Source: an uncultured Bryobacteraceae bacterium
GTDB taxonomy: Bacteria > Acidobacteriota > Terriglobia > Bryobacterales > Bryobacteraceae
NCBI GenBank assembly: GCA_937924525.1
Contig: CALDSU010000005.1
Coordinates: 186,001 to 250,000 of the forward strand
DNA: 64,000 nucleotides
Direction: 5' to 3'
Notes under the pieces: model-generated
Told to the model about the DNA's origin: nothing
What the model saw: the letters and a program-made list of their open reading frames with translations, nothing else
The model's database searches: none
Shown: positions 1 to 64,000 of the stretch, one piece after another
How the letters are laid out: every line of letters starts with the position of its first letter
Numbering within the stretch: the stretch's first letter is position 1
Program-made: the position numbers and the translations under genes

Positions 1-621
1 ATAATCCAGCGTCCGCAGGGCGTCGAGCACAAATAATCGCTGCGGGGTCTCTCCGGTCAGGTAGCCGCGCGCCCCGTCGCGAAAGTGGTCGTTGCCGGCG
101 CGTTTCTCGCCGAACATCGGCGGGTCGAACGTCACCGCCACGTACCCGCTCCGGGCCAAGACCTGTGCGGGGATCTGCTCATCCTCGCCGAACTTCCCGC
201 TATGTCCGACCGGCATCACCACCGCCCGCCAGGGCGGCGGGAATTCTTCCGCGCGCGGCAAGTACACCGAGGCGTTTACCAGCCACCCGGGCAGCGACTG
301 GAACAGGACGTTCTCCACGCGATAGCCGGGCCGGTCGTGCCGCGACACCAGACGCGCCTCCAGGCCGGCGGCGGTCCCAAAGCGCATCTCGCCCAGAGAC
401 GCCGCCAGCGCCTCCCTGACCGCGCGTCCGTAATCGCCGACGCGCCCCTCGCGGATCGCCTGGCGCCGGCGCGCCGCCGAACGCTCCAGGGCCGTCACGC
501 TCCGCTGGATCAGATACTCGCGGAACATGGTGCGCGGATCCGCCGCCGGCCGCGGCAGTTGGAACCCGGGCTGGGCGGCCGCGGCCGCCGCGCAGAACCA
601 TCCTAGTGCGATGAGACGCAT
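1..621 (-). CDS. Secreted alpha/beta-hydrolase, acetyl-xylan-esterase-like (3' end beyond window)
   Basis: The reading frame is open from the ATG at 621 down to base 1, giving 207 codons with no stop, so the C-terminus lies outside the window. The first 16 residues (MRLIALGWFCAAAAAA) form a probable signal peptide, so the enzyme would be exported. The later part reads like the N-terminal half of the dienelactone-hydrolase/acetyl-xylan-esterase class: a strand 'RAVVMPVGHSGK' followed by 'GYVAVTFDPPMFGEK'. The Ser-His-Asp nucleophile region is not in view, so activity cannot be confirmed. There is no clear ribosome-binding site. The gene diverges from the polysaccharide deacetylase at 715, which suggests carbohydrate work. 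Family assignment is from pattern recognition only. Confidence 0.55.
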   Translation of the reverse strand, partial: MRLIALGWFCAAAAAAQPGFQLPRPAADPRTMFREYLIQRSVTALERSAARRRQAIREGRVGDYGRAVREALAASLGEMRFGTAAGLEARLVSRHDRPGYRVENVLFQSLPGWLVNASVYLPRAEEFPPPWRAVVMPVGHSGKFGEDEQIPAQVLARSGYVAVTFDPPMFGEKRAGNDHFRDGARGYLTGETPQRLFVLDALRTLDY

Positions 622-668
622 GCTGTTACTTTGCCAGAGCGCGCGGCGGTCAGGGCAGCCGGGGCCGA

Positions 669-697
669 TTGTGCCGCGCCGGGCAATTGCCTATCAT
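669..697 (+). promoter_or_regulatory. Candidate sigma-70-type promoter for the polysaccharide deacetylase
   Basis: TTGTGC (669-674) and TATCAT (692-697) are separated by 17 bases. The predicted start of transcription is about 10 bases before the ATG at 715. The -35 box is weak and the -10 box matches the consensus at five of six positions. Confidence 0.3.
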
Positions 698-714
698 CCG
701 GAAACAGGCAGCGT

Positions 715-2451
715 ATGATCCTCGGCAGGCGAGAGTTTCTGCAATCCGGCGTGGCGGCCTGCAGGCCGGGCGCTCCCCGCCCCGTGCCCGCGAAACTGGT
801 GGTGCTGACCTTTGACGACGCCGTGAAGTCGCACCTGACGGTCGTCGCGCCGCTGCTCCAGCGGTACGGGTTTCACGCCACGTTCTTTGTCACCCATGCA
901 TGGATGAAGGACCGGGAGAACTTTCTCACCTGGGAGGAGATCGCCGAACTGCACCGGATGGGCTTCGAGATCGGCAACCACAGTTGGAACCATCCCAACT
1001 TCGCCGTGCCGAAGACGGTGGCCCGCATGGAAGCGGAACTTTACCTGGTGGAGCACATGCTGGAACGCACCTCGGCGAAGATTCCCCGCCCAGTCAGTTT
1101 CGCTTATACCGGCAATGGTTTTGGCCCCGAGGCCTTCGCGCGGCTTGCGGCGCTCGGATACCGCTTCGCGCGGCGCGGGATGCAGCCCGAAGTCCCCTAC
1201 GGCCAGCTGCGCGTGGGCGCGGCGTTCCATCCCCGCAAACACCATCCCCTGCTGATTCCGACCACCGGCGACGCGTATCCGAACTGGACCGAGGAGCACT
1301 TTCAGTCTGTCGTCGCGCAGGCCCAACCCGGGCAGATCGCCGTGCTGCAATTCCACGGGGTGCCGGATGTCGCGCACCCTTGGGTGCACACCCCGCCGGA
1401 GCGGTTCGGCCGCTACCTGGCCTACCTGCATGACCACGGATTCCGCGCCATCGCGTTGAAGGACGTGGAACCATACTGCGACCTGGCGAATCCCCCCCAG
1501 GACCCCCTGCGAAACGTACGGCATCCCCAGCCGCAAGACGGGAGACTGGTGTTGCCTGTGGAGGTGGAGGCCAGCCGGCGCGAGCCGCGCTTCTGGCTGA
1601 CCAACATGCTGGTGGACCACCGCTATGCGCCCGCCGAGGCGGCCAGGGTGATGAGCTGGACCGAAGCGGAAGTGCAGCGCCGGGCGAAGGAACTGGGAGT
1701 GCGAAACACGCGTCCCGGCAAGGGCAAACTGCGCATTCTGCCCTATCCCGGCGGGCGGGAGCCGCGCCTCGGCTTCTTCGCCAACAAGGATCCGCATCGC
1801 GGCGTCAAGGCCAGCATCTTTCCGCCCTGGGATCCCGCCAGCTACCTCCTGGCCGACCTGCCGGAAGCGATCTTTACGGGCGCCGAGCTGCTGTACCTGG
1901 CGCACACGCACCTTCCCACGCTGTGGGACGAGCAGGGCGTAGTGCTGGACAACGTGGACTGGGCGCGAGGTCCGGCCGGAGAACTCACCAGCGAACGGGT
2001 GCTGCCGAACGGGGTCGCGTTCGGCGCGGGGCTCCGGGTGGAAGACGACGAGGTGCGCATGGAACTCTGGCTGCGCAATGGCACGGGGGCGCCGCTGACG
2101 GGACTGCGCACCCAGGTTTGCGTCATGTTGAAGGGCGCGCGCGACTTCCGCGCGCAGACCCGCGACCACAAGGTGTTCCGGTGTCCCGGCGCGGCCGCGC
2201 TCGACGCGCGCCGCCAGCGGTGGGTGGTGACGGCCTGGGAGCGGTGCGGGCGCGCCTGGGGTCAACCGCTGGTGCCCTGTCTGCACGCCGACCCCGTGCT
2301 GCCGGACTGCGCGCCCGGCCAGACCGTGAGGGTGCGCGGCGCGTTGTGGTTCCACGCAGGAGGCGACGTCGAGCCCGCCCTCCGGCGCGCCGCCGAGCGA
2401 TTCGGGCAAGGGGGCGGCGCTACCGCTTGGCCATCGCCACCACCGCGTTGA
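715..2451 (+). CDS. Polysaccharide deacetylase (NodB domain) with large uncharacterised C-terminal region
   Basis: This is a carbohydrate esterase family 4 protein, a family that removes N- or O-acetyl groups from polysaccharides using a metal. The NodB domain covers roughly residues 25-260. It shows the TFDD motif (residues 32-35) and the metal-binding HxxxH motif within 'NHSWNH' (H89, H93). I chose the ATG at 715 because translation from there begins MILGRREFLQSG, a twin-arginine-like export start directly before the domain; upstream in-frame codons add an implausible tail. Residues about 280-578 match no domain I recognise. They contain 'LYLAHTHLPTLW' and beta-rich stretches, so an accessory sugar-binding or heparinase-like module is possible but unproven. 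The 3' end overlaps the convergent nuoH gene by 32 bases. Confidence 0.8.
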   Translation: MILGRREFLQSGVAACRPGAPRPVPAKLVVLTFDDAVKSHLTVVAPLLQRYGFHATFFVTHAWMKDRENFLTWEEIAELHRMGFEIGNHSWNHPNFAVPKTVARMEAELYLVEHMLERTSAKIPRPVSFAYTGNGFGPEAFARLAALGYRFARRGMQPEVPYGQLRVGAAFHPRKHHPLLIPTTGDAYPNWTEEHFQSVVAQAQPGQIAVLQFHGVPDVAHPWVHTPPERFGRYLAYLHDHGFRAIALKDVEPYCDLANPPQDPLRNVRHPQPQDGRLVLPVEVEASRREPRFWLTNMLVDHRYAPAEAARVMSWTEAEVQRRAKELGVRNTRPGKGKLRILPYPGGREPRLGFFANKDPHRGVKASIFPPWDPASYLLADLPEAIFTGAELLYLAHTHLPTLWDEQGVVLDNVDWARGPAGELTSERVLPNGVAFGAGLRVEDDEVRMELWLRNGTGAPLTGLRTQVCVMLKGARDFRAQTRDHKVFRCPGAAALDARRQRWVVTAWERCGRAWGQPLVPCLHADPVLPDCAPGQTVRVRGALWFHAGGDVEPALRRAAERFGQGGGATAWPSPPPR

Positions 2452-3598
2452 GCAGCAGCGCCGCCATGCCAATCGGGATCATGCGCTTCCAGCCGATGTT
2501 CATCAACTGGTCGTAGCGGAACCGGGGGAAGGTGCCCCGGAACCAGATGAGCAGGTACACAAAGACGAACATCTTGGCAAAGAACCAGAAGAGCGGAACG
2601 ATGGCTTCGCGCGGCCCGGGAGCGAGGAATACGAGGCTGACCAGCGCCACTGCCATGCCCACCACGCGCAGGCCGGTCCGCTGCGGGGGGCGCTTCAGGC
2701 GCGGCGCCAGCCGGAAGGAGAGCCACGCCGCCCCCAGGCACAACGCCATGGGCAGGACCACGTTCAGCGGGATCTCCAGCCATCCGACGTTGGGAAACGG
2801 CCGCAGCCAGCCGCCCCAAAACAGCGTCACCGCCACGGCCGCCACCACGATGATGGCAGCGTACTCGGCGAGCATGAAGAAGGCCCAGCGCAGGCCGCTG
2901 TATTCGGTATGGAAGCCGGCCACCAGTTCCGATTCGGCTTCCGGCAGGTCGAAGGGGATGCGGTTGGCTTCCGCGGTGGCCGAGATCAGGTAAACGACGA
3001 ACGGAATCAGCATCAGCCCGAAGTTGTCGAACACGATCCAGACCTGCCGGTCCCGCTGGACTTCCACGATCTCGCGCATACTCAGCGTGCCCGCCGCCAT
3101 CACGCCGGCCACCAGCGCGAAGGCAAGGGCGACTTCATAACTGACGAGCTGCGCGGCGCTGCGCAACGCGCCCAGCAGCGGGTAGTGGCTATTGGAAGAC
3201 CAGCCGCCCAGGATGATGCCCAGGATGCCCACTGACGACATCGCCGCCACCACCAGCAGACCCACGTTGACGTCCACCACATAAAATTGGGGCGACCAGG
3301 GAATCACCGATAACGCCGTCAGCGCGGTGAACGTCGAGATGGCGGGCGCGAACCAGAAGAGGGCCCGGTCGGCCTCGGTGGGAATCACATCCTCCTTCAT
3401 CAGCAGCTTGACGGCGTCGGCCAGGGGCTGCAACAGCCCGTGCGGGCCGACGCGCATCGGGCCAAGACGCGCCTGGAAGTCGGCGAGCACCTTGCGCTCC
3501 ACCAGTCCGATATACAGCGCCGCCAGCGGCACGCCGAGGATGGTGGCGATGGTGACCACGCCGGGAAGAAACAGCGGATGCTCCAAGACGGTCTGCAT
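2420..3598 (-). CDS. nuoH: NADH-quinone oxidoreductase subunit H
   Basis: This is the membrane subunit that joins the peripheral arm of complex I to the proton-pumping arm and helps form the quinone site. The 392-residue sequence is strongly hydrophobic, with about eight to nine helices. It carries the family segments 'GLVERKVLADFQARLGPMRVG' near residues 31-51 and 'PFDLPEAESELVAGFHTEYSG' near 217-237, which includes the conserved acidic loop facing the quinone chamber. It is longer than the usual 320-350 residues because of extra hydrophobic sequence toward the C-terminus. It is the last gene of the nuo operon and starts one base after the nuoN stop. In most bacteria nuoH lies between nuoG and nuoI, so this position is unusual. 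Confidence 0.96.
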   Translation of the reverse strand: MQTVLEHPLFLPGVVTIATILGVPLAALYIGLVERKVLADFQARLGPMRVGPHGLLQPLADAVKLLMKEDVIPTEADRALFWFAPAISTFTALTALSVIPWSPQFYVVDVNVGLLVVAAMSSVGILGIILGGWSSNSHYPLLGALRSAAQLVSYEVALAFALVAGVMAAGTLSMREIVEVQRDRQVWIVFDNFGLMLIPFVVYLISATAEANRIPFDLPEAESELVAGFHTEYSGLRWAFFMLAEYAAIIVVAAVAVTLFWGGWLRPFPNVGWLEIPLNVVLPMALCLGAAWLSFRLAPRLKRPPQRTGLRVVGMAVALVSLVFLAPGPREAIVPLFWFFAKMFVFVYLLIWFRGTFPRFRYDQLMNIGWKRMIPIGMAALLLNAVVAMAKR

Positions 3599-3599
3599 A

Positions 3600-5075
3600 T
3601 CACTTAAGCAAAGAAGTGTGCGCCAGCCTCAGGAACGGCTCGGGGTAGATGCCGATGCACAGCGTCAGCAGTCCGCTGACGCCCACCGCGAACCGCAGCC
3701 CCACGGTGGAGGCGAGCGGCGCGGTATCCGCGGCCGCCTCGTCCAGGTACATGCTGCGCACGATCCGGAAATAGTAATAGATGGCCACGGCCACGTAGAG
3801 CGTGCCGATCACGGCCAGCACGTAGTGTCCGGTTTCCACCAGGGACAGGAAGATGTAGTACTTGCCCAAGAAGCCCGCCGTAGGCGGAATGCCGGCCAGC
3901 GAGAGCAGGAAGACCAGCATCAGGAGCGCGTAGCCAGGGTGGCGTTTGGCCAGTCCGGCCAGGTCGGCGACGTCCTCCCCGATGATGTTCTGCCGCCGCA
4001 GCGCAATCACCACCAGGAACGCGCCCAGGTTCATGAAGGTGTACACGAGCACGTACACCGCGATGCCCTTGAGCCCCGTGTCGTTGCCGGCGATCAGGCC
4101 CAGCAGCATGTACCCGGCGTGCGAAATCGAACTGTAGGCCAGCAGCCGCTTGACGTTGGTCTGCGTGATTGCGGCAAAGTTGCCCACCGTCATCGTCAGA
4201 ATGGCCACGCCGGCCAGCAGCGGCTCCCACGCCGGCCGCGCGACATCCAGCGGCCCCAGGAAGATCCGCAGCAGAAAAGCGATGGACGCCGCCTTCGAGG
4301 CCACCGATAGGTAGGCGGTGGTGGTGGTGGGGGCGCCTTCATACGCGTCGGGCGCCCACATGTGGAACGGCGCGGCCGAGATCTTGAATAGGAGCCCTAC
4401 CGACGTGGTGGCCATGGCGAGGAACAACACCGGATCCCAGGGATCCCGCCCTTGCATCGCCTTGACGATGACGCTCAGTTTCGTCGCTCCGGCCATGCCG
4501 TAAAACAGCGAGAAGCCGTACACCAGCAACGCGCTCGAAAACGCTCCGAGAATGAGATACTTCAGCGCGGCTTCATTCGAGCGCCGCTCGCCGCGAAGGA
4601 ATCCCACCATGACGTAGAAGCACAGCGCCATCAGTTCCAGGCCGACAAACAGCGTCACCAGGTCCGTCCCGGTGGCCAGGAAGAACATGCCGCAATTCGC
4701 CAGCAGGATCAGGCCGTAGTATTCGCCATGGTGTTCGCCTTCGATCTCCAGGTAGCGGTACGAAACAATCGACACGATCAGGGTGGAGATGAGAAACACC
4801 CAGTTGAAGAACAAGGCGAAGCCATCGACGGTCAGCGCGCCGTTGAAGGCGCTGATTTCCCGGGCGCCCTCGCTGACGAGATAAGCGTGCTGCTTGCCGA
4901 GCGCGATGGCGGTCAGCACGATGGCGGGCAGCACAAAGATAGGCACCAGCCAGCGCCGCTTGCGCGGATCGGGAATCAGCCAGGTGTCCAGCAGCAGGAT
5001 CGCGCAGCCCCAGAAGGCAAGCTGGATGGCCGGGCTCAGCACGAAATGGTCCGTCGCGGTGTAGAACAAGTTCAT
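3600..5075 (-). CDS. nuoN: NADH-quinone oxidoreductase subunit N
   Basis: This antiporter-like membrane subunit of complex I takes part in proton translocation. The 491-residue protein begins MNLFYTATDHF at an ATG that shares four bases (ATGA) with the nuoM stop, so translation is probably coupled. It has about 14 hydrophobic segments. 'GLELMALCFYVMVGF' (near residue 125) holds the conserved glutamate of the antiporter fold. 'LLFKISAAPFHMWAPDAYEG' (near 235) holds the conserved lysine and HxWxPDAY signature. An in-frame reading continues far upstream through nuoM, but the ATG at 5075 fits the family N-terminus and the overlap. Confidence 0.96.
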   Translation of the reverse strand: MNLFYTATDHFVLSPAIQLAFWGCAILLLDTWLIPDPRKRRWLVPIFVLPAIVLTAIALGKQHAYLVSEGAREISAFNGALTVDGFALFFNWVFLISTLIVSIVSYRYLEIEGEHHGEYYGLILLANCGMFFLATGTDLVTLFVGLELMALCFYVMVGFLRGERRSNEAALKYLILGAFSSALLVYGFSLFYGMAGATKLSVIVKAMQGRDPWDPVLFLAMATTSVGLLFKISAAPFHMWAPDAYEGAPTTTTAYLSVASKAASIAFLLRIFLGPLDVARPAWEPLLAGVAILTMTVGNFAAITQTNVKRLLAYSSISHAGYMLLGLIAGNDTGLKGIAVYVLVYTFMNLGAFLVVIALRRQNIIGEDVADLAGLAKRHPGYALLMLVFLLSLAGIPPTAGFLGKYYIFLSLVETGHYVLAVIGTLYVAVAIYYYFRIVRSMYLDEAAADTAPLASTVGLRFAVGVSGLLTLCIGIYPEPFLRLAHTSLLK

Positions 5076-6610
5076 GGCGCTCGGTGCTCCGTCAGACCCG
5101 CCTGGACCTGCCCGGTGAAGTAACTGGGCCGGACCCGCTCCACCAGTTGCGCGACCGGTTTTTCCAGGACGTCGAAGTACGGTTTGGGATACACGCCGAT
5201 CCAGACCGCCCAGAGAATCAGCGGGGCAAACACCGCCAGTTCCCGCGGCGAAAGGTCGGGCAGGTGCAGGTTCCTGGCGTTCGTCACCTGGCCGAGCATG
5301 GTGCGCTGGTAGAGCCAGAGCAGGTACGCGGCGCCCAGGATCACACCGGTCACCGCCAGCGCGGCCCACGTGCGGCTGGCCTCGAACGCTCCTTGCAGGA
5401 TGGTGAACTCGCCGACAAAGCCGTTCAGCAGCGGCAGGCCCGCCGAACTCAGCATGGCGAAGGCAAACACGGTGGCGAACTTGGGCATCACGTGCGCCAG
5501 TCCGCCGTACGCGGCGATCTCGCGCGTGTGCCGGCGCTCGTAGATCACGCCGATGATCAGGAAGAGCATGCCGGTCGAGATGCCGTGGTTGATCTGCTGG
5601 ATCACGCTGCCGGCGATGCCGTTCGGGTTCAACGCGAAGATTCCCAGCGTGCAGAAGCCCAGGTGGCTGACCGAGGAGTAGGCCACCAGCTTTTTCCAGT
5701 CCTGCTGCATCAGGCTCACCAGCGCTCCGTAAATAATCGCGATGATCGAGAGCACGGCCAGCGCCTGCACGATCGTCTGGTCGATCGACGCCTTGGGCAG
5801 CAGCGGCAGCGAGAAGCGGAGGAAGCCGTACGTGCCCATCTTGAGCAGCACCGCAGCCAGGATCACGGAGCCGGCGGTGGGCGCCTCCACATGCGCGTCC
5901 GGCAGCCAGGTATGGAACGGGAACATCGGCACCTTAATGGCAAAGCCGAGGAAAAACGCCCAGAAGACCCACTGCTGGAGCCCGAGCGGCAGGTCCAACC
6001 GCATCAGCGCCGCCACTTCAAACGTGTAGTAGCCGAATTGTTTGAAGTGCTGGAAGTAGAGGGTGAGGATGCCGAGCAGCATCAGCACCGAACCGGCCAG
6101 CGTGTACAACACGAACTTGATCGCGGCGTACAGTTTGCGCGGCCCGCCCCAGACGCCGATGATGAAATACATCGGAATCAGCACGATCTCCCAGAAAACG
6201 TAGAACAGGAAGAAGTCGAGAGCGACAAACACGCCAATCATTCCCGTCTGGAGCAGCAGGAACATGGCGTAATACTCTTTGACCCGCTCGTCGATCGAGG
6301 TCCACGAGGACAGGATCGAGAGGAAACCGATCAGCGTGGTGAGCATCACCAGCAGGAGACTGATGCCGTCGATGCCGATGATATACTGCACGCCCATGGT
6401 CGGAATCCACGGCGCTTTCTCGACAAACTGGTAGCCGCCGTTGCTGGCGTCGAAGCGGGAGGCGAGCGGCAAGGAAACCAGGAAGCCGGCGAAGGCCACC
6501 AGATTGGCCCACAGCTTGATCAGAGTCTTGTTCTCTCCCGGGAGGAACAGCAGCACCGCCAACCCGGCCAGGGGGGTGAATAAAACAATGCTGAGCAGAT
6601 GCTGGTCCAT
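5072..6610 (-). CDS. nuoM: NADH-quinone oxidoreductase subunit M
   Basis: This is a proton-translocating antiporter-like subunit of complex I with 512 residues and about 14 membrane helices. The motif 'FYVFWEIVLIPMYFIIGVWG' (near residues 133-152) contains the conserved transmembrane glutamate. 'KVPMFPFHTWLPDAHVEAPT' (near 225-244) contains the conserved lysine and the HTWLPDAH signature. The gene starts one base after nuoL ends and overlaps nuoN by four bases, so nuoL-M-N form a tight block. Nothing in the protein departs from the family. Confidence 0.97.
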   Translation of the reverse strand: MDQHLLSIVLFTPLAGLAVLLFLPGENKTLIKLWANLVAFAGFLVSLPLASRFDASNGGYQFVEKAPWIPTMGVQYIIGIDGISLLLVMLTTLIGFLSILSSWTSIDERVKEYYAMFLLLQTGMIGVFVALDFFLFYVFWEIVLIPMYFIIGVWGGPRKLYAAIKFVLYTLAGSVLMLLGILTLYFQHFKQFGYYTFEVAALMRLDLPLGLQQWVFWAFFLGFAIKVPMFPFHTWLPDAHVEAPTAGSVILAAVLLKMGTYGFLRFSLPLLPKASIDQTIVQALAVLSIIAIIYGALVSLMQQDWKKLVAYSSVSHLGFCTLGIFALNPNGIAGSVIQQINHGISTGMLFLIIGVIYERRHTREIAAYGGLAHVMPKFATVFAFAMLSSAGLPLLNGFVGEFTILQGAFEASRTWAALAVTGVILGAAYLLWLYQRTMLGQVTNARNLHLPDLSPRELAVFAPLILWAVWIGVYPKPYFDVLEKPVAQLVERVRPSYFTGQVQAGLTEHRAP

Positions 6611-6611
6611 G

Positions 6612-8807
6612 CTAACTCCTGGCCACGTAGTAGGTGAGGAAGAGCAGCACCCCCGCCACCACGTAGAGCGCGTAAGTCTGGAACTGGCCGTTGTGAATCA
6701 GGCGCACCGGATAGGATCCGACGCGGACCAGAAACGAAGTCAGCCGCACGGCGCCGTCAATGATCCAGGTATCCCACCAGATGGAAAGCGCCGAGGAAAC
6801 CCGCGTCAGCCATCCCGCGCCGTTAACGCCGCCGTCCACCACGCCGAGGTCGAAGCGCCCCATGGCCTGTCCGCCCTTCTTGCACAGGCCGTCGATGAAG
6901 AGGAAGGCGTAGATATCGTCCAGGTACCACTTGTTGTACAAGGTGCGGTAGAGCGGTCCGGCCGAGGCCGCCACCCGATCCGGCAAATCGGGCCGGACCT
7001 GGTAGAAATGGCGGGCCAGCGCAATCCCGCCCACCGCCACGGCCACGGATAACCCCATCAGCAGCCACTCGACGGAGGTATCGTGGTGCGCCGCGTGTTC
7101 GCCGTGCACGCCCGGGAACATCGGCGCCAGCCAATGTTCGAACAGGCGGAAACTCTCCGGGAACGCGGCCCACAGTTTAGGCACGCCGATCCACCCGCCC
7201 AGCGCGCTACCCACGGCCAGCACGATGAGGGGGACGGTCATGGCGGCGGGGGATTCGTGGATGTGCTCCTGGGTATGTGCATCGGCGCGCGATGCGCCGA
7301 AGAAAGTCATCGCCATCAACCGCCACATATAGAAAGCGGTCATGCCCGCGGTGACCAGCCCGACTGCCCAGAGCGCCTTCGAACCGAGCGGCGACGACCA
7401 CACCTGCCACAGAATCTCGTCCTTGGAAAAGAACCCGGCCAGGCCGGGAATGCCGGCAATGGCGATCGAGCCCACCAGCATCGTCCGGTACGTAATGGGG
7501 ATTTTGTCCTTCAAACCGCCCATGCGGCGCATGTCCTGCTCGCCGCTCATGGCATGAATGACCGAACCGGAGCCGAGGAACAGCAGGGCTTTGAAGAACG
7601 CGTGCGTGTAGAGATGGAACACGGCCACCCAGTACGCGCCCACCCCCAGCGCCAGGACCATATAGCCAAGCTGGCTGACGGTCGAGTAGGCCAGGACCCG
7701 CTTAATGTCGTTTTGAACCAGGCCGATGGAAGCCGCCAGAATCGCGGTCAGCGCGCCCACCACCGCCACGAGGGCCGACGTTTGGGGCGTCAGGATGTAC
7801 AAGTCCGCCGAGCGCGCCACCATGTACACCCCCGCGGTCACCATGGTGGCCGCGTGGATGAGCGCCGACACCGGCGTGGGGCCTTCCATGGCGTCCGGCA
7901 GCCAGACGAAAAGCGGAAATTGCGCCGACTTGCCCGTGGCCCCGATAAACAACAGCAACGCCGCGGCGCTCAGCACGCCGAACTGCGCCACTTCCGGGTG
8001 CATGCCCGCCAGCGCCCGCCGCACCTCCCCAAAACTCAGCGATCCGGCCACCGAGAACAGCAGCAGCATCCCCAGAATGAACCCCGCGTCGCCGATCCGG
8101 TTGACGATGAACGCCTTATTCCCCGCGTCGCCCGCCGACTTCTTGTGGAAGTAAAATCCGATCAGCAGGTAACTGCACAGCCCGACGCCCTCCCAGCCGA
8201 CAAACAACAGCAGGTAGTTGTTCGCCAGCACCAGCATCAGCATGAAGAACACGAACAGGTTCAGGTAGCCGAAGAACCGGTAGTAGCCGCTCTCGTGGCC
8301 CATGTAACCGATCGAGTAGACGTGAATGAGGAACCCGATGCCGGTCACCACGAGCGCCATCACGGAACTCAGCGGATCCAGCAGAAACCCCCAGTCCGCG
8401 CCGAACGCCGCCAGGCGCCCATCGGCCAGGTGGAACGGCAGTCCGGCGATCCAGCGGAACAGGACCACTTCGTGCGCCTTGCTCTCCGTCCCGGCCAGTT
8501 GCAGCACCGCGCCGGCGGAAAACAGAAACGACAGCAGCACCATCCCGGGGCAGATCCAGCCGATCAGGAAACGCAAAGGGCTGGCCGCGTGGCCATGCCC
8601 ATGCCCGTGATCATGAGACTGGCCATGGCCATGCGAGTGACCGTGGCCATGATCGTGACCATGGTCCTCGTGGGTGTGTTCCAGGCCGGGCGCCAGCGCC
8701 ACTTCCGAGGCGGGTTGGGGATCCAGATTCCGCCCGAGCATCAGCATCATCGCCGCTCCGGCCAGCGGGAACAGCGGAATCAGCCAGATCAGGTCGAGGA
8801 AGTTCAT
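6612..8807 (-). CDS. nuoL: NADH-quinone oxidoreductase subunit L, with histidine-rich loop
   Basis: This is the distal proton-pumping subunit of complex I. It shows the antiporter signatures 'LLFVGWEGVGLCSYLLIGF' and 'QFPLFVWLPDAMEGPTPVSA', and a C-terminal extension consistent with the lateral helix. It has 731 residues, longer than the common 610-680. Part of the excess is a His/Gly/Asp-rich insertion at residues 44-73, between the first and second predicted membrane helices; its wobble-varied codons show it is not a simple recent repeat expansion. A second polar stretch, rich in His, lies near residues 560-575. The gene starts seven bases after the nuoK stop. Confidence 0.96.
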   Translation of the reverse strand: MNFLDLIWLIPLFPLAGAAMMLMLGRNLDPQPASEVALAPGLEHTHEDHGHDHGHGHSHGHGQSHDHGHGHGHAASPLRFLIGWICPGMVLLSFLFSAGAVLQLAGTESKAHEVVLFRWIAGLPFHLADGRLAAFGADWGFLLDPLSSVMALVVTGIGFLIHVYSIGYMGHESGYYRFFGYLNLFVFFMLMLVLANNYLLLFVGWEGVGLCSYLLIGFYFHKKSAGDAGNKAFIVNRIGDAGFILGMLLLFSVAGSLSFGEVRRALAGMHPEVAQFGVLSAAALLLFIGATGKSAQFPLFVWLPDAMEGPTPVSALIHAATMVTAGVYMVARSADLYILTPQTSALVAVVGALTAILAASIGLVQNDIKRVLAYSTVSQLGYMVLALGVGAYWVAVFHLYTHAFFKALLFLGSGSVIHAMSGEQDMRRMGGLKDKIPITYRTMLVGSIAIAGIPGLAGFFSKDEILWQVWSSPLGSKALWAVGLVTAGMTAFYMWRLMAMTFFGASRADAHTQEHIHESPAAMTVPLIVLAVGSALGGWIGVPKLWAAFPESFRLFEHWLAPMFPGVHGEHAAHHDTSVEWLLMGLSVAVAVGGIALARHFYQVRPDLPDRVAASAGPLYRTLYNKWYLDDIYAFLFIDGLCKKGGQAMGRFDLGVVDGGVNGAGWLTRVSSALSIWWDTWIIDGAVRLTSFLVRVGSYPVRLIHNGQFQTYALYVVAGVLLFLTYYVARS
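8589..8678 (-). repeat. Histidine-rich low-complexity segment inside nuoL
   Basis: The segment encodes residues 44-73 of NuoL, an alternating run of His with Gly, Asp and Ser (for example 'HGHDHGHGHSHGHG'). It sits in the loop between predicted helices 1 and 2. Such runs bind divalent metals in other proteins; whether this one does is unknown. Confidence 0.85.
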
Positions 8808-8814
8808 CGCGGCT

Positions 8815-9123
8815 TCACCATTTCAAAAGATCGATTTCGTCGGCCTGCACCGTGGGCTTGTTCCGGAACAGCGCGATCAGGATGCCAAGACCCAACGCCG
8901 CTTCCGCCACCGCGACCGTAATGACGAAGATGGCGAAGATCTGCCCATGCGTGTGCTGGTAATACTGCGAGAACGTCACCAGGTTGATGTTGACCGCATT
9001 GAGGATCAGCTCCAGCGACATCAGGACGATCACCAGATTGCGCCTCACCAGGACGCCGGCGGTCCCGATCAGCAGCAGCGCGACGCTCAGCGCGAGGTAA
9101 TGCGACGGAGTTACCGGATGCAT
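8815..9123 (-). CDS. nuoK: NADH-quinone oxidoreductase subunit K
   Basis: This small membrane subunit of complex I has three helices and about 102 residues, the normal size. The two conserved membrane glutamates sit in 'LMSLELILNAVNIN' and 'VAVAEAALGLGILI'. I chose the ATG at 9123 because a GAGGA sequence lies about ten bases upstream. A TTG at 9132 overlapping the nuoJ stop is also in frame, but the GAGGA would be too close to it. The gene lies between nuoJ and nuoL with very short gaps. Confidence 0.95.
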   Translation of the reverse strand: MHPVTPSHYLALSVALLLIGTAGVLVRRNLVIVLMSLELILNAVNINLVTFSQYYQHTHGQIFAIFVITVAVAEAALGLGILIALFRNKPTVQADEIDLLKW

Positions 9124-9128
9124 AGGCG

Positions 9129-9638
9129 TCAAATCCTCTTCTTGGCCATCACTACCGAACCGACGATCGCCACCAGCAGCAGCACGGAAGCCAGCTCAAA
9201 CGGCAGAAGGTAGGTGGAAAACAGGACATCGGCAAGCTGCTCGGTATTGCCGAGGGGGGAGGCGGGCGTTTCCGGCCGCGGCGCGAAGCGGAACGCGTCC
9301 CGGCCCTTGATCACGAAATACGCGGTTTCGGCCGCCACCAGCGCCAGGCATCCCAACGCGACCCACCAGCGGCCGCGGAATTGCCGCTCCCGCGCCGCCT
9401 CGTCCAGGTTGACCAGCATGATGACGAAGAGAAACAGCACCATGATGCCGCCGACATACAAGATGATCTGGACGGCAAACAGGAACTCGGCCTTCTGGAG
9501 CAAGAACAGACCGGCTACGCCAATCAGCGAAACGATGAGCCAAATCGCGCTGTGCACCGCGTTCCGCTGCGTGATGGTCAGGAGCGCGCCGCCCAGCACC
9601 AGCAGCGCAAACGCATAAAAAAAGGCAGTATCCAGCAT
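9129..9638 (-). CDS. nuoJ: NADH-quinone oxidoreductase subunit J
   Basis: This is a membrane subunit of complex I with about five helices and 169 residues. The family block 'FLFAVQIILYVGGIMVLFLF' is present near residues 53-72, including the tyrosine and glycine pair typical of NuoJ's third helix. The start at 9638 (MLDTAFFYAF) has GGAAG seven bases upstream; a TTG farther upstream at 9656 is less likely. The 106-base gap to nuoI is the longest in the operon and contains a GC-rich hairpin. Confidence 0.94.
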   Translation of the reverse strand: MLDTAFFYAFALLVLGGALLTITQRNAVHSAIWLIVSLIGVAGLFLLQKAEFLFAVQIILYVGGIMVLFLFVIMLVNLDEAARERQFRGRWWVALGCLALVAAETAYFVIKGRDAFRFAPRPETPASPLGNTEQLADVLFSTYLLPFELASVLLLVAIVGSVVMAKKRI

Positions 9639-9682
9639 TCGGGCGCTTCCGAGCAAGACTTCCCTGGCTCAGGCGAACGATT

Positions 9683-9700
9683 CCCCGGGCAATTCCGGGG
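9683..9700. other. GC-rich hairpin between nuoI and nuoJ
   Basis: CCCCGG and CCGGGG form a perfect 6-base stem around a 6-base loop in the 106-base nuoI-nuoJ gap. There is no U-run, so it is not a classical terminator. It could stabilise a processed nuoI transcript end or reduce read-through. Confidence 0.3.
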
Positions 9701-9744
9701 CCAAACCGCTTCCGCGGTCTCGGTTTCGGCCGCTGCGAAACGAA

Positions 9745-10212
9745 CTATGCCAGGTACTTGGTCGGCCGTGGCCCCTCTTCCAGCATCTGGCGGTCCCAAA
9801 TCGCGCCTTCGCGGGAGTAACTTGCTAACTCAAAATCCTGCGTGAGCTCCAGGGCGTCCACCGGACAGGCGTCCTCGCACAAACCGCAGAACATGCAGCG
9901 GGACGTGTCGTAGGTGAAGGTAATCAACTCCTTCCGGCGGGTCTGCTCGTTGCGCTCACTGGTGACGACGATCAGGTTTTCCGGACACGCCAGCGCGCAG
10001 AGGTTGCACGAAATGCACAACGTCTCCCCGTTCTCCGGGTTGATATTCAGGCGCGGCGCGCCCCGGTACCGCTCGGCCACCTTCGGACGCTCCGCCGGAT
10101 ACTGCTCCGTCACGATGTTTTTCGGGTGCTGGGTGCGGAACGTCACCCACATGCCCTGGAGCAGGTCGACCAGGAAGATGCTGCGCAGGAGTTTTCCCAT
10201 ACCTTTTATCAT
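9745..10212 (-). CDS. nuoI: NADH-quinone oxidoreductase subunit I (2x[4Fe-4S])
   Basis: This peripheral-arm subunit carries the iron-sulphur clusters N6a and N6b, which pass electrons toward the quinone. The 155-residue protein has two ferredoxin motifs, 'CISCNLCALACP' and 'CMFCGLCEDACP', each with the full CxxCxxCxxxCP spacing. The N-terminus 'MGKLLRSIFLVDLLQGMWVT' is the usual amphipathic membrane-attached helix. The ATG at 10212 has a purine-rich GGAG about ten bases upstream; a second in-frame ATG lies at 10200. The reading frame extends upstream antisense to nuoD, but that part has no NuoI character. Confidence 0.96.
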   Translation of the reverse strand: MIKGMGKLLRSIFLVDLLQGMWVTFRTQHPKNIVTEQYPAERPKVAERYRGAPRLNINPENGETLCISCNLCALACPENLIVVTSERNEQTRRKELITFTYDTSRCMFCGLCEDACPVDALELTQDFELASYSREGAIWDRQMLEEGPRPTKYLA

Positions 10213-10235
10213 CGCAAAAGCTCTCCGCCCTCTGG

Positions 10236-11348
10236 TTACCGGTCGATCTCGCCCAGCACAATGTCCAGCGTGCCGATAATCGCCACCACGTCCGCCACCA
10301 ACCCGCCGCGGCACATCCGGTCCAGCGCTTGCAGGTTCACGAACGAAGGCGGCCGCACCCGCAACCGATAAGGCTGGGTCGACCCGTCGCTCACAATGAA
10401 ATACCCCAATTCCCCTTTTGGCGCCTCGATCGACACGTACGCCTCGCCGACCGGCGGCTTCATCACCTTGGGCACCTTCCCCATGATGGGTCCCGACGGC
10501 AGTTTGTCCACCGCCTGGCGGATGATCCGGCACGCCTGCCGCATCTCCTCCATCCGCACCAGGTACCGGTCGTAGGTGTCGCCGTTCTCGCCGATCGGGA
10601 TCTCGAAATCGTATTGTTCGTATCCGGAATAGGGCTGGGCCTTCCGCAGGTCCCACTTGGCGCCCGCCGCCCGCAGCACCGGACCGGTTACGCCGAATGC
10701 TTTGCAGTCCTCGATGTTCAGAATGCCGACGTTGCGCAGGCGGTCGATCCAGATCCGGTTGCCCGTCAGCAGTTCCTCGTATTCGTCCACGCGGGGCAGG
10801 AACATGTCGCAGAACGCGCGGCAATCCTCCTCAAAGCCATCGTAGGTCTCATATTGCAGGCCGCCGATGCGAAAAGCGTGCGTGGTCAGGCGGGCGCCGC
10901 AGTATTTCTCAAAGATGTTGAGCGCGTACTCCCGCTCGCGGAGGCAATAAAAGACGGGCGTCATCGCGCCGATATCCAGCGCGTGCGTGCCCAGCCACAG
11001 CAAGTGGCTGGCGATCCGGTTGAGTTCGGTCAGGATCACCCGCACGGCCTGCGCCCGCGGCGGGGCCTCCACGTTCAGCAGCTTTTCCACGGCCAGGCAG
11101 TAGCCCAAACCATTCGATACCGAAGCTACGTAGTCCATCCGGTCTACGTAGGGAGCGAACATCTGGTAGGTCCGGTTTTCGCCGATCTTCTCGACGCCGC
11201 GGTGGAGATAACCGATGACGCAGTCGGCGCCGAGCACCTTCTCGCCGTCCAGTTTCAGAATGACGCGCAGCACTCCGTGGGTGGAGGGGTGCTGAGGCCC
11301 CATGTTGAGCACCAGTTCGGTCGAATCGAGAAAGGTCGCGTCCGCCAT
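10236..11348 (-). CDS. nuoD: NADH-quinone oxidoreductase subunit D
   Basis: This is the 49-kDa peripheral subunit of complex I, which lines the quinone-binding cavity with NuoB and NuoH. The 370-residue protein starts at '[17 protein letters not shown]', the conserved quinone-site loop containing the essential histidine pair, and includes '[16 protein letters not shown]' and '[19 protein letters not shown]'. The C-terminus '[12 protein letters not shown]' matches the invariant end of the family. It starts two bases after the nuoC stop. It lacks an N-terminal extension, so it is at the short end of the family. Confidence 0.97.
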
Positions 11349-11350
11349 CG

Positions 11351-11983
11351 CTATTGTGCGCTCTCAATCTCCAGATTTTCGCGAACCCAGCGGTTGTCCT
11401 GCTGGACGATCCCGTACTCCTTGCGCAAGGGGAACCCTTCCCACTCATCGGGCATGAGGATGCGGCGCAGGTCGGGATGGCCGGCGAAACGGATGCCGAA
11501 CATGTCGTAGACCTCGCGTTCCAGCCAGTTGGCCGTCAGGTGCACCGGCACCGCAGTGGGCGGCTCGTCCCCGTCGCGAATTTGCGTTTTGATCCTGACG
11601 CGTTCGTTGCGGGCGAAACTGTAGACGATATAGACCAGGTCGAACGCTTTTTCCCGTTTCGGATAATGCACCGCGGTGATGTCGACTAGGTAGTCGAAGT
11701 CCGCCTCCCGCTTCAGGTACTCGAGCAGGGGAATCGCGGTTTCGGGCGTCACCACCCAGAACTTCTGCCCGACATAGGAAACGCTTTCGACTATCCCGTC
11801 GCCAAAGCGTTCCTTCACGGCGCGCGTCAGATCGTCTTCCCAGGGAGTGGTCACCATCACCGCGGGAGGCTTCGGCGCGGCAGGTTTCGCCGCCGGTTTG
11901 GCGGCGGGCTTGGGGGGTGGGCTGGGAGGCTGGGGAGGCTGCCCTTCCGGGGGTTTGGTCTCGTCAGCCATAAGACTTTTCAT
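11351..11983 (-). CDS. nuoC: NADH-quinone oxidoreductase subunit C
   Basis: This is the 30-kDa peripheral subunit of complex I. The conserved core spans about residues 50-200 and includes '[21 protein letters not shown]' and '[18 protein letters not shown]', the family signature. The first 45 residues are an unusual Pro/Ala/Lys-rich tail with repeated KPAA units, likely disordered. Two starts are possible: ATG at 11983 (MKSLMADE) or ATG at 11971 (MADETK). Neither has a strong ribosome-binding site. A candidate promoter overlapping the first ATG favours the second. As the first gene of this nuo block it faces rnr head to head. nuoA and nuoB, usually directly upstream, are missing here. Confidence 0.94.
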
Positions 11984-12010
11984 CTCAACACACGCGCCGG
12001 AGCGAGTCAA
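11982..12010 (-). promoter_or_regulatory. Candidate promoter of the nuo operon
   Basis: On the minus strand TTGACT (12010-12005) is followed after 17 bases by TGAGAT (11987-11982). The -35 box is a good match and the -10 box is poor. Transcription from here would start close to the ATG at 11971. Confidence 0.25.
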
Positions 12011-12067
12011 TCGAGCGGAAGCGGAAGGGTGGGGGGCGGCCGCCCGGCCGGTGCCGCGGGGCTCTTG

Positions 12068-12073
12068 TAGGAT
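12068..12073 (+). promoter_or_regulatory. -10-like hexamer directly upstream of rnr
   Basis: TAGGAT ends eight bases before the rnr ATG. At this distance transcription would begin at or next to the start codon. The same bases contribute an AGGA that could serve as a ribosome-binding site in a longer transcript, so the two readings compete. Confidence 0.3.
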
Positions 12074-12081
12074 TGGGGTAT

Positions 12082-14391
12082 ATGACCGATGCGGCCGTGC
12101 TGGCCCACATGTCCCGCCTGCCACACGCCCGCGCGAGCTTCAAACAACTGGTGCGGGAGCTGGGCGCCAAGGGCGTGGCGCGCGCCGAACTGGAGACCAT
12201 CCTGGACCGGCTGGCGCGCGACGGGAGGATCATCGAGATCCGCGCCGGCCACTACGCGGTGAGCGCGCGCAACCGCGAGTTCGCCGTGGGCCGGCTCAGC
12301 GTGCATCGCGATGGGTATGGTTTTGTGGTTCCCGATCAGCCCATCGAAGGCATGGCGGGAGACATTTTCCTGCCGCCGGCGGAGGTGGAGCGCGCGATGC
12401 ACGGCGACCGGGTGGTGGTCCGCATCACGCGCGCGGACGCCGGCGGGCGGGCCGAGGGCGAAATCCTCCGCATCCTCCGCCGCGCTCACGTGACCGTCGT
12501 CGGCGAGTTCCGCATCGCCCGCCACGGCTGCTTCGTGATCCCGCAGGATGCGCGCATCCGGCAGTGGATTGAGATCCCCGCAGGAATGGAACTGCCGCCT
12601 CCGGCCCCGCCCTCGCCCGACCGGGTGGGCGTGCAGCGGGTGGAAGTGCGTGACCTGCGCGATCTCCACGGCATGGTGGTGAACGCCGAACTGCTGTCGT
12701 TTCCGGATTCGGAAGAGGGCGCGGTGGGCCGCGTGATCGAAGTGCTCGGCAGGCCGGGCGATTTCGGCATCGACGTCGAGATCATCATCCGCAAGCACCA
12801 TCTGCCCCACGAATTTCCTCCCGAGGCGCTGGAGCAGGCCCGTGCCCTCCCGGAGGAGCCGCGGCCGGCGGATCTGCACGGCCGCCGCGATTTCCGCGCC
12901 CTGCCTATCGTCACCATCGACGGTGAGACCGCGCGCGACTTCGACGACGCCGTCTGGGTGGAGCGCCTGCCGAACGGTAACTTCGCGCTCCAGGTGCACA
13001 TCGCTGATGTCAGCCATTACGTGAAGCCGGGCTCGCCCATCGACGAGGAGGCGCGGCGCCGCGGCACCAGCGTTTATTTCCCTGACCGCGCGGTGCCCAT
13101 GCTGCCGTACGAGCTTTCCACCAACATCTGCTCGCTGCGCCCCAAGCAGGACCGCCTGACGGTCTCCGCGCTGCTGGAGATCGATCATCAGGGCAGCCTG
13201 CGGGCGGCCGAATTCGTGCGCGGGATCATCCGCAGCGCCGAGCGGATGACCTACACGGAGGTGCACGCGCTGCTCGAAGGCGACCCGGCGCTGCGGGAGC
13301 GTTACCAGTACCTGCTGCCCGCGTTCGAGCAGATGCGCGAGCTGGCGCTGATCCTGCAGCGCAAACGCGCCAAGCGCGGCTCCATTGACTTCGACCTGCC
13401 CGAACCGCTCATCGAGTTCGATGAGTGGGGGCAGATGGCCGGCGTCAGTCGCGCGCCGCGGAACCTGGCCCACCGGTTGATCGAGGAGTTCATGCTGGCC
13501 GCCAACGAGGCGGTGGCCGAGCGCCTCGAGACGCAAGGCATCGCCTCTATCTATCGCATTCACGAGGCGCCCGACCCCAAGCGCGTGATGGAATTCGAGG
13601 AGGCGGCGGCGCAGTTCGGCTGCTCCCTAGGCGTCGGGCCGATCCTCGTGCGGCGGCTGGGTTTCACCCACAAGCGCGGCGACGGCCGGCCCGTCCGCAA
13701 GCAGGTGACGCTGCCCGAGGAGATCCCCGTGTCGTCAAGGTTGTACCAGAAACTGGTGGCGAAGCTGGAAGGCCGGCCGGAAGAGCGCATCGTGAACTAC
13801 CTCATGCTGCGCTCGCTCAAACAGGCGCGCTACAGCACAGACAACGCCGGGCACTTCGCCCTGGCGGCGCGGGCGTACACCCACTTCACCTCGCCCATCC
13901 GGCGCTATCCCGACCTGGTGGTCCACCGTCTGCTCACCGCCGCGCTTGACCGGCGATCCACGCCGGCGGAGGGGGAACTGCAAGCCATCGCCGAGGAATG
14001 CTCGTTCACCGAACGGCGCGCCGCCGACGCCGAACGTGAACTGGTCGAGTGGAAGAAAGCCAGCTTTATGGAACAGCACGTCGGCGACGAGTTCGCGGCC
14101 CTGGTGATCACCACGTCCAAGTACGGCTTGTTCGTCGAGCTGACCGATTTGTTCATCGAAGGACTGGTCCCGATCGAACTGCTGCCCGGAGACGAATACT
14201 CCTACCAGGAAAACGTCCGCAAAGTGGTGGGGGCGCGCACCAAGCGCGAGTTCTCGATCGGCGACCGGGTCACGGTCTGCCTCGACCGCGTCGACCCGAT
14301 CGACCGCAAGCTGCAATTCTCGCTCGTGGATCCGGCGCCGCGCTCCGCCTCCCGCGCCCCGGCGCGCCGGAAGACGCGGCGGCGCTACTGA
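12082..14391 (+). CDS. rnr: Ribonuclease R
   Basis: This 3'-5' exoribonuclease of the RNase II/RNB family degrades structured RNA and helps in rRNA and mRNA turnover. The 769-residue protein has an N-terminal winged-helix domain (about 10-70) and two cold-shock-like OB domains. The RNB catalytic domain (about 255-590) contains 'ARDFDDAVWVE', carrying the metal-binding aspartates, and the signature 'SPIRRYPDLVVHRLL'. A C-terminal S1 domain and a short basic tail follow. The ATG at 12082 gives the canonical length. The gene faces nuoC with about 98 bases between them and overlaps the convergent gene downstream by seven bases. Confidence 0.96.
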   Translation: MTDAAVLAHMSRLPHARASFKQLVRELGAKGVARAELETILDRLARDGRIIEIRAGHYAVSARNREFAVGRLSVHRDGYGFVVPDQPIEGMAGDIFLPPAEVERAMHGDRVVVRITRADAGGRAEGEILRILRRAHVTVVGEFRIARHGCFVIPQDARIRQWIEIPAGMELPPPAPPSPDRVGVQRVEVRDLRDLHGMVVNAELLSFPDSEEGAVGRVIEVLGRPGDFGIDVEIIIRKHHLPHEFPPEALEQARALPEEPRPADLHGRRDFRALPIVTIDGETARDFDDAVWVERLPNGNFALQVHIADVSHYVKPGSPIDEEARRRGTSVYFPDRAVPMLPYELSTNICSLRPKQDRLTVSALLEIDHQGSLRAAEFVRGIIRSAERMTYTEVHALLEGDPALRERYQYLLPAFEQMRELALILQRKRAKRGSIDFDLPEPLIEFDEWGQMAGVSRAPRNLAHRLIEEFMLAANEAVAERLETQGIASIYRIHEAPDPKRVMEFEEAAAQFGCSLGVGPILVRRLGFTHKRGDGRPVRKQVTLPEEIPVSSRLYQKLVAKLEGRPEERIVNYLMLRSLKQARYSTDNAGHFALAARAYTHFTSPIRRYPDLVVHRLLTAALDRRSTPAEGELQAIAEECSFTERRAADAERELVEWKKASFMEQHVGDEFAALVITTSKYGLFVELTDLFIEGLVPIELLPGDEYSYQENVRKVVGARTKREFSIGDRVTVCLDRVDPIDRKLQFSLVDPAPRSASRAPARRKTRRRY

Positions 14392-14729
14392 CGCTTCTTC
14401 ATCTCGGCGAAATCGAATTTGCCGAGATACATCGGCTGGGACACCGGCGGCTCCGCGCTCACCCCGCGCGGATAAGGCTCGGCGCCAAGGGTGGGAAATC
14501 CCCAGATCTTGCCGTTCGTCAGATCGACGACGACCTTCCCCTGCTGCACCGCCCTCCCATCGGGGGCGCGCAGCGTGTGGGTTCCCGGCTCGATGAAAAC
14601 TTCGTACTCTTCCTCGGCGCTCGCCGCCCGCGCCGCCGGCGGCTCGGCATAGGGGCGGAGGGCGATGATGCCGAGAAACACCGCAATCACCGCCAGAATC
14701 AGTTGCGTCACTCGCTCGGTTCGCATCAT
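14385..14729 (-). CDS. Small membrane-anchored protein of unknown function
   Basis: I do not recognise this 114-residue protein. It has one N-terminal hydrophobic helix (about residues 7-26, 'VTQLILAVIAVFLGIIAL') and a soluble, probably periplasmic, region of about 85 residues with many Pro and Gly. There is no cysteine pair or known motif. Its ATG shares bases with the stop of the upstream RidA-like gene (ATGA), so the two are probably translated together. Two consecutive ATG codons (14729 and 14726) are both possible starts. Confidence 0.6.
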   Translation of the reverse strand: MMRTERVTQLILAVIAVFLGIIALRPYAEPPAARAASAEEEYEVFIEPGTHTLRAPDGRAVQQGKVVVDLTNGKIWGFPTLGAEPYPRGVSAEPPVSQPMYLGKFDFAEMKKRQ

Positions 14730-15475
14730 AGTACCCATTCGTGAAGGCACCCGCGCACGTCCATTTCGTATTCGATGCTGACGATCGGAGGGCGCGTAAA
14801 GTGCCAGACAAAGCCTCGACGGGTGGCGGGGCCCATGGGTTTCAGAAGGTCCCGCGCCAGAGCGTCAAAAAAGTTGTGCGCGGTGTAGACCTCGACCGTC
14901 GTGACGTCCTGCCAGCCCACCCCGAGGCCCTGCAACCGCCCGGACATGAGGCCCATGACGAAGCGGATCTTCTCGGCGAGAGCGTCCGGCGAGGTCTCCC
15001 CGCGCCGCACGACGTCGCCGGGTTCGAGCGAACCCTCGGGCAACTCGCCCGCACCCGCCACCACAAAGGTCTTCACGGCGGTCCGGGCCGGCACCGTAAA
15101 CGAAAAGCCGAACATGCCGGGTTCCGCCGGGGGGTTGACCTCCGGCGCGACGTTGGTGCGCGCGACCGGATTGACGTTGCCGTCCAGCAGGATGCGCCAG
15201 TCTTTCAGGATGTCGACGTAGCCCGCGTTGAAGTCGCGGAACCCCTGGAACGTGAAGGGCCGCGGCGAGCGGAGTTCGATACCGCAGAGGGCTTGCCGGG
15301 GCCGGCCGAGCGCCTTAAGATGGGCGTCGATCGCCGCGAAGCCGTCGCGCAAGGGTAGGATGCGCGCGAAGGTGGCATGCTCCACCGCGAAACCGGGGAG
15401 CGCCACGGCGCCAGCCGAATATGGGGCGATGCCGCGCAGGAACGCGAACCCGCCGCGAGGGTTTTCGATCAGCAA
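14726..15475 (-). CDS. Possible RidA/YjgF-superfamily protein
   Basis: The frame is open well upstream, but a family-like N-terminus begins at a TTG at 15475 (MLIENPRGGFAFLRGIAPYS) with GGAG nine bases before it, giving 249 residues. The segments 'ALCGIELRSPRPFTFQGF' and 'NPVARTNVAPEVNPP' resemble RidA-like proteins, which remove reactive enamine/imine intermediates. A two-part build is suggested because the C-terminal half, with 'VTTVEVYTAHNFFDALARDL', could be a second related fold. Active-site arginine and glutamate cannot be assigned with confidence. It is coupled by a four-base overlap to the small membrane protein downstream. Confidence 0.5.
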   Translation of the reverse strand: MLIENPRGGFAFLRGIAPYSAGAVALPGFAVEHATFARILPLRDGFAAIDAHLKALGRPRQALCGIELRSPRPFTFQGFRDFNAGYVDILKDWRILLDGNVNPVARTNVAPEVNPPAEPGMFGFSFTVPARTAVKTFVVAGAGELPEGSLEPGDVVRRGETSPDALAEKIRFVMGLMSGRLQGLGVGWQDVTTVEVYTAHNFFDALARDLLKPMGPATRRGFVWHFTRPPIVSIEYEMDVRGCLHEWVL

Positions 15476-15604
15476 GGGTGAGGTCTCCGAGCCTTCAGCA
15501 TAGCCGCGTCGCCGCGGGGCAGGCCGCTCCCTGACTCCCGGCGGGACGCCCGGCACCTGTAGAATAACAAGCAGTTCCCCGAGGGACGGGAGTGAATCGC
15601 CGCC

Positions 15605-18600
15605 ATGTCCGCGTTGCGCTTGTTTGCCGCCGCTGTGCTCATGCCTTCGCTGGCTTCCGCCGCCAGCGTCAGTTTCAATCGCGATATCCGCCCCATCATG
15701 TCCGATGCGTGCTTCGCCTGCCACGGTCCGGATAAAAGCACGCGCATGGCGGGACTGCGCCTGGACCTGCGCGAGGAGGCGGTCAAACCGAACCGCCGGG
15801 GCGTCGCGCCCATCGTGCCCGGCGACCCCGCACGCAGCGCGATTGTTCAGCGGATCTTCGCGACGGACGCCCGGCGGATCATGCCCCCGCCCCACGCGCA
15901 CAAGGAACTCACCTCCGCACAAAAGGAAACCATCCGCCGGTGGGTGGCCGAAGGCGCGCCTTATGAAGGCCACTGGGCTTATGAGCCCGTGCGGCGTCCA
16001 GCGACGCCACCGGACGCGCCGCATCCCGTGGACGCCTTCATCCGCGCGCGCCTCGCCAGAGAGGGTTTGCGGCCCTCTCCCGAAGCGGACCGGCGCACGT
16101 TGATCCGCCGCGTGACGCTCGATCTGACCGGGCTTCCGCCCGCGGCTGCGGAGGTCGAGGCCTTTGTGGCCGACCCGCAACCGGATGCGTACTCCCGGCT
16201 GGTGGACCGCCTGCTCGCCTCCCCGCGTTACGCCGAGAAGCAGGCCATGCACTGGCTGGACGCGGTGCGCTACGCCGACACCTGCGGTTTTCATGGCGAC
16301 AACGCGTTTCCCGCCTGGCCGTATCGCGACTACGTTTTGCGCGCGTTCCATTCGAATAAGCCCTTTGACGAATTCACGCGGGAACAACTGGCCGGCGACC
16401 TGCTGCCCGGCGCGACCGTGGAGCAGCGGGTCGCCTCGGCCTACAACCGGCTGACGCGGACCTCGGCCGAAGGCGGCATTCAGCCGAAGGAGTATCTGGC
16501 CAAGTACGCCGCGGACCGGGTGCGCACGACCAGTTCGGTCTGGCTGGGCAGCACGGTCGGCTGCGCCGAGTGCCACGACCACAAGTTCGACCCGTTCACG
16601 GCCCGCGATTTTTACGCGATGAAGGCGTTCTTCGCCGATATCAAAGAGACGGGGTTGGTTCCGGACCGAGGTCCGGACGCGTGGGGTTCGCTGCTGGCGC
16701 TGCCGACCGAGGAGCAGCAACGCCGGCGCGAGGATGTCCGGGGCCGTTTGGAAACGGCGCGGAAGCGGCAGGAGGAAGCGGTCGCGGCGCGGGCGGCCCG
16801 CCAGGCCGAATGGGAACGGGAGATACTCCGCCGCGATGCGGCCGGAGAGCTGAACTGGCGCTACCTGCGCCCTCATCGAGCGGCGGCCGAACGCGGAGCG
16901 ACGCTCCGGGTGTTTAATGACGAACTGGTGGACGCCACCGCTTATTCCGGCGGATCGCTGATTTCCTTTCGGCACCCGGGCGAGGGGCTGATTGTCGCCG
17001 AAGGTCCGAACCCCGACAACGAAACGTACACGGTGTCGGCCAAGCCGGGGGCGGGGGTGTGGACCGCACTGGGCGTGGAGGTGATTTCCGACGAGAGTCT
17101 GCCGGGAGAGCGGGTAGCCCGGGGCGCCGACCGCCTGGTGCTCACCGAGGTCGAAGCTGAGCTGGGCGGCAAGGGCCAACGCGCGGCGAAGCAGACCCTG
17201 CGGTTTGTGCTGGCGGATTCGAATCTCTCCTTTCCGTCCAAGGAACACCCGGCGATGGCGGCGATCGATGGCGATCCCCACACTGGCTGGGGGATGACCA
17301 CCTACGGCAACCCGGGAACGCTCTTCCTGGCGCTGCGTTTCGCCGAGCCAGTCGAGACGCGGGCCGACTCGGTGTTGACGGTCCGCCTGCGCCACGATTC
17401 CCCGTATCGGAAGGCCACCATCGGCCGGTTCCGGCTGGCGCTCTCCCAGGCGCGCTATGCGTGGCCGGAACCGCAACCGCGGCCGAAGCCCGGCGACGAG
17501 GCCGGCCAGCCGAGGAACTGGGGGCTTCCCGAGACAGTCCGCAAGCTGCTCGTAACGCCCGCGGAACAGCGCACGGCCGAGCAGCAGGCGGAGATCCGCA
17601 GGCATTTTGCGTGGTCCGATCCGGAGCTAGAGCCGCTGGTGGCCGAGACCCACCGTCTGGAGGCCGAGTGGGACCGCCTGGACGCGTCCGTTCCGCGCGT
17701 GGTCGCCACCGAGGCCACGACTCCCGCGGAAACCCGCGTGCTTCCGCGTGGCAACTGGATGGACGACACCGGCGAGGTGGTGGAGCCGGCTATTCCGGAG
17801 TTTCTCGGCAGGCTGTCGGTTGCGGGCCGGGCCACGCGCCTGGATCTGGCCAACTGGCTGGTCTCGCCCGAGAATCCCCTTACGGCTCGGGTATTTGTCA
17901 ACCGGATGTGGCGGCAGTTCTTCGGGACCGGGTTATCGAAGGTGCTGGACGACTTGGGCTCGCAGGGCGAGTGGCCGACCCATCCGGAGTTGCTCGACTG
18001 GCTGGCCGCCGAGTTCATGCGGCCGCAGTTCGAGGCCTCCGGCGCACATCCTTGGGATGTCAAACACCTGATCCGGACCATGGTGACCAGTGAGACCTAC
18101 CGTCAGTCGTCCCGCCTGACGCCGGAACTCGAGCAGCGCGATCCGGACAACCGGCTGCTGGCGCGGCAGAGCCGTTTCCGCGTGGAGGCCGAGATCGTGC
18201 GGGACGTGGCGCTGGCGGCCTCCGGCCTGCTGACCGAATCGTTCGGCGGGCCGAGCGCGCGGCCTTATCAACCGGCGGGCTACCTGGCGGCGCTCAACTT
18301 CCCCAAACGGGAATATTCCGCCAGCCGCGGCCCGGAACTGTACCGCCGCGGCGTATACACCTTCTGGCAGCGGACGTTTCTGCATCCCAGCCTGGCGGCG
18401 TTCGACGCGCCGTCCCGGGAGGAGTGCACCGTGAACCGAGTCCACTCGAACACCCCGCTGCAAGCCCTGGTGCTGCTCAACGATCCAATCTACGTGGAGG
18501 CCGCGCGCGCGCTGGCGCAGAAGATGCGGAGCGAGGGCGGCCGGACGGTGCAGGAACGGATCGCATGGGCCTTCCGCCGCGCCGCCGGGCGCGCGCCCAG

Positions 18601-18799
18601 CGCCGCCGAGACGGCGCCGCTGCTTGACCTGTACGGCAAGAGTCTCCGGCGCTTCCGGCGCGAACCGGCGGCGGCGCGCGAGCTGCTAAGCGTGGGAGAA
18701 TCGCCGGCGCCCGCGAGGGCCAATCGCGCGCAGGCAGCCGCGCTCACCATGGTGGCGCGCGCCATTCTCAACCTGCACGAAACCATCACCCGCAACTGA
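15605..18799 (+). CDS. Secreted cytochrome-like PSCyt1/DUF1549/DUF1553 protein
   Basis: This 1064-residue exported protein belongs to the large family described first from Planctomycetes. A signal peptide (about 1-19, ending 'ASAAS') precedes a PSCyt1 domain with the haem motif 'CFACH'. A DUF1549 domain (about 137-340) contains 'VTLDLTGLPP', 'WLDAVRYADTCGFHGD' and a second CxxCH, 'CAECH'. After a variable middle of about 350 residues comes DUF1553 (about 760-1010, 'PLTARVFVNRMWRQFFG'). The start has GGGAG upstream. It is followed after ten bases by a DUF1501 gene, the usual partner. The function is unproven; such pairs are thought to serve polysaccharide or redox processes at the cell surface. 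Confidence 0.9.
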   Translation: MSALRLFAAAVLMPSLASAASVSFNRDIRPIMSDACFACHGPDKSTRMAGLRLDLREEAVKPNRRGVAPIVPGDPARSAIVQRIFATDARRIMPPPHAHKELTSAQKETIRRWVAEGAPYEGHWAYEPVRRPATPPDAPHPVDAFIRARLAREGLRPSPEADRRTLIRRVTLDLTGLPPAAAEVEAFVADPQPDAYSRLVDRLLASPRYAEKQAMHWLDAVRYADTCGFHGDNAFPAWPYRDYVLRAFHSNKPFDEFTREQLAGDLLPGATVEQRVASAYNRLTRTSAEGGIQPKEYLAKYAADRVRTTSSVWLGSTVGCAECHDHKFDPFTARDFYAMKAFFADIKETGLVPDRGPDAWGSLLALPTEEQQRRREDVRGRLETARKRQEEAVAARAARQAEWEREILRRDAAGELNWRYLRPHRAAAERGATLRVFNDELVDATAYSGGSLISFRHPGEGLIVAEGPNPDNETYTVSAKPGAGVWTALGVEVISDESLPGERVARGADRLVLTEVEAELGGKGQRAAKQTLRFVLADSNLSFPSKEHPAMAAIDGDPHTGWGMTTYGNPGTLFLALRFAEPVETRADSVLTVRLRHDSPYRKATIGRFRLALSQARYAWPEPQPRPKPGDEAGQPRNWGLPETVRKLLVTPAEQRTAEQQAEIRRHFAWSDPELEPLVAETHRLEAEWDRLDASVPRVVATEATTPAETRVLPRGNWMDDTGEVVEPAIPEFLGRLSVAGRATRLDLANWLVSPENPLTARVFVNRMWRQFFGTGLSKVLDDLGSQGEWPTHPELLDWLAAEFMRPQFEASGAHPWDVKHLIRTMVTSETYRQSSRLTPELEQRDPDNRLLARQSRFRVEAEIVRDVALAASGLLTESFGGPSARPYQPAGYLAALNFPKREYSASRGPELYRRGVYTFWQRTFLHPSLAAFDAPSREECTVNRVHSNTPLQALVLLNDPIYVEAARALAQKMRSEGGRTVQERIAWAFRRAAGRAPSAAETAPLLDLYGKSLRRFRREPAAARELLSVGESPAPARANRAQAAALTMVARAILNLHETITRN

Positions 18800-18809
18800 G
18801 GGATCCGCC

Positions 18810-20231
18810 ATGACGCCATTCGCCGACCGTTCCGTTTCGCTTTGCCGCCGCGCGTTTCTCGGGCGCGGCGTCTCCAGCCTCGGGCTGATGGCTCTCCATG
18901 CGCTCCTGGCTCCGCCGCTGCGCGCCCGCACCGGGCAAGGCGGCGCGGTGAACCCCCTGCATCACCCCGCCAAGGCCAAGCGCGTCATCTTCCTCTACCA
19001 GGCGGGCGGCCCCTCGCACCTGGAAACGTTCGACTACAAGCCCAAACTGGCGCAGATGCACGGCAAGCCCATGCCCGAGTCGTTCACCCGGGGCCAGCAA
19101 ATCGCGCAATTGCAGGGCAAGCCGCTCATCTGTTTCGGCCCGCAGCACGAGTTCCGCAGGTTCGGCAAGTCGGGGCAGGAAATCTGCCGGCTGTTCCCCC
19201 ACATCGGCGGCGTCGCCGATGATGTCTGCATCGTGCGGTCCCTATGGGGAGAGCAGATCAACCACGATCCCGCCCATACGCTGATGAACACCGGTTCCAT
19301 CCTGGCGGGGCGGCCGAGCATGGGCTCCTGGATCCTCTACGGGTTGGGCGCGGAAACCGAGGACCTGCCCGGTTTCGTGGTGCTGGTCAGCAGCGGAAAA
19401 GGCGGGCAGATGCAGCCCATCGCCGCCCGGCAGTGGTCCGCCGGCATGCTGCCGAGCAAGTTCCAGGGCGTCAAGCTGAATTCGGTCGGCGACCCGGTGC
19501 TCTATATTCAAAACCCGCCGGGAATTGACGCCAGCCTTCAGGCCGAGTCTCTCAAGGCGATCAACGCGGTGAACCGCGTGCAGCAGGAAGCGCTCGGGGA
19601 TCCCGAAATCCTCACCCGCATCGCCCAGTACGAGATGGCGTTCCGCATGCAAACGAGTGTGCCGGGTTTGATGGATATGTCCAACGAACCGCGCGAGGTG
19701 CTGGAAATGTACGGCGCATCGCCGGGCGACGGATCGTTCGCGTCCAATTGCCTGCTGGCCCGCCGCCTGGCCGAGCGGGGCGTGCGCTTCATCCAGCTTT
19801 ATCACCGCGACTGGGACCACCACGCCGGCGTCAAGGTGAACGTCGCGCTGAAGGCCGAGGAAGTGGACAAGCCCACCGCGGCGCTCATCAAGGATCTGAA
19901 GCAGCGCGGCATGCTCGACGATACGCTGATCATCTGGGGCGGGGAGTTCGGCCGTACGCCGATGTCCCAGGGCGGCGACGGGCGCGACCACCATATCAAG
20001 GCCTTCTCGTTCCTGTTGGCCGGCGGCGGCGTGAAGGGGGGCATCACCTATGGCGCCACCGACGACCTGGGTTACGCCGCCGTTGAGAACCCGGTGAGCG
20101 TCCACGATTTCCACGCGACGCTGCTGCACCTGCTGGGCATCGACCACAAGCGCCTGACGGTGAAGTTTCAGGGGCTGGATGTCCGCCTGACTGGCATTTC
20201 CGGGGACGTGGTCAAAGATATCCTCGCGTAA
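18810..20231 (+). CDS. DUF1501 protein, Tat-exported sulfatase-like
   Basis: This 473-residue protein begins with a twin-arginine-type export signal ('LCRRAFLGRGVSSLGL'). The DUF1501 domain, which shares the alkaline-phosphatase/sulfatase fold, fills the rest. Landmarks are 'VIFLYQAGGPSHLETFDYKP' near residue 55, 'GRPSMGSWILYGLG', 'WGGEFGRTPMSQGGDGRDHH' near 377-396 and 'VHDFHATLLHLLGID' near 430. The ATG has GAGGG seven bases upstream and lies ten bases after the PSCyt1 gene, so the two form an operon. Substrate unknown. A second such pair lies at 55-59 kb. Confidence 0.9.
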   Translation: MTPFADRSVSLCRRAFLGRGVSSLGLMALHALLAPPLRARTGQGGAVNPLHHPAKAKRVIFLYQAGGPSHLETFDYKPKLAQMHGKPMPESFTRGQQIAQLQGKPLICFGPQHEFRRFGKSGQEICRLFPHIGGVADDVCIVRSLWGEQINHDPAHTLMNTGSILAGRPSMGSWILYGLGAETEDLPGFVVLVSSGKGGQMQPIAARQWSAGMLPSKFQGVKLNSVGDPVLYIQNPPGIDASLQAESLKAINAVNRVQQEALGDPEILTRIAQYEMAFRMQTSVPGLMDMSNEPREVLEMYGASPGDGSFASNCLLARRLAERGVRFIQLYHRDWDHHAGVKVNVALKAEEVDKPTAALIKDLKQRGMLDDTLIIWGGEFGRTPMSQGGDGRDHHIKAFSFLLAGGGVKGGITYGATDDLGYAAVENPVSVHDFHATLLHLLGIDHKRLTVKFQGLDVRLTGISGDVVKDILA

Positions 20232-20580
20232 GCGGGTGCGATCTTGAACATGACAGGGCGGCGAGCGCGCGCGGGTAGTGCCCAGACCTTACAGCAATAC
20301 ACCTTAGTTACGTACCAGCTGGCGCAAACCCCTCTTCGTCGACCATACCGGCGCGCCTGTAGCGCGACAAGAATGCGTTACTCCGGCGATCGAAGCAGAA
20401 ACGAGAGCGGGACCCGGGGCTCCGCGAAACGGCGGAGTACGGGCGGAAGCGAGGGGAGGAGCGGCATGCTCGGCGCGCGGGTCGCGGTGGATTCGGCGGT
20501 CCGCAGGTAGCCAAGTCCGGCGCACGCGCAAGGACTGGCGCCGCGCATCTCTCCAGGCATTCGCGGAAGAGAGGAGAATC
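20232..20580. other. Intergenic stretch without a recognisable gene
   Basis: No reading frame here has a coding signature I can recognise. Short frames exist on both strands, but they are rich in Arg, Ser and Gly and look like high-GC noise. It is probably the decayed upstream part of the ABC-transporter relic that follows. Confidence 0.4.
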
Positions 20581-20784
20581 GTGGGAACGCGTATGGGCGT
20601 GATCGGCAAGAGCGGCCTCGCGCTGGCGATCCTGCGGCTGCTCGACCCGCGCGGCGGACGCGTCACCGGCAGCGTGCGGAGGCGCGGCCGCGAACTGCTC
20701 GGCCTGACGGACCGGGAAATGCGCGCTGTGCGCGGGCGCGAGATCTCCCTGATCCTGACGCAGCGCCCGCGGAACGCCGCGGAC
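20581..20784 (+). pseudogene. Relic of a peptide-ABC-transporter ATPase (DppD/OppD type)
   Basis: About 65 residues match the start of a dipeptide/oligopeptide transporter ATPase: 'LALAILRLLDPRGGRVTGSV', then 'GRELLGLTDREMRAVRGREI' and 'SLIL'. The Walker A loop, normally GESGSGKS, is reduced to 'VIGKSGLALA', missing several residues, so ATP binding is lost. After 'LIL' the similarity dissolves, and no Q-loop, signature motif or Walker B follows. No permease or binding-protein gene is nearby. The overlap with the end of the DUF192 gene begins just downstream. This is a gene fragment, not a functional gene. Confidence 0.6.
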
Positions 20785-20797
20785 CGGGGCCGGACCG

Positions 20798-21232
20798 CTA
20801 TGCTCTCTCGCCCGCGGAAACGGGCGCGAACTCCAGTTGGTCGCCCACCTCGGTCCGCGATTCGTCGATCATGCCCACCGGCAGTTCCAACACCGAGTAC
20901 GCGGTCAGGCACGCCGACAGGCGGCGCGGCGCCAGGTTCCGCCGGACCTTCTTCACCTGGCGTTTCTTGCTCAGATAGATCAGGTCGATCGCGAACTTCA
21001 TGCCGAAGCTGTGCACGGCTTCGCAGGGCGCGATCCAGAGCCCCTCGCCAGGTTGCAGGCGGCTGTGTTTGAGCAATCCGCGCCGGCGTTTCTCGCTGGT
21101 GTCCGCCACGTCCGCGGCCGTGGCGACCACGGTCCCCTTCGTCCGGTTGACGATCCGAATCTTGCTGTCCAAGCTGCCCCCGTTTGCACTCTTCCGCCGC
21201 CGGTCCGGCTCAACGGCGTAAGCGATTCTCAT
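20798..21232 (-). CDS. DUF192 family protein
   Basis: DUF192 proteins are small single-domain proteins of unknown role. The core is present: 'VADTSEKRRRGLLKHSRL', 'GLWIAPCEAVHSFGMKFAID' and 'SVLELPVGMIDESRTEVGDQ'. With the ATG at 21232 the protein has 144 residues and overlaps the preceding VCBS pseudogene by 23 bases. A TTG at 21172 (LDSKIRIVNRTKG) would give about 124 residues, has a G-rich stretch just upstream and matches the family N-terminus better. I keep the ATG as the outer limit. No signal peptide is evident from either start. Confidence 0.8.
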   Translation of the reverse strand: MRIAYAVEPDRRRKSANGGSLDSKIRIVNRTKGTVVATAADVADTSEKRRRGLLKHSRLQPGEGLWIAPCEAVHSFGMKFAIDLIYLSKKRQVKKVRRNLAPRRLSACLTAYSVLELPVGMIDESRTEVGDQLEFAPVSAGERA

Positions 21233-21689
21233 ACCAGACCACGTTGCGGCTCTCCTGCCCCGCGATCAGCACGTCCAGGTCACCGTCGTGGTCCATGTCC
21301 ACCAGGCGGATATCGTACGCCGCCTGGCGGGAGGCGATGCGGTGGTGGTGAAGTTGCCCTTTCCGTCGTTCTCGAACCAGGCGGCGACCAAGTCGTGCTT
21401 GGCGCACGTAACTCCATCGCGGTCACCGTCGCCCATCCACATCGAACGCCGCGCTGTGGATCACCGCCACGCCCTCGTGCAGCAGCAAGGGCTTCCAATC
21501 GGGCGCCCGGTACAGCCAGGTCTGCTTCTTCTCGATATCGTTGGCGATGATATCCGGCCGGCCGTCGCTCGAAAAATGGGCCGCCCTTGCCGTCTGCGCG
21601 TGATAACCCTCGGCGGCCACATGCCGCGGCCACTGCTGGGCGGCGAAAGACAGGGCCGCAACCGCGAACGATAGTACAATCGTGCGCAT
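21210..21689 (-). pseudogene. VCBS/FG-GAP repeat protein broken by two frameshifts
   Basis: A signal peptide (MRTIVLSFAVAALSFAA) starts at 21689 and is followed by 'DGRPDIIANDIEKKQTWLY', an FG-GAP-like repeat. Near 21432-21434 a run of G shifts the frame, and 'GDGDRDGVTCAKHDLVAAWF' continues in a second frame. Near 21341-21350 a CAC/ACC repeat marks a second shift, after which 'RLVDMDHDGDLDVLIAGQES' completes the protein in a third frame, ending at 21210. Joined, the pieces give one protein of about 155 residues. The shifts could be real decay or assembly errors in short repeats. The family is the same as the intact divergent gene. Confidence 0.75.
21675..21680 (+). promoter_or_regulatory. 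-10-like TACAAT before the VCBS gene
   Basis: TACAAT ends seven bases before the ATG at 21688 and no ribosome-binding site is present. This spacing predicts a leaderless transcript. No good -35 element is visible. Confidence 0.4.
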
Positions 21690-22824
21690 GATGCGGAATT
21701 GTAGCGTAGGACTGCTGGTCCTGGCCGCGCTGGTGTGGGCCGCCAGCCGTCCGGCGGAGATTGCCTTTCGCAAACATACCCTCGATCTGGGCGCTAACGA
21801 AACGTGCGCCGCCGCCGATGTCAACGGCGACGGCAAGCCGGACATCATCTCCGGCGAGAACTGGTACGCCGCCCCCGCGTGGACCAAACACCAGTTCCGG
21901 AGCCTTCATTTCCAGAACCACTACATCGACAATTTCAGCGATTTGCCGGTGGACGTGAACGGGGATGGCGCCATCGACGTGGTGAGCTGCTCGTACTTCA
22001 CCAAGCGTCTCGCCTGGTTTCAGAATCCCGGGCAGGGCCGCGGCGAGTGGAAGGAACATCCGGTCGAAAACGGCTACTCGGTAGAGTTCATGCTGCTGGT
22101 GGACTTGAACAACGACGGCCGGAAGCTGGAAATCCTGCCGCAGTTCGGCCAGACCTCCGCGCCGCTGGCCTGGTACGAACTGAAAGGCGGCCGGTGGATC
22201 CGGCATGTGGTGAGCCCGAGCAGCTATGGCCATGGCATTGGCGCCGGCGATGTCAATGGAGACGGGCGCACCGATATCCTGACGCCCAAAGGCTGGTTCG
22301 AAGCGCCCCCCGATCCCCGGACCGGCGTCTGGAAACACCATACGGACTGGGATTCTCCGCAAGCGCTCGGCTTTCTTTACACCATGGACGTCAATGAGGA
22401 CGGCAAGCCGGATATCGTTACGTCGGCGGCGCACGATTACGGCCTGTTCTGGATGGAGCGCGGCGAAGGCGACACCTGGACGAAACGCATGATCGACGAT
22501 AGCTGGTCCCAGGCGCACGCGGTTACTCTGGCCGACCTGAATGGTGACGGCACGCTCGACATTGTGACCGGAAAGCGGTACATGGCGCACAACGGCCGCG
22601 ATCCGGGCGAGCGCGAACCGCTGGGCGTTTACTGGTATGAACGCCTGCCCGTGCGTCCCGGAGCGCCCGTCGAGTGGGCAAAACACGTGATCGACTATTC
22701 CACGCGGACGGGCGCCGGCATGCAGATCTCGGTGGTGGACCTAGACGGGGACGGCGACCTCGATCTGGCCATGGGCGGCAAGAGCGGATTGTTTCTGTTC
22801 GAAAATCTGACGCGAAGCAAATGA
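21688..22824 (+). CDS. Secreted VCBS/FG-GAP repeat protein
   Basis: This 378-residue exported protein is built of about seven FG-GAP-type calcium-binding repeats that fold as a beta-propeller. The signal peptide is MMRNCSVGLLVLAALVWAAS. The repeats carry the DxNxDGxxD loop: 'DVNGDGKPDII', 'DVNGDGAIDVV', 'DVNGDGRTDIL', 'DVNEDGKPDIV', 'DLNGDGTLDIV' and 'DLDGDGDLDLA', plus a degenerate 'DLNNDGRKLEIL'. Such proteins often bind ligands or carbohydrates at the surface; the target here is unknown. The start codon overlaps, head to head, that of the paralogous pseudogene. The 3' end overlaps the GAF gene by four bases. Confidence 0.85.
   Translation: MMRNCSVGLLVLAALVWAASRPAEIAFRKHTLDLGANETCAAADVNGDGKPDIISGENWYAAPAWTKHQFRSLHFQNHYIDNFSDLPVDVNGDGAIDVVSCSYFTKRLAWFQNPGQGRGEWKEHPVENGYSVEFMLLVDLNNDGRKLEILPQFGQTSAPLAWYELKGGRWIRHVVSPSSYGHGIGAGDVNGDGRTDILTPKGWFEAPPDPRTGVWKHHTDWDSPQALGFLYTMDVNEDGKPDIVTSAAHDYGLFWMERGEGDTWTKRMIDDSWSQAHAVTLADLNGDGTLDIVTGKRYMAHNGRDPGEREPLGVYWYERLPVRPGAPVEWAKHVIDYSTRTGAGMQISVVDLDGDGDLDLAMGGKSGLFLFENLTRSK
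21698..21703 (-). promoter_or_regulatory. -10-like TACAAT before the VCBS pseudogene
   Basis: On the minus strand TACAAT ends eight bases before the ATG at 21689. It mirrors the plus-strand element across the shared start site. Confidence 0.4.
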
Positions 22825-23279
22825 GCAGTTACCTGAAGACGATCGAGGAAGCCCTAGCGGGGCCAGGCGGTTTCGCCGAAGCGCTGCGGCTGACGCTCGA
22901 GCACTTTCAAGCCGACAGCGGGACCATCCACCTGTTGGGCGACGATGGCAGGCTGCACTTGCGGGCGGCGTCGGCGGGGATTCCGGACGCGGTGCGCGCC
23001 CTCATCGGTGTGATTCCCGTGGGTAAGGGAATGGCGGGGCTCGCGGTCGAGCGCGCCGAGCCGGTCACCAGTTGCAATATTCAAACCGACACCACGGGCG
23101 ACGTCCGGCCGGGGGCGCGGCAGACGGGCCTGGAGGGCGCGATCGTGGTGCCGGTTCTGGCGGGGGACCGGGCCGTGGGCGCGCTGGGCATTGCCAACCG
23201 GCGGGAACGGGTGTTTACCGAGGAAGAAACCGCTTTGCTGCTCGAGGCGGGCAAGCGGATCGCCTCCAGCGTGGGATAA
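22821..23279 (+). CDS. GAF-domain protein
   Basis: This 152-residue cytoplasmic protein consists of one GAF domain, a small-molecule or redox sensing fold. It runs from 'LRLTLEHFQADSGTIHLLG' through 'IPVGKGMAGLAVERAEPV' to 'VPVLAGDRAVGALGIANRRE', the order typical of the fold. There is no attached output domain, which is unusual for a signalling protein; it may act in trans or be a free methionine-sulphoxide-reductase-like form. A key cysteine set for that enzyme is not evident: only one Cys is seen, in 'TSCNIQ'. Its ATG shares four bases with the VCBS stop. Confidence 0.8.
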   Translation: MSSYLKTIEEALAGPGGFAEALRLTLEHFQADSGTIHLLGDDGRLHLRAASAGIPDAVRALIGVIPVGKGMAGLAVERAEPVTSCNIQTDTTGDVRPGARQTGLEGAIVVPVLAGDRAVGALGIANRRERVFTEEETALLLEAGKRIASSVG

Positions 23280-23387
23280 TCGCGGACGGAGCAGCGGCTT
23301 CCCCGGGGCCGGGGTCGGCCCGGGCGAACCGCCGGACCCGGCCGGGGCCGCGACTCCGAGCTGCACCAGGCGCCCGGGAGACGAAGA

Positions 23388-24227
23388 TTGAACTCGATCA
23401 AAGGAAAATCGGTGCTGATCACCGGCGCGGGCCGGGGGATCGGCAAACGGCTGGCGCTGGGATTCGCCCGCGCCGGCGCGCGGGTCGGGTTGCTGGCGCG
23501 CAGCAAGGCGGAACTGGATCTGGCCAAGCTCGAGATCGAACACTCCGGCGGCGTGGCCTTGACCATCAAAGCCGACGTTCGCGACTACGAGCACCTCTGC
23601 GCCGGCGTCGACCGGATGCGTTTGCGCTTCGGCGGGGTGCACGTGCTGGTGGCCGCCGCGGCGGTGCAGGGCCCCATCGGGCCGCTCGTTGAAACCAAAC
23701 CCAAACCCTGGCAGGAAACCATCGAGATCAACCTCGTGGGCGTGATGAACGCCTGCCTCGCCGTGCTGCCGGAAATGGTGGAGCGGCGCTCCGGTAAGAT
23801 CATCGTCCTGACGGGCGGCGGCACCTCGTATCCGCGCCCCTACTTTTCGGCCTACGCCGCATCCAAGGCCGCGCTCGCCCGCTTTGTGGAGTCGGTCGCC
23901 GAGGAAGTCCGGGAGCACAACGTGCAGATCAACTGCATGAGCCCGGGCGGCGCCTACACGCACATGACCGACGAGATCCTGCACGCCGGTCGGCGGGCGG
24001 GCCCCAAGGAGATGGAGGACGCCGAAAAGATCCGCCTCACCGGCGGCGTCTCTCCCGACGAGCAGATCGGCCTGGCGCTGTTCCTGGCGTCGGAAAATTC
24101 CAACCACGTGAGCGGCAAGCTGGTGCACGTCAACGACAACTGGCGCAAACTCGAGGGTAGCGACATGAGCCCGGACGCCTTTACGCTGCGCCGGGTGCTG
24201 GGCGCTCATCCGCGATACAAGAAATAA
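23388..24227 (+). CDS. Short-chain dehydrogenase/reductase
   Basis: This is an NAD(P)-dependent oxidoreductase of the SDR family with 279 residues. The nucleotide-binding glycine motif is 'TGAGRGIG' (about 12-19). The catalytic pair is in 'YAASK' (about 162-166), and a serine lies in 'LTGGGTS' upstream. The normally conserved NNAG after strand 4 reads 'VAAAAVQG', an atypical replacement that may affect stability. The TTG start has GGGAGACGAAGA just upstream. The substrate cannot be told. It stands alone between the GAF gene and a ThuA relic, separated from the former by a very GC-rich 108-base gap. Confidence 0.85.
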   Translation: MNSIKGKSVLITGAGRGIGKRLALGFARAGARVGLLARSKAELDLAKLEIEHSGGVALTIKADVRDYEHLCAGVDRMRLRFGGVHVLVAAAAVQGPIGPLVETKPKPWQETIEINLVGVMNACLAVLPEMVERRSGKIIVLTGGGTSYPRPYFSAYAASKAALARFVESVAEEVREHNVQINCMSPGGAYTHMTDEILHAGRRAGPKEMEDAEKIRLTGGVSPDEQIGLALFLASENSNHVSGKLVHVNDNWRKLEGSDMSPDAFTLRRVLGAHPRYKK

Positions 24228-24280
24228 CGTTGGCGCCTCCGGAAATCCCGAGGCGATGATGGGGCAAAAGGAGTCCGGCC

Positions 24281-24603
24281 ATGCGCCTGCTCGCCGTGCT
24301 GTGCCTGGGGTTGTCGGGCGCCGCCGCTTTCGGAATTTTTCCCGCGAGCGGGTGCGCGTGCTGATGTCGCTCGACGTCTCGACCGTGGACCTCAACAGGA
24401 AGGAGGTCCGGCGCACCGACCGGGACTTCGCGGTCACTTGGGCGGGGAACTACGGCAACGGCCGGGTTTTCTATTCTTCCCTCGGACATCCCGAGGCGGC
24501 GTGGGACGGCCCCGACATCCAAAAGATGTGGATCGAGGGCATCAGTTGGGCGCTCGGTATGGACCCAGGCGACGCCACGCCCCGGCCCAAACAGTCTGAT
24601 TGA
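24281..24603 (+). pseudogene. ThuA-like gene with internal deletion
   Basis: An intact ribosome-binding site (AGGAG, eight bases before the ATG) and signal peptide (MRLLAVLCLGLSGAAAFG) are followed within a few codons by a stop. In a second frame the C-terminal third of a ThuA-like trehalose-utilisation domain follows at once: 'VSTVDLNRKEVRRTDRDF', 'FYSSLGHPEAAW' and 'MWIEGISWALGMDPGDA'. The middle of the domain, roughly 150 residues, is missing. The junction lies near 24335-24350. The C-terminal part is well conserved, so the deletion looks recent. Confidence 0.75.
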
Positions 24604-24614
24604 TTCCCGAGCCG

Positions 24615-24866
24615 TCAGGCGAAGTACTTCGCGTTGATCTCCGCGAAATGCGCCTGATCCTCCGGCAGGTCCTCGAGCACGAAAATCGAATTGGTCGGGC
24701 ATACCGGGACACAGGCGCCGCAGTCGATGCAGGTCACGGGGTCGATGTACAACTGCGGCACGGTCTCAAAATCCGGCGCGCCTTCCTTCGGATGAATGCA
24801 ATCCACCGGGCACGCGTCAATACACAACTGGTCCTTGGTGCAGGTATCAACGATGACGTAAGCCAT
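24615..24866 (-). CDS. Ferredoxin, two iron-sulphur clusters
   Basis: This small soluble electron carrier has 83 residues. The second cluster motif is canonical, 'CIDCGACVPVCP'. In the first, cysteines lie at 9, 15, 19 and 23 ('CTKDQLCIDACPVDC'), a widened spacing like that of 7Fe or high-potential ferredoxins, so it may hold a [3Fe-4S] or unusual [4Fe-4S] cluster. The ATG at 24866 has GGGGG a few bases upstream. It diverges from the Rrf2 regulator at 25027, with 160 bases between them. A role in iron-sulphur or redox metabolism linked to Rrf2 is inferred from position alone. Confidence 0.9.
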   Translation of the reverse strand: MAYVIVDTCTKDQLCIDACPVDCIHPKEGAPDFETVPQLYIDPVTCIDCGACVPVCPTNSIFVLEDLPEDQAHFAEINAKYFA

Positions 24867-25009
24867 AATTCCCCCTTTGCGAACTTGGGCGGCCGCGCAG
24901 GCGGCAGCCCGCTTGGTCTCCGAGCCGATTCCACCACAAATCAGGCCGGGAGGGAAGCCCTGGGGAGTTGGGCGAAGAACGGCCGCATGTGGGAAGCGGC
25001 GGGAGGGAC

Positions 25010-25042
25010 TTGACAAAGGTGGAGTTATGGATAATGATATCC
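25010..25042 (+). promoter_or_regulatory. Rrf2 promoter with inverted repeat (candidate autoregulatory operator)
   Basis: A perfect TTGACA (25010-25015) precedes an AT-rich stretch where a -10 box would lie (25030-25040). A perfect inverted repeat, GGATA-ATGA-TATCC, covers 25029-25042. A repeat placed on the -10 region is a classical repressor site. It also overlaps the first possible Rrf2 start codon (25027), which favours the later ATG at 25051. Confidence 0.45.
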
Positions 25043-25503
25043 ACTATCGGATGTTTTCCCAAACCGTCGAGTACGCCCTCCGCGCGGTAGTCTGGCTGGC
25101 CCAGCACCCTGGCAAGCCTTTGACCCGCCAGCAGATCGCCGGCGCGACCCAGGCCCCCGCCGACTACCTGGCGAAGGTGATGCGAGCGCTCGGGCAGGCT
25201 GGCGTGGTGCAGGCGGGACGCGGCGTGCATGGAGGCTTCATGCTGGCCAGAAGTTCAGATGCGATCTCCGTCCTGGAGGTGGTGAACGCCGTCGACCCGA
25301 TCCGGCGGATTCACTCCTGCCCGCTCGACTTGCCGTCCCACAGCCTGCGCCTGTGCCCCCTGCATCGCAAACTGGACGATGCCGTGGCCCAGATTGAGGC
25401 CGCCCTTGGCTCGACGCGCTTGTCGGACCTGACCGGGGAGGGAGGACAGGTGCGGCCGCTGTGCGAGGCCGCGCAGATCGTCCGAGGAGCGGCGTCCCCA
25501 TGA
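25027..25503 (+). CDS. Rrf2-family transcriptional regulator
   Basis: Rrf2 proteins are winged-helix repressors, many of which sense iron-sulphur status or nitric oxide through a bound cluster. The typical start 'MFSQTVEYALRAVVWLAQ' begins at the ATG at 25051 (150 residues); an upstream ATG at 25027 gives 158 residues and has a GGAG very close to it. The helix-turn-helix lies about 25-75, with 'KVMRALGQAGVVQAGRG' as recognition region and wing. Sensor cysteines sit in 'SCPLDLPSHSLRLCPLH' (C-x11-C), and a third candidate occurs near the end in 'PLCEAA'. This is not the IscR or NsrR spacing. The stop overlaps the next start (ATGA), so it is co-expressed with the haem protein. Confidence 0.88.
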   Translation: MDNDIHYRMFSQTVEYALRAVVWLAQHPGKPLTRQQIAGATQAPADYLAKVMRALGQAGVVQAGRGVHGGFMLARSSDAISVLEVVNAVDPIRRIHSCPLDLPSHSLRLCPLHRKLDDAVAQIEAALGSTRLSDLTGEGGQVRPLCEAAQIVRGAASP

Positions 25504-26861
25504 AGACTCTTGCCGGGATCCTGCTTGGCGCCGGACTGGCCTGCGCCCAAGGCTCGTACCTGTTGGGTGTGGACGACAAGCTCATCGGGTACCACGAGAA
25601 CGCCGATCTCGATGATCCCGTGGCGCGTTTACAGCGGCGGATCGATCGCGGCGAGGTGAAACTGGAGTGGGACGATGCCCACGGCTACCTGCGCTCCGTG
25701 CTGAAAAACCTCGATATCCCCGCCGAGTCGCAGATGCTGGTCTTCTCCAAAACCAGTTTTCAGTTGCAGCGCATCACGCCGCAAACGCCGCGGGCGATCT
25801 ACTTCAACGACCATGTCTATCTCGGCTGGGTGCAGGATGGCGACGTGATCGAGATCTCGGCGGTGGATCCGCGCAAGGGCGGCATTTTTTACACGCTGGA
25901 TCAGACGCCCGCGGCGAAGCCAAAAATGGTCCGCCGGGACGAGTGCCTGCAATGCCACGCCTCGCCGAAGACGGCGGGCGTGCCGGGCCACATGGTGCGT
26001 TCGGTCTACACCGGCGCCGACGGATACCCCGTATTCCAGGCCGGCGGATTCGTGACGACGCACGCCAGTCCCCTGAAGGAACGCTGGGGGGGCTGGTACG
26101 TGACCGGCACCCACGCCAACGACCTGCACATGGGCAACGCCTTCCTGCGGGACAAGGACCCGGAGGCCTTCGACCTGCACGCCGGCGCCAATGTGACCGA
26201 CCTGGCGCGCCGCTTCGATGTGCGGCCTTACCTGACGCCGCACTCCGACATTGTGGCGCTGATGGTGCTGGAGCACCAGGCCCAACTGCACAACCTGATC
26301 ACGCGGGCCGGTTATGAAGCGCGGATCGCGCTCGAGGTCCAGGCGTCGATGGACCAGGCGCTCGGCCGTTCAGGCGAGTGGACAGACTCGACCAAACGGC
26401 GCGTCTACGGGCCGGCGGACAACCTGCTCGCCTACCTGCTGTTTGCCGACGAGGCTCCGCTGCGCGGGCCGGTGGCAGGCACTTCCGGCTTTGCCGCCCA
26501 GTTCGCGCGCCGCGGTCCCCGGGACGCGCGCGGGCGCTCGCTGCGCGAATTCGACCTCGAACGCCGGCTGTTCCGCTACCCGCTCAGCTATCTGATCTAC
26601 TCTGAGGCGTTGGACGCCTTGCCCCCGCCGGTCCTGACCCACCTGTACCGGCGCCTGTGCGAGGGCCTGGCCGGGCGCGACACCGGCAAGCCGTTTGCGC
26701 ATCTGACTGCCGAGGACCGTAAAGCCATCCGGGAGATCCTGCTGGACACCAAACCCGCCTTCGCCGCCGCCTGGCGCGGAGCCGAAGCGGCGCTGAAGAC
26801 CGAACCTTCCTCCGGTTTCGAACCCGCAGAGACCTCGGGGGCGGCCTTGGCCAGCCGCTGA
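25500..26861 (+). CDS. Secreted protein with one c-type haem motif
   Basis: This 453-residue protein has a signal peptide (MKTLAGILLGAGLACAQG) and a single CxxCH motif in 'RRDECLQCHASPKTAGVPGH' near residue 145, so a covalently bound haem in the periplasm is expected. Conserved-looking blocks around it are 'FYTLDQTPAAKPKMVRRDE' and 'ERWGGWYVTGTHANDLHMGN', and several histidines could supply the second axial ligand. I do not know a defined function; similar monohaem proteins are common in Acidobacteria, Planctomycetes and Verrucomicrobia. Coupling to the Rrf2 regulator by a four-base overlap suggests redox- or nitric-oxide-responsive expression. A terminator-like hairpin follows at 26906-26955. 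Confidence 0.75.
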   Translation: MKTLAGILLGAGLACAQGSYLLGVDDKLIGYHENADLDDPVARLQRRIDRGEVKLEWDDAHGYLRSVLKNLDIPAESQMLVFSKTSFQLQRITPQTPRAIYFNDHVYLGWVQDGDVIEISAVDPRKGGIFYTLDQTPAAKPKMVRRDECLQCHASPKTAGVPGHMVRSVYTGADGYPVFQAGGFVTTHASPLKERWGGWYVTGTHANDLHMGNAFLRDKDPEAFDLHAGANVTDLARRFDVRPYLTPHSDIVALMVLEHQAQLHNLITRAGYEARIALEVQASMDQALGRSGEWTDSTKRRVYGPADNLLAYLLFADEAPLRGPVAGTSGFAAQFARRGPRDARGRSLREFDLERRLFRYPLSYLIYSEALDALPPPVLTHLYRRLCEGLAGRDTGKPFAHLTAEDRKAIREILLDTKPAFAAAWRGAEAALKTEPSSGFEPAETSGAALASR

Positions 26862-26905
26862 CGCCGGCGTACGGGTCCGCAACGCGGGACAACCTTTTCG
26901 AGCGG

Positions 26906-26955
26906 CGGACGGGGTCCCTCCCGGGTGGAAAAACGGCCGTCCGTTCGCATTTTTT
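26906..26955 (+). terminator. Probable Rho-independent terminator after the Rrf2/haem-protein operon
   Basis: CGGACGG (26906-26912) pairs with CCGTCCG (26937-26943) around a loop of 24 bases, itself GC-rich. A run of six T (26950-26955) follows. The loop is longer than usual. Confidence 0.45.
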
Positions 26956-27037
26956 CGTTCCGTTTGCTGGAACATCTTATGGCGCCGGAAGCGTCCTATT
27001 CGGTAGACGCCGCGGTGGCCCGGCGTCGGAGGAGCGC

Positions 27038-27484
27038 ATGCGCTACTGGCTGTTCTTCGTCGGCAAACTGGCGGTCGCGACTGCGATCTCGCTGGGGCTC
27101 CTCCAGGCTCTGCACTTGCTGTGGCCCGCCCCGCAGGACTTCATGCGCGCCTACCAGCCGGTTTTCGGACACGATCTGGGCTTTACCCTCGCGATGGGGG
27201 CGTGGTTTCTGGTCAGTTGGGGCCTCCTGTACCTTGCTATCTGGGACCAGCGGTATCGCTGCCGGGTTTGCCTGCGGCGGATGCGGATGCCTGTGCAAAC
27301 CGGATCCTGGAGCCGGATGCTGCAACTTGGCCAGCCTCAAATCGAGTACATCTGCCCTTATGGCCACGGCAAACTGCACGTCGCCGAGATCCAGTTCGCC
27401 GGCAAGCAGACCCCGGAGTGGGCCGCCTACCGCGACATGTGGGAGGAACTCACTACTGCGGGGCCGCCCGAACAGGAATGCTGA
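27038..27484 (+). CDS. Membrane protein with C-terminal zinc-ribbon-like motif, unknown function
   Basis: This 148-residue protein has two hydrophobic helices (about 5-28 and 47-70) followed by a cytoplasmic or periplasmic tail. In the tail 'YRCRVCLRRMRMP' and 'YICPYGHGKL' supply CxxC and C-x3-H ligands that could hold one zinc ion. The tail ends in an acidic stretch. GGAGGAG lies just before the ATG. I do not recognise the family name. It lies 45 bases before the MrfA-like helicase, on the same strand, and may share its transcript. Confidence 0.7.
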   Translation: MRYWLFFVGKLAVATAISLGLLQALHLLWPAPQDFMRAYQPVFGHDLGFTLAMGAWFLVSWGLLYLAIWDQRYRCRVCLRRMRMPVQTGSWSRMLQLGQPQIEYICPYGHGKLHVAEIQFAGKQTPEWAAYRDMWEELTTAGPPEQEC

Positions 27485-27529
27485 AGCATCCCTCTTGCCT
27501 GACAGCAAAGAAAAAGCGAAAATAGATCG

Positions 27530-29890
27530 GTGAACCTGTCGCTCGGTTTTCCGGAATTCGAAGAGCACGCCCTGGCCCCAGCCGGAGACCTGGCGGGGGC
27601 CGTTGCGCACTTTGAAGAGGCGATGAGGCAGCGCGGCGATTCCCCGGTCCGCGCCCTGCGCCATCTGCCCGCGCGCCCCGCGGAGACCACGCCCATCCCG
27701 GACGCCGTGCACCCGTCGCTGCGCGCCGCTCTGGGGCAGAAAGGCATCCAGACGCTGTTCGTGCATCAGGCGGAAGCCTTCGCGCACGTGGAAGCCGGAA
27801 AGAACGTGGTGGTGGTGACGCCCACGGCGAGCGGCAAGAGCCTCTGTTACAACCTGCCCGTGTTCAATCTGCTGCTGAAGGACCCTGCGGCGCGGGCGTT
27901 GTACCTCTATCCGACCAAGGCGCTGGCGGTCGACCAACTGCACGCGTTTCACGAAACCGCCGACGCCATGGGCGGCGCGGTGCGCGCGTTCACCTATGAC
28001 GGCGACACGCCCCAGGACGCGCGCAAGGCCATCCGCCAGCGCGCCCACGTGGTGATGACCAACCCGGACATGCTGCACTCGGGAATCCTGCCGCATCATC
28101 CCAGGTGGGCTAGGCTGTTCGAGAATCTGAAGTTCCTGGTCGTCGATGAACTCCATTATTACCGGGGCGTCTATGGCAGCCACCTGGCGAACCTTTTCCG
28201 GCGGCTGAAGCGGATCTGCGCCTTCTATGGCGCCCGGCCGCAGTTTGTGTGTTCGTCGGCCACTATTGCCAACCCGCGCGAGCTGGCCGAAACCCTGACC
28301 GCGGAACCGTTCGAGCTGGTGGACCGCAATGGCGCGCCCGCGGGCGAGAAATACTTTATCTTTTACAATCCGCCGGTGGTCAACCGGCAACTCGGCATCC
28401 GGCGGAGCTATCTGAACGAGACGCGGAGGATCGCCGCCGAGTTCATCGAGCGGGGACACCAGACGCTGGTTTTCGCCAACAACCGTCTCGCCACGGAAGT
28501 GCTGGTGACATATTTGAAGGACGCGTTCGACCGGGGCCCGCTGCCGCCGGACACGGTGCGCGGGTATCGCGGCGGATACCTGCCCAAAGAGCGGCGGCAG
28601 ATTGAATCCGAACTGCGCGAGGGGCGCATCCGGGCAGTGGTCGCCACCAACGCGCTGGAATTGGGCATTGATATCGGGTCGCTGGACGTGGTGGTGATGG
28701 CGGGCTATCCGGGCACGCTGGCGTCGACCTGGCAGCGCGCGGGACGCGCGGGGCGGCGGCAGGGCGCGTCGGCGGCGGTGCTGGTCGCCTCCAGCGCGCC
28801 GCTCGATCAGTACGTGGTGGAGCACCCCGAGTACTTCTTCGACCGGCCGCCCGAGCACGCCTTTGTCAACCCCGATAACCTCGAAATCCTGCTCAGCCAC
28901 CTCAAATGCGCCGCCTTCGAGCTGCCGGTGCACGACGGGGAAACCTTCGGACCCCACCCGGCGGCCAAGCTCTGCGAGTTCCTGCGCGACGCGGGCTTTC
29001 TGCACCACTCGGCGGGCGCGTGGCACTGGACGTCGGACAGCTACCCCGCCGACGCGGTCAGCTTGCGCGCCGTCACCAGCGACAACTTCGTGGTGATCGA
29101 CACGACGCACGAGCCCAAGGTGATCGCCGAGGTGGCGTTTCCCGCGGCGTTGAACGAACTTTACGAGAAAGCCATTTACCTGCACGAAGCCCGGCAGTAC
29201 CACGTCGACCGGTTCGACTATGGCGAGCGGAAAGCGTACGTGCATCGGGTGACCTGCGACTATTTCACCGACGCGGTGGACTACACCCGGGTCACGGCGC
29301 TGGAGGAATTCGGGGCGGAGGAACTCGGGAGCGCGGGCGCGCGCCGGGTGCACGGCGAGGTGCGCGTCAACCGCCAGATTGTGGGTTTCAAGAAGATCAA
29401 GTTCTATACCCTGGAAAACGTGGGCGCGGGAAAACTGGCGCTGCCCGAGCAGGAAATGCAGACCACCGCATTCTGGCTGCATTGCCGCGCGCAGTTGCTG
29501 AGCCGGCTGGGCGGGTTCAGCGCGGAGGACAAGCAGAGCGGCTTGGCGGGATTAGGCCACGCCCTGCGGACCGTCGCCGCCCTGCTGTTGATGTGCGACC
29601 CGCGCGACTTGGGCGTCGCGGTCAGCGAAGAGACCACCACCGGGCTGGGGGCGTTCGAACCCAACCTCTATCTCTACGACATGTATCCGGGTGGCATCGG
29701 CCAAAGCGCGCCGCTCTACCGGATGACGGACAAGCTGCTGGCGGGCGCGCGGGACCTGATCGCTTCCTGCCCCTGCGACGGCGGTTGCCCGAGCTGCGTA
29801 GGCCCTCCGGGCGAGACCGGCGAACGCGGCAAGGAGGCGGCTGCGCGGCTGGTCGCCATCCTGCTCGGGGACGCCGTGCCGGTAGCGTGA
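27530..29890 (+). CDS. mrfA: MrfA/YprA-like DEAD/DEAH helicase with DUF1998 zinc-binding C-terminus
   Basis: MrfA in Bacillus subtilis is a 3'-5' DNA helicase that repairs mitomycin C damage independently of UvrA. This 786-residue protein has its order of parts: an N-terminal region, helicase lobe 1 with Walker A 'TPTASGKSLCY' (about 99-109) and DExH box 'VDELHYYRG' (about 204-212), and lobe 2 with 'ATNALELGIDIGSLDVVVM' and 'WQRAGRAGRR'. A DUF1998 domain ends in the four-cysteine cluster 'CPCDGGCPSC'. The start is a GTG at 27530 without an obvious ribosome-binding site; a later start would remove conserved sequence. The gene symbol follows the family match and is not proof of the same function. 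Confidence 0.88.
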   Translation: MNLSLGFPEFEEHALAPAGDLAGAVAHFEEAMRQRGDSPVRALRHLPARPAETTPIPDAVHPSLRAALGQKGIQTLFVHQAEAFAHVEAGKNVVVVTPTASGKSLCYNLPVFNLLLKDPAARALYLYPTKALAVDQLHAFHETADAMGGAVRAFTYDGDTPQDARKAIRQRAHVVMTNPDMLHSGILPHHPRWARLFENLKFLVVDELHYYRGVYGSHLANLFRRLKRICAFYGARPQFVCSSATIANPRELAETLTAEPFELVDRNGAPAGEKYFIFYNPPVVNRQLGIRRSYLNETRRIAAEFIERGHQTLVFANNRLATEVLVTYLKDAFDRGPLPPDTVRGYRGGYLPKERRQIESELREGRIRAVVATNALELGIDIGSLDVVVMAGYPGTLASTWQRAGRAGRRQGASAAVLVASSAPLDQYVVEHPEYFFDRPPEHAFVNPDNLEILLSHLKCAAFELPVHDGETFGPHPAAKLCEFLRDAGFLHHSAGAWHWTSDSYPADAVSLRAVTSDNFVVIDTTHEPKVIAEVAFPAALNELYEKAIYLHEARQYHVDRFDYGERKAYVHRVTCDYFTDAVDYTRVTALEEFGAEELGSAGARRVHGEVRVNRQIVGFKKIKFYTLENVGAGKLALPEQEMQTTAFWLHCRAQLLSRLGGFSAEDKQSGLAGLGHALRTVAALLLMCDPRDLGVAVSEETTTGLGAFEPNLYLYDMYPGGIGQSAPLYRMTDKLLAGARDLIASCPCDGGCPSCVGPPGETGERGKEAAARLVAILLGDAVPVA

Positions 29891-29906
29891 GCGCGCTCGC
29901 GATCCC

Positions 29907-30944
29907 TTAAGATTCGGGATGCAATCCGCGGCTGGGGGCCACCGCCGCGGCCGCTTCCACACCCGAGCGCGCCTGGGCGCGGATCTGATCGAGCTTCAGG
30001 CCCGTCAGCGCGACGGCCACAAACCCGCCGATCAGCAGCGGCAGCGTCAGCACCCCGAACATCATCAGCGAAAAACCGGCCGCGGTGGACTTAGGCACCT
30101 GGAACAGCCCCAGCGCCACCACCACCAGAAACTGGTAGAGCCCGGCGTTGCCCGGCGCGTTCGGAATCATGGTGCCCACTCGCAACACCACATACACCGC
30201 GAACGCCGCAAACCAGGGCACCGCCAGTCCGTAGCCCTCCATCAGCGCCCAAATCGGCACGATTTGCAGCGCGGCGTAGACGAAGCTGGCCAGGAACGTC
30301 GCCGCCAGCGTCCGGGGATTGCCCATCGCATGAATGCCGTCGACCAGGTGGTGCAGGTAGTGCAGCCAGCGGCTTTCCTTCACCATGTCGTGAGCGTGCT
30401 GCCGCCGCAATCCCACGTACACCAGCACGCCCAGCAGCGCGAACACCAGCAGGCCCATGATCTTGCCCGCATCCACCAGATAACCCGGCAGGGGTTGGAG
30501 GGCCATCGCCAAGAGCATGGCTGCGAACAGCCAGACGCCGTCGATCACCCGCTCGATGGCCGCCGACGAAATGGCCAGCCCGAGCGGAATCCGGTTCCAG
30601 TGCGCCACCAGGTAGCAACGGATGATTTCGCCCGTGCGCAGCGGCAGCACTTCGTTGGCGTACAGGCCGATGTAGACCGCCTGGACGGTCCGCCACAGCC
30701 GGGTGCGCACCACGGGCCGCAGCAGCACCTGCCAGCGCCAGCCGTGCGCAACATAGACGCTCAGGTCGAAGAGGACGGCGATGGTGACGTAGCGCCAGTC
30801 CAGCGCGGCGAAGTCCTTGAGAGCTTGACGCCAGTCGAATCCATGGAAAACCCAGATCAGGCTTGCGATGGAGATCCCATATCCAACGGCGGGAAGCAGC
30901 CAAGGGGGGATTCTTTTCTTGATGCGGTCCCGATTCAGATCCAT
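29907..30944 (-). CDS. Flippase-like membrane protein (lysylphosphatidylglycerol synthase TM region, UPF0104)
   Basis: This 345-residue integral membrane protein has eight to nine helices and the UPF0104/AglD fold shared with the N-terminal flippase part of MprF. Family blocks include 'GWRWQVLLRP' near residue 70, 'IGLYANEVLPLRTGEIIRCY' near 91-110 and 'MIPNAPGNAGLYQF' near 255-268. No soluble synthetase domain is attached, so it does not modify lipids itself; transport or flipping of a lipid-linked molecule is the family guess. It converges on mrfA, with only 16 bases between the stops. It diverges from fadN, and a TATCAT box lies about 26 bases before its ATG. Confidence 0.85.
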   Translation of the reverse strand: MDLNRDRIKKRIPPWLLPAVGYGISIASLIWVFHGFDWRQALKDFAALDWRYVTIAVLFDLSVYVAHGWRWQVLLRPVVRTRLWRTVQAVYIGLYANEVLPLRTGEIIRCYLVAHWNRIPLGLAISSAAIERVIDGVWLFAAMLLAMALQPLPGYLVDAGKIMGLLVFALLGVLVYVGLRRQHAHDMVKESRWLHYLHHLVDGIHAMGNPRTLAATFLASFVYAALQIVPIWALMEGYGLAVPWFAAFAVYVVLRVGTMIPNAPGNAGLYQFLVVVALGLFQVPKSTAAGFSLMMFGVLTLPLLIGGFVAVALTGLKLDQIRAQARSGVEAAAAVAPSRGLHPES

Positions 30945-31066
30945 GCCCGGCAGCGGCCTGCGCTGCCTTCATGATAGCGTGCCGGCCCGGACCGCCTGGT
31001 GAACGTTCGGTGAATCCGTACCGCGCGCGAAGGCATCCGCGCTACACTTTGGGAATTCATCCTGCC

Positions 31067-33400
31067 ATGGAAACGATACGCCGTGTGGCGGTGCTGGGAG
31101 CCGGCACGATGGGCGCCGGCATCGCCGCCCATTTCGCCAACGCCGGGACGCCCGTGTTGCTGCTCGACTTGCCGGCGGCCGGCCAGCCCGACCGGAACGC
31201 CATCGCCCGCGCGGGGCTGGACGCGGCCGTCCGGCGCCGCCCGGGGGCCCTGTTTACCCCGGGTACTGCCGCCTTGATTACGTGCGGGAATTTCGAGGAC
31301 GATCTCCCCAAATTGCACGACTGCGACTGGATCCTCGAAGCCGTGGTCGAACAACTCGACGTGAAACGGCAACTGCTGGCCCGCGTGCGCGAGCACCGGC
31401 GGCCGGGCGCCATCCTGACGACCAACACGAGCGGGATCCCCCTGCGCCTGCTCGCCGAAGGGTTCGACGACGAAACGCTCCGCCATTTCGCCGGCACGCA
31501 CTTTTTCAATCCTCCGCGCTACCTGCATTTGCTGGAATTGATCCCTGGACCGGGCGTGGTTCCGGAAGTGCTGGCGCTGCTCCGGGACTTCTGCGACCGC
31601 CGCCTGGGCAAGGGCGTGGTCGGCTGCAAGGACACCCCGAATTTCATTGCCAACCGCATCGGCAGCTTCTATGGCGCGACGGTCCATCAACTCACCGTCG
31701 AGGGCGGCTACTCCGTCGAAGAAGTCGATTTTCTGACCGGGCCGCTGATTGGCCTGCCGCGCAGCGCCACTTACCGGCTGATGGACATTGTCGGCCTGGA
31801 CATCTGGGCGCACGTCACGCGCAACCTCTACGACGCGGTCCCGCACGACCCCTGGCGCGAGCGCTTTGTGCTGCCCCCGTTCATGACCCGCATGATCGAG
31901 CGCGGCCTGCTGGGCGAAAAGCGCGGCCAGGGATTCTACAAAGTGGAGGGAAAAGGGGAGAGCAAACAGATCCTCGCCATCGACTGGAACACGCTCGAAT
32001 ACGGTCCGCAAAAAACCGCCCGTTTCCCGGCGCTGGAAACCGCGCGGCTGATCGAGGATCTGCCCCAGCGGCTGCGCGCGCTGGTGGCGTCCGCAGACCG
32101 GGGGGGAAGCTTCGTCTGGCGGCTGTTGCGCGACAACTGCCTGTACGCAGCGTCGATGGTGCCGGAGATTTCAGACCGCATTGTCGAGATCGATCAGGCG
32201 ATGCGCTGGGGTTACGCGCACAAACTGGGCCCGTTCGAGACTTGGGACGCGCTGGGCTTTACGGAAACCGCGCGGCGGATGGAGCGCGACGGACTGGCGC
32301 TGCCGCCCGCGGTCGGGCGCATGTTGTCGGCAGGCGCGGAGTCCTTTTACCGCGCCGCGGACCAGGCGGGTCTGCCTCGTACCGAATATTTCGACTTGGC
32401 CGGCTCCGGAGCTTACACGGCGCTGGCGCCCCGCCCCGGCATCCTCAGCCTGGCGGAGATCAGGCGCGCGCGCGGCGTGGTCCGCCGGAATGCGGGCGCT
32501 TCGCTGGTGGACCTCGGTGACGGGGTGCTGTGCGTCGAGTTCCACTCGAAGATGAACACCATCGGCGAGGATTTCCTCGTCATGCTGCAAGCCGGGATCG
32601 AAGAGACCAGCCGGAGCTTTGAGGCCATGGTGATCGCCAACCAGGGCGAGAACTTCTCGGCGGGCGCGAACCTGACCTGGCTGCTGGTCGCCGCGCAGGA
32701 CGGCGACTGGGAAGAGATCGACCGGGCCGTGCGTCGCTTCCAGCAAATCAATCTGGCCCTGCAGCGCGCCCCGAAACCGGTGGTGGCGGCGCCGTTCGGG
32801 CTCACGCTGGGGGGCGGCGCGGAAATCGCGCTGCACGCGGCGCGCATCCAGGCCTCGGCCGAGTTGTACATGGGCCTCGTGGAACTCGGCGCGGGCCTGA
32901 TTCCGGCGGGCGGCGGCTGCAAGGAGATGCTACGGCGCTCCGCTTCCGCCAAAGCGGCGTTTGAAACCATCGGCTTGAGCAAGACTTCCTCGAGCGCCAG
33001 CGACGCCCGCCGTCTGGGTTTCCTGCGCCCGCAGGACGGCGTGTCGATGAACCCCGAGCGGTTGCCGGGCGACGCCAAGGCGCTGGCCCTCGCGCTGGCT
33101 CGCGATTATCAACCGCTGGCGCCGGCGCCGGTGCGCGTGGAAGGCGCGCCCGGCTACGCTTTGCTGAAGATGGGCGTGTTCCTGGCCCGCGAGGCCGGCC
33201 AGATCTCCGAGTACGACGCCATGCTCGGCGACAAACTCGCGTTCGTGCTGAGCGGCGGCCGCCTCAGCGGTCCGCAGGACGTTCGCGAGGAGTATCTGCT
33301 GGATCTCGAGCGCGAGGCGTTCTTGAGCCTCTGCGGCAACCCGAAGACCCACGAACGCATCCAGCGCTTGCTGCAAACCGGCAAGCCGCTGCGCAACTAG
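31067..33400 (+). CDS. fadN: 3-hydroxyacyl-CoA dehydrogenase/enoyl-CoA hydratase (FadN type)
   Basis: This fused beta-oxidation enzyme hydrates enoyl-CoA and oxidises the resulting 3-hydroxyacyl-CoA with NAD. The dehydrogenase comes first, with Rossmann motif 'VAVLGAGTMGAGIAAHFANAG' (about 6-26) and two C-terminal HAD domains including 'GTHFFNPPRYLHLLELIPG'. The hydratase/crotonase domain follows (about 480-640) with the oxyanion-hole segments 'NQGENFSAGANLTWL' and 'APFGLTLGGGAEIALHA'. This order is the reverse of E. coli FadB and matches Bacillus FadN. The ATG at 31067 begins at the Rossmann motif. It heads a three-gene operon with the thiolase eight bases downstream. Confidence 0.94.
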   Translation: METIRRVAVLGAGTMGAGIAAHFANAGTPVLLLDLPAAGQPDRNAIARAGLDAAVRRRPGALFTPGTAALITCGNFEDDLPKLHDCDWILEAVVEQLDVKRQLLARVREHRRPGAILTTNTSGIPLRLLAEGFDDETLRHFAGTHFFNPPRYLHLLELIPGPGVVPEVLALLRDFCDRRLGKGVVGCKDTPNFIANRIGSFYGATVHQLTVEGGYSVEEVDFLTGPLIGLPRSATYRLMDIVGLDIWAHVTRNLYDAVPHDPWRERFVLPPFMTRMIERGLLGEKRGQGFYKVEGKGESKQILAIDWNTLEYGPQKTARFPALETARLIEDLPQRLRALVASADRGGSFVWRLLRDNCLYAASMVPEISDRIVEIDQAMRWGYAHKLGPFETWDALGFTETARRMERDGLALPPAVGRMLSAGAESFYRAADQAGLPRTEYFDLAGSGAYTALAPRPGILSLAEIRRARGVVRRNAGASLVDLGDGVLCVEFHSKMNTIGEDFLVMLQAGIEETSRSFEAMVIANQGENFSAGANLTWLLVAAQDGDWEEIDRAVRRFQQINLALQRAPKPVVAAPFGLTLGGGAEIALHAARIQASAELYMGLVELGAGLIPAGGGCKEMLRRSASAKAAFETIGLSKTSSSASDARRLGFLRPQDGVSMNPERLPGDAKALALALARDYQPLAPAPVRVEGAPGYALLKMGVFLAREAGQISEYDAMLGDKLAFVLSGGRLSGPQDVREEYLLDLEREAFLSLCGNPKTHERIQRLLQTGKPLRN

Positions 33401-33408
33401 GATTTCCC

Positions 33409-34611
33409 ATGCCCGAAGCCGTCCTGATCGATTGTCTGCGTACCGCCGCCGGCAAAGCGCCGCGCGGCACGCTCCGCCACACGCGGCCCGACGAGATGGC
33501 CGCCGCCGTCATCCGCCGCCTGCTGGAGCAGTATCCGCAGGTGGCCCCGGCGCAGGTGGACGATGTGATTCTGGGTTGCGCCATGCCGGAAGCCGAAGCC
33601 GGCGGCAACCTGGGCCGTCTGGCCGCGCTCCGCGGCGGATTGCCCGATTCCACCCCGGGCATGACGATCAACCGCTTCTGCTCTTCCGGGCTCCAGGCGA
33701 TCGCGCTGGCGGCGGCGCAGATCCGGAGCGGAGAGGCGGAGATCGTCCTGGCCGGGGGCGCCGAGTCGATGAGCCTGATTCCCGCCGCCGGGCACCACTT
33801 CTCGCCTAATCCGTGGTTCGTCGACCACCGCCCGGAAGTCTACCTGACCATGGGGCTCACCGCCGAGCGGCTCCAGCGGAGATACGGCGTCAGCCGCGAG
33901 GACTCCGACGCGTTTGCCTACCGCAGCCACCAGCGCGCCCTGGAGGCACAGGCCGCCGGGCGTTTCGACCAGGAGATTGTTCCGTTAGAAGTGGAAGCTG
34001 TTTCGCTGGAGAATGGAAAGCCTAGCCAGAAAAAGATTGTGTTTTCAAAAGACGAAGGGCCGCGGGCGGACACGTCGCTGGCGGCGCTGGCCAAGCTGAA
34101 ACCCGTGTTCCATGCCCGGGGTACGGTGACCGCCGGCAACGCGTCGCAGATGAGCGACGGCGCGGCCGTGGCGCTGGTGATGTCCGAGGCGCGGGCTCAC
34201 GCGCTCGGTTTGCGGCCCATGGCGCGGCTGGCCTCTTTCGCCGTCGCCGGCGTGCCGCCGGACATCATGGGCATCGGACCGGTCGCCGCGATTCCCAAAG
34301 CGCTCGCGCTGGCGGGCATCACGCTCGACGACGTGGGCCTGATCGAATTGAACGAGGCCTTCGCGGTGCAGGCGCTCGCAGTAATCCGGGAAGCCGGCCT
34401 CGAACTCGAGCGCGTGAACGTGAACGGCGGGGCGATCGCGCTCGGCCACCCCCTGGGCGGCACCGGCGCGAAGCTGACAGCCACCTTGTTGCGGGAAATG
34501 CGCCGGCGGGGCGCCCGTTACGGCATGGTGACCATGTGCGTCGGCGGCGGCCAGGGCGCGGCGGGCATTTTCGAACTGCTGCCCGCAAGCCAATCTCCGG
34601 AGGCGGCATGA
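33409..34611 (+). CDS. fadA: Acetyl-CoA acyltransferase (thiolase)
   Basis: This enzyme cleaves 3-ketoacyl-CoA to acetyl-CoA and a shortened acyl-CoA, the last step of beta-oxidation. The 400-residue protein has the nucleophile cysteine in '[17 protein letters not shown]' (near residue 89), the 'GGAESMS' segment, the histidine in '[17 protein letters not shown]' and the second active-site cysteine in '[17 protein letters not shown]'. It follows fadN by eight bases, and its stop overlaps the start of the acyl-CoA dehydrogenase. Degradative rather than biosynthetic function is inferred from this operon. Confidence 0.96.
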
Positions 34612-36398
34612 CCATCACCCCCGCCGTGCTCCCCAAGACCGCCGGCGGCGCTTTCCTGCTGGAGGATCGCGCCGAGCACGAGATCTTCACCGCCGAGGAC
34701 CTCACCGAAGAACACCGCGCCGTTGCGAGAACGGCGGACGACTTCTGGCGGCGGGAGGTGGAACCGCATCTGGAGGCGCTGGCCCAGGGCGACTTCGACC
34801 TGGCCGTGCGCACGGTCCGGCAATCCGCGGAATTGGGCTTGGTCTCGATCCTCACCCCGGAACGCTACGGCGGCATGGAATTGGACCTCGCTTCCGCGAT
34901 GGTGGTGGCCGAGCGGATCGCGCGGGACGGTTCTTACGCCGCCTGGCACGGCGCGCACGCCGGCATCGGCACGTTGCCGGTCCTGCTGTTCGGCGACGAG
35001 CAGCAGAAACAGCGCTATTTGCCCAGGTTGTCCACCGCTGCGTGGATTGGCGCGTACTGCTTGAGCGAACCGCACGCCGGTTCCGACGCGCTGGCGGCCA
35101 GGACGCGCGCCGATCTCGCGCCGGACGGTTCCCACTATGTCCTCAACGGCCAGAAGATGTGGATCACCAACGGGGGCAAGGCGGACCTGTTCACCGTATT
35201 CGCCAAAATCGGCGGCGAGCAGTTCTCCGCGTTCCTGGTCGAGCGCGCGTGGCCCGGAGTGTCCGTAGGCGCCGAAGAACGCAAGATGGGCATCAAGGGC
35301 AGTTCCACCTGCGCCGTCTTCTTCGACCAGGTGCGGGTGCCCAAGGAAAATCTGCTGGGCGAACCCGGCCGCGGCCATCTCATCGCCTTCAACATTCTCA
35401 ACCTCGGCCGTCTGAAGCTGGGTCCGTTTGCGGTGGGCGCGGCCAAGCACGTCCTGGCGTTGTCACTGGCGTACGCCAAGGAGCGGAAAGCATTCGGCGC
35501 CGCCATCGCCAGTTTTGGCCTGATCCAGCACAAACTGGCGGAGATGGCGATCCGCCTGTTCGCTACCGAGTCGATGGTATGGCGGGTGGTGGGACTGATC
35601 GAGGCGCACCTGGCAGGTTTCTCGTGGGAGCGCCCCGCTGCCGCCCAACACAAGTTGAGGGCGGTGGAAGAGTTCGCCGCCGAGTGCTCCCTGATTAAGG
35701 TAGCGGCCTCGGAAATGCTGGACTACGTGGTGGATGAGGGCGTGCAGATCCACGGCGGCTACGGTTATCACGCCGACTACGCGGTGGAGCGCGCCTACCG
35801 CGACTCCCGCATCAACCGGATCTTCGAGGGCACGAACGAGATCAACCGGCTGTTGACGGCGGGCATGCTGTGGAAGCGCGCCGCCAAGGGCCGGCTGGCG
35901 CTGGCCTCGGCGGCGCAAGCCGTGTTTCAGGAGGCGCTGGCCGGCCCCGCCCCCGCCCCGGCCGCCGGAGAGGGGCCCCTCGGCGCGGAGCGGCAACTGG
36001 CCCGGCAGGCCAAAAAGATCGCCCTGCTGTTGATGGGAGCCGCCTACCAGCGCTATCTGCACGCGCTCGAGCAGCAGCAGGAGGTGCTGGCCGGCATCAC
36101 GGACGTGGTGACCGAGGCGTTCGCGATCGAGTCGGTCGTGTTGCGTGCCCGGCGCTTGCTGGCGGCGGGCAGCCGCGCAGCCATCGTCGGGGACGTGGCG
36201 GCGGTGTTCACCCGCGACGCGATGGCGCGCATCGAAGCCACGGCGCGGACCGTTTTGGCCGCCTGCGCGGAAGGGGATCCGCTGCGGACTTACCTGGCGC
36301 TGCTACGCCGGTTTACGAAATCCGAACCGGTCGATGCCATCTCCGCCCGCCGTCGCGTGGCCGCGCAGTTGCTGGAAGCGGGCAAGTATCCGTTTTAG
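34608..36398 (+). CDS. fadE: Acyl-CoA dehydrogenase (FadE, Bacillus type)
   Basis: This FAD enzyme makes the trans-2 double bond in the first step of beta-oxidation. The 596-residue protein has the N-terminal helical domain, the middle beta domain with 'WIGAYCLSEPHAGSDALAAR' and 'YVLNGQKMWITNGGKADLF', and the C-terminal helical domain with 'QIHGGYGYHADYAVERAYRD' followed by 'EGTNEINR', which holds the catalytic region. About 180 extra C-terminal residues are typical of the long form found with fadN-fadA. The ATG overlaps the thiolase stop and has GGAGG five bases upstream. The electron acceptor would be an ETF encoded elsewhere. Confidence 0.95.
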   Translation: MTITPAVLPKTAGGAFLLEDRAEHEIFTAEDLTEEHRAVARTADDFWRREVEPHLEALAQGDFDLAVRTVRQSAELGLVSILTPERYGGMELDLASAMVVAERIARDGSYAAWHGAHAGIGTLPVLLFGDEQQKQRYLPRLSTAAWIGAYCLSEPHAGSDALAARTRADLAPDGSHYVLNGQKMWITNGGKADLFTVFAKIGGEQFSAFLVERAWPGVSVGAEERKMGIKGSSTCAVFFDQVRVPKENLLGEPGRGHLIAFNILNLGRLKLGPFAVGAAKHVLALSLAYAKERKAFGAAIASFGLIQHKLAEMAIRLFATESMVWRVVGLIEAHLAGFSWERPAAAQHKLRAVEEFAAECSLIKVAASEMLDYVVDEGVQIHGGYGYHADYAVERAYRDSRINRIFEGTNEINRLLTAGMLWKRAAKGRLALASAAQAVFQEALAGPAPAPAAGEGPLGAERQLARQAKKIALLLMGAAYQRYLHALEQQQEVLAGITDVVTEAFAIESVVLRARRLLAAGSRAAIVGDVAAVFTRDAMARIEATARTVLAACAEGDPLRTYLALLRRFTKSEPVDAISARRRVAAQLLEAGKYPF

Positions 36399-36457
36399 GT
36401 TCCGAGCCACGCGCGGAAGCGAGGGGACCCCGACTCGTCTGTTGCCGGCGCCGCGGA

Positions 36458-37777
36458 CTAACTTCGGCTGGCGTGCGGCAGGTCCACTGGGCGGTGGGGC
36501 TTGACAAAAATCCAGCACACGGCCGCCAGCGCGGGGGTGAGCGCGGCGAAATCCAGCGCGGATACCCAACCGAAGCGGTTCGCGATGGCGGGCGTGAGAA
36601 TGGGCGCCACGGCGCCGACCAGTTGCGCCAGGGTATTCATGACGCCGAACACGGTCGCCGACCGCCCGGGCGCCAGGTCAATCGCGGCGGCCCAGGACGG
36701 CGACTGGCCAATGAAGTGCAAACCCGCCCCGGCAGCCATCACCAGCACGGCGGTGTAGGGGTCCGCTACCCGCGCCCCAACCGCGATCAGCATCCCGGCC
36801 AGCAGTTCGCCACAGAGCACGACCCCCAGCCGGCCGATGCCTCGGCCGTACCGGGCGCTCAACGCGTCCGAGATCCGCCCGCCAAGCAGGGTCCCAAACG
36901 TCATCGCCAGCGGCGGCAGCATCGTCCAATAGCCGCTCGCCACAACGTTCACCCGCCGCTCGTTCACCAGATACAGGAAAAACCAGGTAAAGATCACGTA
37001 GGAAAGGTAGGCGGAGATCCCGTAGCTCATGGCCAGCGCCCAGATGCGCGGATGACGCAGCAGCTCGTACCACCGGCCCGGCGGATGCGTGACGCCCGCC
37101 GATGCCTCCTGCAAGCCGCGGATGTGCGCCAGTTCCTTCGCGGTGATCAGCCGGTGCTGTTCCGGACGGTCCTTGCCGTACCACGCCCAAAACCCGCCCA
37201 GCAGCATGCCCGCCAGACCGAAGACGAAAAACGGCGCCTGCCAGCCGAAGCGGACCATCAGCGAGACCACCAGCGGCGACGCGAGCATAGCCCCGAAGCC
37301 GATGCCCATCATCACCAGTCCGTTCGCCGTGGCGCGCTCGGAAATCGGAATCCAAGCCGAATTGGTCTTGATGGCGCAGGTGAGCGCCGCCGCCTGGCTG
37401 ATTCCCATTACGAAGCGGACCACATACAGAGCCACCACGATGCCGCCCACGGCAAACCACGGCGTCAGCCCGGTCAGCAGGGTGAAGAACGACCATCCCA
37501 GGGCGGAGAACACCAGAAAGCGATGCGCGCCCCAGCGGTCCACCAGCACGCCCGCCGGGAATTGCGGAATAGCATAACCGAGAATAAAGCCGCTCAGAAT
37601 CCAGCCCACCTGCACGTCGGTGAGCCCGAACTCCTGCCTGATGCCTTGCGCGGCAATGCTCATGCCCGCGCGTGTCAGCAGCGCATGGGTTACCAGCGCA
37701 AGCAGCGTGAAGCAGATGGTCCAGCGGATGTTGTTGCGAATGGATCTTATCCTAACCGAATCCGGCCTCAGCCGCAC
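36458..37777 (-). CDS. MFS transporter, anion:cation symporter-like
   Basis: This 439-residue protein has twelve predicted membrane helices in two halves. The MFS signature between helices 2 and 3 reads 'PAGVLVDRWGAHRFL', and the second-half equivalent is 'GGRISDALSARYGRG'. 'MGISQAAALTCAIKTNSAWI' in helix 4 is close to the ACS branch, which imports organic anions such as sugar acids. The GTG start at 37777 has AGGGAGG eight bases upstream. Substrate is not predictable. It converges on fadE and diverges from the efflux operon at 37871, with a 93-base shared promoter region. Confidence 0.85.
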   Translation of the reverse strand: MRLRPDSVRIRSIRNNIRWTICFTLLALVTHALLTRAGMSIAAQGIRQEFGLTDVQVGWILSGFILGYAIPQFPAGVLVDRWGAHRFLVFSALGWSFFTLLTGLTPWFAVGGIVVALYVVRFVMGISQAAALTCAIKTNSAWIPISERATANGLVMMGIGFGAMLASPLVVSLMVRFGWQAPFFVFGLAGMLLGGFWAWYGKDRPEQHRLITAKELAHIRGLQEASAGVTHPPGRWYELLRHPRIWALAMSYGISAYLSYVIFTWFFLYLVNERRVNVVASGYWTMLPPLAMTFGTLLGGRISDALSARYGRGIGRLGVVLCGELLAGMLIAVGARVADPYTAVLVMAAGAGLHFIGQSPSWAAAIDLAPGRSATVFGVMNTLAQLVGAVAPILTPAIANRFGWVSALDFAALTPALAAVCWIFVKPHRPVDLPHASRS

Positions 37778-37870
37778 CCTGCGCGCCTCCCTTGCCGGGG
37801 CGGCTGGCCCTTGGGATGCTAAGAAGGTGATTGGGCGTACGCGGGGCGACCAGCGGACCGCCGTGCACGT

Positions 37871-39094
37871 ATGAGGTTCTTTACCACTGCTTTCTTGTTG
37901 ATGCTGGCCACCTTACCCGCCGCGGCGCAGGAGCCGCTCACGCTCCACGAGGCGTTGGATCGCGCTTTGGCCGCGCATCCGCTGCTTCAGGTCAGCAGCG
38001 AGCGCATCCGGGTGGCGGAGGGCCAGCGGCGCCAGGCGGCGCTGCGGCCCAACCCCCGGCTGCTCGTGCAAACGGAGAACTGGGAGCCTTACGCCAGCCG
38101 GACCTTCTCCGCCTCCCGCTCCACGGAGAGTTTCCTGATGGTAAGCCAGCTTTTTCAAACTGCGGGCAAGCGCGAGTTGCGCGCCGAGGCGGCTGCGGAA
38201 GGAATCCGACTGAGCGAAATCGAGCGCGAACTGGCGCAGCAGCAGATCGCCGCGCGGGTCAAGTCGGCTTACTGGCGGGCGGCGACGGCGGCCAAACTGT
38301 ACGAACTGCTGCTCGCCAACGGGCGGAACTTTGATCAGATGGTGGAGTACCACGAGATTCGCGTGCGGGAAGGGGCGATGGCGGAGGCGGACCTGCTGCG
38401 CGTCCGGCTGGAAGCCGAACGCTGGCGCCTGGCGGCTAACACCGCGGACCTGGAGGCGCAGCGGACCCGCATTCTCCTGCAACGGGAGATGGGCCTGAGC
38501 GAGTTTCCAGCGGTCCGGCTGGCCGAGCCGCTGGAAGATCTCCGCCAGCCGCTGCTCGCGGATGCAGAGCAGGCGCTGGAACGCCGGGCCGAGTTGCGGG
38601 TGGCCGGGCAGGTCCTCGAGCAGGCCCGGGCCGTGCTGCGCGTGCAACAGGCCGAGGCGCACCCGGACGTCGACGTATCCTTCGGACTGAAACGGACCAA
38701 CGGCCTGAACACACTCGCGGGGATCGTCGCGTTTGCGTTGCCGCTGGCGAATCGCAACCAGGGCGAGATTGATAGCGCGCTGGCCCGGATTCGCGTCAGC
38801 GAAGCGGATATAAAAGCGCTGACCGCGTTGGTGCGAGCCGAGGTTCGCGCGGCCGACGTCGACGTACAAGTGCGGCGGCGGCAGGTGACCGAGACGTTCC
38901 GCGGCCTGCTCGACCAGGCGCTGGAAGCTTCGCGCATCGCGCAGGCCGCCTACCGGGAGGGCGGAGCGGAACTGCTGCGCCTGCTCGATGCGGAGCGGGC
39001 GCGCATCGAAGTGCAGATGCTCTACTATCAGACTCTGGGCGAGTATCACCAGGCGGTGGCGGCTTTGGAGACGGCCATGGGGGTGATCCGGTGA
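37871..39094 (+). CDS. czcC: Outer-membrane efflux channel (CzcC/TolC family)
   Basis: This is the outer-membrane factor of a tripartite metal efflux pump. The 407-residue protein has a signal peptide (MRFFTTAFLLMLATLPAAAQ) and two repeats of the outer-membrane efflux protein domain, each with long amphipathic helices and 'LRPNPRLLVQTENW' between them. The ATG lacks an evident ribosome-binding site. It heads an operon with the periplasmic adaptor (GTGA overlap) and the RND pump, in the order C-B-A seen in Czc systems. The symbol reflects operon type rather than a known metal. Confidence 0.88.
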   Translation: MRFFTTAFLLMLATLPAAAQEPLTLHEALDRALAAHPLLQVSSERIRVAEGQRRQAALRPNPRLLVQTENWEPYASRTFSASRSTESFLMVSQLFQTAGKRELRAEAAAEGIRLSEIERELAQQQIAARVKSAYWRAATAAKLYELLLANGRNFDQMVEYHEIRVREGAMAEADLLRVRLEAERWRLAANTADLEAQRTRILLQREMGLSEFPAVRLAEPLEDLRQPLLADAEQALERRAELRVAGQVLEQARAVLRVQQAEAHPDVDVSFGLKRTNGLNTLAGIVAFALPLANRNQGEIDSALARIRVSEADIKALTALVRAEVRAADVDVQVRRRQVTETFRGLLDQALEASRIAQAAYREGGAELLRLLDAERARIEVQMLYYQTLGEYHQAVAALETAMGVIR

Positions 39095-40314
39095 ACAGGC
39101 TGCCAACATTTGCACTGGCCGTTGCACTCATGTGCATGGCTTGCACAAGGGAACCCGAAGCGGGCGGGCGGGTGAGCGCCAAAGTCCAGCCGCCGGCCGG
39201 GGCCGCCGCCCCAGACGAAGTCCGTTTGAGCGCCGCCGCTCAGCGGCAAGCCGGCGTCGCCGTGGCGGAGGTGGCCACCCGCCGGATGGCGCGCACCTTG
39301 CGCGCGGCGGGCCGCATCACGCAGGACGAGAACCGCACCTGGCGGGTGGGCGCCGCCTCCGAGGGCCGGGTGGAGCAGATTCTGGCCAACGTGGGCGACC
39401 GCGTGCAAACGGGCATGGTGCTGGCCCGCTTGCACAGCCACGATATCCACGAATCCCGGGCGGAGTACCAGAAAGCCAAGTCCGAACTCAACCGGGTCAA
39501 GACCGCCGAAGAGTACGCCCGCCGCTCCCGGGACCGCGCAGCGCGCCTGTACGAACTCAAGGCCGCGTCCCTCGAACAGAAAGAACACGCCGAGGCGGCG
39601 CTGCGGTTCGCCCAGTCCGCGGTCGCCAACGCGGAGGTCGAACTGAACCGCACCCGCCTGCACCTGGAGGAATTCCTGGGTATTCCCGCCGAGGATCCCC
39701 ATTCCGACGAACCCCACCACTTGCACGAGGAGGATCTGATTCCGGTCCGCGCGCCCGCCCCCGGCGTGATCGTGGCGCGGAATGTCAGCCGCGGCACGGT
39801 GGTGACTCTCTCCACGGACCTGTTCCTCATCAGCGATCTGGCGAGCGTTTGGCTGATTGCCGAGGTGCATTCCGAGCACCTGGCCAGCCTGCGTTCCGGC
39901 ATGCCCGTGCGCTTGCAGGTAGCCGCTTACGGCGACCGGACATTCTCGGGCAGGATCGGCCGGGTGGGCGAAGCCCTCGATCCGGAGACCCGCACCGTGC
40001 AGGTGCGCGTGGAGGTTCCCAACCCGCACGGCCTGTTGAAGCCGGAAATGTACGCGACGGCCGAAATTGAGCTCGGGGAGTCGGCGCCCGCGCTCTACGT
40101 GCCGCTGGAAGCAGTGCAGGAAGTCCGGGGCGCCAACGCGGTGTTTGTCGAGCGGGCGCCGGACCTCTTCGTGGTCCGGCCAGTAGAGTTGGGCGAGAAC
40201 CGGGAGGGGATGGCCGAAGTGAGGCGAGGCGTGACGGCGGGCGACCGCGTCGTGGTCCGCGGCAGCTTCATTCTCAAGTCGGAGTTCCTCAAAGCCTCCC
40301 TTGAGGAAGAGTGA
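39091..40314 (+). CDS. czcB: RND periplasmic adaptor subunit (CzcB-like)
   Basis: This membrane-fusion protein of 407 residues links the RND pump to the outer-membrane channel. A hydrophobic start with cysteines (LALMCMACT-like end near residue 18) suggests a signal peptide or lipoprotein, though the lipobox is poor. The barrel-sandwich and helical hairpin follow ('VRVEQILANVGDRV', then a coiled coil from about 120 to 195). Residues 201-215 are His/Asp-rich ('EDPHSDEPHHLHEED'), a likely metal-binding loop. The beta-barrel contains 'LASVWLIAEVHSEHLASLR'. The GTG start shares four bases with the czcC stop. Confidence 0.9.
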   Translation: MNRLPTFALAVALMCMACTREPEAGGRVSAKVQPPAGAAAPDEVRLSAAAQRQAGVAVAEVATRRMARTLRAAGRITQDENRTWRVGAASEGRVEQILANVGDRVQTGMVLARLHSHDIHESRAEYQKAKSELNRVKTAEEYARRSRDRAARLYELKAASLEQKEHAEAALRFAQSAVANAEVELNRTRLHLEEFLGIPAEDPHSDEPHHLHEEDLIPVRAPAPGVIVARNVSRGTVVTLSTDLFLISDLASVWLIAEVHSEHLASLRSGMPVRLQVAAYGDRTFSGRIGRVGEALDPETRTVQVRVEVPNPHGLLKPEMYATAEIELGESAPALYVPLEAVQEVRGANAVFVERAPDLFVVRPVELGENREGMAEVRRGVTAGDRVVVRGSFILKSEFLKASLEEE

Positions 40315-40320
40315 CCGGGG

Positions 40321-43300
40321 ATGCTCGAACGCGTCATCGATTTCCACCTGAAGAACCGCTGGCTGGTGCTCGTAGGTCTGGTGTTGCTCATTCTGCTGGG
40401 CGTCCGCTCCCTGTTGCTCACGCCGGTGGACGCGTTCCCCGATCTCACCAACAATCAGGTCGTGGTGCTCACCGAGTGCGCCGGCATGCCGCCTAGCGAG
40501 GTAGAGCAACTGGTCACGTTCCCCATCGAGAGCTCCCTCATGGGCCTCCCCCGCACCGAGCAGATCCGGTCGGTTTCCAAGCTGGGCTTGTCGATGGTCA
40601 CCGTGGTGTTCGACGATGACGTGCCGACCTACTTCGCGCGCCAGATTGTCAATGAGCGCGTGCAGGAAGTACGCTCGCGGCTTCCCGCGGGTCTGGAGCC
40701 GCGCCTGGGCCCGGTGGCCACCGCGTTCGGCGAAGTCTACCAATACACGCTCGAATCCGCGTCGCTCAACGCGATGGACCTGAAGACGCTGCACGACTGG
40801 ACCATCAAGAACCAGTTGCGAACCATCCCCGGGGTGAACGAGGTGAACACTTGGGGCGGCGAAACCCGGCAATACCAGATCGAAGTAGACCCGGTAAAAC
40901 TGCAAGGCTACGGGCTCACCTTGCGCGAGGTGTTCGAGCGGGTGCGCGAGAACCACACCAACTTCGGCGGCGGATTCATCGAGCACGCCTCCGAACAATA
41001 CACGGTGCGCGGACTGGGGCGGGCCGCCGATGGCGCAGACCTCGGGAGGATCGTGCTGACCTCGCGCCATGGCGCCGCCGTGCTGCTGCGCGACGTCGCC
41101 GTGATCCAACCGAAGCCCATGCCGCGGCAGGGGGCCGTACTGCGGGATGGCCGTGGGGAAACCGTCTCCGGCATGGTGATCATGCTGAAAGGAGAGAACG
41201 GCAAGACGGTCATCGAGCGGGTGAAGGCCAGACTGGCGACGCTCAACCTGCCCCCGGGGGTCAGACTGGTTGCTTTCTATGACCAGAGCGAGGTGATTGA
41301 CCGGACCGTCGCCACGGTGAAGCGCAATCTGCTGGAGGGCGGCGCGCTGGTGATCGCCGTCCTGCTGCTGTTTCTGGGCAATCTGAAAGCGGCGCTGATC
41401 GTCGCCGCCGTCATTCCGCTCTCCATGCTGGTGGGCTTTACGGGCATGTTTTGGTTCGGCATCTCGGCGAACCTGATGTCGCTGGGCGCCATCGACTTCG
41501 GCATGATTGTGGACGGCGCGGTGGTGATGGTGGAGAATGCCGTGCGGAAGCTTCATCAGGCCGAGCCCGGCGATCGCGCGGGAGAGCTGATCCGTCTGGC
41601 GGCGCATGAGGTGGCCCGTCCCATCACCTTCGCCGTCGCCATTATCATCGCGGTCTACCTGCCGATTTTCTTTCTCGAGGGGCTGGAGGGCCGCATGTTC
41701 CGGCCCATGGCGGTGACGGTGTGCGCCGCGCTGATCGGATCCCTCGTTTTCGCGCTGACCGTGGTCCCCGCGGCCATTGGAGTCGTGTTGCGAAAACCGT
41801 CGCCGGAGCGGCGCGAGCCCTGGTTCGAAGCGGTCACCGAGCGCTACCGGAGAACGCTCCAGGTGCTGCTGCGCCATCAGGTCCGCACCATCGCCGCGGC
41901 CCTCGGGTTGATCGGCGGAGCGCTCGCCTCGCTGGCGTTCATCGGCACCGAATTCATGCCCCGTCTGGACGAAGGGTCCATCCTGATCGAATCCCGCAAG
42001 CTGCCCGGCGTTTCCCTTACGCAGTCCATTGCGCTCAGCCACAAGGCGGAACAGATCATTAAAGGGTTTCCGGAAGTGGCCAGCGTGGTGACCAAACTCG
42101 GCCGTCCGGACTTGGCGACCGAGGCGATGGGAATCCACCAGGGCGACGTCTACGTGCTGCTGCATCGGAAGGAACAATGGCCGCCGGGCCAAACCAAGGA
42201 ACGCCTGATCGAGCAAATGGCGGATGCGCTCCGGCGCCTGCCGGGCGTCGCGTTTAATTTCACGCAGCCGATGGCGATGCGGCTGGACGAGGTCATCAGC
42301 GGGATCAAGGCGGATGTCGCGCTGAAGATTTTCGGCGAGGATCCCCGCGTGCTGGAGCAAACGGCCGAACAGGCGCTCCGGTTGCTGGCCGCCGTGCCGG
42401 GGGCGGCCGATGCCCAGATGGAAATCGTTTCCGGGGTGGCCGAACTGCTGGTGGAGGTCGACCGAGCCGAACTGGCGCGCTTTGGGCTGAATGTCGCCGA
42501 CGTCCGCGACGTAGTGGAGGCGGCGGTGGGCGGACGCCACATTACAGAGATGATCGAGGGGCAGCGCCGGTTCGACATCACGCTACGCCTGCCCGAATCC
42601 TTCCGCCGGGATTTGGACTCGGTCCGCCAGCTCCTGCTGGTGGCGCCGGGTGGGGAGCGGGTCCATCTCGGGCAGGTGGCGCGTGTCGTGGCGGGGCGGG
42701 GAGCCGAGGCGATCACTCGCGAAAACGGCCAGCGCCGGATCGTGGTGCAATGCAACGTCCGGGGTCGCGATTTGGGGGGCTTCGTCGACGAGGCCCAGGC
42801 ACGAGTCGCCGCGAGGCTCAGCCTGCCCCCCGGTTACACCGTGAACTGGGGCGGACAGTTCGAGAACCAGCGGCGAGCCAACCGGCGGCTCCTGCTGGTG
42901 GTGCCGGCAAGCATCCTCATCATTTTCGGCCTGCTGTTCGCCACCTTCGGCAACGTCCCGCAAGCGCTGCTGATTCTCTTGAACGTCCCGTTCGCGCTGG
43001 TGGGCGGCATCGCGGCGCTGTGGCTGCGCGGGTTGAATCTGAACCTGTCCGCATCCATCGGGTTCATCGCCCTGTTCGGCGTCGCCGTGCTGAACGGGAT
43101 CGTGATGGTGAGCTACATCAATCGTTTGCGCGCGCAAGGACAACCGCTCCGCCAAGCGGTGGTGGAAGGCGCCGCGGTGCGCCTGCGCCCCGTGCTGATG
43201 ACCGCCCTGGTCGCCAGCCTGGGCTTCTTGCCGATGGCCTTGTCCTCGGCTCCGGGCGCCGAAGTCCAGCGCCCGCTGGCGTCCGTGGTGATTGGGGGGC

Positions 43301-43392
43301 TGGTCACCGCCACCTTGCTGACTTTGTTGGTGCTGCCCGTGTTATATCCCTGGTTTTCCCCGCGGGAGGATGAACCGATTCCGGCTGCGTAA
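40321..43392 (+). CDS. czcA: Heavy-metal efflux RND pump (CzcA-like)
   Basis: This proton-driven inner-membrane pump exports divalent metal ions. The 1023-residue protein has twelve helices in two homologous halves. Helix 4 carries 'DFGMIVDGAVVMVEN' (about 397-411), the acidic signature of the CzcA group for divalent cations (Zn, Co, Ni, Cd); the monovalent CusA group differs here. 'SLGFLPMALSSAPGAEVQRP' lies in the C-terminal half. It starts six bases after czcB. No metal regulator (CzcR/S or MerR type) is next to the operon. Confidence 0.94.
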   Translation: MLERVIDFHLKNRWLVLVGLVLLILLGVRSLLLTPVDAFPDLTNNQVVVLTECAGMPPSEVEQLVTFPIESSLMGLPRTEQIRSVSKLGLSMVTVVFDDDVPTYFARQIVNERVQEVRSRLPAGLEPRLGPVATAFGEVYQYTLESASLNAMDLKTLHDWTIKNQLRTIPGVNEVNTWGGETRQYQIEVDPVKLQGYGLTLREVFERVRENHTNFGGGFIEHASEQYTVRGLGRAADGADLGRIVLTSRHGAAVLLRDVAVIQPKPMPRQGAVLRDGRGETVSGMVIMLKGENGKTVIERVKARLATLNLPPGVRLVAFYDQSEVIDRTVATVKRNLLEGGALVIAVLLLFLGNLKAALIVAAVIPLSMLVGFTGMFWFGISANLMSLGAIDFGMIVDGAVVMVENAVRKLHQAEPGDRAGELIRLAAHEVARPITFAVAIIIAVYLPIFFLEGLEGRMFRPMAVTVCAALIGSLVFALTVVPAAIGVVLRKPSPERREPWFEAVTERYRRTLQVLLRHQVRTIAAALGLIGGALASLAFIGTEFMPRLDEGSILIESRKLPGVSLTQSIALSHKAEQIIKGFPEVASVVTKLGRPDLATEAMGIHQGDVYVLLHRKEQWPPGQTKERLIEQMADALRRLPGVAFNFTQPMAMRLDEVISGIKADVALKIFGEDPRVLEQTAEQALRLLAAVPGAADAQMEIVSGVAELLVEVDRAELARFGLNVADVRDVVEAAVGGRHITEMIEGQRRFDITLRLPESFRRDLDSVRQLLLVAPGGERVHLGQVARVVAGRGAEAITRENGQRRIVVQCNVRGRDLGGFVDEAQARVAARLSLPPGYTVNWGGQFENQRRANRRLLLVVPASILIIFGLLFATFGNVPQALLILLNVPFALVGGIAALWLRGLNLNLSASIGFIALFGVAVLNGIVMVSYINRLRAQGQPLRQAVVEGAAVRLRPVLMTALVASLGFLPMALSSAPGAEVQRPLASVVIGGLVTATLLTLLVLPVLYPWFSPREDEPIPAA

Positions 43393-43462
43393 CCGTTCGT
43401 AGGGTAACCGAATCCCGCGCCGCGCGTCTCCGATCGCAGGTCTGCGAGTCCGCAGTGGACGT

Positions 43463-43468
43463 TATACT
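43463..43468 (+). promoter_or_regulatory. -10-like TATACT upstream of the S41-like gene
   Basis: TATACT lies 22 bases before the ATG at 43491. A small inverted repeat, CTGCG-AGTC-CGCAG (43442-43455), occupies the -35 region and could be an operator. No TTGACA-like box is seen. Confidence 0.3.
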
Positions 43469-43490
43469 GTAAAGGGCAGACCGCACCCTT

Positions 43491-44699
43491 ATGAACAGCC
43501 GTTTGAAGTTTCTTGTTGTTTTCGCCTCCACCGCGCTCGTCGTCATGTTGCTGCTCGGCGCGGTGATGGGCAAGAGCGCCCCGCCGGAAGGGCCCTACCG
43601 GCACCTGGCCGTGTTTACCGACGTGCTCAGCCGGATCAAGAGCGAGTACGTGGAAGAGCCCAACATGAAGATGGTGACCGTAGGCGCCGTCACCGGTCTG
43701 CTCGAATCCATCGACCCCTTCGCCAGTTACCTCAACGCGGATCAGTACAAGGATTACCTGAAGAAGAAAGACAGCTATAAGGGTGACGTGGGGCTGGTGC
43801 TGGCCAAGCGCGCCGGGTTCCTCTCCGTGGTGGGGACGATTCCTGGCTCCCCGGCGGCGCAGGCGGGCATGATGGCGGGGGACTGGATCGACGCCATTCG
43901 CGGCGTCGCCACGCGGGACATGCCCCTGGCTTACGCCGAGATCCTGCTGCGTGGCGAACCGGGCTCCACGATCGAGCTATCCGTGTTCCGCAGCCGGCGC
44001 CCCGACCCGCAGAAGATTACCCTGACGCGCGCCGAAATCTCGTATCCCAGCCTCCAGACGCGGATGCTGGCGGGAGAAACCGGTCATTTGCGGGTGGAAA
44101 CGCTCGAAGCCGGCAAAGTGGCGAAGGTAGCCGAGGCCCTCCGGCGACTGGAGGCGGAGGGCGCCAGGCGCATTCTGCTCGACCTCCGCAACTGTTCCAC
44201 AGGCGCGCCAGAGGACGGCTGGGCTCTGGCCAACTTGTTTCTCGACAAGGGAACGCTCGGTTACACGCAAGGGCAGCGCGTGCCGCGGAAGAACTCTGAG
44301 GCGGACCCGGGCAAGACGGTCTGCCGGTTGCCCCTGCGGGTGCTCGTCAACCGGGGAACGGCGGGGGCGGCGGAAATCGCCGCCGCAGCTCTGCTGGATA
44401 ACAAGCGCGCCGAAGTCGTCGGCGACCGGACACAGCAGGTCGGATCCGTGATCCGTCCGATCCCCCTCGATGACGGGGGCGCGCTGATCCTGTCCGTCGC
44501 CAAGTTCTACTCCCCGTCTGGCAAGGCGATCCCGGATGCCGGCGTCACCCCCACCATCAGCAAACCGGAACCCGAGTCACAGGTGGATTTTGACGAGAAC
44601 GGCAATCCCCTCACGCAACAAGTGACGCCTGAGCAGCAGGAAGCGCACCGGAACGCGCTGGAAAGATACGTAGAGCAGATCGCGGAGGAATGGAAATAG
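43491..44699 (+). CDS. CtpA/S41-family PDZ protein lacking catalytic residues
   Basis: This 402-residue protein has an N-terminal membrane anchor or signal (about 7-27), an N-terminal helical segment ('LLESIDPFASYLNADQYKDY'), a PDZ domain (about 95-180, 'GTIPGSPAAQAGMMAGDWID') and an S41 core (about 195-355). In active C-terminal processing proteases the dyad is Ser in GSASASE and Lys 25 residues later in GKG, with Gln four beyond. Here the first reads 'GTAGAAEI', placing Gly292 at the Ser; the second reads 'TQQVGSVI', placing Val317 at the Lys and Ile321 at the Gln. Proteolysis by this mechanism is therefore unlikely, although the fold and PDZ domain look intact. A binding, adaptor or regulatory role is inferred. 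Confidence 0.88.
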   Translation: MNSRLKFLVVFASTALVVMLLLGAVMGKSAPPEGPYRHLAVFTDVLSRIKSEYVEEPNMKMVTVGAVTGLLESIDPFASYLNADQYKDYLKKKDSYKGDVGLVLAKRAGFLSVVGTIPGSPAAQAGMMAGDWIDAIRGVATRDMPLAYAEILLRGEPGSTIELSVFRSRRPDPQKITLTRAEISYPSLQTRMLAGETGHLRVETLEAGKVAKVAEALRRLEAEGARRILLDLRNCSTGAPEDGWALANLFLDKGTLGYTQGQRVPRKNSEADPGKTVCRLPLRVLVNRGTAGAAEIAAAALLDNKRAEVVGDRTQQVGSVIRPIPLDDGGALILSVAKFYSPSGKAIPDAGVTPTISKPEPESQVDFDENGNPLTQQVTPEQQEAHRNALERYVEQIAEEWK

Positions 44700-44712
44700 C
44701 CGGCAGGGGAGC

Positions 44713-44736
44713 GGGCCGCGCGCCGGCGCGCGGCCC
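44713..44736. terminator. Perfect 24-base palindrome between convergent genes
   Basis: GGGCCGCGCGCC is followed directly by its exact reverse complement. It sits between the stops of the S41-like gene and the convergent cytochrome c gene. Transcripts from either side could form a very stable hairpin. No T-run follows, so it would act as a pause or RNA-end stabiliser rather than a textbook terminator. Confidence 0.45.
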
Positions 44737-44748
44737 CGCGCAGGGAAA

Positions 44749-45066
44749 TCAGAGGGTTTTCAAATAGGCCATCAGATCGGCCCGTTCGGTGTCGTCCAGC
44801 ATCTCTTTGTAAGCCGGCATGCCGTTGCCGCCCTCGTCAATCTTCGCCATGACATTGGCGTCGGTCGGCTTCTTCCCGTTTGCCATCTTTTCTTTCTTGA
44901 ACAAGCCCTTCAGGGAAGGCCCCATCTTCTTTTCGTCGCTGTCGTGCGCATGACACACGCCGCACTGCTCGAAGACTTCCTTTCCTTTGGCGGCGTCCGC
45001 CGCCCTTGCCGGGATAGCCACCAAGGCTGCGCCGAGCCCCAGAATCAAAAGAGTTGACTGTCGCAT
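44749..45066 (-). CDS. Small periplasmic cytochrome c (class I)
   Basis: This 105-residue protein has a signal peptide (MRQSTLLILGLGAALVAIPARAA) and one haem motif, 'CGVCH' (within residues 35-39). The sixth-ligand methionine is likely in 'GGNGMPAY' near residue 80. The layout 'GKEVFEQCGVCHAHDSDEKK ... MGPSLKGLF ... LMAYLKTL' is a standard class I cytochrome c. It is a soluble electron carrier; partners are unknown. There is no ribosome-binding site, and TACACT lies eight bases before the ATG. It diverges from the DUF2064 gene, with 24 bases between start codons. Confidence 0.93.
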   Translation of the reverse strand: MRQSTLLILGLGAALVAIPARAADAAKGKEVFEQCGVCHAHDSDEKKMGPSLKGLFKKEKMANGKKPTDANVMAKIDEGGNGMPAYKEMLDDTERADLMAYLKTL

Positions 45067-45074
45067 ATTTTTAG

Positions 45075-45080
45075 AGTGTA
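45075..45080 (-). promoter_or_regulatory. -10-like TACACT before the cytochrome c gene
   Basis: On the minus strand TACACT ends eight bases before the ATG at 45066. This spacing predicts leaderless transcription. Confidence 0.35.
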
Positions 45081-45090
45081 CCGTTTTCCT

Positions 45091-45720
45091 ATGCCGCCGA
45101 TGGTTATCGTGTTCGCCAAGGCCCCGATCCCGGGCAGGGTGAAAACGAGGCTGATCCCGCTCCTCGGGGGGGAGCGGGCCGCGGCGCTGCATGCGGCCTT
45201 GGTCCGGGACCAGATCCTGCTGCTTCAATCGCTTGCCGGGACAGTTGCCTGCGAACTGCACACCGACGAGGCTACGGATGCCTGGACCTGCCTCGGGGTT
45301 TCACAGAAATTGCAGGCCGGCGGGGACCTGGGAGAGCGGATGCTGGCGGCGCTGGAGACAGCCTTGGCTTCCGGCCATTCCTCGGCCTGTATTCTGGGCG
45401 GCGATATCCCCGCCTTGCCCGCCGCACACCTGCTGGGCCTGCTGGATGAACCCGGAGACGTCACGTTTGGTCCCGCCGAGGATGGGGGCTTCTGGGGTAT
45501 CGCCGTCCGCCGGGTGCATCCGGCTATGTTCCGCCAAGTGCGGTGGTCCGCGCCGGATACGCTGGCTCGCGCGATCGGCGCGGCGCGGGGCTGCGGACTG
45601 TCCGCCGGGTTGGCCGCCTCCTGGTGGGATGTCGACACGGCCACCGATGTGCGGCGTCTCCAGGCCCTTGCCGCGCCGCCTCCTCATTTAGCCGCCTGGC
45701 TTCGAGACACTGTTCGATAA
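45091..45720 (+). CDS. DUF2064 (TIGR04282) glycosyltransferase-like protein
   Basis: This 209-residue protein has the nucleotide-sugar-transferase-like fold of the TIGR04282 family. The start 'MPPMVIVFAKAPIPGRVKTRL' is the family N-terminus with the nucleotide-binding basic residues, and 'ILGGDIPALPAAHL' contains the metal-binding Asp. 'VTFGPAEDGGFWGIAVRR' and 'WWDVDTATDVRRLQAL' complete the pattern. The substrate is not known; the family is often near sugar or lipid modification genes. The ATG at 45091 is preferred over an upstream GTG at 45076. The Oar-like receptor starts 11 bases after its stop. Confidence 0.85.
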   Translation: MPPMVIVFAKAPIPGRVKTRLIPLLGGERAAALHAALVRDQILLLQSLAGTVACELHTDEATDAWTCLGVSQKLQAGGDLGERMLAALETALASGHSSACILGGDIPALPAAHLLGLLDEPGDVTFGPAEDGGFWGIAVRRVHPAMFRQVRWSAPDTLARAIGAARGCGLSAGLAASWWDVDTATDVRRLQALAAPPPHLAAWLRDTVR

Positions 45721-45721
45721 T
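45716..45721 (+). promoter_or_regulatory. -10-like GATAAT before the Oar-like receptor gene
   Basis: GATAAT overlaps the stop codon of the DUF2064 gene and ends ten bases before the ATG at 45732. It could give the receptor its own near-leaderless transcript. Confidence 0.25.
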
Positions 45722-45731
45722 TGAAGAATCG

Positions 45732-48700
45732 ATGGGGTTCCTACTCTTCCTGGTCGTCCTTCCTCTCTGCGGCCAAGTCACCAGTTCCGTGATCTCGGGA
45801 CATGCCGCCGACAGTTCCGGGAGGCCGGTCGCCGGGGTCCTGGTGCGCGCGGAGCGCAAGACCGGCGGCCTGGTCCGCGAGTCCGTCACGGCGCGGGACG
45901 GAAGCTACACCCTGGCCGAACTGGAGCCCGCCGATTACCGGGTGACGGTAACCGATGAGCGATTTGAACCCGTGGTCATCGATCCGGTGGTGGTCGCGGT
46001 AAACACCCGCCGGCGGGTCGACGTGCGCCTGGCCGTCCGGGGGATGGCGCAGACGGTGGAAGTCTCCGCCCGGGCGGCGGCGGTCTCCGCCGAGTCCTCC
46101 GAACTGGCGCTGGTGCTCGACCGCGGGCGCATTCAGGATCTGCCCCTCAACCGCCGCGATTTCCTGCAACTCAGCCTGCTGGCGCCCGGAGTCGCGGCGC
46201 CGGTGCAGGATTCCGAGCTGTCCACCCGCGGTTCCTTCGCCATGCATGCGTCGGGCGCGCGGGAAGAGGCCAATAACTTCCTGATGGACGGCGTCGACAA
46301 CAACGATCCCTATCTCAACACGTTCGCCCTCCAGCCGCCGGTCGACGCCATTCAGGAGTTCAAGGTTTCCACCAGCACGCACAGCGCGTTGTACGGACGC
46401 AATGCCGGGGCCCAGGTGAATATCATCACCCGGGGCGGCGGCAACCAGTTTCACGGATCGCTGTACGAGTTTTTCCGCAACCGGGCGCTCGACGCCCGCA
46501 ATGCGTTCGAAGGCCCAGAGCGGCGGAAACTGATCCGCAACCAATTCGGCGGAGCGGCCGGTGGCGCGCTCGCGCGCGACCGCACCTTTTATTTCGCCAA
46601 CTTCGAAGCCCTCCGGGAGCGGCGCGGTTTCAGCCGGGCTTCCCGCGTGCCCACGGTCCCGCAGCGCGAAGGCGTCTTCGCCCAAACCGTGGTGGATCCG
46701 TTTACCCAGCGGCCATTTCCCGGCAACGCAATTCCGCGCAGCCGCATCTCGGCGCTCGCGCCGCGCGTGCTGAAACTGTTCCCGCTCCCGAACCAGCCCG
46801 GGACGTTGAATTTTCTGGGCCAGCCCGTGCTACGCGAGTCCCTGACGCAGGGCCACACGCGCCTCGATCACCAGCTCACTGGACGCGACCAGTTCACCTT
46901 CCGCTACAGCCTCGGCGTGCAGGACCTGTTCGAGCCGTTTACCGAGGACCTCGCCGAGTTGCCGGGTTTCGGCAATGAAGTCGACAACCGCGGCCACAAC
47001 GCAATGCTGCACCACACCCGGGTCGTCAGCCCGCGAACCTTCCATTCGCTGCGCTTGGGCTTCGGGCGGGCGTTTCGCCAGGTGCGCCCGGAGAACTTCA
47101 CGCGCGATGTCGGCCGCGAGTGGGGAGTGCCCTGGCTGAACGTCCGCCCGCGCGATTTCGGCTACCCGCTGTTCAACGTCGCCGGCTTCCCCGCAGTCGG
47201 CGATGCGGCCCAACTCCCCATCCGGCGGGGAACCGACACGTACCAGTTGATCGAGACGATGTCTCTGCTGCGCGGATCCCACAACGTCCAGTGGGGCGGC
47301 GAGGTGCGCCACTCGCGGCTCAACGGCTACCTGGATTACTTCGCCCGCGGCTCGTTGACCTTCTCCGGGGCGCTCTCGGGTGCGGGCCTTGCCGACTTGC
47401 TGCTCGGGTTCCCCACTTTCGGCATCCAGGCGCAGTTCGACAACCGGCAGCGGCTGACCAGTTCGGCCTATCACTGGTTCGTGCAGGACGACTGGCGGGT
47501 GACCCGCTCCCTGACGCTGAACCTTGGCCTGCGCTACGAACTGCTGACGCCTCCCGTCGATCCCGAGAACCGGATGTCCATTCTCGATCCGGCGGCGGGC
47601 CGCATCGTGAGGGTAGGCAGCGAGGGGGTTTCGCGCTCCGGCCTGCGCGCCGACCGCAACAACCTGGCGCCGCGCGCCGGCTTCGCCTGGAACCCGCGCG
47701 GCGGCCTGGTGGTGCGCGGCGGCTACGGCATTTACTACGACTCCGGCATGCAGGTGGTCAACTCGTCGCTGTATTTCAATCCGCCCTACTTCTCGGTGCG
47801 GGTGTTTTTCCCGACGCAAACCTCTCTGCTGACGCTGGACAACCCGTTTGCGGGCGGGATCACGCCGCCGCCGTCGCCGAATACGCTGAGCCCGGATCTC
47901 CGGGCCGCGTACGCGCAGCAATGGAATTTCGGCGTGCAGCAGCAGGTGGGCGGCGTCAGCACGGTGTCCCTGGCCTACGCGGGCGCCAAGGGCAGCCATC
48001 TGGTCCGTTCGCGAGACTTGAATCAACCGCGCCCCGCGCCGGGGAATCTTGCGTCGCGCCGCCCCTACCCAGCGCTCGGGTCGATCTTCTACACCGAAAG
48101 CGGCGCCAATTCTTCGTACCACTCGTTGCAGAGTTCGCTCGACCGGCGGCTGACGCGGGGCCTTTCGCTGCTGGCCTCCTATACGTGGTCGAAATCGATC
48201 GACGACGCCAGCGCGTTTCTCGGCAACAAAGCAGACAAGAACTTTCCGCAGGACAGTTTGAATTACCGGGCCGAGCGCGGGCTGTCCAGTTTCGACGCAG
48301 CCCACCGCGCCGCCGCCGCGGTGGTCTACCTGCCGCCGGGGCGGGCCTGGTGGCGGCGGAATCTCGAATTGCGGACCATCTTCCAGGCGCAGTCCGGACA
48401 GCCGTTTACGCCCATCCTGCGGTTTGACAATTCGAACACGGGGAACACCGGCGGCATCTTTGGCAACGACCGGCCGGATTTGACGCGCGATCCCCGGCTG
48501 GCGGAGCGGTCCGCGGCCCGGTGGTTCGATCCCACCGCCTTCGCGATTCCCGCGCCGTTCACCTTCGGCAACGCGGGACGCAACATCGTCCGCGCTCCGG
48601 CCTTTGCCTCGCTGGACGCCGCCCTGGCGCGCCGTTTTGTGCTGCGCGAGGGGATCTGGCTCAGCGCGGACGTGCAGGCGTTCAACGTAGCCAATCGCGT

Positions 48701-48809
48701 GAACCTGGATCTGCCCGAGCGGTTCGCCGACGAACCGTCAACCTTCGGCCGGATCCTGTCGGCCAGAGCGCCCCGGCAGGTGCAGTTCGCGTTGCGGTTG
48801 ACCTGGTAG
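45732..48809 (+). CDS. Oar-like TonB-dependent outer-membrane receptor with carboxypeptidase-regulatory domain
   Basis: This 1025-residue outer-membrane protein starts with a short signal (MGFLLFLVVLPLCGQ). A carboxypeptidase-regulatory-like beta domain follows (about 17-100, 'ISGHAADSSGRPVAGVLVRA'), then a plug domain (about 105-240, with 'DRGRIQDLPLNRRDFLQLS' and 'NNFLMDGVDNNDPYLNTF'), and a long beta-barrel that ends in an aromatic residue ('FALRLTW'). This architecture is greatly expanded in Solibacter-type Acidobacteria and is thought to import oligosaccharides or peptides. No TonB box is recognisable by eye. No SusD partner is adjacent. Confidence 0.92.
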   Translation: MGFLLFLVVLPLCGQVTSSVISGHAADSSGRPVAGVLVRAERKTGGLVRESVTARDGSYTLAELEPADYRVTVTDERFEPVVIDPVVVAVNTRRRVDVRLAVRGMAQTVEVSARAAAVSAESSELALVLDRGRIQDLPLNRRDFLQLSLLAPGVAAPVQDSELSTRGSFAMHASGAREEANNFLMDGVDNNDPYLNTFALQPPVDAIQEFKVSTSTHSALYGRNAGAQVNIITRGGGNQFHGSLYEFFRNRALDARNAFEGPERRKLIRNQFGGAAGGALARDRTFYFANFEALRERRGFSRASRVPTVPQREGVFAQTVVDPFTQRPFPGNAIPRSRISALAPRVLKLFPLPNQPGTLNFLGQPVLRESLTQGHTRLDHQLTGRDQFTFRYSLGVQDLFEPFTEDLAELPGFGNEVDNRGHNAMLHHTRVVSPRTFHSLRLGFGRAFRQVRPENFTRDVGREWGVPWLNVRPRDFGYPLFNVAGFPAVGDAAQLPIRRGTDTYQLIETMSLLRGSHNVQWGGEVRHSRLNGYLDYFARGSLTFSGALSGAGLADLLLGFPTFGIQAQFDNRQRLTSSAYHWFVQDDWRVTRSLTLNLGLRYELLTPPVDPENRMSILDPAAGRIVRVGSEGVSRSGLRADRNNLAPRAGFAWNPRGGLVVRGGYGIYYDSGMQVVNSSLYFNPPYFSVRVFFPTQTSLLTLDNPFAGGITPPPSPNTLSPDLRAAYAQQWNFGVQQQVGGVSTVSLAYAGAKGSHLVRSRDLNQPRPAPGNLASRRPYPALGSIFYTESGANSSYHSLQSSLDRRLTRGLSLLASYTWSKSIDDASAFLGNKADKNFPQDSLNYRAERGLSSFDAAHRAAAAVVYLPPGRAWWRRNLELRTIFQAQSGQPFTPILRFDNSNTGNTGGIFGNDRPDLTRDPRLAERSAARWFDPTAFAIPAPFTFGNAGRNIVRAPAFASLDAALARRFVLREGIWLSADVQAFNVANRVNLDLPERFADEPSTFGRILSARAPRQVQFALRLTW

Positions 48810-48968
48810 AGGGCGGGTGGAGCGCGGTCCGGCGCCGTGGTTGCCGTCGCGCCGGCGGGGAACGGAAGTTCCGCTGCGCGCTGAAACAGGAGGGGCAACG
48901 GCCTCTCTCCCAGGCGTTTGCTTGACGTGGCGGAATTTCGCGCCATTCCCCGCACTTTCCCGTTCCCG

Positions 48969-48976
48969 ACCGATAA
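48969..48976 (+). promoter_or_regulatory. Sigma-28-like -10 element before flbD-motAB
   Basis: ACCGATAA differs from the flagellar sigma-28 -10 consensus GCCGATAA at one base and lies 20 bases before the flbD ATG. The expected -35 (TAAAGTTT) is not matched at the proper spacing, so support is only partial. Confidence 0.3.
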
Positions 48977-48996
48977 GGATCTTGGCGGACAGAGCC

Positions 48997-49209
48997 ATGA
49001 TCCGGCTGACCCGGCTCAACCACGAGCCCTTTATCCTGAACTCCGACTTGATCGAGTACCTGGAGATGACCCCCGACACGGTCATCACCCTGACCACGGG
49101 GCAGAAACTGATGGTGCACGAAACGGCCGAAGATGTCGTGGAGCGCATCATCGCGTTCCGCCGGGCGATTGCGAGCCAGTGGGGGGCGGGGGATGGCGGC
49201 AAAGGCTAA
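48997..49209 (+). CDS. flbD: Flagellar protein FlbD/SwrD
   Basis: This 70-residue protein has the whole FlbD family pattern: 'MIRLTRLNHEPFILNSDLIE', 'DTVITLTTGQKLMVHE' and 'VERIIAFRR'. In Bacillus the homologue SwrD raises flagellar torque by supporting stator gene expression. Its location directly before motA, with a 17-base overlap, fits that role. The ATG at 48997 matches the family start exactly. The preceding 187 bases after the receptor gene hold no other gene. Confidence 0.93.
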   Translation: MIRLTRLNHEPFILNSDLIEYLEMTPDTVITLTTGQKLMVHETAEDVVERIIAFRRAIASQWGAGDGGKG

Positions 49210-50020
49210 TGCGCGCGGCGCCAGCCGCGCGGACCTGGCGACGCTGGCCGGCCTGCTGCTCGCCCTCGGGGGAATCCTTGGGGGGATGATCCTGGAGGGC
49301 GGAGAACTCCGGGAAATCTTCCAGCCCACCGCCGCGCTCATCGTGCTCGGCGGGACGGTGGGCGCCGTCCTGGTGACCTCGCCAATGAGCGCGGTCAGAC
49401 GCTCCTTCCGCGCCTTCCTCGAGGTGTTTATCGAGAAAAACCCCCGTCCGGAAAGCGTGATCGATCAACTGGTCGCCTACGCCACCAAGGCGCGCAAGAA
49501 CGGCATCGTGTCTCTCGAGGAAGAAGTCAGCCTCATTCAGGAGCCGTTCCTCCGCAAAGCGCTCATGCTCGCCGTCGATGGCACCGACCTTCAGGAACTG
49601 CGCAAAATGATGGAACTCGAAATCGAACTGGAAGAGCACCACGTAGAGGCGGAAGCCAAAGTGTTCGAGTCCGCGGGCGGCTACGCGCCGACCATCGGCA
49701 TTATCGGCGCGGTAATCGGCCTGATTCAAACCATGAAGCACCTGGCCAACATCGAAGAGGTGGGACACGGCATCGCGACCGCGTTTGTCGCCACCATCTA
49801 TGGCGTGGGCTCGGCGAACATCCTGTTTCTGCCCGCGGGCGGCAAAATCCGCGCCCGCGCCCAGAGCCGCATGCAGCTCAAGGAGATGATGCTGGAGGGC
49901 GTCCTCAGCATCGTGGAAGGCATGAATCCCAAACTGATCCGGGGAAAACTCGAAGCCTACGCGCTCGGCGCGCCTTCCCGCTCCCCGGACCTTGCCGCCG
50001 CGCCGGGCGGTAAAAAATGA
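49193..50020 (+). CDS. motA: Flagellar motor stator protein MotA
   Basis: MotA forms the ring of the stator complex and, with MotB, couples ion flow to flagellar rotation. The 275-residue protein has four membrane helices: one near 14-35, one near 43-65, and the pair near 165-210 ('GGYAPTIGIIGAVIGLIQTM' and 'IATAFVATIYGVGSANILFL'). The cytoplasmic loop between carries charged residues that contact the rotor. The ATG at 49193 follows a G-rich stretch and lies inside the end of flbD. The MotB start overlaps the stop. Confidence 0.95.
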   Translation: MAAKANARGASRADLATLAGLLLALGGILGGMILEGGELREIFQPTAALIVLGGTVGAVLVTSPMSAVRRSFRAFLEVFIEKNPRPESVIDQLVAYATKARKNGIVSLEEEVSLIQEPFLRKALMLAVDGTDLQELRKMMELEIELEEHHVEAEAKVFESAGGYAPTIGIIGAVIGLIQTMKHLANIEEVGHGIATAFVATIYGVGSANILFLPAGGKIRARAQSRMQLKEMMLEGVLSIVEGMNPKLIRGKLEAYALGAPSRSPDLAAAPGGKK

Positions 50021-50907
50021 CGGATTTGCCCAGCCGGCGAAGCCGCTGGGCGGAGCATGAGATGGCGCGCCGCAAGAAGCACGGATCGCACGAAAACCAT
50101 GAACGCTGGCTGGTCTCTTACGCCGATTTCATCACGCTCCTGTTCGCTTTCTTTGTCGTGATGTTCGCCTCCTCGCAGGCCGACCGCGGAAAAGCTCAAC
50201 AGGTGGCCGAGTCGATCAAGCGCGCGCTCGACGACGACCAGTTCGCCGCCGCGCTCCGCGGCATCCTGGGCGGCACCGTTGGCGAGAGGGGTCCGGGCAA
50301 TAGCATGATGCGCGGTCCCGGCGGCGTCAAAACCGGCAAAGAGGCGCCCCGGGAACCCGGTCCTTACGCGGAACTGGTCCCCTCGCTCCGCATGCTTCAG
50401 CAGCAACTGAAGGCGGAGATCGAAGCCGGCATGCTGCAAGTCAATATGGAGCCGCGCGGACTGGTGGTGAGCCTGCGGCAAGCCGCCTTCTTCCCTTCCG
50501 GTACGGACAGCATCGATCCTTCCACCTACCCCGTGATCGAAAAGCTCGCGGGGTTGATCGCCCGCCTGCCGAACAAGGTCCGCCTGGAAGGACATACCGA
50601 CGCCGTACCGATCCGGACCGAGCGGTTCCGGTCGAACTGGGAGCTTTCCTCCGCGCGCGGCGTCGCGATGCTCGACCTGCTGTCGACGCGGTACGGCATA
50701 CCCCAGTCCCGGATGTCGGTCGGCGGTTACGGCGAAACGATTCCGCTGGATTCCAACGACACAGAGGCGGGGCGCGCGCGCAACCGCCGAGTGGACATCG
50801 TCATCCTCAATGAATACGGCGCGCGGGGCGAACCCAGCGTTCCCCCCGAAGCCTCGACCGCCCCCAAAACCGGCGCCGCGCCGTCACGCGTCCCCTCGAC
50901 CCCCTAG
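50017..50907 (+). CDS. motB: Flagellar motor stator protein MotB
   Basis: MotB anchors the stator to peptidoglycan and carries the ion path. The single helix near residues 32-52 contains the essential aspartate in 'SYADFITLLFAFFVVMFA'. Asp is followed by Phe-Ile-Thr-Leu, and the sodium or proton choice cannot be fixed from this. The C-terminal OmpA-like peptidoglycan-binding domain (about 150-265) holds 'LEGHTDAVPIRTERFRSNWE' and 'GYGETIPLDSNDTEAGRARN'. A Pro/Ala/Thr-rich tail ends the 296-residue protein. Start and motA stop share ATGA. No other flagellar genes are in the window. Confidence 0.95.
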   Translation: MTDLPSRRSRWAEHEMARRKKHGSHENHERWLVSYADFITLLFAFFVVMFASSQADRGKAQQVAESIKRALDDDQFAAALRGILGGTVGERGPGNSMMRGPGGVKTGKEAPREPGPYAELVPSLRMLQQQLKAEIEAGMLQVNMEPRGLVVSLRQAAFFPSGTDSIDPSTYPVIEKLAGLIARLPNKVRLEGHTDAVPIRTERFRSNWELSSARGVAMLDLLSTRYGIPQSRMSVGGYGETIPLDSNDTEAGRARNRRVDIVILNEYGARGEPSVPPEASTAPKTGAAPSRVPSTP

Positions 50908-51008
50908 CAGCGTTGGCCTGCCACTGCGCCAGGCTCGCTCCCAGCCGGTCGCGGCGCCGGCGGGGCTGGTTTCGCAATCCGACAGGGCCCGCGGGTGTTA
51001 CAATCTCA

Positions 51009-51431
51009 ATGCCCGTACCCGCCATGTTGCGCGCCGCCCGAGTTCTCCGCACGCTTGCCACGGCCGAGGACCCGGCGGCGCTGGAAGCTTGGATCTGCGC
51101 CGCCTGGCGGGGCGTGGTGGGAACGCGCATCGCCCGGCATGCCCGCGCCGAGCGCCTGGTCCGCAACCGTCTGATCGTAGGAGTCGACGACGCCGTCTGG
51201 CAGCGTCAGTTGTTCTTGATGCACGGCCAGATTCTCCATAAACTGCGCCAGCAGACAGGCGCGGACTTTGTCGATCGCGTGGAATTCCGGGTGTCGCCGC
51301 CGCGCCGGGAACCGCAGCGCGCGGCACGGTCCGACCCGCGCCAGACCGGCCTGTTCGACGAAGCGGCCGGCATCGCCGACCCCGTCCTACGCCGTCTGTA
51401 CCTTGCTTCCCGAAAGAAGGAAACCGCGTGA
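51009..51431 (+). CDS. DciA/DUF721 family protein
   Basis: DciA is the ancestral loader of the replicative helicase DnaB in many bacteria. The 140-residue protein has the DUF721 core: 'ALEAWICAAWRGVVGTRIAR', 'HARAERLVRNRLIVGVDDAV' and 'WQRQLFLMHGQILHKLRQQT'. The C-terminal part with 'GLFDEAAG' is less conserved. Starts at 51009 (MPVPAM) and 51024 (MLRAAR) are both possible; TACAAT lies four bases before the first. The stop overlaps the gatC start (GTGA), so it shares the gatCA transcript. Confidence 0.8.
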   Translation: MPVPAMLRAARVLRTLATAEDPAALEAWICAAWRGVVGTRIARHARAERLVRNRLIVGVDDAVWQRQLFLMHGQILHKLRQQTGADFVDRVEFRVSPPRREPQRAARSDPRQTGLFDEAAGIADPVLRRLYLASRKKETA

Positions 51432-51727
51432 AGATCACCGAATCGGAAGTCCGCTACGTGGCCGACCTGGCGAATCTGAGGCTCACCGACCAGGAGGTGC
51501 TGCGCATGACCGCGGAGCTGTCGAGTGTGCTGGAGCACATGGATAAGCTCAACGAACTCGACACCGCGGAAGTTCCGCCCATGGCGCAAGTGCTGTACGA
51601 GGCGGAGGAAACGGCCACGCTCCGGCCGGACCGCGAAAAACCGCCGCTGGGCGCGGAAGCGGCGCTGGCCAACGCCCCCCAGGCCGGGGCCGGCCATTTC
51701 AAAGTCCCCAAGGTAATTGAACGCTAG
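51428..51727 (+). CDS. gatC: Asp/Glu-tRNA amidotransferase subunit C
   Basis: GatC is the small stabilising subunit of the GatCAB amidotransferase, which converts Glu-tRNA(Gln) or Asp-tRNA(Asn) to the amide form. The 99-residue protein begins 'MKITESEVRYVADLANLRL', and has 'ELSSVLEHMDKLNELDTAEV' and 'FKVPKVIER', the family start, middle and end. A GTG at 51428 is the start. gatA follows after six bases. gatB is not in the window. Confidence 0.96.
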   Translation: MKITESEVRYVADLANLRLTDQEVLRMTAELSSVLEHMDKLNELDTAEVPPMAQVLYEAEETATLRPDREKPPLGAEAALANAPQAGAGHFKVPKVIER

Positions 51728-51733
51728 CCCCCC

Positions 51734-53170
51734 ATGGATATCGCCAGCCTGACCATCGACCGCATTCATGAGGGCCTGCGGCGGCGCGCGTTCAGCGCCG
51801 CCGAACTCGCGCAGGCCGCGCTGGCTTTCGCCGAGCGGGAGAACCCACGCACGAACGCCTATCTGCACTTTGCGCCCGAACGCGCCCTGGCGGCGGCCCA
51901 GCGGGTGGACAGGCAACTGGCCGCGGGCGAGCCGCCCGGCAAGCTGGCCGGCGTGCCCATCGCCGTCAAGGATGTCATCGTCACCCAGGGGTTGCGCACC
52001 ACCTGCGGCTCCCGCCTGCTGGCGAATTATGTGCCGCCGTACGACGCGACCGCGGTGGAGCGCCTGGAAGCCGCGGGCGGGGTCATGATCGGGAAAGCGA
52101 ACTGCGACGAGTTCGCCATGGGTTCTTCCAACGAGAACTCCGCTTTCGGCCCGGTTCGCAACCCGGTGGCGCCCGACCGGGTGCCCGGCGGATCGAGCGG
52201 CGGTTCGGCGGCGGTGGTGGCCCAAGGCACCGCGGTGGTGTCGCTGGGCTCGGATACGGGAGGCTCCATTCGCCAGCCCGCCTCCTTCTGCGGTGTCGTC
52301 GGCGTCACGCCGACCTATGGCCGGGTCTCCCGGTACGGATTGGTGGCCTTCGCCAGTTCGCTCGATCATATCGGGCCTTTCGGCCGCAACGTAAAGGACG
52401 CCGCGACACTGCTCGAGGTGATCGCCGGCCGCGACGAACGGGACGCGACCTCCGCCTTCGCCCCGGTGCCCGACTACACCGCCTCGCTGGGGGAAAGCGT
52501 CCGCGGGATGAAGATCGGCCTGCCTAAGGAATACTTCACGGGGCTGGCCAGCGAAACCGGCGATCTGATGCACGCCGCCGTGGCGCAACTGGAAAAGCTG
52601 GGCTGCCAGGTGCGCGAGATTTCCCTGCCCGCCACCGGTTACGCCATCGCCTGCTATTACATCATCTGCACCGCCGAGGCCAGTTCCAACCTGGCGCGGT
52701 ACGACGGCGTGCGGTACACCTACCGGTCGCCGGGGGCGCAGACGCTCCTCGATATGTACCGCCAGACGCGCGGCGAAGGCTTCGGCGCGGAGTGCAAGCG
52801 CCGCATCATGCTCGGCACCTACGTGCTGAGCGCCGGTTACTACGACGCGTACTACCTGAAAGCCCAGAAAGTCCGCACGCTGATCGCGCGGGATTTCCAG
52901 AACGCGTTCGGCGAGGTCGACGCGATTGTGGCGCCGGTGTCGCCGTCGCCGGCCTTCAAGATCGGCGAGAAGATCGACGACCCGCTCGAGATGTACCTTT
53001 CGGACATCTATACCATCACCGGCGACCTGGCGGGCATCCCGTGCATGAGCGTGCCGTGCGGACGCACGGCCGAGGGACTGCCGGTGGGCATGCAGATCCT
53101 CTGCAACCATTTTCAGGAAGAGACCATGTTCAAGCTGGCCGCCGCCTACGAAAGCGCGCGCGGTTTTTAG
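51734..53170 (+). CDS. gatA: Asp/Glu-tRNA amidotransferase subunit A
   Basis: GatA is the amidase subunit that releases ammonia from glutamine for the GatCAB reaction. The 478-residue protein has the amidase signature with catalytic Lys in '[10 protein letters not shown]' (about 75-84), the Ser cluster '[14 protein letters not shown]' (about 154-167) and the nucleophile Ser in '[15 protein letters not shown]' (about 176-190). Length and N-terminus are normal. It completes the dciA-gatC-gatA group; the gap of 161 bases after it holds nothing I recognise. Confidence 0.97.
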
Positions 53171-53331
53171 AAATAAGGCGCGCACCCGGGCCCGCTCCTC
53201 CTCCTGTCGCGCTTTGGATCAGCCGCGGGCCGCCCCTGAAGGCGACGACGGAAGTTCTCCTGTCCGTGGAAGGGTGCGCCGCCGTGATCGGTTATCCTGG
53301 CAGCATTGAGATCGGAGAGGAGGCAGGCGAA

Positions 53332-54291
53332 ATGAAGCGACGGGTTTTCGTAGGTGGCGCGATGGCGGTGACGGCGGTGCGGCCGGTGGCGGCCGCCGTG
53401 AAGTCCGGCGGCATTCCCAAACGCGTGTTCGGCAAGACGGGGGTTTCTCTCACGGTGATCGGCCAGGCCGGCGGCCGCTTCCCGCTCACCAACGACAAAG
53501 ACGAAGCTCGCGCGCTGGTGCGCCGCGCGTACGATCTCGGCATCAACTATTTCGACAACGCCCACGTCTACTGGGACGGTCGCTCCGAAGAAGTGTTCGG
53601 GGATGTGCTGCCGCCCTTTCGCAAGGACGTCTTCATCACCACCAAGTCCGCCGCCCGCACCCGGAAGGAAGCGGAAGAGCAACTGCACCTGTCGCTGAAG
53701 CGCCTCAAAACGGATTACGTCGACTTGTGGCAGATGCACTCGGTGGGGGAGATGGAGGAAGTCGACCGGCTCTTCGCGCCGGGCGGCGCGGTGGAAGCGT
53801 TCGAAGCCGCCAAGAAAGCGGGCAAGTGCCGCTTCATCGGCTTCACCGGCCACCGTGATCCGTACGTCCACCTGGAGATGCTGAAACGGTACAACGGCTA
53901 CGATACGATCCTGATGCCGCTGCACGCCGCCGATCCCAGCTACCTCAGCTTCGAGAGACTGGTGCTGCCCGTGGCGGTCGAACGCGGGCTGGGCATTCAG
54001 GGCATGAAGAACTTCGGGAACGCCAAGCTGCTTTCCGTGCTGAGCGCCAGGGAGTGCCTGAGCTATGTGCTCAGCCTGCCGGTGCATTGCACGGCCATCG
54101 GCGCGACGACGATCGGGCAGCTTGAGGACGATGTCCGGATCGCCCAGCAGTTCCAACCGCTCCGCGCGGAGGAGATGGAGGCGCTGCGGAAGCGCGCCGC
54201 GCGCCTGCGGGGTCCGGTGACCGAAGACTGGAAGCGCGACATCGAAGCGCGCGCCGGCCGGGATGGCCGGCCGCCCCACACGGACGCGTGA
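53332..54291 (+). CDS. Aldo/keto reductase with Tat-type signal
   Basis: This 319-residue exported oxidoreductase begins MKRRVFVGGAMAVTAV, a twin-arginine-type signal. The TIM-barrel domain follows from 'IPKRVFGKTGVSLTVIGQAG'. The catalytic tetrad is visible: Asp and Tyr in 'INYFDNAHVYWDGRSEEVFG', Lys in 'ITTKSAART' and His in 'LWQMHSVGE'. The ATG at 53332 has GGAGAGGAGG upstream, an unusually strong ribosome-binding site for this window. NADPH is the likely cofactor. Export of an NAD(P)H enzyme by Tat implies folding before transport; this is common in Acidobacteria and Planctomycetes. Confidence 0.9.
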   Translation: MKRRVFVGGAMAVTAVRPVAAAVKSGGIPKRVFGKTGVSLTVIGQAGGRFPLTNDKDEARALVRRAYDLGINYFDNAHVYWDGRSEEVFGDVLPPFRKDVFITTKSAARTRKEAEEQLHLSLKRLKTDYVDLWQMHSVGEMEEVDRLFAPGGAVEAFEAAKKAGKCRFIGFTGHRDPYVHLEMLKRYNGYDTILMPLHAADPSYLSFERLVLPVAVERGLGIQGMKNFGNAKLLSVLSARECLSYVLSLPVHCTAIGATTIGQLEDDVRIAQQFQPLRAEEMEALRKRAARLRGPVTEDWKRDIEARAGRDGRPPHTDA

Positions 54292-54301
54292 AGGGCCGTT
54301 A

Positions 54302-55102
54302 CTAACCCGCCGAGGTGAACACGCTCACCTTGGTCACAGTCCGGAAGCCCATCGCGGCGTACAGGTCGAGTCCGAAATCGGTCGATTGCAGGACGACGCG
54401 TTCGCACCCGGTTTCCCGCCGCAGTTCGGCGAGGGCGTGCCGCAACACCGCCTCGCCGAATCCGCGCCGCCTCCAGGCAGGCAGGGTGGCGACGTTGTAC
54501 ACCCCGATCGCCTCCGGCGACAGGACCGCCCCGGCGGTGGCGACCGGCTCCCCTTCGTGGTAGCCTACCCAGCCCCGAAAGCCGGACCAGACCGGCTCCC
54601 AGAGGAAGATCTCGCGAAACCAGTCGAGGGGAACGCGGAAACAGACGGCTCCGATGTCGCAAAACGCCAGGCGCTCGCGTTCGCAGACGGCCGGGCGCAC
54701 CTCGAGCTGGGGGAGCGAGCGCCGGGGCGGGAGGAGACCCTCCGCCACCATGCCGGGGAGGTCCACCGCCCAAGTCAGGCCCCGCCGTTCGCAGACCCGC
54801 CGGGTGCGCGAGCGGAGCCCTTCCGCCACCCACGCTTCGCACACCCAGAACGACCAACCGATGCTCCGGGCGGCGAAGTGCACGGCGGCCTGCGCGATGC
54901 GGCGTTCCAGTTCCGCCGGGCTTTGCGCCTCGGGCGCCGCCAGAAACGCCGCGTTGAACATCTGGAACTTCGCCCCGGCGGAGGCGAACGCCACCCCCCC
55001 GGTTTCCCGGATGTCGGCGTGTTTCCGCGTGGAAGCCATGATGCGGAAGCACCGCCGCAGATTCTCGTCGACGAGCTGCGCGTCCGTGCGGGAAGCGGTC
55101 AA
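54302..55102 (-). CDS. GNAT-family N-acetyltransferase
   Basis: This 266-residue protein has a GNAT acetyl-CoA-binding domain in its C-terminal half. Motif A is 'VATLPAWRRRGFGEAVLRHA' (near residues 202-221), and the end 'QSTDFGLDLYAAMGFRTVTK' is the usual motif B region. The N-terminal half looks like a degenerate second GNAT fold. The TTG start at 55102 overlaps the stop of the DUF1501 gene (TTGA); an ATG at 55039 is a shorter option. Acceptor unknown. Its coupling to the PSD1/DUF1501 pair may mean co-expression only. Confidence 0.8.
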   Translation of the reverse strand: MTASRTDAQLVDENLRRCFRIMASTRKHADIRETGGVAFASAGAKFQMFNAAFLAAPEAQSPAELERRIAQAAVHFAARSIGWSFWVCEAWVAEGLRSRTRRVCERRGLTWAVDLPGMVAEGLLPPRRSLPQLEVRPAVCERERLAFCDIGAVCFRVPLDWFREIFLWEPVWSGFRGWVGYHEGEPVATAGAVLSPEAIGVYNVATLPAWRRRGFGEAVLRHALAELRRETGCERVVLQSTDFGLDLYAAMGFRTVTKVSVFTSAG

Positions 55103-56553
55103 GCCAGAATCTTTCGCACGACCTTTCCGGACACGTCGGTGAGCCGCATGTGGCGCCCGTTGTGAAAGAAGGTCAGCTTCTCATGATCCAGACCCAGCAG
55201 CGCCAGGATGGTCGCGTGCAGGTCGTTGACCGAGGTGCGCTCCTCCGCGGCGCGGTAGCCGAACTCGTCCGTGCCGCCCACGACGACGCCGCCCTTGACG
55301 CCGCCGCCAGCCAGCCACAGGGAAAACCCGAACGGGTTGTGGTCACGGCCGTCCATCTGCTGGGAAATCGGCAGGCGGCCGAACTCACCGTGCCAGATGA
55401 CCAGCGTCGAATCCAGCAGGCCGCGCTGTTGCAAGTCTTCCAGCAGGGCGGCGATCGGCTGATCGGTTTCCCCGGCGTGCAATTCGTGGTTTTCCTTTAG
55501 CTCAAAATGGGCATCCCAGCTTTCTCCAAAATTGCCGCCGCCGGAATAGATCTGCACAAACCGGACGCCGCGTTCCACCAGGCGGCGCGCGATCAGACAT
55601 TGACGTCCGAAATAGGCGGTCCGGGCCTGATCGAGTCCGTAAGCGGCGCGCACGGGGGCCGGTTCGCCGGCCAGGTCGACGGCTTCGGGCGCGCTGGACT
55701 GCATGCGGTAGGCCAGTTCGTAGGAAGCGATCCGGGAAGCCAGGTCGGCGTCCTCGGGATTCCGCGCCAGGTGCTCCTGGTTCAGCCGCGCCAGCAGGTC
55801 CAGCCAGCGGCGCTGCCGCTCGGGCGTCACTTCGCGGCCGGGACGCAAGTCCACGATCGGGTCGCCCTCGGAACGGAACAGCGTGCCCTGGTAAGCCGCG
55901 GGCATGAAGCCGTTGCCCCAGTTCGGCGCCCCGCCGATCGGGCCGCCACGCCAATCGGCGAAGACGACGAACGCCGGCAGGTTCTCGTTTTCCGAGCCCA
56001 GCCCGTACGTGATCCAGGAACCCATGCTCGGATGGCCGGGCAGCACGAAGCCCGTGTTCATCTGAAACAGCGCCGGGGCGTGGTCGTTGGAAATCGCGTA
56101 CATCGACCGGATCAGCGCCAGTTTGTCGGCGTGCCGGGCCACGTGCGGAAACAACTCGGAAATCTCCATCCCGCACTCGCCGTGCTTGCGGAACGTCCAG
56201 GGCGAAGCCATCAACGCTCCCGGATTCCCTTGCGCGACGATCACTTCGCCTTTCCCGGTCAGCGCTTCGCCCTGGCGCCTGGCCAGTTCGGGTTTGGGAT
56301 CGAAGGTGTCCACGTGGCTGACGCCGCCGTAGCAGAAGATGGAGATCACCGCCTTGGCGCGCGGCGGGAGATGCGGCGCTTTGGACGCCAGCGGCGAGCC
56401 GAGAGGCGCCGCGCGCAGCGCGTCGCGTTGCAGCATGCTGGCCAAGGCGAGGTATCCCACGCCGGATCCGGCCCGCAACCACAACTCCCGGCGCGACCAG
56501 ACGCGCTTCGGGAAATGGCTTCCAGCCGCTTCAGGGCGCATAGGCAAACTCAT
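55099..56553 (-). CDS. DUF1501 protein, Tat-exported (second copy)
   Basis: This 484-residue paralogue of the gene at 18.8 kb starts with a long Tat-like leader ('VWSRRELWLRAGSGVGYLAL'). The DUF1501 domain contains 'ISIFCYGGVSHVDTFDPKPE' near residue 71, 'GHPSMGSWITYGLGSENENL', 'IWHGEFGRLPISQQMDGRDH' near 385 and 'VNDLHATILALLGLD' near 440. Start ATGs at 56553 and 56541 both lie inside the end of the upstream PSCyt1 gene, so translation is coupled. It ends in overlap with the GNAT gene. Sequence identity to the first copy looks moderate, which argues for old duplication or separate acquisition. Confidence 0.9.
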   Translation of the reverse strand: MSLPMRPEAAGSHFPKRVWSRRELWLRAGSGVGYLALASMLQRDALRAAPLGSPLASKAPHLPPRAKAVISIFCYGGVSHVDTFDPKPELARRQGEALTGKGEVIVAQGNPGALMASPWTFRKHGECGMEISELFPHVARHADKLALIRSMYAISNDHAPALFQMNTGFVLPGHPSMGSWITYGLGSENENLPAFVVFADWRGGPIGGAPNWGNGFMPAAYQGTLFRSEGDPIVDLRPGREVTPERQRRWLDLLARLNQEHLARNPEDADLASRIASYELAYRMQSSAPEAVDLAGEPAPVRAAYGLDQARTAYFGRQCLIARRLVERGVRFVQIYSGGGNFGESWDAHFELKENHELHAGETDQPIAALLEDLQQRGLLDSTLVIWHGEFGRLPISQQMDGRDHNPFGFSLWLAGGGVKGGVVVGGTDEFGYRAAEERTSVNDLHATILALLGLDHEKLTFFHNGRHMRLTDVSGKVVRKILA

Positions 56554-59014
56554 TCGTATTGAACAGCGCTTGGCAAAAATCCACCAGCCCGTAGGGGCTG
56601 GAGCGGAGAAACGATTCGGCCAGCGACCGCTCGGGCGGCGACGGCGGGCGCGCCAGCGCCAGCGCGAACCCCCGTTCCACCTGCGCCGCCGGATCGCCCG
56701 GACGCTCCTGTTGCAGCCGCTGGGCGAAGAACGCCGCCTGCCGCCGCACCGCTTCGCTGTTCATCAGCACCAGCGCCTGGGTCGGCGCGGTGGAGCGGTT
56801 GCGTTCCGGGCAGGACCCGGCGGCGTCGGGCTTGTCGAACACCTCCAGCATCGGGTACGGAATGGTGCGCTTGTGGAAAATGTAGAGGCTCCGCCGGTGC
56901 GCGGCCGGATCGCTCAAGGGACGACCCGGCCAGGTTCTGCCGCTCGAGGACTGCCAGAGTGCGGGGTCAATATAAGGGAACACGCCCGGCCCCCCCAGCG
57001 AGCGATCCAGCGTGCCGGCGACCGCCAGCATCGCGTCGCGCACCACCTCGGCTTCCAGCCGCACCCGCGGCATCCGCCACCACCAGCGGTTCTCCGGATC
57101 GATCCGGCGGTTGGCTTCCGTATCGTCGCTGGCCATCCGGTAAGCCTGGGAATTCAGCAGCAGCCGGTGCATGGCCTTCACGCTCCCCCCCTGGCGGACA
57201 AATTCCGTGGCGAGCCAATCCAGCAATTCCGGATGGGAAGGGCGCGCGCCGTTCTGGCCGAAATTGTTTGGCGTTCGCACGATCCCCGCGCCGAAGTGAT
57301 GCTGCCAGATGCGGTTGACCATCACCCGCGCGGTGAGCGGGTTTTCGGGCGACGCAACCCAATCGGCGAATGCCCGTCTCCGCCAACTCGACCTGGCGTC
57401 CGGCGGAGGTTCTGCAAAGGCGGGCTCCACCCGCGCCGCCACCGACAGCACGCCGGGGCTCATGCGCGAACCTTTGTTGCCCGGACGGCCGCGGTAAAGG
57501 AAGTAAGACGGCTTGGCCTCCCGCCCCTGCTCGCCCACCGCCATCGCCGTCGGGAGCGGCTCCGGCCGCCGGGCGTCCAGCATCTGCAACGCCAGTTCGA
57601 TGTCTTTGCGGCGCGCCAGGTCCGCGGGCGCCATCGCCCGCACCAGTTCTTCCTCTTTCACCCGCAATGTTCTCTCCACTTGCAGGGCGCTCAGTTTCTG
57701 TCCTTCCGTGCGGCGTTCGGGCGGCGTGCGCAACGCTTCCTGGATGTGCGGCGCCAGGCGGGCGCGCTTGGCGGCCAGGAGCTGTTCCCGGTACGGTTTC
57801 TCCAGCGCGTCGCGCTCCGCCTTCAGAGGTTTCTGTAGCCCGTCGATCTCCTGATTGCGCGCCTGGTGGCGGGCGATCACGTCCGGCGCGGCCAGGGGCC
57901 GGTCGGCGGGAACGGTGGAAAAGAAGACCGCCACCATCCGGTAGTAATCCTTTTGCGGAATCGGGTCGAACTTGTGGTTGTGGCAGCGCGCGCAGCCCAC
58001 GGTCATGCCAAGGAACGCCAGCGTGGTGGTGGAGACAATATCGTCGAGTTCGTCCATCCGCGTCTGTTCATTCTTCATGTTGTGGTCGGGACCGAAGCGC
58101 AGGAAACTGGTGGCGATCAGCGCTTCGGGCGAGTCCGGCGCGAACTCGTCGCCGGCGATCTGCTCGCGGATAAATTGGGGGTACGGCTTGTCTTGGTTAA
58201 AGGCGCGGACCACGTAGTCGCGGTATCTCCAGGCGTGCGGGCGGTCGCGGTCGTATTCAAAGCCTCCGGAATCGGAGTACCGGACCAGGTCGAGCCAGTG
58301 GCGTCCCCAGCGCTCCCCATAATGAGGCGAAGCCAGGACCTGCTCGACCAGCTTCGGCCAGGCATCGGGAGCGGGATCGGCCACAAACGCTTCGACGTCT
58401 TCCGGGGCGGGCGGCAGGCCCAGCAGGTCCAGGTAGAGGCGGCGGATCAGCAAGCGCCGGCCGGCGGGAGGCGACGGGCGCAATCCATGGGGGAGCATCT
58501 TGGCCAGGAGAAACGCATCGACCGGGTTCTCCGCCCAGCCGGCAAACTCCGCGGGCACGTCCGGCGCCCGCGGCCGCTTTGGCGGCTGAAAGGCCCAGTA
58601 GCTCCGTTCCTCTTCGGTGATAGGGCGCTCTTCGAGTTTGCGGCGGAGACTGTCGTGGTCCGCTCCGGGGGGTTGGGGGAGGGGAGGAGCGCCGGCGGTG
58701 ATCCAGGCGTGTAGGGCGGCCAGATCCTCGGCTGAGATCTTGCCGCCGGGCGGCATGGCGGGCTGATCCAGGGCGGCAGCCAGGCGATATACCCTGCTGG
58801 CCTCGGGTTGGCCCGGCGCCAGGGCCGGTCCGCGCGCGCCGCCCTTCTGCATGGCCTCGCGGGTCCGCAAATCAAGTCCGGATAATTGGGTGGCCGCCCC
58901 ATGACAGGCCACACAGTGGCGCGCCAGCACCCGCGCCGCCTCGGCCGCCACGTCCGCGGCCCCGAGGGGAAGCGGAACGACAAGAACCAGCAGCAGGAAG
59001 ACCGCCTCGCGCAT
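56531..59014 (-). CDS. Secreted cytochrome-like PSCyt1/DUF1549/DUF1553 protein (second copy)
   Basis: This 827-residue exported protein has the same plan as the gene at 15.6 kb: signal peptide (MREAVFLLLVLVVPLPLGAAD), PSCyt1 with haem motif 'CVACH', DUF1549 (about 165-345, 'YLDLLGLPPAPEDVEAFV', 'WLDLVRYSDSGGFEYDRDR' and a second CxxCH, 'CARCH'), and DUF1553 (about 555-790, 'PLTARVMVNRIWQHHFGAG'). A coiled-coil stretch lies at about 375-475. It is about 240 residues shorter than the first copy, the difference being in the middle. A strong -10-like box lies nine bases before the chosen ATG. Confidence 0.9.
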   Translation of the reverse strand: MREAVFLLLVLVVPLPLGAADVAAEAARVLARHCVACHGAATQLSGLDLRTREAMQKGGARGPALAPGQPEASRVYRLAAALDQPAMPPGGKISAEDLAALHAWITAGAPPLPQPPGADHDSLRRKLEERPITEEERSYWAFQPPKRPRAPDVPAEFAGWAENPVDAFLLAKMLPHGLRPSPPAGRRLLIRRLYLDLLGLPPAPEDVEAFVADPAPDAWPKLVEQVLASPHYGERWGRHWLDLVRYSDSGGFEYDRDRPHAWRYRDYVVRAFNQDKPYPQFIREQIAGDEFAPDSPEALIATSFLRFGPDHNMKNEQTRMDELDDIVSTTTLAFLGMTVGCARCHNHKFDPIPQKDYYRMVAVFFSTVPADRPLAAPDVIARHQARNQEIDGLQKPLKAERDALEKPYREQLLAAKRARLAPHIQEALRTPPERRTEGQKLSALQVERTLRVKEEELVRAMAPADLARRKDIELALQMLDARRPEPLPTAMAVGEQGREAKPSYFLYRGRPGNKGSRMSPGVLSVAARVEPAFAEPPPDARSSWRRRAFADWVASPENPLTARVMVNRIWQHHFGAGIVRTPNNFGQNGARPSHPELLDWLATEFVRQGGSVKAMHRLLLNSQAYRMASDDTEANRRIDPENRWWWRMPRVRLEAEVVRDAMLAVAGTLDRSLGGPGVFPYIDPALWQSSSGRTWPGRPLSDPAAHRRSLYIFHKRTIPYPMLEVFDKPDAAGSCPERNRSTAPTQALVLMNSEAVRRQAAFFAQRLQQERPGDPAAQVERGFALALARPPSPPERSLAESFLRSSPYGLVDFCQALFNTNEFAYAP

Positions 59015-59023
59015 GTACTGCAC

Positions 59024-59029
59024 ATTATA
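59024..59029 (-). promoter_or_regulatory. Consensus -10 TATAAT before the second PSCyt1 gene
   Basis: On the minus strand a perfect TATAAT ends nine bases before the ATG at 59014, with no ribosome-binding site. Transcription would start at or next to the ATG. No clear -35 box is present. Confidence 0.5.
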
Positions 59030-59196
59030 GTGCGCGAGACCACACAAGCGGACGAGCGGCGCGGCGCTTCGCCCGCCGGATTTAGATTAGAAGCTTGTGG
59101 AAAAACCGGGACAAGATGCTCTCCCCCCAAAGCGCGCCACGCGAAAATCAGAGACGGACGATCAACCTGTGTCAGCGTATTTTCAACCAGCGCTTA

Positions 59197-60513
59197 TTAG
59201 GTCATCACGCCGACGGGGGGTTTCTTGCGGGGACGGCGGGCGCGCGCCGGGGCAGCGCCGTCCGCCGCCGCCTTCTTCCGCCCGCCGCGCTTGGGCTTCG
59301 GCGGCGGTTCGTCCTCGACCGGAACCGCGGTGGGCTGGCCGGGCACGATCGGCTGGGGTTCGTCCACCTCTTCTTCGGGTTCCGGTTCGGCGACCGGTTC
59401 GGGCAGCGCGGGCGGGTGGAACTCGGCGCCCAGGTAGACGGTCAGCCCGCCTTCCTCGGAGGGCTGCAAACGCACCAGCAGCTTGTCCTGGGCGAAGTTC
59501 AGGAGCTCCGTAAACTCCTGGAAGCCATATGTTTTCCAATCGAACTCAGGCGCATCCTCCCGCATCCACTCCGACAACTGTTCCAACGCCACCCCATCGT
59601 CGATATCGATCCGGTGGTTTTCGAGGACATCCCGGAGGGTCGGGATTGCTTCCTCGGGCCGGGCGGCCTTCTTTTCGGCTTCCACGCCCCGGCGGGTAAT
59701 CAGATAGCGCCCTTCGCTGCCCGTGACGTGGATATGGCCGGCTTTGTGCAGTTTCTCCACAAAGTCGCTAAACGATCCGCAGCCATACTGGCGCTCGCTG
59801 AAGGCGGAATCCAGTTGCAACATCGTGGACTTGAGCAGGCCCAATTGCGGGCGCACTTCGCGCCGCTCGAGCGCTTGCAGCGCCCGGTCCACCAGCGGCA
59901 TCGCCAGCGCCAGGTCGAGCGGCGGGGACTTTCGTCCGCCTCCGCGGTCTCCCTGCGCCAGCGGCGCGGCCGGCTGCCCGTGTCCGGACGGCTGCCCCTG
60001 ACTCTGTCCGCCGCCGGAGGCCTGCCCGCGCCGCGCGCGAGGCCCGTCGTCGAGCAGCGATTCATACGAGATGAACTCGTGACAGTTGCGCTGCAAGATG
60101 GTGCTGGTGAACGCCCGCCCGCCTACGACGAACACAGTCTTGTTGTACTGCTTCAGTTTATTGACCAGCGCGATGAAGTCGCTATCGCCGCTGACGATCG
60201 CGAACGCGTTGATGTGATCGTGCGTGAACGCCATCTCCAAGGCGTCCAGCGACAGGTTGATGTCGGCGCCGTTCTTGTCTCCGCGCGGCGAGGGGTCGCG
60301 CTGCACCATTTGCACCGCGTGCTCGGCCATCTGCCGGGTCGACGTATCCTGCCGGCCCCAGTTCGCATAGGCGATCTTGGTGACGATCTCGCCGCGCTCC
60401 TTGAGCGCGTCCAGCACCGCCGCCACGTCAAACTCACGTTGCAGTGTCGACTTGACGCCAATTTCAATATTGTCAAAGTCGATGAACACCGCAATTTTCA
60501 ACTTTTCCTGCAT
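59197..60513 (-). CDS. NYN-domain ribonuclease-like protein with LOTUS/OST-HTH domains
   Basis: This 438-residue protein has an N-terminal NYN (PIN-like) domain (about 1-150), with acidic residues in 'IAVFIDFDNIEIG' and 'AIVSGDSDFIALVNKLKQY' that would bind metal in a ribonuclease site. A Gly/Gln-rich linker (about 160-195) leads to a LOTUS/OST-HTH domain (about 200-275, 'LGLLKSTMLQLDSAFSERQY' and 'FVEKLHKAGHIHV'). A probable second LOTUS (about 300-370) is followed by an acidic then Lys/Arg/Pro-rich disordered tail. The ATG at 60513 has AAAGGA nine bases upstream. LOTUS domains bind RNA, often G-rich or G-quadruplex forms. Confidence 0.88.
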   Translation of the reverse strand: MQEKLKIAVFIDFDNIEIGVKSTLQREFDVAAVLDALKERGEIVTKIAYANWGRQDTSTRQMAEHAVQMVQRDPSPRGDKNGADINLSLDALEMAFTHDHINAFAIVSGDSDFIALVNKLKQYNKTVFVVGGRAFTSTILQRNCHEFISYESLLDDGPRARRGQASGGGQSQGQPSGHGQPAAPLAQGDRGGGRKSPPLDLALAMPLVDRALQALERREVRPQLGLLKSTMLQLDSAFSERQYGCGSFSDFVEKLHKAGHIHVTGSEGRYLITRRGVEAEKKAARPEEAIPTLRDVLENHRIDIDDGVALEQLSEWMREDAPEFDWKTYGFQEFTELLNFAQDKLLVRLQPSEEGGLTVYLGAEFHPPALPEPVAEPEPEEEVDEPQPIVPGQPTAVPVEDEPPPKPKRGGRKKAAADGAAPARARRPRKKPPVGVMT

Positions 60514-60557
60514 CGAATGTATTCCTTTAGCAAAATTCGGGACGGACGGACGGGAAC

Positions 60558-60956
60558 TCATGCGCGCAACCCTCCAGCCTTTCGGACTTCCGCGACGATC
60601 TGCTCCAGCGAGGCGCCCGGCTGAAACACCGCGGCGACCCCCTGCTTTCGCAACCGGTCGGCATCGGCGTCCGGGATGGTCCCGCCGACCACCAGGCGGA
60701 TCTGCTTCAGGCCCTCGGCATCGAGCAGTTCCCGCACCCGGCTTACCAGTTCACAATGCGCTCCGGACAGCACGGACAGGCCAATCACCTGCACGTCCTC
60801 GGAGAGCGCGGTTTCCACAATCATTTCCGGCGTCTGACGTAATCCGGCATAGATCACTTCCAGGCCGGCGTCCCGCAAGGCGCGCGCCACCACTTTGGCG
60901 CCCCGGTCGTGACCGTCCAGCCCGGGTTTGGCGACCAATACTCGAATTCGTCCCAT
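60558..60956 (-). CDS. Methylmalonyl-CoA mutase cobalamin-binding subunit
   Basis: This 132-residue protein is a free-standing B12-binding domain. It has the full cobalamin signature: '[20 protein letters not shown]' with the DxHxxG lower-axial ligand motif, '[11 protein letters not shown]' and '[14 protein letters not shown]'. It would associate with the large subunit encoded 44 bases upstream. The ATG at 60956 gives the usual size of such split subunits; a TTG at 61013 overlapping the mutase stop would add 19 residues. It is followed by the NYN gene after 44 bases. Confidence 0.93.
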
Positions 60957-61000
60957 CTGCGCAGTCTTGAGCCGCTCCGCGACCGCGGCATCGCCGCCGT

Positions 61001-62581
61001 CTAAACGGTGCAAGACTCCTGGTAGGAGCCAAACACCTCGCCAAACGCCCGGCAGATTTCTCCTACCGTGGCATAGGCACGAACCGCCTCCAGGATAAAG
61101 GGCATGGTGTTCGCCGAGCCGCGCGCCGCGCCTTGCAGCGCCGCCAGCGCATGCTCGACCCGGGTACGGTCCCGCCGCGCACGCAACCGCGCCAACCGGC
61201 TGGCCTGGCGCGAGTGCGCCTCCTGGTCGACCCGCAAGAGATCGACGCTTTCACCTTCCGGGGACACGAAGGCGTTTACGCCCACCACAATCTTACCACC
61301 GGACTCGATCGCCCGCTGGTAGCGGTAACTGGCCTCGGCGATCTCTCGCTGCGGGAAGCCCTGCTCGATGGCGGGAATCATGCCCCCCAAGCGGTCGATC
61401 TGGTCCATGTACTCGCGCGCGGCCGCTTCCATCTGGTCCGTGAGCCGTTCGAGACAGCCGCTCCCTCCGAGGGGATCCGGATCCGCCGGGACGCCGCTTT
61501 CCTCGGCCAGCACCTGCTGGGTGCGCAGCGCCAGCGTCACCGCGTGTTCGCTGGGCAGGGCGTAGGCTTCATCGAGCGAGTTGGTATGGAGCGACTGCGC
61601 TCCTCCCAGCACCGCCGCCAGCGCCTGAAACGTGGTCCGGGCGACATTGTTGTACGGTTGCTGCCACGTGAGCGAGCAGCCTGCGGTCTGCGCGTGGAAC
61701 CGCAGCTTCCAGCTCCGCTCCTCCCGCGCTCCGTAGCGCTCGCGCATCAGGCGGGCCCAGAGCCGCCGCGCCGCGCGAAACTTGGCGATCTCCTCGAAAA
61801 AATCGTTGTGCGCGTTGAAGAAGAAGCTGAGCCGCGGCGCGAATTCGTCGATCGCCAGGCCGCGCGCCAGCGCCCAATCCACATACTCGAGGCCGTCGCG
61901 CAGCGTAAACGCCAGTTCCTGGACCGCGGTGGAGCCGGCTTCGCGGATGTGGTAGCCGCTGATCGAAATCGGATTGAAGCGCGGCGTGTGGCGGGCGCCG
62001 AACTCGATCGTGTCGGTGACCAGCCGCATGGAGGGACGAGGGGGATACAGGTACTCTTTCTGGGCGATGTACTCCTTGAGAATGTCGTTCTGCAAAGTCC
62101 CCGCCACCCGGTCCCAGGCGACGCCCTGCTGTTCGGCCACCACCAGATACATCCCCCATAAAATGGCCGCGGGAGAATTGATGGTCATCGACACGGTGAC
62201 CTCGCCAAGCGGAATGCCGGCAAACAGAATCTCCATGTCTTCGAGCGAACTGACCGGTGCGCCGCACTTGCCCACCTCTCCGGCGGCCATGGGGTCGTCG
62301 GCGTCGTACCCCATCAGCGTCGGCAGATCGAAGGCCACGCTCAAACCGGTTTGCCCCTGCGCCAGCAGGTAGCGGTAACGCTCGTTGGTTTCCTCCGGAG
62401 TCGAGAAGCCAGCAAACTGGCGCATGGTCCACAGGCGGCCGCGGTACATGGTCCGGTGGATGCCGCGGGTGTAGGGGTACTCGCCTGGAGGTTCGGGAAG
62501 TCGGGCCGCGTCCGCGGGGTAGATCCGCTCGACCGGCAGGCCGCTCAACGTCGCCGGACTGTCCAGGGAGCGCCGCGTCAC
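61001..62581 (-). CDS. Methylmalonyl-CoA mutase large (catalytic) subunit
   Basis: This enzyme interconverts methylmalonyl-CoA and succinyl-CoA with adenosylcobalamin. The 526-residue chain is the TIM-barrel part only; the B12 domain is encoded separately downstream. Family blocks: '[20 protein letters not shown]', '[19 protein letters not shown]', '[20 protein letters not shown]' and '[20 protein letters not shown]'. A close relative, such as isobutyryl- or ethylmalonyl-CoA mutase, cannot be fully excluded without alignment. The GTG start at 62581 has no ribosome-binding site and lies six bases after TAGAAT. It would handle propionyl-CoA from odd-chain or branched substrates, fitting with FadNAE. 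A MeaB/ArgK-type chaperone is not adjacent. Confidence 0.93.
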
Positions 62582-62587
62582 GTTGTC

Positions 62588-62593
62588 ATTCTA
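62588..62593 (-). promoter_or_regulatory. -10-like TAGAAT before the mutase gene
   Basis: On the minus strand TAGAAT ends six bases before the GTG at 62581. This is consistent with a leaderless transcript. Confidence 0.35.
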
Positions 62594-62633
62594 GCGCGGG
62601 GCCTCCTCCCCGGCCCCGCGAAGCGGCGCGGAT

Positions 62634-63575
62634 TCAAATGTGGAACTCGAGAATGTCGCCATCCTCGACCTGATGGGCGCGCTCGACCATCAGTCCGTCC
62701 GGGCCGCCTGCGGCGTGGAACAACCGCGCATAGCGCAGGTGCTCGGCGAAATCTTTATGCACATGCCGCGCGGCGTCGAGGACCGTGGAGCCGCGCGGCA
62801 GGACGTAAGGAGCGCCCAGATCGGCCTTCTTGCCCGGCGCTTTCGTATAGACCCGCACCACCCGCAGCGCCTCGAACGCGGCTTTGCGAAACGCGTCCAG
62901 GTTCTCGCCGGTCGCCGCGGAAATGGCCAGGCACGGCAGGCGCGGGCCATACAGTTCGGCGAGCGCCCGGAAATTGGCTTCCCCGCCGGGCAGATCCCGC
63001 TTGTTCGCCGCCAGGAAAGCGGGCGGGGGAATCCGCCAGCCGGCGAGCGTTTCGAGGATATAGTCGATTCCGTCCAGCACATCGCCATCGCCGAGGTCCG
63101 CCACCAGGACAAGCAGGTCGGCGGTCCGCAGCGCCTGCGGCAGCCACGGTTCGGTGAAGTGGCGGCTGATGGGCGGCAGATCCACCAACTGAATCTGGAC
63201 ATCCTCGAAACTCATCATGCCCGGCACGGGGGCGTGCGTGGTGAACGGAAACGGCGCGATTTCCGGCCGGGCGTGCGTCAGCGCGCCGACCAGTTGGCTC
63301 TTGCCGGCATTGGGCGGTCCCACCAGCGCCACCTGGCCCGCGCCTTCCTTCCGCACCAGGTAAAACGGCGCGGCGTGCGCGGCGCTCTTCCTGCCGCTTT
63401 CCTTGCGCGCCTGGGAAAGTTTGCGGCGGATGTCAGCCTGGAGTTTCTCGGTGCCCTTGTGTTTGGGCAGGGTGGCGAGCATGCGCTCGAGGGCCGCGAT
63501 GCGGGCGGCGGGCGTTTCCGCGCGGCGATATTCGCGCTCCGCCTCCAGATAGTCCGGGGTGAGGTTGGCGGGCAT
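62634..63575 (-). CDS. DRG/Obg-like GTPase with C-terminal TGS domain
   Basis: This 313-residue GTP-binding protein has a helical N-terminus (about 1-65), a G domain with G1 'GPPNAGKSQLVGALTHA', switch region 'FTTHAPVPG', G3 'VDLPPISRHF' and G4 'AANKRDLPGG', and a TGS domain at the end ('VYTKAPGKKADLGAPYVLPR'). This layout is closest to the DRG branch, usual in archaea and eukaryotes but also present in some bacteria. I chose the ATG at 63575 (MPANLTPDYLEAEREYRR) over a GTG at 63599. A role in translation or ribosome work is inferred from the family. Confidence 0.85.
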   Translation of the reverse strand: MPANLTPDYLEAEREYRRAETPAARIAALERMLATLPKHKGTEKLQADIRRKLSQARKESGRKSAAHAAPFYLVRKEGAGQVALVGPPNAGKSQLVGALTHARPEIAPFPFTTHAPVPGMMSFEDVQIQLVDLPPISRHFTEPWLPQALRTADLLVLVADLGDGDVLDGIDYILETLAGWRIPPPAFLAANKRDLPGGEANFRALAELYGPRLPCLAISAATGENLDAFRKAAFEALRVVRVYTKAPGKKADLGAPYVLPRGSTVLDAARHVHKDFAEHLRYARLFHAAGGPDGLMVERAHQVEDGDILEFHI

Positions 63576-63642
63576 CGCCTCCGGACCGCAGGATATCACG
63601 GCCGCCGGGGGCCCGGGACGCGGCGTATGATGAGGGATCGGG

Positions 63643-64000
63643 ATGCCCCGCTACGCCGCCGTCGACATTGGAAGCAACTCGATCCGCATGGAGGTGACCG
63701 AGATCGAGGCGTCCGCCGATGGCGCCGCGCCTCGCTACCGGATTTTGGCCTCGGACCGCGAGGTCACCCGGCTCGGCGAGGGCGTGTTTGCCTCCGAGCG
63801 GGTGACGCCGGACGCCATGGCTTTGACCGAGCAGGTGCTGGCGCGGTTCGCGCGCACTTGCGCGCGCTTCGACCTGGACGGCGTGCGCGTGGTGGCCACC
63901 AGCGCCGTGCGGGATGCGCGCAACCAGGACGAGTTCCGAGCCGTGGCCGAACGGGCCATCGGCGCGCGGGTGGAAGTGATTTCCGGCGCCGAGGAGGCGC
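63643..64000 (+). CDS. Ppx/GppA phosphatase (exopolyphosphatase), 3' end beyond window
   Basis: The frame opens at the ATG at 63643 and runs to the window edge (119 codons). It begins 'MPRYAAVDIGSNSIRMEVTE', the phosphate-1 loop of the ASKHA fold shared by exopolyphosphatase and guanosine-pentaphosphatase, and continues with 'TRLGEGVFASERVTPDAMAL' and 'VVATSAVRDARNQDEFRAVA', which are family blocks. GAGGGATCGGG just before the ATG could be the ribosome-binding site. The two activities cannot be told apart from this part. It diverges from the GTPase, with 67 bases between the starts. Confidence 0.92.
   Translation, partial: MPRYAAVDIGSNSIRMEVTEIEASADGAAPRYRILASDREVTRLGEGVFASERVTPDAMALTEQVLARFARTCARFDLDGVRVVATSAVRDARNQDEFRAVAERAIGARVEVISGAEEA

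Follow-up and report, generated by a model that had tools for sequence, protein, structure and literature searches.

A predicted CtpA-type pseudoprotease in an uncultured Bryobacteraceae bacterium and its relatives across Acidobacteriota

Active and inactive proteins of the S41 fold

In P. aeruginosa, the S41A protease CtpA is activated by LbcA, an adaptor with a TPR domain (PMC11021448), and degrades cell-wall hydrolases (PMC11021448; PMC12569750). Its gene is part of the operon envC-ctpA-PA5135, in which PA5135 is the orthologue of yibQ/sddA (PMC12569750). An N-terminal dimerisation region has been described for the protein, and the same study reports that activity in vivo is lost with S302A or K327A, that a G246 mutant is nearly as severe as S302A, that the effect of H84A is moderate, and that the effect of Q331A depends on the substrate, being minor with one and clearer with a second (PMC11021448). 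In B. subtilis, the PDZ-gated S41A protease CtpB has a Ser309-Lys334-Gln338 triad, and replacement of Gln338 by Glu is reported to have abolished its activity (PMC3808539).

The S41 fold is also found without catalytic residues. RBP3/IRBP, a vertebrate protein of S41 origin, lacks them and binds ligands (PMC11750400). Its ligands are retinoid and fatty acid, and structures of RBP3/IRBP match the model of the acidobacterial protein described below with Z of 14.7-18 and 18-20% identity, a likeness of fold alone. The pseudoproteases CspC, MamO and iRhom, of protease families other than S41, are described as keeping a protease fold for a non-proteolytic job, similar to what is proposed here. Among the open-access matches listed, a set that leaves subscription journals and preprints mostly uncovered, there was no report of a bacterial S41 pseudoprotease, nor of any S41/CtpA protein from Acidobacteriota that is inactive.

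Layout, fold and active-site positions of the window protein

The gene considered here lies at 43491..44699, on the plus strand as are all features of it given below, in the window, i.e., the whole 64,000-nucleotide stretch of contig CALDSU010000005.1 (assembly GCA_937924525.1) that was analysed. It has an ATG start and an uninterrupted ORF of 402 codons, and its assignment as a CtpA-like pseudoprotease gene draws on Pfam, NCBIfam and structure-database alignment. The S41 core domain (residues 197-356; 44079..44558) was assigned from Pfam, where Peptidase_S41 (PF03572) matches above cut-off with an E of 1.4e-30. It is preceded by a PDZ domain (residues 97-185; 43779..44045) that has a PDZ_6 match at residues 117-165 (E 6.6e-8) and a structural match to a CTP PDZ domain with Z 15.2. 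The CtpB_N-like model of Pfam scored 20.1 bits, under its cut-off, and NCBIfam TIGR00225 (prc) scored 190.7 bits, below the curated cut-off of 218.6.

The AlphaFold2 model, built with 52 sequences, has a mean pLDDT of 82.6 and a pTM of 0.75. A helix predicted at residues 3-26 (43497..43568), hydrophobic by eye, may be a signal anchor or a signal peptide; the export signal was judged from this hydrophobic N-terminus alone. The helical region that follows (residues 35-92; 43593..43766), with predicted helices at 35-52, 59-74 and 83-92 and low pLDDT (about 45-57) over residues 31-60, is likely to be the equivalent of the N-terminal dimerisation region of CtpA, given the model and a fold match to CtpA/CtpB. 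At the other end, a predicted helix at residues 380-399 (44628..44687), together with a conserved C-terminal pattern, probably corresponds to the CtpA C-terminal dimerisation region. The top structural matches of the model were CtpA of H. pylori and of P. aeruginosa, and CtpB, with Z of about 35 over 339-366 residues. The window protein thus resembles P. aeruginosa CtpA in fold and in its order of N-terminal helices, PDZ, core and C-terminal helix, and it shares the fold and the PDZ-gated S41A architecture of B. subtilis CtpB. Read from sequence and model together, the S41A architecture, with an S41 core, a preceding PDZ domain, N-terminal helices and an export signal, is present.

What differs is the active site. 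The closest PDB sequence match of the window protein is P. aeruginosa CtpA, and the alignment runs without gaps across both active-site motifs, with GTAGAAE on GSASAAE and QQVGSVI on FGKGSVQ. Nucleophilic Ser302 is replaced by Gly292 (44364..44366), general-base Lys327 by Val317 (44439..44441) and the third-site Gln331 by Ile321 (44451..44453), with the spacings of 25 and 4 residues retained; the CtpB triad is likewise absent. The same alignment places Phe77 (43719..43721) at the His84 position and Thr237 (44199..44201) at Gly246 of the NPGG motif, so that five of the five mutationally probed positions of P. aeruginosa CtpA are replaced. The initial annotation had named the same three replacements and called the alignment firm on the 25-residue spacing, and on both counts it holds; its interval of 44355-44444 covers the Ser and Lys sites but stops just short of the third. 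A shifted alignment that would place another Ser and Lys in the active site was excluded, since the motifs align without a gap and all five positions agree. On the sequence evidence it is near certain that the protein has no Ser/Lys catalytic mechanism, and sequence and model together mark it as a predicted pseudoprotease of the CtpA type, with the catalytic residues lost and the fold kept.

Four S41 regions were found in the own genome. Besides the window gene, they include the paralogue with an intact dyad that the initial annotation had suggested looking for, a CtpA of 529 aa (L001) with Ser, Lys and Gln that is 31% identical to the window protein. A second CtpA paralogue (L002; 27% identical) has Ser, Lys and, at the Gln site, Glu; by analogy it may itself be impaired, because the same change abolished CtpB activity (PMC3808539). 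The fourth region (L004) looks tricorn-like by sequence inspection.

Distribution and history of the window-type clade

Window-type proteins, CtpA-like and of roughly 370-460 aa, occur throughout the Acidobacteriota sample. When 199 genomes of the phylum were searched with the window protein (P0001), 198 had at least one match and most had two or more. The main set of 95 rows consists of the window protein and one window-type match from each of 94 genomes, in 40 family-level groups; conventional CtpAs (L157 and others) were left out. Both this tally and that of 30 own-family rows given below concern best matches to a dyad-less query, taken without motif selection. Ser and Lys are both present in only two of the 95 rows (L167 and L186, both of group f25), the dyad being lost in the other 93. 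The residues at the Ser site are G in 81 rows, N in 4, S in 3, Q in 3, W in 2, A in 1 and E in 1, and the Lys site holds Lys in 3/95 and Val in 6/95. A check of homologues for a conserved Gly-Val at the dyad had been suggested; loss of the dyad is indeed general, and Gly is common at the Ser site, but Val is rare at the Lys site. His is found at the His84 position in 0/95 rows. The third-site Gln is kept in 80/95, most replacements being in the family of the window protein; by sequence, loss of all three catalytic residues is not the norm of the phylum.

Similar results came from two other samples. In 20 further genomes, each from a different one of 20 other groups and picked for a best match that resembled a conventional CtpA, 30 loci were examined and yielded 11 short relatives (367-406 aa, 11 further groups), none with both Ser and Lys; weaker short matches (e.g., in G002, G013, G045 and G102) stand outside this count. 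A scan of the genome collection kept 80 of 272 relatives, and all of these 80 are Acidobacteriota by record titles. None of these named loci has Ser and Lys together, 67/80 have Asp at the Lys site, and 73/80 have Gly at the Ser site, a count that was partly selected for, as one search pattern includes the Gly of GTAG. The conventional CtpAs of the phylum kept Ser and Lys in 36/36 rows (17 + 19); their length is 487-554 aa in 16/17, and the 17th (399 aa) reaches the end of its sequence stretch. The two types also differ in the carboxylate loop of the PDZ domain, where the Gly at position 99 has a weight of 1.00 in conventional CtpA; the clade, which retains Gly101, mostly has Asp, Glu, Ser or Gln there. 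Because the position-99 Gly is mostly replaced, PDZ peptide binding may be altered or lost in the clade.

In the window's own family, a full-length relative with E below 1e-100 was found in 57/61 genomes, the own genome counted. The relative in G214 is split in two pieces over two contigs, and in this search no window-type gene was found in G203, G241 or G256. Thirty rows, i.e., the own protein and the 29 best-scoring (L198-L226) of the 57, were read at the active site. Ser and Lys occur together in 0/30, and the Ser site is free to vary (G9 D7 S5 N4 R3 T1 E1). The lost Lys site (position 317) is Asp in 25/30 and the lost Gln site (321) is Arg in 27/30; the window protein has neither the Asp nor the Arg. 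As judged from these sequences, the catalytic loss in the window gene is not a lone mutation.

Conventional CtpAs, with which P. aeruginosa CtpA groups, are separated from window-type proteins by a branch with support of 100/99 in a tree of 57 rows and 100/100 in a tree of 68 rows, both computed without the catalytic columns and with no root inferred. The f25 rows sit within the window-type clade, adjoining L170 (100/99, 57-row tree), which keeps the Lys and has Gly at the Ser site. Besides an intact Ser/Lys/Gln, L167 and L186 have the Asn-x-Gly-Gly motif, retaining Asn235 and Gly237 without the His; an EnvC-type gene lies directly upstream of each and a YibQ-type gene is next. Their sequences are compatible with catalysis either retained or regained, and some clade members are therefore not dead. 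A single loss common to all dyad-less rows was rejected, as an AU test disallowed grouping them (p 1e-65). Since the f25 rows nest inside, the dyad-less rows are not one group, and either repeated loss or loss followed by regain would be needed. Repeated loss seems likelier because f25 also keeps Asn235 and Gly237, and it fits better, too, with a Lys retained without Ser in L170. Assuming that loss cannot be reversed and that the tree is rooted between the two CtpA clades, the sequences would require at least three independent losses, i.e., in L170, in L171 and in the rest; the placement of L171 is firm in the 57-row tree and weak in the 68-row tree.

Selection on the relatives was estimated with the Nei-Gojobori method in a custom script, from the 120 closest of 990 pairs at 70-97% identity. 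The median dN/dS was 0.070 and the highest 0.233 for the 109 pairs with dS of 0.1-1.5; these include at least one conventional CtpA pair (L190/L191), and the window gene, whose nearest relative found is 65% identical, is outside them. By this measure the window-type clade is under purifying selection. It had been argued at the outset that the protein was kept rather than decaying, its role being presumably one of binding or regulation. That this type of gene is maintained is borne out by the low dN/dS of the relatives and by their presence across the own family; the argument first given for it, an open frame of 402 codons, is true of the frame but weak alone.

Gene neighbourhoods and proposed function

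Neighbour genes were called with a rough script, clustered and compared with family models, each cluster being named from one representative (the names IF3, ribosomal proteins, NAD kinase and HU by reading alone); seven loci in which the caller found no anchor gene were read by family models instead. Of 65 rows from outside Terriglobia, 27 (18 groups, both f25 rows among them) have an EnvC-type gene whose end lies no more than 200 bp upstream. The term EnvC-type is used loosely, the representative scoring 91 bits against an NCBIfam EnvC cut-off of 270. RuvX, usually with MltG, is upstream in 36/65, ThrS is downstream in 21/65 and a YibQ-type deacetylase gene is next in 8/65, and in another 8/65 none of EnvC, RuvX/MltG, ThrS and YibQ was found beside the gene. 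In the 11 extra rows from further groups, EnvC precedes the gene in 8 and YibQ follows it in 8. Many clade members thus occupy the envC-x-yibQ slot that holds an active ctpA in P. aeruginosa. Ten of the 95 rows (L012, L025 and L027-L034; groups other than f1 and f2, flanks of 1.5 kb or less) are outside both neighbourhood sets; RuvX is upstream in 7/10, ThrS downstream in 7/10, and EnvC present in 0/10. At six loci of five groups (L147, L152, L163, L166, L169 and L174), the next or next-but-one gene downstream encodes a large protein (about 550-670 aa) of one cluster, whose representative, from L174, matches TPR models. By analogy, this TPR-type protein recalls the LbcA adaptor.

A different arrangement is seen in Terriglobia outside the window's family. 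In 78 rows (the named loci L052-L114 less L057 and L071, plus loci of the same class, one row with too little flank being dropped), the start of a PBP1A gene lies no more than 500 bp downstream in 55 and no more than 3 kb downstream in 63, with variable genes on the opposite side. That coupling to PBP1A holds in general was rejected for the non-Terriglobia classes and for the window's family, where FmdB is downstream in 31/45 rows and a PBP1A-type match is nearby in 1/45.

The window gene itself has an efflux set for its upstream neighbour (CusCBA-like, OEP, HlyD and ACR_tran; window 37871-43392). The gene directly upstream is ACR_tran, with no EnvC gene in that position. Convergent with the pseudoprotease gene is a small cytochrome c gene (window 44749-45069, minus strand), and the same neighbour cluster has a member in the equivalent place in L048 and L049. 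Beyond it, window 45076-50020 encodes a DUF2064 protein and then an outer-membrane beta-barrel protein with a carboxypeptidase-regulatory-like domain, followed by FlbD and MotA, possibly the start of a flagellar cluster. The single PF00912 match and the two M23 matches of the genome lie away from the window gene, and there are no cell-wall genes among its immediate neighbours. The cell-wall link is not shown by the window gene's own neighbours, and gene neighbourhood is in general weak evidence for physical partners.

With moderate confidence, we propose that the protein is a predicted membrane-anchored, periplasmic CtpA-type (S41A) pseudoprotease that serves, non-proteolytically, as a scaffold or binding protein for peptidoglycan enzymes. 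It probably binds rather than cuts, because nearly all sampled members of the phylum that were read keep an inactive copy, often by cell-wall genes, and a maintained binding function is likely because variation at the catalytic site goes along with retention of the PDZ domain, the core and the terminal helices. That the clients are peptidoglycan enzymes we infer from the gene context of the clade together with the degradation of cell-wall hydrolases by active CtpA. Under this proposal the protein would not cut by a Ser/Lys mechanism and would retain oligomerisation; its PDZ domain and former substrate tunnel would bind unfolded or C-terminal segments of peptidoglycan enzymes, and the bound clients would be held, positioned or shielded, instead of being degraded as by active CtpA. 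Depending on the lineage, clients could be EnvC and its amidases, MltG, a YibQ-type deacetylase or PBP1A. Clade members in the operon of the cell-division amidase activator would then amount to a CtpA turned scaffold; the window gene itself lies outside such an operon. For the phylum as a whole we suggest, more tentatively, that Acidobacteriota have a second CtpA-type protein beside the ordinary CtpA, a non-proteolytic scaffold in the envC-x-yibQ operon that is coupled to PBP1A in Terriglobia, with at least three independent active-site losses (on the assumptions of irreversibility and rooting given above) and with f25 keeping or regaining Ser/Lys/Gln.

A possible, if doubtful, alternative is that the protein is a regulatory subunit of active CtpA, which would tune proteolysis in a dominant-negative way through mixed oligomers or by competing for the adaptor or substrates. 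The intact paralogue in the same genome, the two or more matches in most genomes of the phylum and the apparent retention, in the model, of regions matching the oligomerisation parts of CtpA all agree with this, but the conventional paralogues are a distant clade, as the low identities of L001 and L002 illustrate, and are mostly of 487-554 aa. No linkage of conventional and window-type genes was seen at the 17 conventional loci, but with about 1 kb or less per side at 12 of them this carries little weight. Lpo lipoproteins are the comparison for PBP1A activation, and the window protein might in their manner activate or assist a peptidoglycan synthase, PBP1A above all, rather than serve as a scaffold for hydrolases. 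We consider this unlikely: the closeness of PBP1A in 55/78 other Terriglobia rows, where the genes on the opposite side vary, speaks for it, yet the window gene has no PBP1A gene next to it, just one of the 45 own-family rows has one nearby, and in other classes, where the gene usually neighbours EnvC or RuvX/MltG, none turned up beside it.

It is very improbable that the protein is still a peptidase through other residues, for example Thr290 or Ser319. Although Thr290 is present in 92/95 clade rows, at a position where conventional CtpA mostly has Ser (15/17), and Ser319 is common in the clade, Thr290 lies two residues ahead of the nucleophile site, there are further replacements at the Lys, at the NPGG Gly and at the position of His84, and within the clade no Lys or His is conserved to 80% or more. 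Lys338 of the window protein is not a relocated base, because its stretch AKFYSPSGK reads AKYYTPSGR in the active CtpA L001. Hardly more credible is a relic decaying in the window genome. The protein does depart from the conserved Asp317 and Arg321 and from the TYG pattern of its own family, but its ORF is uninterrupted, its clade is under purifying selection, and its end branch (0.51 and 0.46 in two of the trees computed) is like the 0.34-0.68 of family neighbours represented by single rows. Decay as an explanation was rejected on the dN/dS and the distribution of the clade.

CtpA-type proteases are known as degraders that restrain peptidoglycan hydrolases. A phylum keeps a dead copy of CtpA, and many of its families have it in the same operon slot; this suggests a binding or scaffolding function that is separable from cutting, and whether active CtpA also scaffolds becomes testable. 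The clade also offers a natural series of catalytic states, from dead through one residue left (L170) to intact (f25). Finally, the annotation "S41 family peptidase" in Acidobacteriota may denote a protein that is unable to cut by the known mechanism.
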